From: an uncultured Acidimicrobiales bacterium
GTDB taxonomy: Bacteria > Actinomycetota > Acidimicrobiia > Acidimicrobiales > SHLQ01
Direction of reading: 5' to 3'
DNA length: 37,154 nucleotides
Assembly (NCBI GenBank): GCA_938002955.1
Contig: CALLAA010000253.1
Location: 1 to 37,154, forward strand
Position 1 is the first letter of the stretch, and each line of letters opens with the position of its first letter. Positions 1-37,154 of the stretch are shown one piece after another. Under the pieces are notes generated by a model. That model saw nothing but the letters and a program-made list of their open reading frames with translations, had not been told where the DNA came from and did not search any database. A program made the position numbers and the translations under genes.

Positions 1-2
1 GT

Positions 3-1184
3 CGAGCGACCGAGGACGAGTCATCCTTTCTGCAGACCGTGCTTACCGGCGGTCTGCGTCAGGGCGCGCTCGATGGGGTGATGACGACAGCGATTGCGAA
101 AGCTGCGGGTGTGCCGGTTGCGTCGGTCCGACGTGCCGCCATGTTCTCTGGAGACCTTGGTGAGTCTGCGCTCGTGGCTCTCGACAGTGGTCGCTCCGGA
201 CTCGATGCGATTGGATTGGTCGTTGGCCGAGGGGTTCAGCCCATGCTGGCCGCAACCGCAACGTCGGTCACTGAAGCGCTTACCGAATTGGACGGGGAAG
301 TATCGGTGCAGGCGAAGTTGGATGGCATTCGACTTCAGGTGCATCGCTCCGGTGAACAGGTCTGGCTCTTTACGCGAAACCTGAACGACGTGACCGAACG
401 GTTACCCGGCGTCTGCGACATCGTGCGTTCGTTCCCGGTGACGAACGTTGTGCTTGACGGCGAACTGATCGGGTTGGCCGAGGACTCCCCAGAGATGTTT
501 CAGGACACGGCGTCGACGTTTAGCTCCGCGGGCGACAGTGCCCGAGTGGAGTTGCAGGTCCAGTTCTTCGACATCTTGCATCGGGACGGGGTCGACCTGG
601 TCGACGAGGCGCTGTCGGTTCGGTTGGGTCACCTGGCCGAAGTTGTCGAAGATCGAGCGGTGGCCGGAATCGTGACCGAGGAAGCCGACGAAGCCGAGGC
701 GTTTGCGAGGAAGACACTCGATGCCGGACACGAAGGCGTGATGGTCAAATCAATGACGTCGGAATACGCAGCTGGTCGGCGTGGAAAGACCTGGCGCAAG
801 GTGAAGCCGGTACATACGTACGACCTGGTCGTGCTCGGGGCCGAGTGGGGCCATGGTCGACGAACGGGTTGGCTTTCGAACCTGCACCTCGGTGCGCGTG
901 ACGGAGATGGCTTTGTGATGGTTGGCAAGACGTTCAAGGGGCTGACCGATGACTTGCTCCGCTTTCAAACCGAGGCCCTCGGTGAGCGCGAAACGCATCG
1001 AGAGGGGATCACGGTGTTCGTGCGACCCGAGTTGGTTGTCGAGATTGCAATCGATGGGGTGCAACGCTCGACGACGTATCCGGGCGGACTGGCGTTGCGC
1101 TTTGCGCGGGTGAAGCAGTACCGGCAGGACAAGACCGCCGAGGAAGCAAACACGCTCGATGACCTGCGCGCCCTGATCCGCTGA
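3..1184 (+). CDS. lig: ATP-dependent DNA ligase, 5'-truncated by the window edge
   Basis: Seals nicks in duplex DNA through an enzyme-adenylate intermediate. The reading frame is open from base 3, so the true start lies upstream; 393 residues are visible, against about 500 for actinobacterial LigB-type enzymes (family knowledge). Visible in order: the end of the N-terminal DNA-binding domain (GGLRQGALDGV), motif I KLDGIR with the adenylated lysine codon at 315–317, motif III (LDGELIG), motif IV (EGVMVKS), motif V (KTWRKVKP), then an OB-fold region ending at TGA. A GTG at 39 could be taken for a start but falls inside the conserved N-terminal domain, so it is rejected. The gene converges on the phosphatase gene downstream. 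This is probably the accessory ATP-type ligase, since bacteria use an NAD-dependent LigA for replication (inference). Confidence 0.93.
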   Translation, partial: RATEDESSFLQTVLTGGLRQGALDGVMTTAIAKAAGVPVASVRRAAMFSGDLGESALVALDSGRSGLDAIGLVVGRGVQPMLAATATSVTEALTELDGEVSVQAKLDGIRLQVHRSGEQVWLFTRNLNDVTERLPGVCDIVRSFPVTNVVLDGELIGLAEDSPEMFQDTASTFSSAGDSARVELQVQFFDILHRDGVDLVDEALSVRLGHLAEVVEDRAVAGIVTEEADEAEAFARKTLDAGHEGVMVKSMTSEYAAGRRGKTWRKVKPVHTYDLVVLGAEWGHGRRTGWLSNLHLGARDGDGFVMVGKTFKGLTDDLLRFQTEALGERETHREGITVFVRPELVVEIAIDGVQRSTTYPGGLALRFARVKQYRQDKTAEEANTLDDLRALIR

Positions 1185-1191
1185 GCGAATA

Positions 1192-1279
1192 TCGCGGATC
1201 TCGACCGGGAGTGTCGAGCAATGGCCGCCTTGGGCTACAGCGTCGGTTTCGCGGATCTCGACCGGGAGTGTCGAGCAAT
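1192..1279. repeat. Pair of identical 31-nt direct repeats, each with a hairpin
   Basis: Two identical 31-nt copies lie at 1192–1222 and 1249–1279, 57 nt apart start to start, in the gap between two convergent genes. Each copy contains a perfect 6-bp inverted repeat, CTCGAC / GTCGAG, around a 7-nt loop. The second copy ends on the first base of the phosphatase stop codon. The position suggests a bidirectional transcription terminator without a T tract, duplicated once; this role is inference. Confidence 0.7.
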
Positions 1280-1746
1280 TAATAGGGCCCGAGGAACGTG
1301 GCTTCGGTGATGTCGTTGCCGCGCGTGCGCAGCTCCCAGGTAGATCCCTTTGCCCAGGCTCGTTGGCCCGCGATGACCATGCCTTCGCGAGCGAGGGTTT
1401 GAATGGCGTCGGGAATGATGTCGCCGTGGCTGCATAGTGCCGCGGTGGTGTTGGATTGGGCGAGTGTTCGAAGCAGGTGGAGGGCCATGGTTGCGCTTTG
1501 GCCTTCGAGCAGAGCGGGTTCGATCTCGACCTCGACGCCGAGGTGTTCGGCTAACGGTACGACCGTCTCGACGCAGCGGACTGCGGCCGATGAGTAGACC
1601 TGGGTGATGCCTTTGTCGCCGAGAAGCGAGATGAGGCCGCTGGCTTGATCGTGGCCGACAGCATCGAGCGGACGGTCAAGGTCATTCCCAGATCCGAAGT
1701 GTCCGCGGGTTCCTGCGGAGGCGTGGCGTACGAGGTAGAGGGTCAT
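1279..1746 (-). CDS. SixA-like histidine phosphatase family protein
   Basis: A 155-residue member of the histidine phosphatase superfamily, closest in size and motif to SixA phosphohistidine phosphatases. The N-terminus reads MTLYLVRHASAG, holding the catalytic Arg-His pair; a second conserved histidine lies in CSHGD in the C-terminal half. The frame is open upstream to 1887, but the family begins right at the LVRH strand, so the ATG at 1746 is chosen. No clear Shine-Dalgarno sequence precedes it. It is divergent from the PadR gene with about 70 bp between the starts. The substrate cannot be read from sequence; SixA acts on phosphohistidine in phosphorelays, but other members act on small phosphoesters. 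Confidence 0.85.
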   Translation of the reverse strand: MTLYLVRHASAGTRGHFGSGNDLDRPLDAVGHDQASGLISLLGDKGITQVYSSAAVRCVETVVPLAEHLGVEVEIEPALLEGQSATMALHLLRTLAQSNTTAALCSHGDIIPDAIQTLAREGMVIAGQRAWAKGSTWELRTRGNDITEATFLGPY

Positions 1747-1806
1747 CGAGGTGAAAGTGTACGTTGCCCTGCCGGCTCCCGATAATCCGTTTTCGCGACG
1801 TTTCTG

Positions 1807-1812
1807 TACTCT
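1807..1812 (+). promoter_or_regulatory. -10 box of a probable leaderless promoter for padR
   Basis: TACTCT sits 7 nt before the ATG at 1820, so transcription would start at or next to the start codon. No Shine-Dalgarno sequence lies between, as expected for a leaderless mRNA. Confidence 0.55.
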
Positions 1813-1819
1813 GCGACGT

Positions 1820-2149
1820 ATGGCAACACCGTTTCGATTGACCTCGCAGACTCGCCTCCTGTTGACGTACCTTCTCGGTGACGCCACCAGTGATCACTAC
1901 GGGTTTGAGATCCTGAAGGCCACGGGTTTGAAGCCGGGCACGCTCTATCCCACGTTTGCTCGGCTCGAGGAGGCGGGGTGGATCGAGGGGCGTTGGGAAC
2001 ACATCGATGTGGAGACCACGAACCGGCCAGCCCGTCGCTATTACCGCTTGACCGCGCACGGGTCTACCGAGGCTACTGCGGCCCTTGCTCGCCATGCCGA
2101 GAAGGCCGCCTTGAAGGCACCCACGGTGCTTGGCGGTTTGTCTTCGTGA
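1820..2149 (+). CDS. PadR-family transcriptional regulator
   Basis: A 109-residue winged-helix regulator. The PadR core is clear: DHYGFEILKATGLKPGTLYP, then FARLEEAGWIEGRWE and the wing RPARRYYRLTAHG. It lacks the long C-terminal coiled coil, so it belongs to the short PadR type. The frame extends upstream to 1751, but the ATG at 1820 is preferred because the family begins near here and a -10-like box sits 7 nt before it. Its stop overlaps the GTG start of the next gene by 4 nt (GTGA), which implies translational coupling. PadR genes of this kind usually control the membrane protein encoded with them (family knowledge; the ligand is unknown here). Confidence 0.92.
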   Translation: MATPFRLTSQTRLLLTYLLGDATSDHYGFEILKATGLKPGTLYPTFARLEEAGWIEGRWEHIDVETTNRPARRYYRLTAHGSTEATAALARHAEKAALKAPTVLGGLSS

Positions 2150-2937
2150 GGCGTCTCGCCGCGCTGTTGATCGCCGTGGCCTGCAAGCTGGTGCCAACGC
2201 ACTTGCGCGCACAGTATGAAGCGGAGTGGTCTGCGGAGTGTCAGACGATCGCCCTGTCCCATGGCGTGCGTTCGTCGTTGAGCTACGCCGGGCGTCTGGT
2301 CTTGGGCGCGCCGCGGACAGGGTTTGTGCTTCGTACCAACAACCGCCCGGTCTTGTTTGATGTGTTGTTGCTGAGTATCACGTTGATGGTTCCGACGGTG
2401 TTCTTCATGGTGCATGCAGTCGTCACCCGCCAATCGCTCGTGGCGCTTGCCTACAGCGGCCTTTGTATAGGTCTGCTCGTGGTGGCGTCGTCTGCGTGGA
2501 GCGCGGAGTCCGGGTTATTCGGTGGCAAGATTTCGGCGTCGGGACTGATCATCGTGTTGGTCTGCTCGGCTGCGATCACCTTCATGAATTTGCTGGCTGA
2601 TACGCACAACCCTGCGCTCGACGGCCCGATCCGTGTCCTCCCTGGAAGCGTCGGGGTGCAGATCGGCCTCCTCGTCGTCATGCTCTCGGCGTGGCTTGGA
2701 GCTCAGCGCGTCGAGGTCGCACGGTTAGGTCTCTCGCTCATGACGTTGGGTCTCGTGATTTGGGCGACGATCGGTGTTCTGAATACGGTGCTGGTCGAGA
2801 CGTGGGGGGAGCGGATCTTCCATGCGGTGTCGGTGCCGTCCGCCTTGGCGGTCGCGAGCGGATGCTGGTTGATCCGGCGTGAGGGTCCGGCCTTGATCGC
2901 ACCGAAACCGAGCCAGGAAGTCGTACTCGTTTCGTAG
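2146..2937 (+). CDS. Multi-pass membrane protein coupled to PadR
   Basis: A 263-residue protein starting at the GTG that overlaps the PadR stop. The cytoplasmic N-terminus includes LRAQYEAEWSAE, resembling the short amphipathic prefix found in PadR-linked permease-like proteins. About six hydrophobic helices follow, for example LFDVLLLSITLMVPTVFF and ARLGLSLMTLGLVIWATIG. No enzyme or transporter motif is visible. The upstream extension of the frame (to 1978) overlaps padR and is not used. It is probably a membrane stress or efflux-related partner regulated by the PadR protein; this rests on gene pairing only. Confidence 0.8.
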   Translation: MRRLAALLIAVACKLVPTHLRAQYEAEWSAECQTIALSHGVRSSLSYAGRLVLGAPRTGFVLRTNNRPVLFDVLLLSITLMVPTVFFMVHAVVTRQSLVALAYSGLCIGLLVVASSAWSAESGLFGGKISASGLIIVLVCSAAITFMNLLADTHNPALDGPIRVLPGSVGVQIGLLVVMLSAWLGAQRVEVARLGLSLMTLGLVIWATIGVLNTVLVETWGERIFHAVSVPSALAVASGCWLIRREGPALIAPKPSQEVVLVS

Positions 2938-2978
2938 CGCCGGGTCGGGGTGTTGGCGATCGTGTCACACCCCATCAC

Positions 2979-2984
2979 TACGTT
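2979..2984 (+). promoter_or_regulatory. -10 box of a probable leaderless promoter for lhr
   Basis: TACGTT lies 6 nt before the GTG at 2991, with no Shine-Dalgarno sequence in between. Confidence 0.5.
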
Positions 2985-2990
2985 TGACGC

Positions 2991-5900
2991 GTGGCCATTA
3001 TCGAGACAGACCTTTCCGCTTCGCCAAACGGCGTGGCGCCTATCGTCGACCGCCCAACGCTGTTTGAGCACGCTGGCATGGAGTCGTTTCATCCGGCGGT
3101 GCGAGCGTGGTTCGGTGAACGCTTTCCTGATGGTCCAACACCTCCTCAGCGGGCGGCCTGGCCATATATCGCTGCTCGCCTCGACACGTTGGTGGCTGCT
3201 CCCACCGGGTCGGGTAAGACACTGTCGGCGTTCCTTGTTGCCATCGACCGGCTGTACAAGGCCCACGAGCGGGGCGAGCCAACCGACGGTGTTGCACGGG
3301 TTGTGTATGTGTCCCCGCTGAAGGCACTCGCAGTCGATATTGCCGAGAACCTCGAGCGGCCGCTCCTCGAGATTGCGTCCATCGCAAAGGCAATGGGGTT
3401 TGGTGCGCCGACGATTCGGGTCGGGGTCCGGTCTGGCGATACGCCGACGTCTGCTCGCGCCGCCATGGTGAAGAAGCCTCCGGCGTTTATTGTCACCACG
3501 CCAGAGTCGCTGTATCTCATGTGCACCTCGTCAAAGGCGAGAGCCGCCCTGAGTACTGTCGACACGGTGATCGTCGACGAGATCCACTCGCTCGCGCGCG
3601 ACAAGCGAGGCTCGCACCTATCGCTAACGCTCGAACGGCTCGATCACATCTGCCGTTCGGCTCGCGACGAATCGTTCGTTCGGGTGGGGTTATCGGCAAC
3701 ACAAAAACCCATTTCGACCGTGGCCAACTTGCTCGTCGGCAATCGGCTCGATGACAACGGCGAGCCGGTCTGCAAGGTGGTCGACGAAGGACATGTTCGC
3801 GAACTCGATCTCGACCTCGTAGTACCGCCGTCGGAGATGGAGGCGATTGCGCCGGCCGAACAGATGGGGGAGATCCTCGACAACATCGCAGAGCTCGTCG
3901 AAGCCCACACCACGACCTTGATCTTTGTGAACACTCGCCGGATGGCCGAGCGAATCAGTCATGAACTCGGGGAGCGTCTCGCCGAACGGGACGAGGGCGC
4001 TGAAGCCAACGTCGTTGCCCACCACGGCAGCCTCTCAAAGGACCGCAGACTGATGGTCGAGCAGCGGCTGCGTGCTGGCGATCTGAAGGCGCTGGTCGCC
4101 ACCGCTTCGCTCGAGCTCGGCATCGACGTTGGCCCGGTCGACCTTGTTTGCCAGCTGGGCTCGCCTCGGAACATCGCGACGTTCTTGCAGCGTGTTGGGC
4201 GAGCAAACCACAATCGATACGGGGTTCCCAAGGGGCGGCTCTACCCGCAGACTCGGGACGACTTGGTGGAGTGTTGCGCATTGCTGACGGCGGTCCACGG
4301 AGGGCGACTCGATGCGTTGCTTCCGCCGGTCGCTCCGCTCGATATTTTGATCCAGCAGCTGGTCGCCGAAGTATCGGCAGAGGAATGGGACGTCGACGAC
4401 CTGTTTGCGCTGGCGACGCGGGCAAGCCCATATCGGGATCTGTGCCGAGGCGACTTCGATCAGTGCCTGGCGGTTGCCGCCGAGGGAGTCCAGACCGGGC
4501 GCGGTGTTCGTTCGCATTGGATCCATCACGACGATGTAAATCGCGAGGTTCGCGGTCGGCGGGGCGCACGGATGGCTGCGCTGACGAGCGGCGGAGCGAT
4601 CCCCGAGCTCGGTGACTACCGGGTGCTCCTCGACCCCGATGACACCTTCATTGGTTCCGTCAACGAGGACTGGGCCACCGAGTCGATGCCGGGCGACATC
4701 TTCACCCTCGGTACCCACAGCTGGCGGATTCGCCGGATCGAGCCTGGGGTTGTCCGCGTGGTCGATGCCGAGGGTTTGCCGCCGACGATTCCGGTGTGGT
4801 TCGGCGAGGCGCCTGGCCGCACGCTGGAGCTGAGCGAGGAGGTGTGCTCGATTCGTCGGGCGGTCGAAGAGCGCCTTCGGGCCGGCGACCCAGACGCGGC
4901 CCGAGCGTGGCTTATGGGGGCGGCACAGATCGATGCCGAACCAGCCCAGCAGGTGATTCGCTACCTCGCTGCATCGCTCGCAATCTTGGGGACCTTGCCA
5001 ACTCGCGACAAGCTGGTCATCGAACGATTCTTCGACGAGACCGGCGGTATGCAACTGATCGTGCACTCGCCACACGGGGCCCGGCTCAATCGTGGCTTCG
5101 GGCTGGCCTTGCGAAAGAAGTTCTGTAAGAACTTCGATTTCGAACTCCAGGCTGCGGCCTCTGATGACGCCGTGTGTTTGTCGCTCGGGCCGCAGCACAG
5201 CTTTCCGCTTGGCGATGTCGCAGGCTTTCTCAAGTCGAAGTCGGTCGAGGCCACGCTGACCAATGCCACCCTCGTCCCTCCTTCGCCAATGTTTTTGAGC
5301 CGTTGGCGCTGGAATCTCAACCGGTCGTTGCTCGTGCTTCGTTGGAAGGGTGGGCGCAAGAATCCGCCGCCGATCCAGCGGATGGAGGCCGACGACATGA
5401 TGGCAGCGTTGTTTCCGGTGGCTGCGGCCTGCCAGGAGAATGTTTCGGGTCCGATCGAGCTTCCTGACCATGTCATTGTTCGCCAGACGATGGACGACAC
5501 GCTTCGGGAGGCGATGGACATCGACGGGCTTCGGGGCTTGGTCGAACGGCTCGAGCGCGGCGAGCTTGAGGTGGTCACCGTCGACTCCACCGAACCGTCA
5601 CCGCTGTGTCATGAGCTATTGGTCGGTCGCGCGTTTACGTTTTTGGATGATGCCGAGGCGATCGATCGGCGCAGTCGTGCGGTGCCGCTTCGTCGTGGCC
5701 TACCGGTCGATCTCACCGAGATCGGCACGGTTTCGCCCGATGCGGTGGCCGAGGTCGCCCAGCAGGTCATCCCCGATCCGGCGAGTCCTGATGAGCTGTA
5801 TGAGTTGATCGAGTCGCTGGTGGTGACTCGGGCGCAGGATTGTTGGCGGACGATGTTCGACGAGCTCGTGCGTGCGGGTCGAGCAGTCGCGGTCGTGGCC

Positions 5901-7364
5901 GATGCCGACGATGGCGAGTTTTGGACGGTTGGTGCCGATCACATTGCTGCGGCAGCGTTGCGCCCGGATCTGTGGCCAGGCGTCGAAACGACGTCCGATG
6001 ACCGTGTCGATGCGTTGTCGACGGCGGTCCGGGGTCGGCTCGATTGCTGTGCGGTCACGACGGCGGAAAAGTTGGCGGTGCAGCTCGGTGTCGATCGTTC
6101 GGCGGTCGAGTTCACGTTGGTCGGCCTCGAGAGCGAGGGCTTCGCAATTCGAACGTCGGCTCGCCTACCGAGCCAACGGCAAACGAGTTCTGTCGGTGGG
6201 GTGGGGATCCGAACGGAAGTTTCGGCGGAAAATTGGGCGTCGAGGCGGCTGCTGTCGCGTATGCACGTGTACTCCCAGAAGGGGAAGCGTGCACGCGTCG
6301 AGCAGGCGACCGCCCAGGACTACATGCGGTTCTTGTTCGAATGGCAACACGTTGCGCCCGGGTCTCAGCTCAGCGGTGTCGACGGCCTGACGAACGTGGT
6401 GGCGCAGTTGCAGGGTTGGCATGCGGCAGCAGCGGCGTGGGAACCGCATCTCCTGTCGTCTCGCCTCACCGACTTTCGTCCCGAGGTGCTCGACCGGCGC
6501 AGTCTCGCGGGCGATCTGACGTGGGGTCGCATGGTGGCTTGCTCGACGGAGTCGGCTCGCCCCACAGCCACGAAGGCAACGCCGATCACGCTCGCGCTCC
6601 GCAACGATCTCGAGTGGCTTGTCGCTGCGGTACGCGGCGATAGCGCTCCAGACGATCTCGGTGATGGGTGTGCTCGCGAGCTTCTCGATGAGCTGCGAAC
6701 ACGTGGAGCCCGGTTCCATCATGAGCTCGGCTCGGGCACCGGCCGTATCCCAACCGATGTCGAACAAGGGCTGTGGGAGCTCGTGTGGCGGGGGTTGATT
6801 CACGCCGACAGCTTTCATGCGGTCCGGTCGTTGTTCGATGCGCGCGATCGCGGCCAGGGGCCGAAGCGGGCCGGTCGAGGTCTGCGGCGCGGTACAGCGG
6901 CTCGCCATGGTGGTGAGGGGCGGTGGACGGTGTTTGTTGATCACGAACTCGACGCCGACCGTGATGAGCTCGCCGAAGCCGTCGCCGAGCAGCTGTTGGC
7001 TCGCTGGGGTGTGGTGTTTCATGCCGTTGTGCAGCGGGAACAACTCGCGCTGCCCTGGCGTGAGGTGCTGTGGGCTCTGCGCCGGTTGGAGGCGCGTGGG
7101 CAGATTCGTGGCGGCCGGTTCGTCAGTGGCTTCAGCGGCGAGCAGTACGCGCTTGGCGAAGCTGCCCAGCACCTCGATCGCATGCGAGGAACCGAACGGT
7201 CAGGTGTACGGATCGCGTTGAATGCATGCGATCCGCTAAACCTCACCGGCGTCATCACTCCCGGGGATCGGATCCCAGCGCGCCGGTCGCTCACTATCGA
7301 GTACGAAGATGGCGTGCCACTGCTGGCCGAGCCGGCTACCGCAATTGGGGCCTCAGAACTGTAG
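2991..7364 (+). CDS. lhr: Lhr-type superfamily 2 ATP-dependent helicase
   Basis: A 1457-residue 3'-5' helicase of the Lhr family, which translocates on single-stranded DNA and unwinds RNA:DNA hybrids (family knowledge). Visible motifs: Walker A APTGSGKT (about residues 70–77), Ia VSPLKAL, DEIH box (about 196–199), motif III GLSATQKP, then in the second RecA domain TLIFVNTRRMAERI, the motif V region TASLELGIDVG and motif VI QRVGRANH. The long C-terminal half holds the winged-helix and Lhr-specific domains; full length is about 1500, so the gene looks intact. The GTG start follows a -10-like box by 6 nt. It stands alone between the PadR module and a GGDEF-EAL gene, so no operon partner suggests its pathway; a repair role is the usual inference. 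Confidence 0.96.
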   Translation: MAIIETDLSASPNGVAPIVDRPTLFEHAGMESFHPAVRAWFGERFPDGPTPPQRAAWPYIAARLDTLVAAPTGSGKTLSAFLVAIDRLYKAHERGEPTDGVARVVYVSPLKALAVDIAENLERPLLEIASIAKAMGFGAPTIRVGVRSGDTPTSARAAMVKKPPAFIVTTPESLYLMCTSSKARAALSTVDTVIVDEIHSLARDKRGSHLSLTLERLDHICRSARDESFVRVGLSATQKPISTVANLLVGNRLDDNGEPVCKVVDEGHVRELDLDLVVPPSEMEAIAPAEQMGEILDNIAELVEAHTTTLIFVNTRRMAERISHELGERLAERDEGAEANVVAHHGSLSKDRRLMVEQRLRAGDLKALVATASLELGIDVGPVDLVCQLGSPRNIATFLQRVGRANHNRYGVPKGRLYPQTRDDLVECCALLTAVHGGRLDALLPPVAPLDILIQQLVAEVSAEEWDVDDLFALATRASPYRDLCRGDFDQCLAVAAEGVQTGRGVRSHWIHHDDVNREVRGRRGARMAALTSGGAIPELGDYRVLLDPDDTFIGSVNEDWATESMPGDIFTLGTHSWRIRRIEPGVVRVVDAEGLPPTIPVWFGEAPGRTLELSEEVCSIRRAVEERLRAGDPDAARAWLMGAAQIDAEPAQQVIRYLAASLAILGTLPTRDKLVIERFFDETGGMQLIVHSPHGARLNRGFGLALRKKFCKNFDFELQAAASDDAVCLSLGPQHSFPLGDVAGFLKSKSVEATLTNATLVPPSPMFLSRWRWNLNRSLLVLRWKGGRKNPPPIQRMEADDMMAALFPVAAACQENVSGPIELPDHVIVRQTMDDTLREAMDIDGLRGLVERLERGELEVVTVDSTEPSPLCHELLVGRAFTFLDDAEAIDRRSRAVPLRRGLPVDLTEIGTVSPDAVAEVAQQVIPDPASPDELYELIESLVVTRAQDCWRTMFDELVRAGRAVAVVADADDGEFWTVGADHIAAAALRPDLWPGVETTSDDRVDALSTAVRGRLDCCAVTTAEKLAVQLGVDRSAVEFTLVGLESEGFAIRTSARLPSQRQTSSVGGVGIRTEVSAENWASRRLLSRMHVYSQKGKRARVEQATAQDYMRFLFEWQHVAPGSQLSGVDGLTNVVAQLQGWHAAAAAWEPHLLSSRLTDFRPEVLDRRSLAGDLTWGRMVACSTESARPTATKATPITLALRNDLEWLVAAVRGDSAPDDLGDGCARELLDELRTRGARFHHELGSGTGRIPTDVEQGLWELVWRGLIHADSFHAVRSLFDARDRGQGPKRAGRGLRRGTAARHGGEGRWTVFVDHELDADRDELAEAVAEQLLARWGVVFHAVVQREQLALPWREVLWALRRLEARGQIRGGRFVSGFSGEQYALGEAAQHLDRMRGTERSGVRIALNACDPLNLTGVITPGDRIPARRSLTIEYEDGVPLLAEPATAIGASEL

Positions 7365-7407
7365 AGAGTCCTTAACCAAGGGGCACGAGTCGCCGACCTA
7401 AACACCT

Positions 7408-9858
7408 ATGAACCCCGGCTATAACGCGTCCTCACAGACGTCGTGGCAGTCCGAAGATGGTGCGGACGGTTTCCCCGGCGGTTCTCACGCGTCTGCGTTA
7501 GCGGTCGACCTCGACCTGCTATGTGATGCGAACTTCGTCGTCCGCCGCGTGTCTGTCGAGCCCGCTGGACTTCGTTGCAGCGGGCGGTCTCTGCTCGACG
7601 CCGTCGTCTCCGATGACCGCAAGCGGTTGCGCGAAGCCGTCGAGACCGTCTCGGCAGGGGGTGGCCCCGTTCGGCTGTCGGTTCGGCTCAATGTGGGTGA
7701 TGCGCCAACGGCATTGCTCGGAGTCGCTGCTCGCGAGGGCGAGCTGCCACTCGGCGTGTCGGGCATCTACCTCGAGGCCAGCCAAACAATGTTTGGGGCC
7801 AGCGTGGATGAAGCGTCGCTGTATCGCCGACTTATCGATCGGCTACCCGTCGCGGTCTTCTTCAAAGACACAGAAACCCGGTTCGTCGGTGTGAACGACC
7901 ACCTGGTCAGGACGCTCGGCCAACAGGACGCACACGAGTTACTCGGCAAGACCGATGCCTCGATGCACCATCCCGACGAAGTGGAGCTTTACCAGCGCAC
8001 CGACCGCCAGGTTATGACGTCTGGTGTTGCGGTCACCGACCTCACCGAGGTACAGACTCGCGGCGATGGATCAATCAACGTGATGCACACATCAAAGTTC
8101 CCGGTGCATGACCGTGGCGGCGAGGTCGTGGGCCTCATGGGATTCAGTCGCGACGTGACCGAATCGACTCGTGTCGTCGAACAGCTCGTCGAGAGCGAAC
8201 AGCGCTACGCGTTGGCAACACGGGCCACGCGGGACGGAATTTGGGACTTCGATGTGGAGACCGAGCAAGCGTTCTTCTCCCCTCGGTGCTGCGAGCTACT
8301 CAACGTCCCCGTCACGGCAGACCCTGTCGAGTGGATCGAGATCGCTCGACGGCTTCGGCCCGAGCACGTCATGCCGCTCGCGAACGCGGTGCAGAGCTTG
8401 CGCGACGACCCAAACGGGCTGTTCTCCGAAACGGTATGTGTGCAGCTCGACGATGGCGGCGAGCGTTGGGTGCAGCTCATCGGTACGTCCCTCGCCGTCG
8501 ATGGTGATGTCGTTCGCGTCATTGGATCCGCCGCCGACATCACCGAGGAGCGGGCAAATATCGCCAGGCTTGAGTATTTGGCCACGCACGATCCGCTCAC
8601 CGGTCTCGTGAACCGTCGTTCCATCGTCGAGTGCATCAACGAGACGCTGGAGGTGGATGGTTCGGGTGCGGTGATGATGTTGGACCTCGACTACTTCAAG
8701 GTGATCAACGATTCGCTCGGTCATCAAGCCGGGGACGAAGTCTTGCAAACGGTGTCTTCTCGTTTGCGGTCGGCCCTCGATGCCGAGACGGTAATTGCCC
8801 GGTTCGGTGGAGACGAGTTTGCCGTGTTTGTGCAGCACGAGTCTCGCACTGAGGTTCTGCGCGCTGCACATGTCGTGCTCAGCGGTATTCGTGAGGAGAT
8901 GACGATCCTCGGCCTCGACCTGTACACCACGGCGAGTATCGGGGTGGTCTTCCTCGATGACCTCCACGACCACGCCGACCAGGTCCTTCGCGATGCTGAC
9001 ATTGCGCTCTACGCCGCGAAGTTCGCGGGCAAAGCAAGAATTTGTGTGTTCGAACAGTCGATGCGAGATGCCGCCGAGGATGCCCTCGAACAACAGATGT
9101 CGGTCCGACGCGCCGTTCACAACATGGACTTTGCGCTCGTCTATCAGCCGATCATTCGGGCGTCGGATAGCACGTGGGCTGGCGTCGAGGCCTTGCTTCG
9201 ACTCGCTCCCGAGTCAGGAGCGGTGAAGTCACCGGCAGAATTCCTCCCGTATCTCGAGCAGACCGACCTGATCATCGATGTGGGCGAGTGGGTGATCCAG
9301 ACCGCTCTGAGCGATCTCGCCCGTTGGAAGCGAGAAGGGCAGGTTCCGGAGAACTTCGTCATGACGCTCAACGTGTCGCGAAAGCAGTTTCAGACCGACC
9401 GTTTGGCAGGGTTCATCCTCGAGTCGCTCGGCCGCTTCGGCCTTGCCGGCAGCGACATCGTGCTCGAGATCACCGAGACGGCGGTGCTCCACACCGAGAC
9501 CGCGATCGTCGAGATCCTGCAGACGTTGCGAGATGTCGGCGTCAAGATCGCCATCGATGACTTCGGCACGGGACAGTCATCGCTTGCGGTTCTTCACGAC
9601 CTGCCGGTCGACATCTTGAAGATCGACAAGTCGTTCACGGACCGGATCCTCGCACAAGACGACGAACCGGTGATCACCGCTGCTCTGGAGGTGGCACGTT
9701 CGATGGGTCTTGTCACCGTGGCCGAAGGCGTCGAATTCCAGCGGCAAGCGGATTGGCTGCGAAGCCACCGGTGCGATCTGCTTCAAGGTTTTCTCTTCTC
9801 CCGCCCGGTGCCGGCCGATCAACTCCTGGTCGATCTTGCGTGGCGTCAACTCGGCTAG
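7408..9858 (+). CDS. PAS–PAS–PAS–GGDEF–EAL cyclic-di-GMP enzyme
   Basis: An 816-residue soluble protein with no membrane segment. A degenerate PAS-like region (about 33–125) is followed by two PAS domains (about 137–255 and 265–385), GGDEF (motif GGDEF at 467–471) and EAL (EALLR from 594). The GGDEF signature is intact, but no RxxD inhibitory site lies five residues before it. The EAL domain keeps its metal and catalytic residues: EAL, NVS, EITET, DDFGTG, the lysine of ILKIDKS, VAEGVE and QGF. Both synthesis and breakdown of cyclic-di-GMP are therefore possible, with PAS signals setting the balance (inference). The gap from lhr is 43 bp with no convincing promoter; the ATG at 7408 is the only ATG before the PAS domains. 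Confidence 0.95.
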   Translation: MNPGYNASSQTSWQSEDGADGFPGGSHASALAVDLDLLCDANFVVRRVSVEPAGLRCSGRSLLDAVVSDDRKRLREAVETVSAGGGPVRLSVRLNVGDAPTALLGVAAREGELPLGVSGIYLEASQTMFGASVDEASLYRRLIDRLPVAVFFKDTETRFVGVNDHLVRTLGQQDAHELLGKTDASMHHPDEVELYQRTDRQVMTSGVAVTDLTEVQTRGDGSINVMHTSKFPVHDRGGEVVGLMGFSRDVTESTRVVEQLVESEQRYALATRATRDGIWDFDVETEQAFFSPRCCELLNVPVTADPVEWIEIARRLRPEHVMPLANAVQSLRDDPNGLFSETVCVQLDDGGERWVQLIGTSLAVDGDVVRVIGSAADITEERANIARLEYLATHDPLTGLVNRRSIVECINETLEVDGSGAVMMLDLDYFKVINDSLGHQAGDEVLQTVSSRLRSALDAETVIARFGGDEFAVFVQHESRTEVLRAAHVVLSGIREEMTILGLDLYTTASIGVVFLDDLHDHADQVLRDADIALYAAKFAGKARICVFEQSMRDAAEDALEQQMSVRRAVHNMDFALVYQPIIRASDSTWAGVEALLRLAPESGAVKSPAEFLPYLEQTDLIIDVGEWVIQTALSDLARWKREGQVPENFVMTLNVSRKQFQTDRLAGFILESLGRFGLAGSDIVLEITETAVLHTETAIVEILQTLRDVGVKIAIDDFGTGQSSLAVLHDLPVDILKIDKSFTDRILAQDDEPVITAALEVARSMGLVTVAEGVEFQRQADWLRSHRCDLLQGFLFSRPVPADQLLVDLAWRQLG

Positions 9859-9891
9859 CCACCAGCCACGGGCCGTTTCGGTCGACGCCGA

Positions 9892-9897
9892 TACGGT
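9892..9897 (+). promoter_or_regulatory. -10 box of a probable leaderless promoter for the first MFS gene
   Basis: TACGGT lies 6 nt before the GTG at 9904. It supports that GTG as the true start. Confidence 0.5.
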
Positions 9898-9903
9898 GAG
9901 TGG

Positions 9904-11085
9904 GTGCTGCAACCGCTGAGCGATCCGCCACCTTCGGTCCTCATCTCTGCAGCGGTATTCGCTACGGTCACGACGATCTTGCCCGGCTTCCTCGTTGGAG
10001 CCCTATCCGTCCAGGTCGCCGATGAGTTCGGCGTCACCGAAGCGACCTACGGCTGGGGTCTTGGCGGATTCTTCCTGTCGGCGACACTCGGTTCGAAGGT
10101 ACTTGGCGGAGTAGCCCAGCGAGTTGGGCCGCGCCGTCAAGTCGTTGCGTCGTTGGCAGCGTCGGTGGTCGCCCAACTTTTTATTGCAGCGCTGGCATCG
10201 TCGTTCTGGCTCTTCGTCGGTGCGCTCGCCGTGACCGGACTCGCCAATTCGGCAAACCAAAGCGCGATCAATCTGCTGCTGAGTACCGCAAAGTTGCCCC
10301 GTCTTGGACTCGCTATCGCGCTCAAACAATCGGGGATGCCCGCAGCGTCACTTCTCGGCGGGCTTGCCGTTCCAGTTATCGCCCTCACTGTCGGATGGCG
10401 ATGGGCGTACGTGATCGGCGCCGTTGCAGCGACGTTGGCGGCGCTGAATATTCTGCGGGTCGTGCAGCCGATCGGTGCAATGGAACGAGGCGTCGTGCCC
10501 CAGCCCCGCACCGAGAGACGAACGTTGGTCATGGCGAGCGCCGGTCTTGGCTGCATGGCGTTCGCAGCGGGAGCGCTCAATGCGTGGATTGTCAGCTCCG
10601 GGGTCGATGCTGGCATCGACGAGGCTCGCGCTGGGCTGCTGTTGAGCCTCGGTGCGGGCTTTGGCATTGCGATCAGGCTCGCGATCGGGTTTCGGATCGA
10701 TCGGATCGCCGCCCGTCCGTTTCGTCTCGCTGGGATCTTCAGCATGGTCGGGGCTTTGGGCATTGCCTTGCTCGCGATTTCGACACCCGTTGTGGCGGTG
10801 CTCTCGACGATTTTGGCGTTCGGTGCGGGGTGGGTCTGGCCCGTCTTCACCAACTTCGGCATCGTGACGGCGAACCGGGAGGCTGCTGCGGCCGCGAGCG
10901 GCATTACCCAAACCGGTGTCTACATCGGGGTCTTCGCCGGCCCGCTTCTGTCAGGAATCCTGATCGAGGCGGTCGGGTACTCCTCGATGTGGCTCGTGAC
11001 AGCCGCAGTCATGGTGGCCGGTGCCAGCATCAGCATGGCTATCGCTCCTCGCATGGTCGCTTCGAGCGAACCCGACATCGTGTGA
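9904..11085 (+). CDS. MFS transporter
   Basis: A 393-residue major facilitator with about 12 hydrophobic helices. The first helix is VLISAAVFATVTTILPGFLVGAL in outline. The cytoplasmic loop between helices 2 and 3 carries the degenerate MFS motif GSKVLGGVAQRVGPRR. The size and the cytoplasmic central linker (about residues 195–205, PQPRTERR) are typical. Substrate cannot be inferred. It is followed after 12 bp by a second, different MFS gene, so the two probably share a transcript. The GTG start is supported by a -10-like box 6 nt upstream. Confidence 0.88.
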   Translation: MLQPLSDPPPSVLISAAVFATVTTILPGFLVGALSVQVADEFGVTEATYGWGLGGFFLSATLGSKVLGGVAQRVGPRRQVVASLAASVVAQLFIAALASSFWLFVGALAVTGLANSANQSAINLLLSTAKLPRLGLAIALKQSGMPAASLLGGLAVPVIALTVGWRWAYVIGAVAATLAALNILRVVQPIGAMERGVVPQPRTERRTLVMASAGLGCMAFAAGALNAWIVSSGVDAGIDEARAGLLLSLGAGFGIAIRLAIGFRIDRIAARPFRLAGIFSMVGALGIALLAISTPVVAVLSTILAFGAGWVWPVFTNFGIVTANREAAAAASGITQTGVYIGVFAGPLLSGILIEAVGYSSMWLVTAAVMVAGASISMAIAPRMVASSEPDIV

Positions 11086-11097
11086 CAGGCTCTGTGG

Positions 11098-12309
11098 GTG
11101 ACGGTCGGCGTTGAACGCATCTACATGCAAACCGGACTGGTCCGCCGGGCGACGTTAAGCGCGTTCTGGCCGCTGTTCTTCGTCCGACTCGTCACCGATG
11201 TCGAGCTCTCGCCGCTGCAGCTCGTGTTGCTCGGCACGGTGATGGAGCTATCGATACTCATCGCTGAGGTGCCGACCGGGATCGTGGCTGATCTGTATAG
11301 CCGCAAGTGGTCGGTGATCGCGGCGTTCATCCTCGGCGGACCCGCGATCATGGCGAGTGCTGTTGTCGAGAACTACTGGGCGCTGGTGGTTGTTCAGTCC
11401 CTTATCGGGATCGCTGCAACCTTTGAGAGCGGTGCAGAGACCGCATGGGTTACCGACGAGCTCGGGTCGTCAAAGAAAGCCGAGCCGCTCATCTTGCGTC
11501 GCGCGCAGTGGCAAATGGGAGCCGTCGTGGCGGGCGTTCTCGGATTTGCCGGACTGGCATCGATCACGACATTGACGACGTCGCTCATCGTGCTCGGCGG
11601 CGTCTACACGCTGTGGGGCGTGGGGCTTGTCCAGCGGATGCCGGAGACGAATTTTCAACGTGATGAACACGGCGGCTGGAGCGGGTTCGCGAACATGCTG
11701 CGACGCGGTTGGGAGCTGTCTAGCGGGACGAAGGCGCTTCGGGTTCTGGTACTCGTGATCTTCATCACCGGTCTCGCAAAGGAAGCAATCGATCGGCTCG
11801 ATGTGCAACGCCTCGTCGACGTTGGACTGCCAGAGGATCTCGACGAAGCACTCGTGATCGGTGTCATTGTTGCCGTTCGCTCGAGTTTCGCCGCTGGGGC
11901 TCTACTCATTGCACGTCGCCGAGCGACCGGTCGCGGCGTCGTCGTCGCCATTACCGGGCTTCTCCTCGGGGTGGCTGTAGGAGTGGTCGTTCTTGCCCAC
12001 GTCGAGATGCTCGCTGTCGCTGCGCTAGGCCTGATGCTGCAAGGTGGTCTGCACCTCGCAACCGTGCCCCTGGTGACGACCTGGGCGAACAATTTTGCGC
12101 CGTCATCGGCGCGAGCCACCGTCCATTCGTTCATTGGCCAGGCCGAGGCGTTCGGAGAAATTCTCGGCGGGATCGCGCTCGGCGCTGTCGCGGAGATTTT
12201 CACCGTGCCGACCGCAATGACACTGTCGGCTGTGCTCTTCGCGATCGCAGCGATCACCGCATTGTCTGCGAGGCCGACATGGGAGACGAGCGTCCAGGAC
12301 ATACGGTAA
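11098..12309 (+). CDS. MFS transporter, second of a pair
   Basis: A 403-residue major facilitator unlike its neighbour in sequence. Visible features are a helix 2–3 loop GIVADLYSRKWSV, the acidic residues VPTG…D of motif A, and about 10–12 hydrophobic stretches, with a central linker near RMPETNFQRDEHGG. The GTG at 11098 is used because it keeps the VERIY start seen in many such transporters; an ATG at 11125 is the alternative. There is no separate promoter in the 12-bp gap, consistent with co-transcription. The last codons contain the -10-like box of the next gene. The substrate is unknown. Confidence 0.83.
   Translation: MTVGVERIYMQTGLVRRATLSAFWPLFFVRLVTDVELSPLQLVLLGTVMELSILIAEVPTGIVADLYSRKWSVIAAFILGGPAIMASAVVENYWALVVVQSLIGIAATFESGAETAWVTDELGSSKKAEPLILRRAQWQMGAVVAGVLGFAGLASITTLTTSLIVLGGVYTLWGVGLVQRMPETNFQRDEHGGWSGFANMLRRGWELSSGTKALRVLVLVIFITGLAKEAIDRLDVQRLVDVGLPEDLDEALVIGVIVAVRSSFAAGALLIARRRATGRGVVVAITGLLLGVAVGVVVLAHVEMLAVAALGLMLQGGLHLATVPLVTTWANNFAPSSARATVHSFIGQAEAFGEILGGIALGAVAEIFTVPTAMTLSAVLFAIAAITALSARPTWETSVQDIR
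12302..12307 (+). promoter_or_regulatory. -10 box of a probable leaderless promoter inside the MFS gene end
   Basis: TACGGT overlaps the last codons and stop of the MFS gene and lies 7 nt before the GTG at 12315. It favours that start over the in-frame ATG at 12279. Confidence 0.45.
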
Positions 12310-12314
12310 ATGTC

Positions 12315-12755
12315 GTGACCGAACACGATGCCATCTATCGCGGACCTGACGACATCGACGGCGACGGAGATATCGACTTCCGTGACGCTGCTATCCAAGC
12401 GGAGATGGAGGTCGGGCATGCCGAAGATACGCCCACGAAAGCGTGGCATCACGTTCTCGTCCGCTTGGGTCGGATGGTCCTTGGCTTTATCCTGCTGCTC
12501 GCCGGCGCGGCGATGATGGTTCTGCCGGGGCCCGGACTTGTGGTTATCGCCGCCGGCCTTGTCATTTTGTCCCGAGACGTGGCGTGGGCCGATCGAGCAC
12601 TGCGCTACGTGCGCAAGCGTGCCCCTGGCCTCGAAGAAGAGGGGCCGATCCCAAAGTCGACGATCATTGTTTCGGTCATGCTGATGGTCGCCGCGGGCGC
12701 GGCGGCGATCTGGTGGTTCAACGGCGGCGAAGAGTGGTTCTTCGATCTGTTCTAA
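12315..12755 (+). CDS. PGPGW-family membrane protein with EF-hand/dockerin-like N-terminal loop
   Basis: A 146-residue protein. The central helix pair carries LPGPGLVVIAAGLVILSRD, the hallmark of the PGPGW family of small membrane proteins (function unknown), followed by the basic segment RALRYVRKR and a third helix near the C-terminus. The cytoplasmic N-terminus holds DIDGDGDIDFRD (about residues 13–24), with Asp at loop positions 1, 3, 5, 7, 9 and 12, Gly at 6 and Ile at 8: a near-perfect EF-hand or dockerin calcium loop, though only one copy. The GTG at 12315 is favoured by a -10-like box; an in-frame ATG at 12279 would overlap the MFS gene by 31 nt. Confidence 0.8.
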   Translation: MTEHDAIYRGPDDIDGDGDIDFRDAAIQAEMEVGHAEDTPTKAWHHVLVRLGRMVLGFILLLAGAAMMVLPGPGLVVIAAGLVILSRDVAWADRALRYVRKRAPGLEEEGPIPKSTIIVSVMLMVAAGAAAIWWFNGGEEWFFDLF

Positions 12756-12819
12756 CCGGCACGATCACCATGTGACGAACACCGATGCGGTGGGATCCGG
12801 CAGAATTTGCGAACGGCGA

Positions 12820-12866
12820 TACCCTGCTAGCTGTCGGGCGGTTAGGCCCGATTCTTGTCTTGGAGG
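12820..12866 (+). promoter_or_regulatory. Promoter and Shine-Dalgarno region of mrp
   Basis: A -10-like TACCCT at 12820–12825 would start a leader of about 45 nt. It contains GGAGG at 12862–12866, 12 nt before the ATG at 12879. This differs from the leaderless pattern of many other genes here. Confidence 0.4.
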
Positions 12867-12878
12867 GCAATCCAGAAG

Positions 12879-14021
12879 ATGTCCATTACCGAAGAACAGG
12901 TCATCGAGGCACTACGCCCCGTAGAGGACCCCGAACTTCATCGCAGCATCGTCGATCTCGGGATGGTCAAGACCATCGGAATCGCTGGTGACGCGGTCGA
13001 CGTGCAGATCGCGCTCACCGTTGCTGGGTGTCCGTTGAAGAACGAGATCACCCAACGAGTGACCGGCGCGCTCACCGACATCGGCGTCGCAAGCCCGTCT
13101 GTTGACTTCACGGTCATGAACGACGAAGAGCGTGCCCGGGTGCGTGAGATGCTTCACGGCGACCCCGCCTCGACAGCGGGCAACAACCCATCGCACGGTC
13201 ACGCCGAGGGCCGGGACATTCCCTTTGCCGACCCCGACTCACGTACACGTGTCCTGCTGATCGCGTCGGGCAAGGGTGGTGTTGGCAAATCCTCAGTCAC
13301 CACGAACCTTGCGATCGCGCTCGCGAAGCGTGGCAAGCGCACGGCCATCATCGATGCGGACGTGTGGGGATTCTCGATCCCGCGCATGCTCGGTATCGAA
13401 CACGCTCCGGTCGTCATCGACGACATGTTGATCCCGCCAGAAACGCACGGCGTCCGTGCGATCTCGATGGGCTTCTTCGCCGAGGAAGACCAGCCGGTCA
13501 TCTGGCGTGGGCCGATGTTGCACAAGGCGCTCGAGCAGTTCCTCACCGACGTGTTCTGGGATGAGCCCGACTACTTGCTGATCGATCTGCCTCCAGGCAC
13601 CGGCGACATTTCGTTGTCGCTCGCACAGTTCCTTCCTCGATCGGAGCTGTTCGTCGTGACGACACCGCAGCCAGCGGCTCAGCGCGTGGCTCAGCGTGCG
13701 GCGTTCATGGGGGAGAAAGTAAACCTCAAGCTGCATGGTGTCATCGAGAACATGAGCCATTTCACCGGTGACGATGGCAAGCGCTATTACCTGTTTGGTG
13801 CTGGAGGTGGCGAGGAGCTCGCCAACCGCCTCAACGTGCCACTCGTTGGCCAGGTTCCGCTCATCCCTGCGCTGCGAGAGGGCTCCGACGGCGGTAAGCC
13901 AATCATGGCTACCGACCCAGAGAACGAAGCCAGCCTTGTGTTTGCGGCAATGGCCGAAAAGATCGATGTCGAGATGGCGCCGAAGCGTCGCTACACCAAG
14001 AAGCTGAACCTGCTCAACTAG
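12879..14021 (+). CDS. mrp: Mrp/NBP35-family iron–sulfur carrier ATPase
   Basis: A 380-residue protein. An N-terminal MIP18/DUF59 domain (about 1–85, with DPELHRSIVDLGMV and the conserved Cys in AGCPLKNEI) is fused to a MinD/Mrp P-loop domain: GKGGVGKSSVTTNLA, DADVWGFSIP, and DYLLIDLPPGTGD. The family binds and hands on Fe–S clusters. The CxxC cluster-binding pair that usually follows the ENMS motif is absent: the sequence reads ENMSHFTGDDGKRYYLFG. I recall the same loss in other actinobacterial Mrp proteins, so this is probably lineage-typical. The frame opens at 12855, but the ATG at 12879 with upstream GGAGG fits the family start. It leads a run of P-loop ATPase genes. Confidence 0.94.
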   Translation: MSITEEQVIEALRPVEDPELHRSIVDLGMVKTIGIAGDAVDVQIALTVAGCPLKNEITQRVTGALTDIGVASPSVDFTVMNDEERARVREMLHGDPASTAGNNPSHGHAEGRDIPFADPDSRTRVLLIASGKGGVGKSSVTTNLAIALAKRGKRTAIIDADVWGFSIPRMLGIEHAPVVIDDMLIPPETHGVRAISMGFFAEEDQPVIWRGPMLHKALEQFLTDVFWDEPDYLLIDLPPGTGDISLSLAQFLPRSELFVVTTPQPAAQRVAQRAAFMGEKVNLKLHGVIENMSHFTGDDGKRYYLFGAGGGEELANRLNVPLVGQVPLIPALREGSDGGKPIMATDPENEASLVFAAMAEKIDVEMAPKRRYTKKLNLLN

Positions 14022-14047
14022 AGCGGTCGAACGTACGAAGGACATTC

Positions 14048-14278
14048 ATGGATATTCGGATCGGTGTGACCTACACCCCCAAAGAAATCGCACTGGAACT
14101 CGCTGAGGGAACCAAGGCTGACTCGGTAAAGGGCGACATCGACGCTGCACTCTCTGGCGAGAGCAGCGTCTTGTGGCTCGAAGATCGTAAGGGTCGACAG
14201 GTCGGCGTTCCTGCCGACAAGATTGCCTACATCGAGATCGGCAGCGAGGATTCGAACCGCCCAATCGGCTTCGGCTGA
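14048..14278 (+). CDS. DUF3107 family protein
   Basis: A 76-residue acidic protein of the actinobacterial DUF3107 family. The pattern DIRIGVTYTPKEIALEL, then LWLEDRKGRQVGVPADKIAY and a terminal IGFG matches what I know of this family, whose function is not established. GAAGGA at 14037–14042 lies 5 nt before the ATG. It follows mrp by 26 bp and precedes the ArsA-like gene by 22 bp, so the three probably share a transcript. The conserved VPADKIAYIEIG segment suggests a beta-rich small fold; nothing catalytic is visible. Confidence 0.88.
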   Translation: MDIRIGVTYTPKEIALELAEGTKADSVKGDIDAALSGESSVLWLEDRKGRQVGVPADKIAYIEIGSEDSNRPIGFG

Positions 14279-14300
14279 GTCTGTCGATGATGGCCGACCG

Positions 14301-15215
14301 ATGACCATCCTCGACCGTCGCCTTCTCATCGTTGGGGGCAAGGGCGGTACTGGGAAGTCATCGGTCGCGGCCGCGCTCGCTGAGCTCTCCGCGTTTCGTG
14401 GCGGTCGGACCCTGCTCATCTCCGCCGATGGCAGCCCTGGCGCTGCTGGGATGTTTGGCGTCACGCCGGAGCACGAGGCCGTTGAAGCGCAACGCAATCT
14501 CAGCGTTCTTCAAATCGAGTCGAAGGCATCGCTGCGTGAGTTTGTTGGTCTGCAGCTCGGGCCGCTCGGTGCGATTGGCAAACCAGTAGCGAACGCGTTC
14601 TCGTTCGTGGCTGAAGCTGCGCCTGGAGTGTCGGAGCTCTTGCTCGTTGGCAAATACGCCCACGAGGCGCGCAGTGGCGACTGGGATCTCGTCGTGGTCG
14701 ACGCGGCCTCGAGCGGGCATCTGCTCGGCGAGCTTGCAGCGCCGCAAAATGTTGGCGAGATTGCGCCCGTTGGTCGTCTCGCTCGCGAGACCGGATGGGT
14801 GGTGGCTCTGCTCGCCGATCCGGAGATAACGGGAGTCGTGAACGTCACGCTCGCCGAGGAAGTCCCCGTGTCGGAAACCATCGACTTCGTCGATCGCCTC
14901 CACACGGAGACGCCAGCACGCCTCGCTGCCGTCGTCGTGAATCGGACCCGTCCGCAGTTGTACGCGCGGGCTAGACGTGCCGAGCTGGCCGAACTGTTGG
15001 CCGATCGGCCGACCCGCCTGTCCAAGGGCGCTTCTGGACTCTTCGACGCAGTGGAGATTGGTCTGGAGCGTGCCGACGTCGCATCGGCGATCGATGCTCG
15101 CTTGCGTCGCGAGCTTCCCGATGAGATGCCGGTGTTGCACGTGCCCGAGTTCGGCGACGTCGCCGATACCCGAGCCTCTGTTCGAGAAGCAATCGCCGAC
15201 GAGATGTCGCTGTAA
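14301..15215 (+). CDS. ArsA/Get3-like P-loop ATPase, first of a pair
   Basis: A 304-residue ATPase of the ArsA/Get3/MinD class. The deviant Walker A reads GGKGGTGKSS (about residues 12–21) and keeps the signature lysine; the switch region has ISADGSPGAAG, and DLVVVDAASSGHLL is the Walker B region. The frame runs upstream to 14223, but MTILDRRLLIVGGKGG is the family start. It resembles the first subunit of the paired actinobacterial ATPases known in Mycobacterium tuberculosis as Rv3679/Rv3680. Its last codons (Glu-Met-Ser-Leu-stop) form the first unit of the 17-bp tandem repeat that links it to the second ATPase gene. Confidence 0.9.
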   Translation: MTILDRRLLIVGGKGGTGKSSVAAALAELSAFRGGRTLLISADGSPGAAGMFGVTPEHEAVEAQRNLSVLQIESKASLREFVGLQLGPLGAIGKPVANAFSFVAEAAPGVSELLLVGKYAHEARSGDWDLVVVDAASSGHLLGELAAPQNVGEIAPVGRLARETGWVVALLADPEITGVVNVTLAEEVPVSETIDFVDRLHTETPARLAAVVVNRTRPQLYARARRAELAELLADRPTRLSKGASGLFDAVEIGLERADVASAIDARLRRELPDEMPVLHVPEFGDVADTRASVREAIADEMSL

Positions 15216-15285
15216 TGGAGATGTCACGGTAATGGAGATGTCACTGTAATGGAGATGTCACTGTAATGGAGATGTCGTTGTAATG
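15201..15285 (+). repeat. Five tandem 17-bp units, each with an overlapping stop/start TAATG
   Basis: Units at 15201–15217, 15218–15234, 15235–15251, 15252–15268 and 15269–15285 share the pattern GAGATGTCNNNGTAATG (unit 5 reads TCGTTG before TAATG). The first encodes the end and stop of the upstream ATPase; the last ATG (15283–15285) starts the downstream ATPase. Between them lie four complete 5-codon mini-ORFs, Met-Glu-Met-Ser-Arg/Leu-stop, starting at 15215, 15232, 15249 and 15266, each sharing one base with the next start. Each unit also supplies GGAG 11 nt before the next ATG. Adding or removing units does not change the downstream frame. Confidence 0.95.
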
Positions 15286-16416
15286 GCCGCTCGCTCACGC
15301 TCGTTGACCGCTGGCCTCGGCGAGACGGTCTCGGGACGGTCCCTGCTCGTTATTGCTGGTAGCGGTGGGGTCGGGAAGACCACCGTGTCTGCGTCGTTGG
15401 GGTTAGCGGCCGCGCAACAGCTCGATGGCGACGTCCTCGTGCTCACGATCGACCCGGCGCGCCGGCTCGCCGCAGCGCTTGGTATCGACATCGAAGGGAA
15501 CGACGCAGTCAACGTCCCGATCCCCGGCCAACGGACGTCGAACCTGTACGCCGCGATGCTCGACCCCGGGCCAGCGTGGGACGCCATGATCCAGACCGAA
15601 GCAACCCCGGAGATCGCCGAACGAATCCTTCGCAACTCGGTGTACCGGCGGATCGCGGACACGTTCGTGCACGGCAACGACTACGCGGCGCTCGGATGGC
15701 TCGATGCAGCGATCGAATCCGAGCGCTATCGGTTGATCATCGTCGACACCCCGCCGTCGCAGAACGCGCTCGACTTCTTTGACGCTCCGGCCCGAGTGAG
15801 CGAGTTCTTCGGCAGTTCGCTGTTGGGATGGTTGACCGGCGGCGATGGCACGCTCGTGGGCGGCGCTGCCGCCAAGACGTTCGCTTCGCTAGCCGACAAG
15901 CTCCTCGGTGCGGAGTTCTTCGCCGACGTAGTCGAGTTCTTCCAACTGATGAGCGGCGTCGTGCCCGGTATGGTCGAGCGGACAACAGCGGTGGCCAACG
16001 ATCTCGCTGGGGACGATGCGGCCTTCTTTGCAGTGACCGCACCGTCTACCGACGTTGTGGAGAAGCTCGACCGTCTCGCCACGTCGCTCGAGTCGCGTGA
16101 TCTGACGTTCGACGGGGTCGTCGTCAACGGCGTGGAACCCGACGTGTTCTGGGACCCCAAGGTCTATGACGTAGCGACACGAGTCGTCGAGAACACGAAG
16201 AGTCCGCTGACGGTGTCCGCAACTGCACTTCTCGCTCCTGGGGCGGAGTACGTCGTCGAACGGTGCGAGGTCGCCAACGCTCAGCGGGCCGTACTCGCCG
16301 CGCTCCCAGCGTCGGTCATCTCGACTATTCCGCGGCTGGTGCATTCGCCGACCGATGTCGACGGGCTGCTGGCCCTCGGGCAGATCTTGTGGCACGGAAC
16401 GGTCGACGAGCAATAG
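15283..16416 (+). CDS. ArsA/Get3-like P-loop ATPase, second of a pair
   Basis: A 377-residue ATPase with Walker A GSGGVGKTT (about residues 26–34), switch I LTIDPARRLAAALGI, and LIIVDTPPSQNALDFFD as Walker B and switch II. The signature lysine of the deviant Walker A (GKGGxGK) is replaced by serine here, while the partner keeps it. In ArsA/Get3 dimers that lysine reaches across to the other subunit's ATP (family knowledge), so an asymmetric heterodimer is plausible. The start is the last ATG of the 17-bp repeat array; no other start fits the N-terminus. No arsenic-binding Cys triad is visible, so arsenite transport is unlikely. Membrane-protein targeting or envelope stress roles are possible by analogy only. 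Confidence 0.9.
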   Translation: MAARSRSLTAGLGETVSGRSLLVIAGSGGVGKTTVSASLGLAAAQQLDGDVLVLTIDPARRLAAALGIDIEGNDAVNVPIPGQRTSNLYAAMLDPGPAWDAMIQTEATPEIAERILRNSVYRRIADTFVHGNDYAALGWLDAAIESERYRLIIVDTPPSQNALDFFDAPARVSEFFGSSLLGWLTGGDGTLVGGAAAKTFASLADKLLGAEFFADVVEFFQLMSGVVPGMVERTTAVANDLAGDDAAFFAVTAPSTDVVEKLDRLATSLESRDLTFDGVVVNGVEPDVFWDPKVYDVATRVVENTKSPLTVSATALLAPGAEYVVERCEVANAQRAVLAALPASVISTIPRLVHSPTDVDGLLALGQILWHGTVDEQ

Positions 16417-16438
16417 GCGCACGTCGATGGCGATTCGG

Positions 16439-16444
16439 TAGCGT
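16439..16444 (+). promoter_or_regulatory. -10 box of a probable leaderless promoter for pdtaS
   Basis: TAGCGT lies 6 nt before the ATG at 16451. It suggests that the kinase gene can be transcribed separately from the ATPase genes. Confidence 0.5.
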
Positions 16445-16450
16445 TGCGAC

Positions 16451-17971
16451 ATGGCCTCACCGATCAAGATCGCTCAACAAGTCGCCGGCTTCGACAGTGC
16501 AGCAGTCGAGCACTTGCAGCGGCTCATCCGAACCTGGGGTCTCCTCGCCGACCTCGCGCTCGGCGATGTCTTGGTCATGGCGCCGACGGTCGATGACCCC
16601 GAGGTCTATGTCGTTCTCGCGAATGTGCGTGCGTCCACGGCCACGACCGTCTATGTGCACGATCCCATCGGCGACCGGCATCGGTCGACCAACCGTCCAC
16701 TCGCGCATCAGGCGTTCGTAACCGGTGAGCTCCAACGCGCTGTGGTTCAGCTCGGACCCCACTTCCCCGATGGCGAGGCAGAAATTCTGGCGGTGCCGTT
16801 CCGAGTCAACGGCGAGCCCGTTGGTGTCGTGCTCCGAGAGCGGCGAGTATTCCAGCGCGAAATTCTGCTTTTGGAGCAGACGTATCTCGACCTGTCCGAT
16901 CGAATCATGCAGATGATCGCGGACGGCTACTTTCCGTTCGTCGGTGCGAACGAGCCACAGTACGGGGCTCCTCGTGTTGGCGATGGCCTCCTCGTGCTCG
17001 ACGAAAATCGGCGAGTGGTGTTCCAGTCGCCCAACGCGGTCTCGGCACTCCACCGACTTGCGATTCATCGGACGCCGACAGGGCTTCGAATCGACGATCT
17101 CGGTCTGGACGACTCCTTTGTTCGAACCGCGTACGCGATGAAGGTCGGGGTTACTCAGGAACTTGAGCGCCGCGACGTGACGGTGACGACTCGGTGTTTG
17201 CCGATCATTAAGGACGATGTGGTCGAGGGCGGCTTCATCTTGATGCGCGATGTATCGGAGCTGAAGCGTCGAGACCGGATGTTGTTGTCGAAGGACGCAA
17301 CCATTCGCGAGATCCACCATCGTGTGAAGAACAACCTGCAGACGATCTCGTCGTTGTTGCGCTTGCAAGCTCGACGGGTCGAGTCCGAAGAAGGAAAGTT
17401 TGCGCTCTCGGAATCGGTCAGACGAATCGGGGCGATCGCGATCGTGCACGAGACGTTGGCCAACGACGCGAGCGAAGACGCTTCTGGTGATGACGCGCCG
17501 TTCGAGGACGTGGCCCGTCCGCTCATCCGGCTCATCGAGGAAGGCCTGCAAAGTCCCGATGACCCAATCCGGTTCGTGCTCGACGGTGAAGCTGGACGGC
17601 TGCCGTTGATCCGGTCGATGCCACTCGCAGTTGTACTCACCGAGCTGTTACAGAACGTGGTCGACCACGCCTTCCCAAAGGAATGCCACCCAGCCGATGG
17701 GCGCATTGTCACGGTGTCGTTCAGCACCGAAGAGGATGACCTGATCGTCAGCGTCGCCGATAACGGGCAAGGCCCGCCTGTTGGATTCGACTTTGCCGAA
17801 GCGCGCGGTCTTGGGCTGACGCTCGTGCACACCTTCGTGACGGCCGAATTGAACGGAACGATCACCATGGTGCGCGGCGACGGTCCCGACGAGGCGCCTG
17901 GCACTGCCACGGTGGTGCGTTTCCCGAGGACATGGGAAGACCGCGTCGTCGGTCCAGCAATCGACGCCTAG
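16451..17971 (+). CDS. pdtaS: PdtaS-type sensor histidine kinase
   Basis: A 506-residue soluble sensor kinase. Order: an N-terminal GAF-like domain (about 10–150), a PAS domain (about 178–270), a HisKA_2 dimerisation domain with the phospho-acceptor in EIHHRVKNNLQTISSLLRLQ (the HRVKNN histidine, near residue 290), and a C-terminal ATPase domain with N box ELLQNVVDHAF, G1 VADNGQGPP and G2 GLGLTLVHTF. Length and order match Mycobacterium tuberculosis PdtaS (about 501 aa), whose partner PdtaR is an ANTAR-type antiterminator. No response regulator lies in this window, so the partner must be elsewhere. No membrane helices are seen, in keeping with a cytosolic signal. Confidence 0.94.
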   Translation: MASPIKIAQQVAGFDSAAVEHLQRLIRTWGLLADLALGDVLVMAPTVDDPEVYVVLANVRASTATTVYVHDPIGDRHRSTNRPLAHQAFVTGELQRAVVQLGPHFPDGEAEILAVPFRVNGEPVGVVLRERRVFQREILLLEQTYLDLSDRIMQMIADGYFPFVGANEPQYGAPRVGDGLLVLDENRRVVFQSPNAVSALHRLAIHRTPTGLRIDDLGLDDSFVRTAYAMKVGVTQELERRDVTVTTRCLPIIKDDVVEGGFILMRDVSELKRRDRMLLSKDATIREIHHRVKNNLQTISSLLRLQARRVESEEGKFALSESVRRIGAIAIVHETLANDASEDASGDDAPFEDVARPLIRLIEEGLQSPDDPIRFVLDGEAGRLPLIRSMPLAVVLTELLQNVVDHAFPKECHPADGRIVTVSFSTEEDDLIVSVADNGQGPPVGFDFAEARGLGLTLVHTFVTAELNGTITMVRGDGPDEAPGTATVVRFPRTWEDRVVGPAIDA

Positions 17972-18033
17972 TTCAACGTCGCTGCGGCGGCGGTTCAAGA
18001 ACAGCCCGCGACGTGCCGTTACTTTGCCGGGAG

Positions 18034-18039
18034 TAGGTT
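18034..18039 (+). promoter_or_regulatory. -10 box and leader of the secreted-protein gene
   Basis: TAGGTT would start a leader of about 30 nt that ends in an A-rich Shine-Dalgarno stretch (AAAAAGGA, about 18064–18071) before the ATG at 18076. TACTTT at 18020–18025 is an alternative box. Confidence 0.35.
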
Positions 18040-18075
18040 TGGCATCGCCGGGCCGAATGTGAGAAAAAGGACACG

Positions 18076-19782
18076 ATGCGTCGTACCTCTAGCGTGCAGC
18101 GGTTTGCACTGATGTTCGTGGCGTTCTCGATGCTCGCCGCATTGGTGGCGACAGCGCCAGCAACAGCCCAGACTCAACCCAAGCGTCCAGCCCTGAGCCG
18201 CCGCTTCGTTCCCGAGGCCCCTGACTTTGCGTCCACGGCCATGGCCGACTCGTGGGATTTCGGCCAAGACCGCGACCTCCCGAACGTCGCTGGTCTGAGC
18301 CACAAGGGTTTCTCCAACGTCGTGATGTCCGGCGGCCGCTGGAAGGGCACGGCAGCGTCGCAAGCCAACATCCGCTTGCTGCAGAGCTGGAATAGCTTGC
18401 CGAACGGACGCGATGGTTCGGCGACACCAATCGACGCTGACAAATACACCCACATCTCGATCCGTATGCGAATGACCGGTCGGACAGCGGCGTGGGGCGA
18501 GCTCAGTTGGTACGACTGCGGACGTCTGGTGACGGCCTGCCGCGGCGCACAGGGTGTCCGAGTGTTTGAGGGCTGGCACACCTATGACTTCAAGATCGAA
18601 CGCGACCCTGCTCGCTCCGGCTCGGTCGACTGGTCGGGGCTGATTCGCGGCCTCGTATTCACGCCGACCGCACCGGGTGGAAACATCGAAATCGACTGGA
18701 TCCGGGTGTACAAGCCCACCAACCCCGAGATCGTCGTCACCTCCCGAGACCCGAACCCGAACGCCACGATGATCTGGGATCGTGACCGGAACCCGGCGAA
18801 CAACAGCGCCGCAAATCCGAATTGGGGAGTGGTCGAGGACGGCACCTTCAACGTCGATGCCATGTTCCCGGGAACGTATTTCTTCTACACGCTGACGGGC
18901 GAGGATCGATCGTTGGTGAACCCCCTCGTGGTGAACAAGCGACCGCGGCCACGCGTGCTTCAGCCCGATGCAGCCGGCGGCGCCGATTACGCAACGGTTG
19001 TCCGTGGCGACGCTTGGGACTTTTCCCAAGCCCTCGACGTGGGGCGCCAACACAACTCGACCGCGCCGTTCACCCCGAACATGACCTTCACGATCCAAGA
19101 CGGCGAGCTCGTTGGCACCAACACCACGCCAACGATGAGCGACTCGGGATTCCGCGTCGAGATCCCCGCTGACAAACCGATCGACGGCAGCCGTTTCACG
19201 AACTTCTCGGCACGGGTGTTCTACGAAGGCGGCTTTTCGCTATCGGGCGACCCCGGCGGCGGAATGAACGCTCGGATCGTCTGGCGGACCACCAACGGGG
19301 TGTGGCGGGTGAGCGAGGACATCGTCGTGTTCCCGGGATGGAACACGATCACCGTCGATCTCGACGACACCCCGCCACTCGAGCTGATCGAAGGGAACAC
19401 GACCACAAACGCGGCGTGGGATGGTCAGCAGATCGAGGTGCTCCGATTCGACCCGCACGAGGACAAAGGCACTCGCCAGTTCCGCGTTGACTGGATCAAG
19501 CTCTCGGAGAACGACAAGCCCAAGAACAACGTCGTCACGATCGCGTATCGAGACCTTGCATTCGAGCAAGGCAGCTTTGTCCGGATCTACCTCGATCGAA
19601 ACGGCGACGGCACCCCCGACCGTCAGATCGGCCTGCGCACGGTCCGCCCTGGCTTTAACTCGTTCAAGTGGACGGTGCCGCCAGAATTACAAGGCTCGGG
19701 TGAGTGGTTCGTGACGGTGCGTATGGCCGATTCGAGATTTGCAACGACGTTTGCGACGTCCACCGGCACGATCGAGCTATAG
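18076..19782 (+). CDS. Secreted protein with two related carbohydrate-binding-like domains
   Basis: A 568-residue exported protein of unrecognised family. A signal peptide covers about 1–31 (basic start, hydrophobic core, cleavage near ATA|QTQ). Two segments follow the same plan: each begins with a WDF strand (SWDFGQ near 59–64, AWDFSQ near 313–318) and ends about 145–160 residues later in a DWI strand (IEIDWIRVY near 205, FRVDWIKLS near 471). This resembles a duplicated beta-sandwich of carbohydrate-binding type. A calcium-loop-like DRNGDGTPD lies in the C-terminal part. No LPxTG anchor or catalytic motif is visible. It is probably a cell-surface or secreted binding protein; the ligand is unknown. 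Confidence 0.82.
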   Translation: MRRTSSVQRFALMFVAFSMLAALVATAPATAQTQPKRPALSRRFVPEAPDFASTAMADSWDFGQDRDLPNVAGLSHKGFSNVVMSGGRWKGTAASQANIRLLQSWNSLPNGRDGSATPIDADKYTHISIRMRMTGRTAAWGELSWYDCGRLVTACRGAQGVRVFEGWHTYDFKIERDPARSGSVDWSGLIRGLVFTPTAPGGNIEIDWIRVYKPTNPEIVVTSRDPNPNATMIWDRDRNPANNSAANPNWGVVEDGTFNVDAMFPGTYFFYTLTGEDRSLVNPLVVNKRPRPRVLQPDAAGGADYATVVRGDAWDFSQALDVGRQHNSTAPFTPNMTFTIQDGELVGTNTTPTMSDSGFRVEIPADKPIDGSRFTNFSARVFYEGGFSLSGDPGGGMNARIVWRTTNGVWRVSEDIVVFPGWNTITVDLDDTPPLELIEGNTTTNAAWDGQQIEVLRFDPHEDKGTRQFRVDWIKLSENDKPKNNVVTIAYRDLAFEQGSFVRIYLDRNGDGTPDRQIGLRTVRPGFNSFKWTVPPELQGSGEWFVTVRMADSRFATTFATSTGTIEL

Positions 19783-19816
19783 AGGCACGCCTAGCCAGCT
19801 GTCGTTGCCGCACAAC

Positions 19817-19822
19817 TAGAGT
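19817..19822 (+). promoter_or_regulatory. -10 box of a probable leaderless promoter for the SRPBCC gene
   Basis: TAGAGT lies 6 nt before the ATG at 19829, with no Shine-Dalgarno sequence. Confidence 0.5.
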
Positions 19823-19828
19823 TGCGCC

Positions 19829-20308
19829 ATGCAGGTCCCCGAGCAGGCAATTCACTCATACGCCGCGTCGATCGAGATCGCCGCGTCACCAGAACACGTC
19901 TACGACATGGTCGCCGACGTCACCCGAATGGGGGAGTGGAGCCCGGAGAACGTTGGTGCCGACTGGTTGCGCGGCGGCGTCGGAACACAAGGTGACTGGT
20001 TCGCTGGACATAACAAGAGTGGTGAACGGGAATGGACACGCGAGTGCGAGGTCGCCGCTGCAGAGCGAGGGCAAGACTTTACGTTTGCGGTCATGGGAGT
20101 CGACGCAAACTGCACGTGGTGGAGCTATGAGATGGTTCCATCGGAGACGGGCACGACGCTCACCGAACGCTGGTGGATGGTGAACAAGACCCCGGCGATG
20201 GCCGCAGCGGACCCCGAGACGTACGCAGCGAGAATCGCAATGACGGGACCCATGATCGACCAGACGCTCGCGAGCATCAAGAAGGCAGCTGAGGTCGCTG
20301 GTGGCTGA
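19829..20308 (+). CDS. SRPBCC (START-like) family protein
   Basis: A 159-residue protein of the polyketide cyclase/dehydrase-like SRPBCC fold. It begins with the typical strand and helix, YAASIEIAASPEHVYDMVAD, followed by VTRMGEWSPENVGADW, and ends in a long C-terminal helix (MIDQTLASIKKAAEVAG). The fold binds hydrophobic ligands in a cavity; the ligand cannot be inferred. It overlaps the next gene by 8 nt, so the two are probably translated from one transcript. Tryptophans are frequent (WSYEM, ERWWMV), as in several actinobacterial members. Confidence 0.88.
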   Translation: MQVPEQAIHSYAASIEIAASPEHVYDMVADVTRMGEWSPENVGADWLRGGVGTQGDWFAGHNKSGEREWTRECEVAAAERGQDFTFAVMGVDANCTWWSYEMVPSETGTTLTERWWMVNKTPAMAAADPETYAARIAMTGPMIDQTLASIKKAAEVAGG

Positions 20309-21164
20309 GCAGCGAATCGTCTCGCTTCTGCCGGCGACCACCGAGATTCTGTATTGGTTGGGTGCCGGCCCATCGGTGGTTGGTGTGACCTACGAGTGCA
20401 CCGAGCCCGCCGACGCACAACAACTCCCACATGTCACCGACACGATCATCCCCGATGGAGCGACCCCAGCCGAGATCGATGCGTTGATTTCGGCGGCGAT
20501 TGCTGAGGGGAAGCAGTTGTACACCCTCGACGAAGGCCTGCTTCGAGACCTCGACCCGTCGTTGATCGTGACCCAGGATCTGTGTCGCGTCTGCGCGCTT
20601 CCGGCCGGGTCGGTCGCCGATGCTCTCCGCCACCTCTCCCTCGACTCGACCGTGTTCAGCTACGACCCAATGACCCTCGATGAGGTCGTGGACTCGATCG
20701 AAGCGCTCGGCATCGCTGTGGGAGCGCCCGAAACGAACGAACGCGTCGCAGCGTTGCGCGATCGGCTGGCGACGCTTCGGGCATCGGCTCCGCCGAACCG
20801 ACCAAAGGTGCTGATGCTCGAGTGGCCCGATCCGCCGTACACGCCTGGGCATTGGATACCCGATCAGATCGAGGCAGCTGGTGGCGAACCGTTGCTTGCC
20901 CACCCTGGTGGTCGTTCGAGTGCCACGTCTTGGGACGAGATCGCCGCATGCGAAGCCGACGTCGTAATCGTGGCGCCGTGTGGATTCGATGAAGCGGCCG
21001 CACGCGCCCAGCTCGACATCGTCACAAGTCGGCCAGATCTTGCCGCTATGCCAGCGCTGGTAAACGGCCGAACCTACGCGATCGATGCTGACGCCTACGT
21101 GGTGCGGCCCGGACCCCGACTCGTCGACGGTGTCGAGGAGCTACGCAAGCTCATTCACCCCTAG
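20301..21164 (+). CDS. BtuF-like (cobalamin-binding type) protein without signal peptide
   Basis: A 287-residue protein of the periplasmic-binding-protein class III fold. It starts at GTG directly with RIVSLLPATTEILYWLGAG, the first strand of the fold, so there is no signal peptide or lipobox. Further marks are DLDPSLIVTQDLCRVCALP and, in the second lobe, VLMLEWPDPPYTPGHWIPD and RTYAIDADAYVVRPGPRLVDG. The family is normally the substrate-binding part of cobalamin or metal-chelate ABC importers. Here no permease or ATPase gene is adjacent, and the predicted protein stays in the cytoplasm, which suggests a non-transport role such as ligand storage (inference). The start overlaps the SRPBCC gene; the stop overlaps the stop of the converging gene in the palindrome CTAG. 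Confidence 0.88.
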   Translation: MAEQRIVSLLPATTEILYWLGAGPSVVGVTYECTEPADAQQLPHVTDTIIPDGATPAEIDALISAAIAEGKQLYTLDEGLLRDLDPSLIVTQDLCRVCALPAGSVADALRHLSLDSTVFSYDPMTLDEVVDSIEALGIAVGAPETNERVAALRDRLATLRASAPPNRPKVLMLEWPDPPYTPGHWIPDQIEAAGGEPLLAHPGGRSSATSWDEIAACEADVVIVAPCGFDEAAARAQLDIVTSRPDLAAMPALVNGRTYAIDADAYVVRPGPRLVDGVEELRKLIHP

Positions 21165-22630
21165 GGCAGTAGTTGGTCCGCCGGTGCAAAGGCATCGGTG
21201 AGGACGAGCGCATCGGTTCCGATGAATTCGACAACCGTCTGGTTGTCGAGTTGACGTCCGTCGGGCGGGTCGATGTCGAAGGTATCCACCGGGTTATGGG
21301 CGGCGACGAGGATTTGGTTGATGGGCTCGGCCGGGATGTCCCCTTCGGGATGGATGACCGAGAGTTCGTCAAAGACCTCGTTGAGGGTGGCGAGTTGTGA
21401 GCGGGCAAAGCGGCTTTGGTCGCCGTCGATCACGTTCATGACATAGATGCCGTCGTCGGCGAGGAGCCGATCGATCCCGCGAACCACCTCGACTGTCGTG
21501 AGGTGCCAGGGCACCGAGTCACCCGAGAAGGCATCGCCGACGATCAGGTCGAATTCGCCGGTCCCGAGGTCGCCGAGGTGGAGGCGCGCATCGCCGGTTC
21601 GAATGTCGAGGCCATCAGCGTCGGTCAGGCCGAGTTGTTCCTCCGCGATCGTGACGAGCGCGGTGTCGAGTTCGAGGACGGTATTGCTGCTGCCGGGGCG
21701 AACCGCGCTGATGTATCGAGGCAGCGAGAATCCGCCACCGCCGATGTGCAGTACGCGAAGCGGCCCGTCTGGCATCGACGCCGTGACATCTGCGAGCAGG
21801 CGGATGTATCGGATGTCGAGATAGGTGGGGTCGTCGAGGTCAACGTGGGCATGGCGCAGTTGGTCGAGTACGAGGCTGCGACCTCCGGGCCGGGCGTCGG
21901 GGCCGTCGACCGGGTCAGCAACAATACGGACGCAGTAGTAGTCGGTCGTGTGGTCACAGGGCGACTGGATGAGCAGACCAAAGACCGCGGCGAGGATCAC
22001 CGCTGCGATCTCGGGCCCTTGCGGCCTGGCTCGGCCCGACTTCATGAAGATTGCGATGCCTCCGAGTACGAGCAGCGCACCGACCGCAATGATGATCGTT
22101 CGGACCGGAAGGAGGGCGATCAGCACGAAGCCGGTCCCGAAGGTACCGAGGAGCGCGCCGAACGTGCTCGCCGCCGACAAGCGTCCGACCACAGCTCCGG
22201 TTTCTTCGAGGGAACCGAGTTCGAGCTTTGCGACCATTGGCCCAATGCCGCTGAGTACGGCAGCGGGCAACAGGAAGGCACATGCCGAGAGGGTCACGAT
22301 GGCCACCGGACCAGATCCGAGGCTTGGGCCAAGAATGCTGACGATCGGGATCGATAACCACGTGAGACCGCCGCCGAAGAAGAGCGCTTGGGCAATGAGC
22401 CGAATCGGGTCTTTCCGGTCGGCGAGACGGCCTCCCACTGCGGCACCGACAGCGATGCCGGCCAGGATGGTCCCGATGATGCCGGTGAAGGTATCGAGCG
22501 AAACGCCGATGTACGGCGCCATCAGCCTGCCGGCGAGGATTTCGAGCACGAGCACCAGGCCTGAGGTAATGGCGACGAGAAACATCGCCGCCTTTCCGTT
22601 GAGTCCCGTCGAGTCCTGCGTAGAAGTCAC
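21161..22630 (-). CDS. Membrane protein fused to a spermidine-synthase-like domain
   Basis: A 489-residue protein. The N-terminal half has about seven hydrophobic helices (from AAMFLVAITSGLVLVLEILA to TIIIAVGALLVLGGIAIFM). The C-terminal half is a Rossmann methyltransferase-like domain: VLHIGGGGFSLPRYI, ELDTALVTIAEE, DARLHLG, and FDLIVGDAFSGDSVPWHL. The canonical catalytic pattern of true spermidine synthases is not evident, so polyamine synthesis should not be assumed; fused proteins of this kind are common in actinobacteria and their reaction is mostly unknown. The GTG start has a -10-like box 6 nt upstream and diverges from rmuC across only 42 bp. Confidence 0.87.
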   Translation of the reverse strand: MTSTQDSTGLNGKAAMFLVAITSGLVLVLEILAGRLMAPYIGVSLDTFTGIIGTILAGIAVGAAVGGRLADRKDPIRLIAQALFFGGGLTWLSIPIVSILGPSLGSGPVAIVTLSACAFLLPAAVLSGIGPMVAKLELGSLEETGAVVGRLSAASTFGALLGTFGTGFVLIALLPVRTIIIAVGALLVLGGIAIFMKSGRARPQGPEIAAVILAAVFGLLIQSPCDHTTDYYCVRIVADPVDGPDARPGGRSLVLDQLRHAHVDLDDPTYLDIRYIRLLADVTASMPDGPLRVLHIGGGGFSLPRYISAVRPGSSNTVLELDTALVTIAEEQLGLTDADGLDIRTGDARLHLGDLGTGEFDLIVGDAFSGDSVPWHLTTVEVVRGIDRLLADDGIYVMNVIDGDQSRFARSQLATLNEVFDELSVIHPEGDIPAEPINQILVAAHNPVDTFDIDPPDGRQLDNQTVVEFIGTDALVLTDAFAPADQLLP

Positions 22631-22636
22631 CTCAGA

Positions 22637-22642
22637 AGCTTA
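22637..22642 (-). promoter_or_regulatory. Minus-strand -10 box of a divergent leaderless promoter pair
   Basis: Read on the minus strand, TAAGCT lies 6 nt before the GTG at 22630. It shares a 42-bp gap with the rmuC promoter on the other strand. Confidence 0.5.
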
Positions 22643-22659
22643 TTGTCATACCCCATCTC

Positions 22660-22665
22660 TACTGT
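22660..22665 (+). promoter_or_regulatory. -10 box of a probable leaderless promoter for rmuC
   Basis: TACTGT lies 7 nt before the ATG at 22673 and supports that start over an upstream in-frame TTG at 22643. Confidence 0.5.
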
Positions 22666-22672
22666 TGCCGGT

Positions 22673-24016
22673 ATGGAACTTCTCCCCATCCTTATCGTCC
22701 TGTCCCTCGGCCTGATCTGCGGCTTCATCGTGTTGTTCATGCTGCTTCGTCAGTTCCTTGCCGACCACGCCGAAACGAGCGGCGACGTTGCCCTCGACCA
22801 TGCCGTCGAGGCCGCGGTTCGCGCCACGTTGTCCGAGCGCGGGGCTACCGCCGAGGCGCTGGGACGTGACCGCGAAGCCACGGTGCAGGCCGCCGTTGTG
22901 CGCGCCGCCGAGGTCGCCGACGCGAAGCTCGATGCTCGGCTCCGGTCGGGTACCGAACAGATGGACGCTCGGCTTCGTCAGGGAACCGAGAAGCTCGAAG
23001 CGAATATGGCACTCGGTCACCAGAAGTACGACGCCAGTGCATCGATTATTGAGAAGCAGAACCAAGAGATGCGCTCGGAGCTGAAGCGTGTCGAGAAACT
23101 GCTTACCGAGCTGCAGGAGAAGACCGCCGGGCAGCACGGGGCGGTCGTGGCACAGTTGCACGAGGCGGCCAAGGTGACCGGCCAATTGCAACAGACCACG
23201 GGCAGCCTGCGCGATGCGCTCGGTAGTTCCAAGAAGCGCGGCAATTGGGGCGAGCGTATGGCCCAGGACGTTCTCGCACACGCGGGCATGGTCGAGGGCA
23301 TCAACTACCGAGTGCAAAAGGGAATCGAGTCGGGCGGCCGCCCAGACTTCACCATCTTGATGCCGCGCCAGATGGTCCTGCACATGGACGTGAAGTTCCC
23401 CGCCGACAATTACCTCAGCTTTCTTGAAGCTACCGATGCTGGGGCGACGGCTGAGGCGGAGGCATTCCGCAAGCAGTTCGTCAAGGACGCTCGTAATCGA
23501 GTCAAAGAACTGGCGACTCGTCGCTACCACGAAGAAACGGACTCGGTTGACACGGTCGTGCTGTTCATTCCCAACGAGAGCGTGTTTGCGTTCGTTCAGG
23601 AGAACGACGCGTCGCTCATGGACGAGGCCATGCGATCAAAGATCGTTCTCTGCGGACCGAGCACCCTCATTGCGGTGTTGGCCATCGTCCGCCAGGCAAT
23701 GGACAACTTCATGCTCGAGCAGCGCAGCAACGAGATCATGGAGTGCCTGTCCGGGTTCAAAAACGAGTGGACCAAGTTCTCCGAGAAAGTCACGCAGCAC
23801 GGCAATCAGCTGAATACCGTCATGAAGTCCTTTAGCGACCTGTCGGGTACCCGTACCAACCAGCTGCAACGTCAACTCAATCGCATCGACGAACTTCAGG
23901 TTGCACGCGATGTCGAAGCCGAACAGCTTGCATCGGGCGATCCATCGAGCGATCCCGACGCCGTTGCGACAACAGATGCATGGCCCCGGCTTCGCGAGGT
24001 CGCGGCAACAGCGTAG
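22673..24016 (+). CDS. rmuC: DNA recombination protein RmuC
   Basis: A 447-residue RmuC. An N-terminal membrane helix (ELLPILIVLSLGLICGFIVL) is followed by a long coiled coil (about 40–185) that includes the internal near-repeat DARLRSGTEQM / DARLRQGTEKL. The conserved nuclease-like core then reads KKRGNWGERMAQDVLAHAG, SGGRPDFTILMP, HMDVKFPADNYLSFLEA and VVLFIPNESVFAFVQE. The family limits inversions at short repeats and is thought to carry a PD-(D/E)XK-like nuclease fold (family knowledge). It is divergent from the spermidine-synthase-like gene. The hairpin-rich gap begins about 50 nt after its stop. Confidence 0.95.
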   Translation: MELLPILIVLSLGLICGFIVLFMLLRQFLADHAETSGDVALDHAVEAAVRATLSERGATAEALGRDREATVQAAVVRAAEVADAKLDARLRSGTEQMDARLRQGTEKLEANMALGHQKYDASASIIEKQNQEMRSELKRVEKLLTELQEKTAGQHGAVVAQLHEAAKVTGQLQQTTGSLRDALGSSKKRGNWGERMAQDVLAHAGMVEGINYRVQKGIESGGRPDFTILMPRQMVLHMDVKFPADNYLSFLEATDAGATAEAEAFRKQFVKDARNRVKELATRRYHEETDSVDTVVLFIPNESVFAFVQENDASLMDEAMRSKIVLCGPSTLIAVLAIVRQAMDNFMLEQRSNEIMECLSGFKNEWTKFSEKVTQHGNQLNTVMKSFSDLSGTRTNQLQRQLNRIDELQVARDVEAEQLASGDPSSDPDAVATTDAWPRLREVAATA

Positions 24017-24061
24017 AGACGTGAGCGGGTGTCAATACCGGTTTGACTAGGGGTGAGCTAG

Positions 24062-24365
24062 CAATCCAGAGAGCATACCCTCTGGTCGACTACCCCAGAA
24101 TTGGGGTCAGGGCATGGTGATCGCTATCGCGTCCTGTGGTGAGGCCGATTGATCAGAACCGCTGCGAAGCGGGTTGGTGGCGCTGAGGTCTCCTTGGCTC
24201 AGAGAACGCTGACCAATTCCCTTGGAACATGATGTGACTTGCCCTCGCCTCATCTTCCTTTGGTCAACGTGACCTCTTGCTCCGTTCCCCCCACGGAGCA
24301 AGAGGTCAAGTTCACCGTCTGCAACGGTGTTCGCCGGTTGGCACGGCGGATTGCTTCGCCGTCTG
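24062..24365. other. Hairpin-dense gap before metG; candidate structured RNA
   Basis: The 379-nt stretch 24017–24395 has no supportable gene but at least seven inverted repeats in order: 24066–24085 (CCAGAG/CTCTGG), 24092–24107 (ACCCCA/TGGGGT), 24157–24175 (stem closed by GCGA, a GNRA tetraloop on the plus strand), 24174–24216 (TTGGT/ACCAA outer stem with inner GCG/CGC and TGAG/CTCA), 24266–24312 (16 perfect base pairs around a TCCCCCC loop, extended by AAC/GTT), 24313–24329 (CACCGT/ACGGTG) and 24343–24362 (ACGGCG/CGCCGT). No T tract follows any of them. It could be a non-coding RNA, a set of terminators after rmuC, or a decayed mobile element. It matches no T-box, RNase P, tmRNA or SRP RNA signature that I know. 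Confidence 0.6.
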
Positions 24366-24382
24366 TAAAGCCAGGCGCGGTC

Positions 24383-24388
24383 TAGGCT
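24383..24388 (+). promoter_or_regulatory. -10 box of a probable leaderless promoter for metG
   Basis: TAGGCT lies 7 nt before the GTG at 24396. If it is used, the hairpin region upstream is not part of the metG mRNA. Confidence 0.5.
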
Positions 24389-24395
24389 TGGATGG

Positions 24396-25925
24396 GTGAG
24401 CACGTTCTACATCACCACACCCATCTATTACGTCAATGACGCTCCCCACATTGGGCACGCGTACACCACGGTCGTCGCGGACGCTTTTGCGCGTTGGCAC
24501 CGCCTGTTGGGCGACGACACCATGATGCTCACCGGTACCGATGAGCACGGACTCAAGATCCAGCGTGCCGCGGAAGAGAACGGCGTCAGCCCCCAAGAGC
24601 AAGTGGACTCGACCAGCGTGTTGTTCCGCGAAGCTGCGGCGCTGATGAACATCGCCAACGACGATTTCATCCGCACGACCGAGCCTCGCCACCACGCTGC
24701 GGTGCAGGAGCTCATGCAGCGGATCTACGACAACGGGTACATCTATTCCGACACGTACGAGGGCCTGTATTGCGTTGGTTGCGAGGCGTATTACACCGAG
24801 GACGAGCTGAACGACGGCAATTGCCGAATTCATGATCGACCGGCGGAACAGATGGTCGAGGAAAACTACTTCTTCAAGCTGAGCGCCTTCGCCGACCAGC
24901 TGCTCGAGTACTTCGAGCAAACCAACGGGGTCGTCAAGCCCGATGGCTACCGCAATGAAGTCCTGGGACTACTCAAGCAAGAACTGCGCGATGTAAGCAT
25001 CTCGCGTTCGTCGCTGTCTTGGGGTATTCCGGTGCCGTGGGATGACAAGCACGTGTTCTACGTCTGGTACGACGCGTTGATCAACTACGCCACGGCCGCC
25101 GGCTTTGGCGCCGATGACGCTGCCTTTGAGAAGTGGTGGCCAAACGTCACGCACATCATTGGTAAGGACATCATTCGGTTCCACTGTGTCTTTTGGCCAG
25201 CGATGCTCCTGGCTGCAGGCATCACCGACCTACCGAAGTACTACGTCCACGGTTGGTTGCTGATCGGTGGGGAGAAAATGAGCAAGTCGAAGCTCAATTC
25301 GGTGACGCCGAAGCAACTCATCGAAGGTGATGGCGACCAAGGTTTCGCAGCGTTCGGTGTCGACGGCTTTCGCTACCACTTCCTGCGGGACCCGCCATTT
25401 GGGCCAGACAGCGACTTCAGCTACGAGCAGATGATCACCCGCTACAACTCCGATCTGGCGAATCAGTTCGGCAACCTCGTGCAGCGCGTGATTACGGTGA
25501 CGGGCAAGAAGTGCGGTGACGTTTCGCCAGCACCGTCGGCCGACTCGCCGCTCGCAGCGGTCGCATCCGAGGCCTACGAGGCAACCGCCGCCGCATGGGA
25601 ACGAGCCCAGCCGCCGATCGCGTTCGACGCCACGTGGCGCCTGATCCGTGAAACGAACGAGTATCTGGCCGCCAACGAGCCGTGGAAGATGGATGAGGGT
25701 GCCGACGTCGACCGCGTCATGGGTGATGCGCTCGAGGCCATTCGTATCGTCACCATCTTGGCGTCGCCAGCAATTCCCGAGGCCGCTCAACGCACGTGGG
25801 AACGAATTGGCATGGACGGCAACGTCCACGATCAACGGTTGCCCGAAGCTGCAGGCTGGGGTGGGTATCCCGGTGGCGTAGCGCTTGCGAGCGGCGATCC
25901 ACTCTTTCCTCGTTTGAAGGGGTAG
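24396..25925 (+). CDS. metG: Methionine–tRNA ligase
   Basis: A 509-residue class I synthetase that charges tRNA-Met. The HIGH motif is in NDAPHIGHAYT (about residues 15–24) and the KMSKS loop in GGEKMSKSKLNSV. The zinc-knuckle region has CVGCEAYYTEDEL but the second pair reads NCRIHDR, so one Cys of the usual set is a His. Length fits the short actinobacterial form without the C-terminal tRNA-binding domain. It heads the block metG–tatD–rpf–rsmA–ispE, in the same order as Mycobacterium tuberculosis Rv1007c–Rv1011. TatD starts 6 nt after its stop. Confidence 0.97.
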   Translation: MSTFYITTPIYYVNDAPHIGHAYTTVVADAFARWHRLLGDDTMMLTGTDEHGLKIQRAAEENGVSPQEQVDSTSVLFREAAALMNIANDDFIRTTEPRHHAAVQELMQRIYDNGYIYSDTYEGLYCVGCEAYYTEDELNDGNCRIHDRPAEQMVEENYFFKLSAFADQLLEYFEQTNGVVKPDGYRNEVLGLLKQELRDVSISRSSLSWGIPVPWDDKHVFYVWYDALINYATAAGFGADDAAFEKWWPNVTHIIGKDIIRFHCVFWPAMLLAAGITDLPKYYVHGWLLIGGEKMSKSKLNSVTPKQLIEGDGDQGFAAFGVDGFRYHFLRDPPFGPDSDFSYEQMITRYNSDLANQFGNLVQRVITVTGKKCGDVSPAPSADSPLAAVASEAYEATAAAWERAQPPIAFDATWRLIRETNEYLAANEPWKMDEGADVDRVMGDALEAIRIVTILASPAIPEAAQRTWERIGMDGNVHDQRLPEAAGWGGYPGGVALASGDPLFPRLKG

Positions 25926-25931
25926 TTGACC

Positions 25932-26690
25932 GTGCTGTCGTGGATCGACAACCACTGCCATATCCCACCCGGTGAGGATGGCGATGCCTGGGTCGAGGCG
26001 GCCCGCGCCGCGGGCGTGGCGCAGATGGTGACCGTTGGGGTCACGCACGAGCGCTCGGTCGAGGCAATTGCCGTGGCGGCACGCCACGACGGGGTGTACG
26101 CCACTGTCGGCGTACATCCGCACGACGCTACCGACGGAACCGACGGGCTCGCCGAGCTCTTGTCGGCGCCCAAGGTCGTCGCAGTGGGCGAGGCTGGCCT
26201 CGACTACCACTACGACCATTCGCCGCGCGACGTGCAGAAATCTGTGTTCGCCGAACACATCGCACTCGCGAACGCCCATGACCTCCCGCTGGTGATCCAC
26301 ACTCGCGATGCCTGGGAGGACACCTTTGAGATCCTCGACGCCGAGGGGACCCCGCGGCGAACCGTCTTCCACTGCTTCACCGGAGGCCCTGACGAGGCCC
26401 GGCACGGGCTCGATCGTGGAATCGTGGTTTCGGTCAGCGGCATCGTCACCTTCAAAAACGCGCAGGACCTGCGCGATGCGGTCAACATCTGTCCGCTCGA
26501 CATGTTGATGGTCGAGACCGACTCTCCGTACTTGGCCCCGGTACCGCATCGTGGCAAGAAGAACCAGCCGGCAAATGTCGTTCACGTCGGCGAAGCGGTC
26601 GCCGAATTGCATGGCATTTCGGCCGAAGAAGTTGCCCGAGCGACGTCTTTTCGAGCAATGGAGTTCTACGGACTCGGCTCATTCGGGTAA
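25932..26690 (+). CDS. tatD: TatD-family metal-dependent hydrolase
   Basis: A 252-residue TIM-barrel deoxyribonuclease of the TatD family. Metal ligands are visible: DNHCHI near the N-terminus, GEAGLDYHYD, LVIHTRDAW, FHCFTG and VETDSPYLAP. The GTG at 25932 is chosen because AAGGGG ends about 9 nt upstream; an in-frame TTG at 25926 sits too close. It follows metG by 6 nt and is probably co-transcribed. TatD enzymes have 3'-5' exonuclease activity and a role in DNA quality control (family knowledge). Confidence 0.95.
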   Translation: MLSWIDNHCHIPPGEDGDAWVEAARAAGVAQMVTVGVTHERSVEAIAVAARHDGVYATVGVHPHDATDGTDGLAELLSAPKVVAVGEAGLDYHYDHSPRDVQKSVFAEHIALANAHDLPLVIHTRDAWEDTFEILDAEGTPRRTVFHCFTGGPDEARHGLDRGIVVSVSGIVTFKNAQDLRDAVNICPLDMLMVETDSPYLAPVPHRGKKNQPANVVHVGEAVAELHGISAEEVARATSFRAMEFYGLGSFG

Positions 26691-26720
26691 TTCGCCTCCG
26701 AGCAATTTCTTTCGCACGAG

Positions 26721-26783
26721 TTGCAGTTGGTCAGGTGGTTTCCTAGCGTGTTGATTCGCGCGGACGGGCCTTCCTTTCCGCGC
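26721..26783 (+). promoter_or_regulatory. Promoter and leader hairpin of the Rpf gene
   Basis: TTGCAG at 26721–26726 and TAGCGT at 26744–26749 are 17 bp apart, a good sigma-70-type arrangement. The leader of about 60 nt contains a perfect 7-bp hairpin at 26758–26783 (GCGCGGA/TCCGCGC) and AAAGGGG about 8 nt before the GTG at 26818. Confidence 0.5.
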
Positions 26784-26817
26784 TGTTGTATGTATGGGCA
26801 ATAAAGGGGTTGGTTCG

Positions 26818-27816
26818 GTGAATTCACCGAAGGTAAACGAACGTTGGCGGGTCGCACTCGCCGGACTCGTTGCGGCCTTAGCGATCCCGTTCCTCATCAT
26901 CGATTCCCCAGCGCCAGCTGAGGGCGTCGAGACCAACGGCCAGGACGCTGCCTCGACCGAAGCCGACGAAGAGGCTTCTCAAGACCCTGTCGAAGAACCC
27001 GCGGCCGAGGACGTTGCCGCCGACGATACCGAAGTCGCCCTCGGTGCGGTCGAGGTCGTCATCGTCGACGATCTGGTTAGCCCGGACATCTCGCGACTTG
27101 CCGATCACGCTGGCACATGGGGCGCGGCTCGCAGTCAGGCCATCGCCGATGGCCGTGTCGAAGCCAGTTCAGTGCCGCCACCGTCGAACACGAACTTGGC
27201 CCTTTTGCCGAAGCTCCCACGTCTTCCGGAGCCGGAGGCGCCTGCTGAGGAGCCGTCCGAGGAGCCAGTTGATCCGGAGGCGCCTGCTGAGGAGCCCTCC
27301 GAGGAGCCAGTTGACCCGGAGGCGCCTGCTGAGGAGCCCTCCGAGGAGCCAGTTGATCCGGAGGCGCCTGCTGAGGAGCCCTCCGAGGAGCCAGTTGACC
27401 CGGAGGCGCCTGCTGAGGAGCCTTCCGAGGAGCCTGTCGATCCCGAGACGCCGGTCGAAGAGCCGACCGAACCTCCGGTCGTCGAGCCAGAAACGCCATC
27501 GGCACCACCGGTACCAGCCCAGGTCAACGGACGTGTTCCTGTGCCAGCAGGTGGCCCAACCGCTGCGCAGTGGGATGCCGTTCGCAAGTGCGAATCCACG
27601 CACAACTACCGAGCGATTAGCCCATCGGGTCTGTACCGGGGTGCGTACCAGTTCTCGCAGCAGACTTGGGACTGGGTTGCGGGCATCCACCAGCCACATC
27701 TCGTCGGCATCGACCCAATCGATGCAGAGCCTGCATGGCAGGACATCATGGCCTACACCCTCTACGCAATGCGTGGATGGGACCAGTGGCCAATCTGTGG
27801 CAAGAACTTGCTGTAA
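26818..27816 (+). CDS. Rpf-type transglycosylase-like protein with acidic Pro/Glu repeats
   Basis: A 332-residue exported protein. An N-terminal membrane helix (RVALAGLVAALAIPFLIID) is followed by an acidic linker, five perfect 14-residue repeats PEAPAEEPSEEPVD, and a C-terminal resuscitation-promoting-factor domain: WDAVRKCESTHNYRAI, with the catalytic Glu after the first Cys, then GAYQFSQQTWDWV and a second Cys in WPICGKN. Rpf domains cleave peptidoglycan and promote regrowth from dormancy. It occupies the rpfB position (between tatD and rsmA) but lacks the DUF348 and G5 domains of mycobacterial RpfB; the Pro/Glu repeat takes their place as a spacer. The GTG at 26818 has a good Shine-Dalgarno sequence; an ATG at 26794 is the alternative. 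Confidence 0.93.
   Translation: MNSPKVNERWRVALAGLVAALAIPFLIIDSPAPAEGVETNGQDAASTEADEEASQDPVEEPAAEDVAADDTEVALGAVEVVIVDDLVSPDISRLADHAGTWGAARSQAIADGRVEASSVPPPSNTNLALLPKLPRLPEPEAPAEEPSEEPVDPEAPAEEPSEEPVDPEAPAEEPSEEPVDPEAPAEEPSEEPVDPEAPAEEPSEEPVDPETPVEEPTEPPVVEPETPSAPPVPAQVNGRVPVPAGGPTAAQWDAVRKCESTHNYRAISPSGLYRGAYQFSQQTWDWVAGIHQPHLVGIDPIDAEPAWQDIMAYTLYAMRGWDQWPICGKNLL
27232..27480 (+). repeat. 42-bp in-frame tandem repeat in the Rpf gene
   Basis: Five 42-bp units start at 27232, 27274, 27316, 27358 and 27400, then a diverged unit to 27480. The final Asp codon alternates GAT, GAC, GAT, GAC over the first four units, which suggests that an 84-bp dimer was duplicated. Each unit encodes PEAPAEEPSEEPVD. 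Copy-number change would lengthen or shorten the surface spacer without breaking the frame. Confidence 0.95.
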
Positions 27817-27826
27817 ACGATTCGAT

Positions 27827-28645
27827 GTGACCCATAGCCGTCCAACGATTCACGAGCTCCTGGACAAACACGGTCTCGCCGCGCGTCGCGAACTCGGACA
27901 GAACTTCGTGGCCGATCCCAATACGGTTCGTCGCATCGCCGCGCTCGCCGATGTTGGCGAAGGGGACCTCGTCGTCGAAATCGGTCCGGGTCTCGGTTCG
28001 CTCACGCTCGCGTTGATCGAGACCGGCGCAATCGTCGTTGCGATCGAGATTGACTCTGGGCTCGCCGCCGCTGTCGCAGAGGTTGTCGGCACCGACGCTC
28101 GGGTCATCGAGGCGGACGCGCAGACGGTCGACTGGAATGAGGTGATTGGTGACCACGACGGACGGGTCCATGTGGTCGCCAACCTGCCATACAACATCGG
28201 GACCACACTGGTGCTCGACATTCTCGCCGACGAGCCTCGGGTGTCGACGATTACCGTGCTCGTGCAGTCCGAGGTCGCCGAACGCTTCGCCGCCCAGCCC
28301 GGCTCCAAGATCTACGGGATTCCGTCGGTGATGGCCGCGCTGCATGCGGACGCGCATGTGCTCGCCACGGTGCCGCCCACCGTGTTCGTGCCGAGACCCA
28401 AGGTGCAATCTTCTGTGGTCAAGCTCACCCGCAGAGACGGCGGCCCCGAGATTGCCCACGGCGATCTCGGCACGGTTGTCCGAGCCGGATTTGGGCAGCG
28501 GCGCAAGATGCTCCGCCGGGCGCTCGGCGGGTTACTTACCGAGGAACAGATAGCTGCCGCCGACGTCGATCCAACAGCGCGCGCCGAACAGCTCGACCTC
28601 GCTGCATGGATCAGGTTGGCCAGGGTCGTACAGTCGACACCATGA
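27827..28645 (+). CDS. rsmA: 16S rRNA adenine dimethyltransferase RsmA (KsgA)
   Basis: A 272-residue methyltransferase that dimethylates two adjacent adenines near the 3' end of 16S rRNA. Motifs are ELGQNFVAD, the SAM-binding VEIGPGLGSLTLAL, the catalytic NLPYNIGT, and VFVPRPKVQSSVV. The open frame extends far upstream through the Rpf gene, but the GTG at 27827, 10 nt after the Rpf stop, gives the family N-terminus. Its stop overlaps the ispE start (ATGA). Confidence 0.95.
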   Translation: MTHSRPTIHELLDKHGLAARRELGQNFVADPNTVRRIAALADVGEGDLVVEIGPGLGSLTLALIETGAIVVAIEIDSGLAAAVAEVVGTDARVIEADAQTVDWNEVIGDHDGRVHVVANLPYNIGTTLVLDILADEPRVSTITVLVQSEVAERFAAQPGSKIYGIPSVMAALHADAHVLATVPPTVFVPRPKVQSSVVKLTRRDGGPEIAHGDLGTVVRAGFGQRRKMLRRALGGLLTEEQIAAADVDPTARAEQLDLAAWIRLARVVQSTP

Positions 28646-29361
28646 CAACCAACCCCGTGTTGCTCGCCCCAGCGAAGCTCACACGAACATTGCGAGTTAC
28701 CGGCATCCGAGACGATGGTTTGCACCTGATCGAAGCCGAGATGGTCACCCTCGACCTCTACGACGAGATCGAAGTCCAGCCCGGAGGCCGTGGGGTGTAC
28801 GTCGTCGACAGGGGAGCGTCGGTCGACCTCGACCCGTTCGACAACCTCGTCGCTAGCGCAGCCCGGCTCGCCGGAGTGCAGATCGGGGCGCGGCTAACGA
28901 AACGAATCCCTGCCGGAGCCGGGCTGGGTGGTGGCTCTGCCGACGCCGCAGCAATCCTGCGGTGGGCCGGATACGACGACGTCGTGAACGCCGCTTCGAT
29001 CGGCGCCGACGTCGCCTTCTGTCTCGTCGGTGGCCGTGCCATCGTTCGAGGAATCGGCGAGATCGTCGAACCGCTCCCGTTCGAACCTGCCACCGTTACG
29101 GTCGTGACCCCGCCCGTGCATTGCAGCACGCCGGCGGTCTATAGACGCTGGGACGAGATGGGCGGCCCAACAGGGCCCAATGGCAACGACTTGGAACCAG
29201 CGGCACTCGACGTCGCCCCCGAGCTTCATGAGACCCGCGAACGTCTCGGAAACGCAACAGGTATGACGCCTCGCCTCGCCGGCAGCGGCAGTAGTTGGTT
29301 CGTCGAAGGAGCCTTTCCCGACGCCGGGTTAGTGCTGCGAACCGTGCCCGCTTCGGAATAA
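28642..29361 (+). CDS. ispE: 4-diphosphocytidyl-2-C-methyl-D-erythritol kinase
   Basis: A 239-residue GHMP kinase of the MEP isoprenoid pathway. The start LLAPAKLTRTLRV carries the conserved Ala-Pro-Ala-Lys; the ATP loop is PAGAGLGGGSADAAAIL; and the third motif is LAGSGSSWFVE. It is shorter than the usual 280–300 residues, mostly through short loops and a short C-terminus. Its ATG overlaps the rsmA stop by 4 nt, as in the conserved actinobacterial pair. The typical NLN-type pattern after the APAK motif is altered (Lys-Leu-Thr), which is a mild oddity. Confidence 0.92.
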   Translation: MTTNPVLLAPAKLTRTLRVTGIRDDGLHLIEAEMVTLDLYDEIEVQPGGRGVYVVDRGASVDLDPFDNLVASAARLAGVQIGARLTKRIPAGAGLGGGSADAAAILRWAGYDDVVNAASIGADVAFCLVGGRAIVRGIGEIVEPLPFEPATVTVVTPPVHCSTPAVYRRWDEMGGPTGPNGNDLEPAALDVAPELHETRERLGNATGMTPRLAGSGSSWFVEGAFPDAGLVLRTVPASE

Positions 29362-29415
29362 AGGTCGTTTGGAGGTCGGTGCCTCCGAGCAATGGCGCTA
29401 TCGTGCGATCTCGTT

Positions 29416-29514
29416 ATGGGATCTCTTATTAAAAAGCGCCGTAAGCGCATGCGCAAGAAGAAGCACCGCAAGATGTTGAAGCGGACTCGAGCGCAGCGTC
29501 AGCGCGGCCGCTAG
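29416..29514 (+). CDS. bS22-type mini ribosomal protein (AURKAIP1/COX24 domain)
   Basis: A 32-residue, extremely basic protein beginning MGSLIKKRRKRMRKKKHRK and ending in RAQRQRGR. It matches the actinobacterial small-subunit protein bS22, related to mitochondrial mS38, known from mycobacterial ribosome structures. It is easily missed because of its size. A -10-like TATCGT at 29399–29404 lies shortly upstream, and an intrinsic terminator follows 32 nt after the stop, so it is probably its own short transcription unit. A small hairpin (GGAGG/CCTCC, 29371–29386) lies between ispE and this gene. Confidence 0.93.
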   Translation: MGSLIKKRRKRMRKKKHRKMLKRTRAQRQRGR

Positions 29515-29546
29515 TCACCGCTAGCACACAAAACCTATGTGGAATT

Positions 29547-29567
29547 GGCCCGCCCAGCGGGCCTTTT
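29547..29567 (+). terminator. Intrinsic terminator after the bS22 gene
   Basis: A perfect 7-bp stem GGCCCGC/GCGGGCC with a 3-nt loop spans 29547–29563 and is followed directly by TTTT. It is the clearest rho-independent terminator in the window. Confidence 0.9.
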
Positions 29568-29631
29568 CCGCGCCGTAACAACGCAGGCCGCCGAAGCAAT
29601 CGAGCGGACGGTAACGTTATGGCAAATACCA

Positions 29632-29704
29632 TGGCCAATAGTTCAGTTGGTAGAACGCCAGATTTTGATTCTGGAGGTCGAAGGTTCGATCCCTTCTTGG
29701 CCAA
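29632..29704 (+). tRNA. tRNA-Gln, anticodon TTG
   Basis: The cloverleaf is complete. The acceptor stem is TGGCCAA with TTGGCCA (29632–29638 and 29697–29703) and discriminator A at 29704. The D stem is GTTC/GAAC, the anticodon stem CCAGA/TCTGG with loop TTTTGAT (anticodon TTG), and the T stem GAAGG/CCTTC. CCA is not encoded. A -10-like TAACGT at 29612–29617 would start the transcript a few bases upstream. Confidence 0.97.
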
Positions 29705-29713
29705 CGTCAGTCC

Positions 29714-29737
29714 CTCGGCGCCTGGGCGCCGTCCGAG
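29714..29737 (+). terminator. Probable terminator hairpin after tRNA-Gln
   Basis: A CTCGG/CCGAG stem with an inner GC-rich stem and a small bulge lies 10 nt after the tRNA; the downstream ATTCTTGTTT is a weak T-rich tail. A second hairpin, TCTCGC/GCGAGA at 29762–29780, follows before the next gene. Confidence 0.55.
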
Positions 29738-29800
29738 ATTCTTGTTTCCTTTGCAACTGCATCTCGCCTCTATAGCGAGACGTTTGCTAATACTTGAGGC

Positions 29801-30820
29801 ATGGACCGCACCCATATCGCCGCGCTGATCGTGCCGACGCAATCTGCGCCGGATGAAAAGTCGCCCGGCGGTGCAACCGATCCGCTCGCCCCAATCGCTG
29901 GAAAGTCGGTTCTCGGCTGGATCGTCGATGCAGCACTAGGCGCTTCGGTGCGTCGTATCGGTGTTGTCGCAGCCGCACCGAGCGTTGCCGTCCGCTCTGA
30001 AATCGCTGCTCGTTCCGACGAAGCCATGATCGAGTTCGTCACCCCCACCGTCGATATTGCCGAGACCCTCACCTACGCAATCGAACGCCTCGGGTCAGAG
30101 CTCACCCTCCGGGACACGACACAGGTGCTGCTGCTACCGGCGGAGTCACCGCAGATCGAGAGCTCGGAACTCCGTACGCTGATCGACGCACATGTCATGA
30201 GCGGAGCAGCAGCCACGATGCTCCTCCCCATCGAGGTTGAGAACGAACTCGCCACCGACCCGGTGATCGTCCGCAACGACGTCGGCGAGATCAGCTCGAT
30301 CCTCGACACCTCGGTCGAACAAACCGGGATCATGTGCATTCGCGCAGCCCTACTCGTGCCTGCCCTCCGGCGAGTCGTGGTTCCGTCATGGCAATCTGGC
30401 GCACCCCTCGTCGAGATCGCGGGGGTCCTCGAGGAACTCGGCCACAAGGTCGACATCATCGAACGGTCAGCACCCATTACGGCGATCCGGTCCGCAGCGA
30501 CACGCACGCCGATCGAGATGGGTTTGCGAGATCGAATCATCAACCGCTGGATCGAACGTGGCGTGGTCATGCCGGACCCTCGCCAAGTCTCCATCGATGA
30601 AACCGTGCTGCTCGGCAAAGGTGTGACGATTCACCCCGGATCCGTTCTCGAAGGTTCAACAATCGTCGGCGACGGAGCGATCATTGGGCCGAACACCCAA
30701 CTCATCAACGCCTCGGTCGGGAGCCAAGCCGAAGTTCCCCACAGCGTTGTTCGCGATGTCGAGGTTGCGACTCGTGAACAACTTCCCGCCTTTTCGGTAC
30801 GAAGCGCTATCTCTCGCTGA
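29801..30820 (+). CDS. GlmU-like protein, degenerate and lacking most of the acetyltransferase domain
   Basis: A 339-residue protein in the glmU position, directly before prs. The overall plan is GlmU: an N-terminal nucleotidyltransferase-like fold, then RDRIINRWIERGVVMPDPRQ and the start of a left-handed beta-helix (HPGSVLEGSTIVGDGAIIGP). The signature LAAGxGTRMxSxxPK is lost: the matching stretch reads LIVPTQSAPDEKSPG. The metal-binding GDVP region reads AESP, and NTGI reads QTGI. The beta-helix stops after about 70 residues, and only 84 nt remain before prs, so the acetyltransferase domain is absent. The frame is intact over 340 codons, so it is not a recent pseudogene. It is probably non-catalytic or changed in function. 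Confidence 0.85.
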   Translation: MDRTHIAALIVPTQSAPDEKSPGGATDPLAPIAGKSVLGWIVDAALGASVRRIGVVAAAPSVAVRSEIAARSDEAMIEFVTPTVDIAETLTYAIERLGSELTLRDTTQVLLLPAESPQIESSELRTLIDAHVMSGAAATMLLPIEVENELATDPVIVRNDVGEISSILDTSVEQTGIMCIRAALLVPALRRVVVPSWQSGAPLVEIAGVLEELGHKVDIIERSAPITAIRSAATRTPIEMGLRDRIINRWIERGVVMPDPRQVSIDETVLLGKGVTIHPGSVLEGSTIVGDGAIIGPNTQLINASVGSQAEVPHSVVRDVEVATREQLPAFSVRSAISR

Positions 30821-30829
30821 CGCGCCCGG

Positions 30830-30863
30830 TATCGTCAGATCGGGAGTAGTGCATCTGCCGATC
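30830..30863 (+). promoter_or_regulatory. Promoter and leader hairpin of prs
   Basis: A -10-like TATCGT at 30830–30835 would give a leader of about 63 nt. It contains a GATCGG/CCGATC inverted repeat (30838–30863), and an AGGGG Shine-Dalgarno sequence precedes the ATG at 30905. Confidence 0.4.
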
Positions 30864-30904
30864 CACGTGCGCTGAGTCCTGAACGAACAGCCAGTGAGGG
30901 GCTC

Positions 30905-31888
30905 ATGGAGCAAGTATCGAAGAAGAAGTTGGCGCTGTTTGCTGGACGCAACAGCAGCGAACTCACCCAACGGGTAGCTGAGCATCTCGGTGTCGAAGTC
31001 GGTGAGGCGAACATCGCCGAGTTCTCGAACGGGGAGATCCACTGCCGGTTCTCCGAATCGATCCGCGGCGCCGACGTCTTCATCATCAACACCCACTCGG
31101 GTTGGGAAGACGGAACGATTAACGACTCGATCATCGAACATCTGGTCATGGTCGACGCAGCCCAGCGCGCCTCAGCCAAGCGCATCACCGTCGTTGCGCC
31201 CTTCTACGGATACGGCCGCCAAGATCGCAAATCCGCCGGACGCGAACCAATCACCGCCAAGCTCGTCGCCAACATGTTCAAAGCAGCAGGCGCCGACCGT
31301 CTCGTCAGCGTCGACCTGCATTCCGGACAGATCCAGGGGTTCTTTGACGGCCCGGTCGATCACCTCACCGCAATGCCGGTGCTCGTCGACTACCTCAAGT
31401 CGCTCGGCACGGAAGACCTCGTCGTCGTCTCGCCTGACGCAGGGCGAGTCAAGGTCGCCGAGCGCTACGCCAACAAACTCGGCGCATCGCTTGCCATCGT
31501 CCACAAACGCCGGGTAGCCGACAAGAAGAACACCGTCGAAGCTAAAGACGTCGTCGGCGACGTCGACGGCAAGGTCTGCGTCCTCATCGATGACATGATC
31601 GATACCGGCGGGACCATTGTCGCCGCTGCCGAGCAGCTAACGGAAAAAGGCGCACGATCGGTCATCGCCGCAACCACGCACCCGGTGCTCTCTGGGCCCG
31701 CCGTCGACCGACTGAAGAACTCGAGCATCGAGAAGGTCATCGTCACCGACTCGCTGCCAATCGGCCCCGAGAAGCAGTTCGACAAGCTCGTCGTCCTGTC
31801 GGTCGCCGACATCATTGCCCGTGCCGTCGAAGCAGTATTCGCCGACACCACGGTGTCGGAAATCTTCGACGGGAACAATCATTCCTAA
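30905..31888 (+). CDS. prs: Ribose-phosphate pyrophosphokinase
   Basis: A 327-residue PRPP synthetase that makes the activated ribose for purine, pyrimidine, His and Trp pathways. Marks are LALFAGRNSSELTQRVAEHL, the flexible loop YGYGRQDRK, the cation site SVDLHSGQIQGFF, and the PRPP-binding VLIDDMIDTGGT. Length and motifs are those of the class I enzyme. It follows the GlmU-like gene as glmU–prs does in actinobacteria and many Firmicutes. Its stop codon lies within the 5' arm of the long hairpin that follows. Confidence 0.97.
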   Translation: MEQVSKKKLALFAGRNSSELTQRVAEHLGVEVGEANIAEFSNGEIHCRFSESIRGADVFIINTHSGWEDGTINDSIIEHLVMVDAAQRASAKRITVVAPFYGYGRQDRKSAGREPITAKLVANMFKAAGADRLVSVDLHSGQIQGFFDGPVDHLTAMPVLVDYLKSLGTEDLVVVSPDAGRVKVAERYANKLGASLAIVHKRRVADKKNTVEAKDVVGDVDGKVCVLIDDMIDTGGTIVAAAEQLTEKGARSVIAATTHPVLSGPAVDRLKNSSIEKVIVTDSLPIGPEKQFDKLVVLSVADIIARAVEAVFADTTVSEIFDGNNHS

Positions 31889-31937
31889 TTGGATTCGTCG
31901 CAGCGGCTCCGCCGCAATTTTGCGACGATCAAATTAG
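31885..31937 (+). terminator. Long two-part hairpin over the prs stop codon
   Basis: The 53-nt element has an outer stem of 17 base pairs (one mismatch, one bulge) joining 31885–31902 to 31921–31937, and an inner GCGGC/GCCGC stem. The 5' arm begins one base before the prs TAA. There is no strong T tract after it, so it is either a tail-less terminator or a 3'-end stability element. Confidence 0.65.
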
Positions 31938-31941
31938 GACT

Positions 31942-32226
31942 GTGCTCCCTTTCAGGGAGCGTTCAAGCGGCACGCAGCCTGGGCGCCGGAGGCGGTGCCT
32001 GCCGGGTTGGCATCGCAGCTTCGAACTCGGGTGCTCCCTTTCAGGGAGCGTTCAAGCGGCACGCAGCCTGGGCGCCGGGGGCGGTGTTTGTCGGGTTTGG
32101 GGTCAGACCCCGGAACTGATCGACGGGGGCTGTTGCTCCTTTCGGTGAGCGCTTTTGTGGCACGTGGCCTGGGCGCCGGAGGCGGTGTTTGTCGGGTTTG
32201 GGGTCAGACCCCGGAACTGATCGACG
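31942..32226. repeat. Three related ~90–100-bp repeats between prs and rplY
   Basis: The 421-nt gap 31889–32309 holds no gene beyond this array. Copies start at about 31942, 32031 and 32132. Copies 1 and 2 are identical over 48 nt (31942–31989, 32031–32078), including a GCTCCC/GGGAGC hairpin. Copies 2 and 3 match at 59 of 60 positions in their right halves (32066–32125, 32167–32226), including GGGGTCAGACCCC, a 5-bp hairpin. Copy 1 lacks that right-hand part and copy 3 has a diverged left half. Confidence 0.9.
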
Positions 32227-32264
32227 CAGGCGACCGAGACGCGTCGATCTCGGCGAAATGCCGG

Positions 32265-32302
32265 TAACCTTGCAAAGTCCAAAAACCTATCTAGACGAAG
32301 GA
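32265..32302 (+). promoter_or_regulatory. Promoter and Shine-Dalgarno region of rplY
   Basis: A -10-like TAACCT at 32265–32270 lies just after the repeat array, and GAAGGA at 32297–32302 is 7 nt before the ATG at 32310. Confidence 0.4.
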
Positions 32303-32309
32303 TGGCGCC

Positions 32310-32972
32310 ATGAGCGAGCTACTTCTCACCGCACACACCGGTCGCGTTACCGGTACCCGATCGAGCCGTCGGCTCCGCCGCGAGGGCATGGTCCCCGCAG
32401 TCGTGTACGGCCTCGGCGCCGACCCCGTTTCGGTCGCCGTCGAATGGCCAGCACTGCGCAAGGCGCTCACCACCGACGCAGGCGTGAACGCACTGCTCAC
32501 GCTCGACATCGAAGGCGACCAGCAGCTCTCGATCGTCAAGGACATCCAGCGTCACCCAACGCGTCGCGACGTCATCCACGTCGACTTCATCCGCCTCGAC
32601 GCAAACGCAGAGGTCGAGGTCGAGGTTCCTGTCATCCTCATCGGCGATGCCAAGAAGGTCACCGACGTTTCCGGCATGGTCGATCAGACCATGTTTGCTC
32701 TGTCGATCCTGTCGAAGCCAAACGCGATTCCAACGGAACTTCCCGTCGACATCTCCGGACTCGAGGTTGGCGAAGCAATCCACGTTTCCGACGTTGCGCT
32801 TCCCGAAGGTGTCCGTACCGAGGTCGATGGCGAAGAGACCATCGCAAGTGCACTCGTTACCCGTTCGACGCTCGAAGCAATGCGTGCAGACGAAGAGTCT
32901 GATGCAGAAGAGGGCGAAGAGGGTGCAGCACCCGCCGACTCCGGCGATGCCGAGGGCGGCGACGAGTCCTGA
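32310..32972 (+). CDS. rplY: 50S ribosomal protein L25/Ctc (bL25)
   Basis: A 220-residue long-form L25 that binds 5S rRNA. The N-terminal domain has GTRSSRRLRREGMVPAVVYG and SIVKDIQRHPTRRDVIHVDF; the C-terminal CTC-type beta domain follows, with LPVDISGLEVGEAIHVSDV. The last 30 residues are an acidic Glu/Asp/Gly tail (EESDAEEGEEGAAPADSGD). rplY next to pth is conserved across many bacteria and fits the prs–rplY–pth–mfd order. Confidence 0.96.
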   Translation: MSELLLTAHTGRVTGTRSSRRLRREGMVPAVVYGLGADPVSVAVEWPALRKALTTDAGVNALLTLDIEGDQQLSIVKDIQRHPTRRDVIHVDFIRLDANAEVEVEVPVILIGDAKKVTDVSGMVDQTMFALSILSKPNAIPTELPVDISGLEVGEAIHVSDVALPEGVRTEVDGEETIASALVTRSTLEAMRADEESDAEEGEEGAAPADSGDAEGGDES

Positions 32973-32997
32973 TAACGGACCGACGCCTTGCATTGCA

Positions 32998-33017
32998 GCG
33001 TGAGCGATACCTCACGC
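32998..33017 (+). terminator. Perfect 7-bp hairpin between rplY and pth
   Basis: GCGTGAG/CTCACGC surrounds a 6-nt loop at 32998–33017, 26 nt after the rplY stop. No T tract follows; it could be a weak terminator or an operator in the pth leader. Confidence 0.45.
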
Positions 33018-33036
33018 CGCATGCGAGACTCACCTG

Positions 33037-33645
33037 ATGTTTGGTCGAAAGTCTGCTGATCGCACCGGGACCCCCGCTGACCTCTTAGTGGTTGGCTTGG
33101 GGAACCCGGGCGATCGGTACGACGGCACTCGGCACAACGTTGGTGCCGATGTCGCCGACCTGATGGCAACCCGTCAGGGCACGGCACTGAAAGCATCGAA
33201 GCAAGCAGCGCGCCTCGCCGAACTGCGAATCGGCACGAAGTTGGTCGTGGTTGCGTTCCCGCAGACGTTCATGAACGAGTCCGGGCGCAGCGCACGCGAT
33301 CTCGCAAAGCGTTACGGCATCGAGGACGCCACCAAAATCGTCGTCATTCACGACGAACTCGACCTCGAGGTCGGCACGCTCAAAGTGAAGTCAGGCGGCG
33401 GCCTCGCTGGCCACAACGGCCTAAAGTCGCTCAAACAGCACCTACACACCCAAGACTTTCTCCGGCTCCGAATCGGCATCGGTCGACCTCCCGGAACACA
33501 GTCGGTGTCCGATTATGTGCTCCGCCGTCCCGGTAAAGCCGATCGCGTCGAACTCGACATCGCCATCGAACGCGCTGCCGATGTCGTGCCTCGGTTTCTC
33601 GACGAAGAACTCGAGGCGATCATGAACGACGTAAATCGCAAATGA
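33037..33645 (+). CDS. pth: Peptidyl-tRNA hydrolase
   Basis: A 202-residue Pth that recycles tRNA from dropped-off peptidyl-tRNA. Motifs are LVVGLGNPGDRYDGTRHNVG with the catalytic His, PQTFMNESGRS, VIHDELDLEVG and GGLAGHNGLKS. The ATG at 33037 gives a short N-terminal extension before the first strand. Its TGA overlaps the mfd start (ATGA), so the two are translationally coupled. Confidence 0.97.
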   Translation: MFGRKSADRTGTPADLLVVGLGNPGDRYDGTRHNVGADVADLMATRQGTALKASKQAARLAELRIGTKLVVVAFPQTFMNESGRSARDLAKRYGIEDATKIVVIHDELDLEVGTLKVKSGGGLAGHNGLKSLKQHLHTQDFLRLRIGIGRPPGTQSVSDYVLRRPGKADRVELDIAIERAADVVPRFLDEELEAIMNDVNRK

Positions 33646-36600
33646 GCGACGCTCCACTTCACGCGCTCGTCACCCCACTGCAGGACGATCCCGGCCTCAT
33701 CGGGGTCATGGGAAAGCGATCCGCTGTCGTCGCCGTTCCCGAGGCTGGCCGGCCGCTCACGCTCGCCGCAATCGCCGAACAAACCGAACGAACCCCAGTC
33801 GTCGTCGCCGTTCCGACATCGACCGAGGCAGAACGTCTCCGATCAGATCTTGCGATCTACCTCGGCGAGGACGAGGTGGCGATCTTTCCAGCGTGGGAAA
33901 CGCTTCCGTTCGAACGGATCAGCCCGAACGTCGAAACGATGGGCCGTCGGCTCGAGGTGCTCTGGCGTCTCCAAGACCCCGCTCGAGCGCCGAAGGTCGT
34001 CGTTGCATCGGCGCGTGCGCTCGTGCAACGTCTCGGCCCCGGTATCGACGATCTCGAGCCGATCATCGTTGGGGTCGGCGATCAGATCGACATCGCCGAT
34101 CTCGCCAGGCAGCTCGTCGATTCGGGCTACCGCCGCGAACCGCAGGTCGAGAGCAGGGGACACTTTGCGGTGCGTGGATCGATCGTCGACGTGTTCCCCA
34201 GCACCGCGAGCGCCCCGGTTCGAATCGACTTGTGGGGCGATGAGGTCGACCGCCTCAGCGAGTTTGGCATCAACGACCAGCGCTCGACGGTTACGCGGTC
34301 CGAGGTTGTGATCCATGCAGCTCGCGAAGTTGTCGCCTCGGAGGCGATTGCTGACCGGGCGCGCGATCTCGTGGCGTCCGAGCCGTGGGGCCGCGAGCAT
34401 TGGGAGCGTCTCTCCGACGGCGAATTCTTCGACGGTATGGAGTCGTGGCTTCCGTGGCTCACCGACCGCGACTCGGTGCTCGTCGATCACGTTGGCGCTG
34501 ACGCCCTCGTCGTTCTCGTGGAACCCCGCCGTCTGCGCGATCGCGCTGGCGACATTCGCGACGAAGAAGCTGACCTCGCGACAACACTTGCTCGGACCTG
34601 GGGCGCAATCGATGACGACGGCGATAGCGAGGACGAGTTTCCCCGGCTGCACGTGCCGTTCGATCGGATCCTGACCGAGACCGAGGCGCCGGTGTGGACA
34701 ATGACCACCGCGCCCGAAAGCCCAGACGTATCCGTCGTTGCTGCGACCGGCTGGGAATCGCCGATGGGCGATCCGCCGCCGCTCGTTACCCAGCTGCAAC
34801 GCCTGATCGGTGACGGCTTCACTGTCGTCGTCGGTGCCGACGGCACAGGCACCGCGCCCCGGCTCGCCGTGCTGCTCGCCGACAACGGCATCCACTTGCC
34901 AGTGGTCGAAACGCTCGATCTTTCGAATCCTGGCATTGTGGTCGCTCCGCTCGAGCGAGGGGCCGTGTTTACCTCCGCAAAGATCGCGGTGCTCAGCGAG
35001 TCCGACATCACGGGCCGGCGTCGCACGCACCGTAAGGCCCGCGCCCGAGCCAACACCTCACAGGACACGTTTGACGACCTTTCGCCCGGCGATTACGTCG
35101 TGCACCACCAGCACGGCGTTGCACGCTTTGCCGGAATGGTCACCAGGGCGATCGGCGGGGTCGAACGCGACTATTTGCTGCTCGAATATCGCGGCGACGA
35201 CAAGCTCTACATCCCGTCTGACCAGATTGGCGTTGTTCGCCACTACACCGGCGGAGATAGCCCGACGCTATCCAAAATGGGCGGCAGCGATTGGGCAAAA
35301 GCCAAGGCCAAGGTCCGCACCGAGGTCAGCGAGATCGCCCAAGAACTCGTTGTTCTGTACCAACGTCGAGTCACCGCTGAAGGCCACGCGTTCGCTCCAG
35401 ATACGCCGTTCCAGACAGAGCTCGAAGACTCCTTCCCGTACGAGGAAACTCCCGACCAGCTCACGGCGATCGTCGAGGTCAAGGGCGATATGGAACGGCC
35501 GTACCCCATGGACCGGTTGGTCGTGGGCGACGTCGGGTTCGGCAAGACCGAGATCGCCGTTCGTGCTGCGTTCAAGGCAATCCAAGACAACAAACAGGTT
35601 GCTGTTCTCGTGCCGACGACGCTGCTCGCCCAGCAGCATCATCAGACGTTCTCGGATCGCTACGCAAGCTTTCCGGTTCGAGTCGAGGTGCTCAGTCGCT
35701 TCCTCACCAACGCGCAGGCGAAACGAATCATCGAAGACACCAACGATGGCAAGGTCGATCTGCTCATCGGCACGCACCGCATGCTCAACCAAGACCTGAA
35801 GTTCAAGGATCTGGGCTTGCTCATCGTCGACGAAGAGCAACGCTTCGGCGTCAAGCACAAAGAGAAGATCAAGGCGCTCCGGACCGACGTCGATGTGCTC
35901 ACGCTCACGGCAACTCCGGTGCCTCGTACCCTCGAGATGAGCCTCACGGGTATTCGAGACATGACCCTGCTGTCGACGGCCCCATCGGAACGTCAGCCAA
36001 TTCTCACGTACGTCGGCGAGCAGAGCGACCGGGCCATCACCGAGGCGATTCGCCGTGAACTCCTCCGTGAGGGCCAGGTGTTCTTCGTCCACAACCGAGT
36101 CCAGGACATCGAACACACCGCAGCCAAGATCCGCGAGATGGTGCCCGAAGCCCGCATCGCGATCGCACACGGCCAGATGGACGAAGGCTCGCTCGAACAA
36201 GTTGTCATCGACTTCTGGGAAGGCGAATACGACGTCCTCGTTTGTACGACGATCATCGAGACCGGCATCGACATGCCGTCGGTGAACACGCTCGTCGTCG
36301 ATCGGGCGGACTTGTTGGGTCTTGGGCAGATGCATCAGTTGCGCGGACGTGTTGGACGCTCGGGCCAACGCGCCTACGCCTACCTGATGGTTCCTGCCGA
36401 CAAGTCTTTGACCGAGCAGGCCTACGAACGGCTGAAGACCATCGGCGAAGCGACCGAGCTCGGCTCCGGCTTTAAGATCGCCATGCGGGACCTCGAGATT
36501 CGCGGCGCCGGAAACCTGCTCGGCACCGGCCAGTCCGGCCACATCGCTGCCGTTGGCTACGACCTGTACTGCCAAATGGTCACCGAGGCCGTCAGTGAGC

Positions 36601-37097
36601 TGAAGGGCGAAGAGGTTGAGGAGCCGGACGAGCTCACGATCGAATTGCCGATCAAAGCGTTCTTGCCCGACAGCTACATGGAGACCGAGGACCAACGCCT
36701 GGAGGCGTACCGTCGCTTGGCGGCCGTGACCACGACCGCCCAGGTCGAAGACATTCGTTCCGAGTGGGAGGACCGCTACGGTCCCGTGCCCGAACCTGCC
36801 GCGAACCTGCTCGATGTCGCAACCGTTCGCTCGGTATGCATCCGTGTCGGTATTACCGAACTCACCGTCGGGAAGGGGCCTGGCTTCGGCGGGCCCGAGT
36901 TCATTGTCCGAATGTCTCCGGTAACCCTGCCGACGTCAAAGCAGATTCGTCTCGACCGGATCTACAAGCACTCGATCTACAAGGACACCATCGAAGGCGC
37001 TGACGGTGGTTTCCTCCAGCTCGGAATGAAGAAGGGCAACATTGCTGAGAACATCGTGACGGCTTTGAACGATCTTCTTCCGGAGAACGACGAGTAG
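33642..37097 (+). CDS. mfd: Transcription-repair coupling factor Mfd
   Basis: A full-length 1151-residue Mfd. It releases RNA polymerase stalled at DNA damage and recruits UvrA. Order: the UvrB-like N-terminal module ([29 protein letters not shown]), the RNA-polymerase-interacting CarD-like domain ([20 protein letters not shown]), the RecG-like helicase with Walker [10 protein letters not shown] (about residues 628–636), the DEEQ box in [19 protein letters not shown], and [18 protein letters not shown], then the C-terminal regulatory domain. The ATG overlaps the pth stop. The following gene starts 2 nt after its stop. Confidence 0.98.
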
Positions 37098-37098
37098 C

Positions 37099-37154
37099 AT
37101 GATCAACGTGATTCGACGTCTCGGTGTTTTGTTTGTGCTCGTGTTGGCTCTCGC
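37099..37154 (+). CDS. Start of an exported or membrane protein, cut by the window edge
   Basis: Eighteen complete codons are visible from the ATG at 37099: MINVIRRLGVLFVLVLAL. Basic residues followed by a hydrophobic run indicate a signal peptide or membrane anchor. The gene begins 2 nt after the mfd stop. In related genomes a SurA/PrsA-like peptidyl-prolyl isomerase often follows mfd, but nothing here can confirm that. Confidence 0.65.
   Translation, partial: MINVIRRLGVLFVLVLAL

Follow-up and report, generated by a model that had tools for sequence, protein, structure and literature searches.

Very short ORFs, or minigenes, usually occur singly and have been studied for peptidyl-tRNA drop-off. 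Mycobacterial interspersed repetitive units (MIRUs) were reportedly first described by Supply et al. in 1997, in a two-component operon; they are dispersed and longer than 17 bp, and tandem copies, with lengths of 77 bp and 53 bp (each 2 mod 3), occur in senX3-regX3. The available part of PMC12548453 describes MIRUs as short mycobacterial repeats whose small ORF and the following gene are coupled through overlapping stop and start codons, an arrangement thought to limit harm to expression, and as apparently mobile units that insert at start codons with a -4 spacing. Among overlapping gene pairs, the -1 overlap is the commonest class after -4 (PMC10666635, in excerpt). Tandem repeats are also found in the M. 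tuberculosis dop and lpdA promoters, where their number is thought to alter expression (PMC12817950, in excerpt). Such repeats act on promoters, whereas the array described here lies at an intercistronic junction and would affect translation. Among the matches listed in searches of the open-access literature on tandem repeats with coupling or reinitiation, no such chains were described besides MIRUs, and no chains derived from a junction itself.

The window analysed here (37,154 nt, the whole stretch of DNA) corresponds to contig C253 in the draft genome (3.93 Mb, 270 contigs, 89.5% complete) of an uncultured Acidimicrobiales bacterium. The array joins two genes for ATPases of the ArsA/Get3 type. 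The products of gene 1 and gene 2 both match Pfam ArsA_ATPase (1.1e-20 and 2.4e-20), in agreement with the paralogous ATPase pair proposed from the sequence alone. Their top PDB matches are two chains of a single entry, 6bs3_A (Rv3679; 2.2e-21) for gene 1 and 6bs3_B (“Anion transporter”; 1.5e-43) for gene 2, the latter chain being presumably Rv3680. The top-ranked NCBIfam families were BagA for gene 1 (7.2e-32) and BagB for gene 2 (4.5e-58). Since both scores are below the equivalog cut-offs (111 vs 400 bits and 197 vs 521 bits), the proteins are called BagA-like and BagB-like only. A Mrp/NUBPL-type ATPase gene and a DUF3107 gene lie 5′ of gene 1, and a PdtaS-type histidine kinase gene lies 3′ of gene 2. 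Overlapping gene pairs often code for heteromeric complexes, according to the available part of PMC10666635.

A tandem array of five 17-bp units, each closing with TAATG, occupies 15201-15285 on the plus strand (Table 1). Four frames of 18 nt and five codons, neighbours overlapping by one base, lead from the stop of gene 1 to the fifth ATG, which opens gene 2 at 15283. The sequence-only reading had described these five units and four frames, and its coordinates agree with ours. It had also called the units exact repeats, which they are not: 14 of 17 positions are common to all, and the adjacent positions 9-11 read GCT, ACG, ACT, ACT and GTT in units 1 to 5, giving 0-3 pairwise mismatches. Three substitutions are inferred among the units, and all of them spare TAATG and GAG, an outcome expected by chance in 15% of cases; they carry no information on selection. 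The pattern TAATG-N12-TAATG occurs four times in the window and was absent from 100 dinucleotide-preserving shuffles, a comparison that excludes a chance origin of the array.

Table 1 Features of the gene junction (positions in the window).
Feature	Position	Strand	Sequence or product	Remark
Gene 1	14301..15215	+	ArsA/Get3-type ATPase, BagA-like, 304 aa	Ends EMSL-stop within unit 1; start predicted
Unit 1	15201..15217	+	GAGATGTCGCTGTAATG	Contains gene 1 stop (15213-15215) and first ATG
Unit 2	15218..15234	+	GAGATGTCACGGTAATG	
Unit 3	15235..15251	+	GAGATGTCACTGTAATG	
Unit 4	15252..15268	+	GAGATGTCACTGTAATG	
Unit 5	15269..15285	+	GAGATGTCGTTGTAATG	ATG is the gene 2 start
Mini-ORF 1	15215..15232	+	MEMSR-stop	
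Mini-ORF 2	15232..15249	+	MEMSL-stop	
Mini-ORF 3	15249..15266	+	MEMSL-stop	
Mini-ORF 4	15266..15283	+	MEMSL-stop	
Gene 2	15283..16416	+	ArsA/Get3-type ATPase, BagB-like, 377 aa	

At the sequence level the array resembles MIRUs in that its ORFs overlap their neighbours by TAATG at every unit. It differs from them in its 17-bp unit, its single location, its -1 rather than -4 spacing and its derivation from a local junction. In its own genome (89.5% complete) a 301-bp DNA query across the array matched one place, so that dispersed copies were not found, and a search for TAATG in three copies separated by 3-27 nt returned this array as the sole match. There was also no sign of mobile insertion at a start codon, because unit 1 equals the local coding junction of the nearest relative (locus L003, described below), which points to local duplication. 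With the unit at one place and matching a local junction, assignment to the MIRU family fails, although the working principle is shared. Coupled short ORFs in repeats are not new, MIRUs being the precedent, and the earlier statement that no element of this form had been described was too strong, since there are MIRUs (PMC12548453, in excerpt) and further chains that link genes. The chain consists of -1 overlaps throughout, as known from coupling by termination-reinitiation at TAATG/NTGA junctions, but the array has five successive steps through 5-codon frames where the usual pair has one. Minigenes may likewise have five codons, whereas the frames of the array form an overlapping chain.

Direct repeats can serve as binding sites generally, and the array could be a protein-binding, promoter or RNA-structure element that lies at the junction by coincidence. 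We regard this as very improbable: the array lacks inverted repeats, searches for promoters (simple sigma-70 consensus) and terminators found 0 matches in 14200-15500, and shuffled sequences fold equally well (z 0.10). In addition, the register of the units matches the stop and start codons exactly, and unit 1 equals the coding junction in L003.

The gene 2 product was searched against 98 genomes, its own included. It matched in 93 of them, and the best 29 relative loci, each from a different genome, were read. Eight are same-genus orthologs, from ten other genomes of the genus, the remaining two genomes having distant matches only (best E of 3.5e-31 and of 1.1e-33). All eight have an overlapping junction in single copy, seven being NTGA (-4) and one TAATG (-1); these orthologs and every step of the chain thus show the stop/start overlap, or spacing of about -8 to +10, that is taken as the mark of termination-reinitiation. 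More widely, an upstream frame of 80 codons or more was present in 28 of the 29 loci; in 26 of these 28 pairs the start lay at -8 to +10 from the stop, a count biased towards overlap by a script that chose the start nearest the stop. A tandem-repeat scan from 200 nt before to 60 nt after the expected start found an array in none of the 29 relatives; over the 30 junctions scanned one was present solely in that of the window. The sequence-only reading had named two things that together would speak against a tuning role, single-copy junctions in all relatives and no effect of copy number on expression; the first of these is what the 29 relatives read show.

In L003, which is 95% identical in amino acids, there is exactly one unit, GAGATGTCGCTGTAATG, with the same sequence as unit 1 here, within the single-copy junction GACGAGATGTCGCTGTAATGGC. 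Unit number therefore differs between species, being five in the window vs one in L003. Gap-free alignments of the flanks of the two loci extend over 1486 and 2193 nt, with 84-86% identity and a dS of roughly 1.0-1.2; between the aligned blocks the loci differ by the array and by the presence of two codons where gene 2 begins. Since dS in the flanks is near 1 but the units differ at only 0-3 of 17 positions, the array is much younger than the split from L003. No long microhomology able to start a 17-bp duplication was evident by eye in L003. To judge from these comparisons, the junction overlap is old and predates the array, and the repeats are young; absence from the relatives together with their overlapping junctions indicates that an old coupled junction was expanded in this lineage specifically. 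An assembly artefact might be suspected in a single draft assembly of 270 contigs and 89.5% completeness. However, the units carry distinct variants, an 85-bp array should be shorter than the usual read length, and the flanks are collinear with L003, and we consider an artefact the least probable explanation of all.

The reading we favour, with a probability of roughly two in three, is that the array is a recent and mostly tolerated slippage duplication of a coupled junction, and that any effect on the ratio of BagA to BagB would be quantitative. A single TAATG junction probably already coupled translation of the BagA-like and BagB-like proteins, and tandem duplication would have raised it to five copies in this lineage. 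Each new 17-bp copy would again provide a -1 stop/start overlap in the correct frame, so that a ribosome could pass all four 5-codon frames by hopping and arrive at gene 2 all the same; copy number could drift without damage to the frame. We infer that ribosomes do reinitiate through the chain and that the array is nearly neutral.

The frame computation bears on this scheme. A 2 mod 3 period, in which every ATG is read as far as the TAA of the following unit, leaves the last ATG reachable whatever the copy number; at 1 mod 3 it is reachable at alternate copy numbers only, and at 0 mod 3 the units become fused to gene 2. Because 17 is 2 mod 3, each added unit rebuilds the -1 overlap, and no copy number need break the coupling; the earlier claim that the frame of gene 2 does not depend on copy number thus agrees with the arithmetic. 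Reinitiation is reported to require short overlaps (PMC10666635, in excerpt). On this basis a 68-bp insertion without a rebuilt overlap should break coupling, whereas the array rebuilds it.

Passage through the chain should nevertheless have a price. In a toy model of five hops, 0.9 per hop leaves 0.59 and 0.97 per hop leaves 0.86. Four mini-ORFs should therefore be costly unless the hops are nearly lossless, which argues against full neutrality for a stoichiometric pair. Under the slippage reading the loss at each hop may be offset by a better Shine-Dalgarno match ahead of each start: duplication replaces CGAG by GGAG 11 nt before the next ATG, and the duplex energy, computed with an assumed anti-SD tail sequence, changes from -3.0 to -6.4 kcal/mol. 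Each hop probably loses ribosomes, and with the stronger GGAG set against this loss the net effect could have either sign. The same sites raise the possibility that ribosomes are recruited directly to the repeated GGAG/ATG sites, which would increase gene 2 expression with hopping playing a minor part. Four GGAG sites, each 11 nt 5′ of an ATG, and a duplex energy better than that of the single-copy junction are consistent with this idea. However, 11 nt is a long spacing between GGAG and ATG, and most recruited ribosomes would first translate a mini-ORF; direct recruitment therefore seems quite improbable.

Similar chains exist elsewhere. Genome contigs scanned for TAATG repeated four times at a spacing of 17 bp yielded at least 119 stretches with at least 125 arrays. 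Gene-linking examples include five mini-ORFs between frames of 497 and 502 codons (L045/L228), three between a 463-codon open frame and 236 codons (L136/L227, whose product we take to be SDR-like), three between 225 and 95 codons (L128), and five between at least 308 and 131 codons (L143). In a Clostridiales locus (L073), a 512-codon frame is followed by seven 5-codon frames and one 9-codon frame and then by a PPK1-like start, whose 14-nt overlap with the last frame lies beyond the usual range. We assume that this pair is PPX and PPK1. Among 30 other genomes searched for the ppx-ppk1-like locus, 17 matched and 14 were read; none of the 14 has an array, and their junctions include a TGATG overlap (L213 and L214), a GTGA overlap (L215) and, in several others, a short gap. 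One viral chain joins frames of 930 and 196 codons: the array is present in L207/L208, while L209/L210, at 73-74% identity, carry a single TAATG without any array; another relative, at 28% identity, is not comparable. With arrays present in one lineage and missing in the relatives read, the virus and ppx-ppk1 show the same history over again.

Enrichment of TAATG arrays at gene junctions is not claimed, because the counts fall within the range of permuted flanks. Among the arrays listed, a loose rule found gene-linking chains in 5 of 94 usable arrays vs 4.4 with permuted flanks (reached by 130 and 140 of 300 permutations). A strict rule, with 80 codons on both sides, gave 5 of 96 vs 1.9 and 2.3 (21 and 32 of 500 permutations), a count that favours enrichment because the flanks of the known chains L045 and L136 were lengthened by choice; without these two lengthened flanks, it gave 3 of 94 vs 1.5 and 1.8 (91 and 130 of 500). 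Short flanks or N removed 29 of the 125 listed arrays from the 96-array count and 31 of 125 from both 94-array counts. Over six length settings of the 96-array count, the observed value was reached by 57-125 of 500 permutations at upstream limits of 60 codons and by 21-40 at the others; over four settings of the strict 94-array count, it was reached by 91-283 of 500. On viral contigs, the loose rule found chains in 8 of 78 arrays of period 14, 17 or 20, two of the eight (L187 and L195) being from the same virus, vs 0 of 12 of period 16 (Fisher’s exact test, one-sided: P = 0.30), a comparison that lacks statistical power. Among the matches listed, 127 of 135 arrays of period 18 lie within coding frames and none forms a chain, and 17 arrays of TGATG at period 17 included no chain.

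The chains bear on the proposal of a selected rheostat, in which unit number would set the ratio of gene 2 to gene 1 through successive termination-reinitiation and slippage would supply heritable variants. The frame is safe at any copy number, chains are found in further genomes as well as on a viral contig, and each new start gains the stronger GGAG. However, the eight same-genus orthologs do without the array and gene-linking chains do not exceed permuted flanks in the unselected sample, and we think a selected rheostat unlikely. We consider it unlikely, too, that such chains form a recurrent class, in which slippage at coupled junctions yields evolvable rheostats, as 2 mod 3 chains whose unit number sets a protein ratio. 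If unit number does change output, slippage would give bacteria and phages a frame-safe means of adjusting the ratio of operon partners, and the arrays would be a natural set of constructs for measuring consecutive events of ribosome termination and restart. Even as neutral debris, the array would show which junction duplications are tolerated and would offer a natural five-step substrate for reinitiation.

Other TAATG repeats were observed in passing. Viral contigs L404, L406, L422, L233 and L261 carry 14- or 20-bp TAATG arrays that form chains of 4- or 6-codon mini-ORFs between frames. A 16-bp array (1 mod 3, three copies) at 1501-1537 of L158 derives from the start of a gene for a presumably MutM/Fpg-like protein with the N terminus MPELPEVETIRR; the upstream frame stops 56 nt earlier, which leaves no coupling to be affected. 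An identical 20-bp TAATG array, in three copies on the minus strand, is shared by L162 and L164 (1501-1545 in both), from two genomes of one genus, with partly similar downstream and different upstream flanks. Contigs L061, L069, L082 and L100 (Prevotellaceae, Proteiniphilum) carry similar repeats of the TAATGTG type, 8-9 and 17 bp long, which are perhaps a dispersed intergenic family.

The window itself contains a further tandem repeat at 27232-27452, with a 42-bp unit in 5.3 copies (94% match). It lies within a frame of 340 aa that has a transglycosylase-like domain at its C terminus and whose product we assume to be Rpf-like, and this frame is overlapped by a 543-aa frame with an RrnaAD methyltransferase in its second half.
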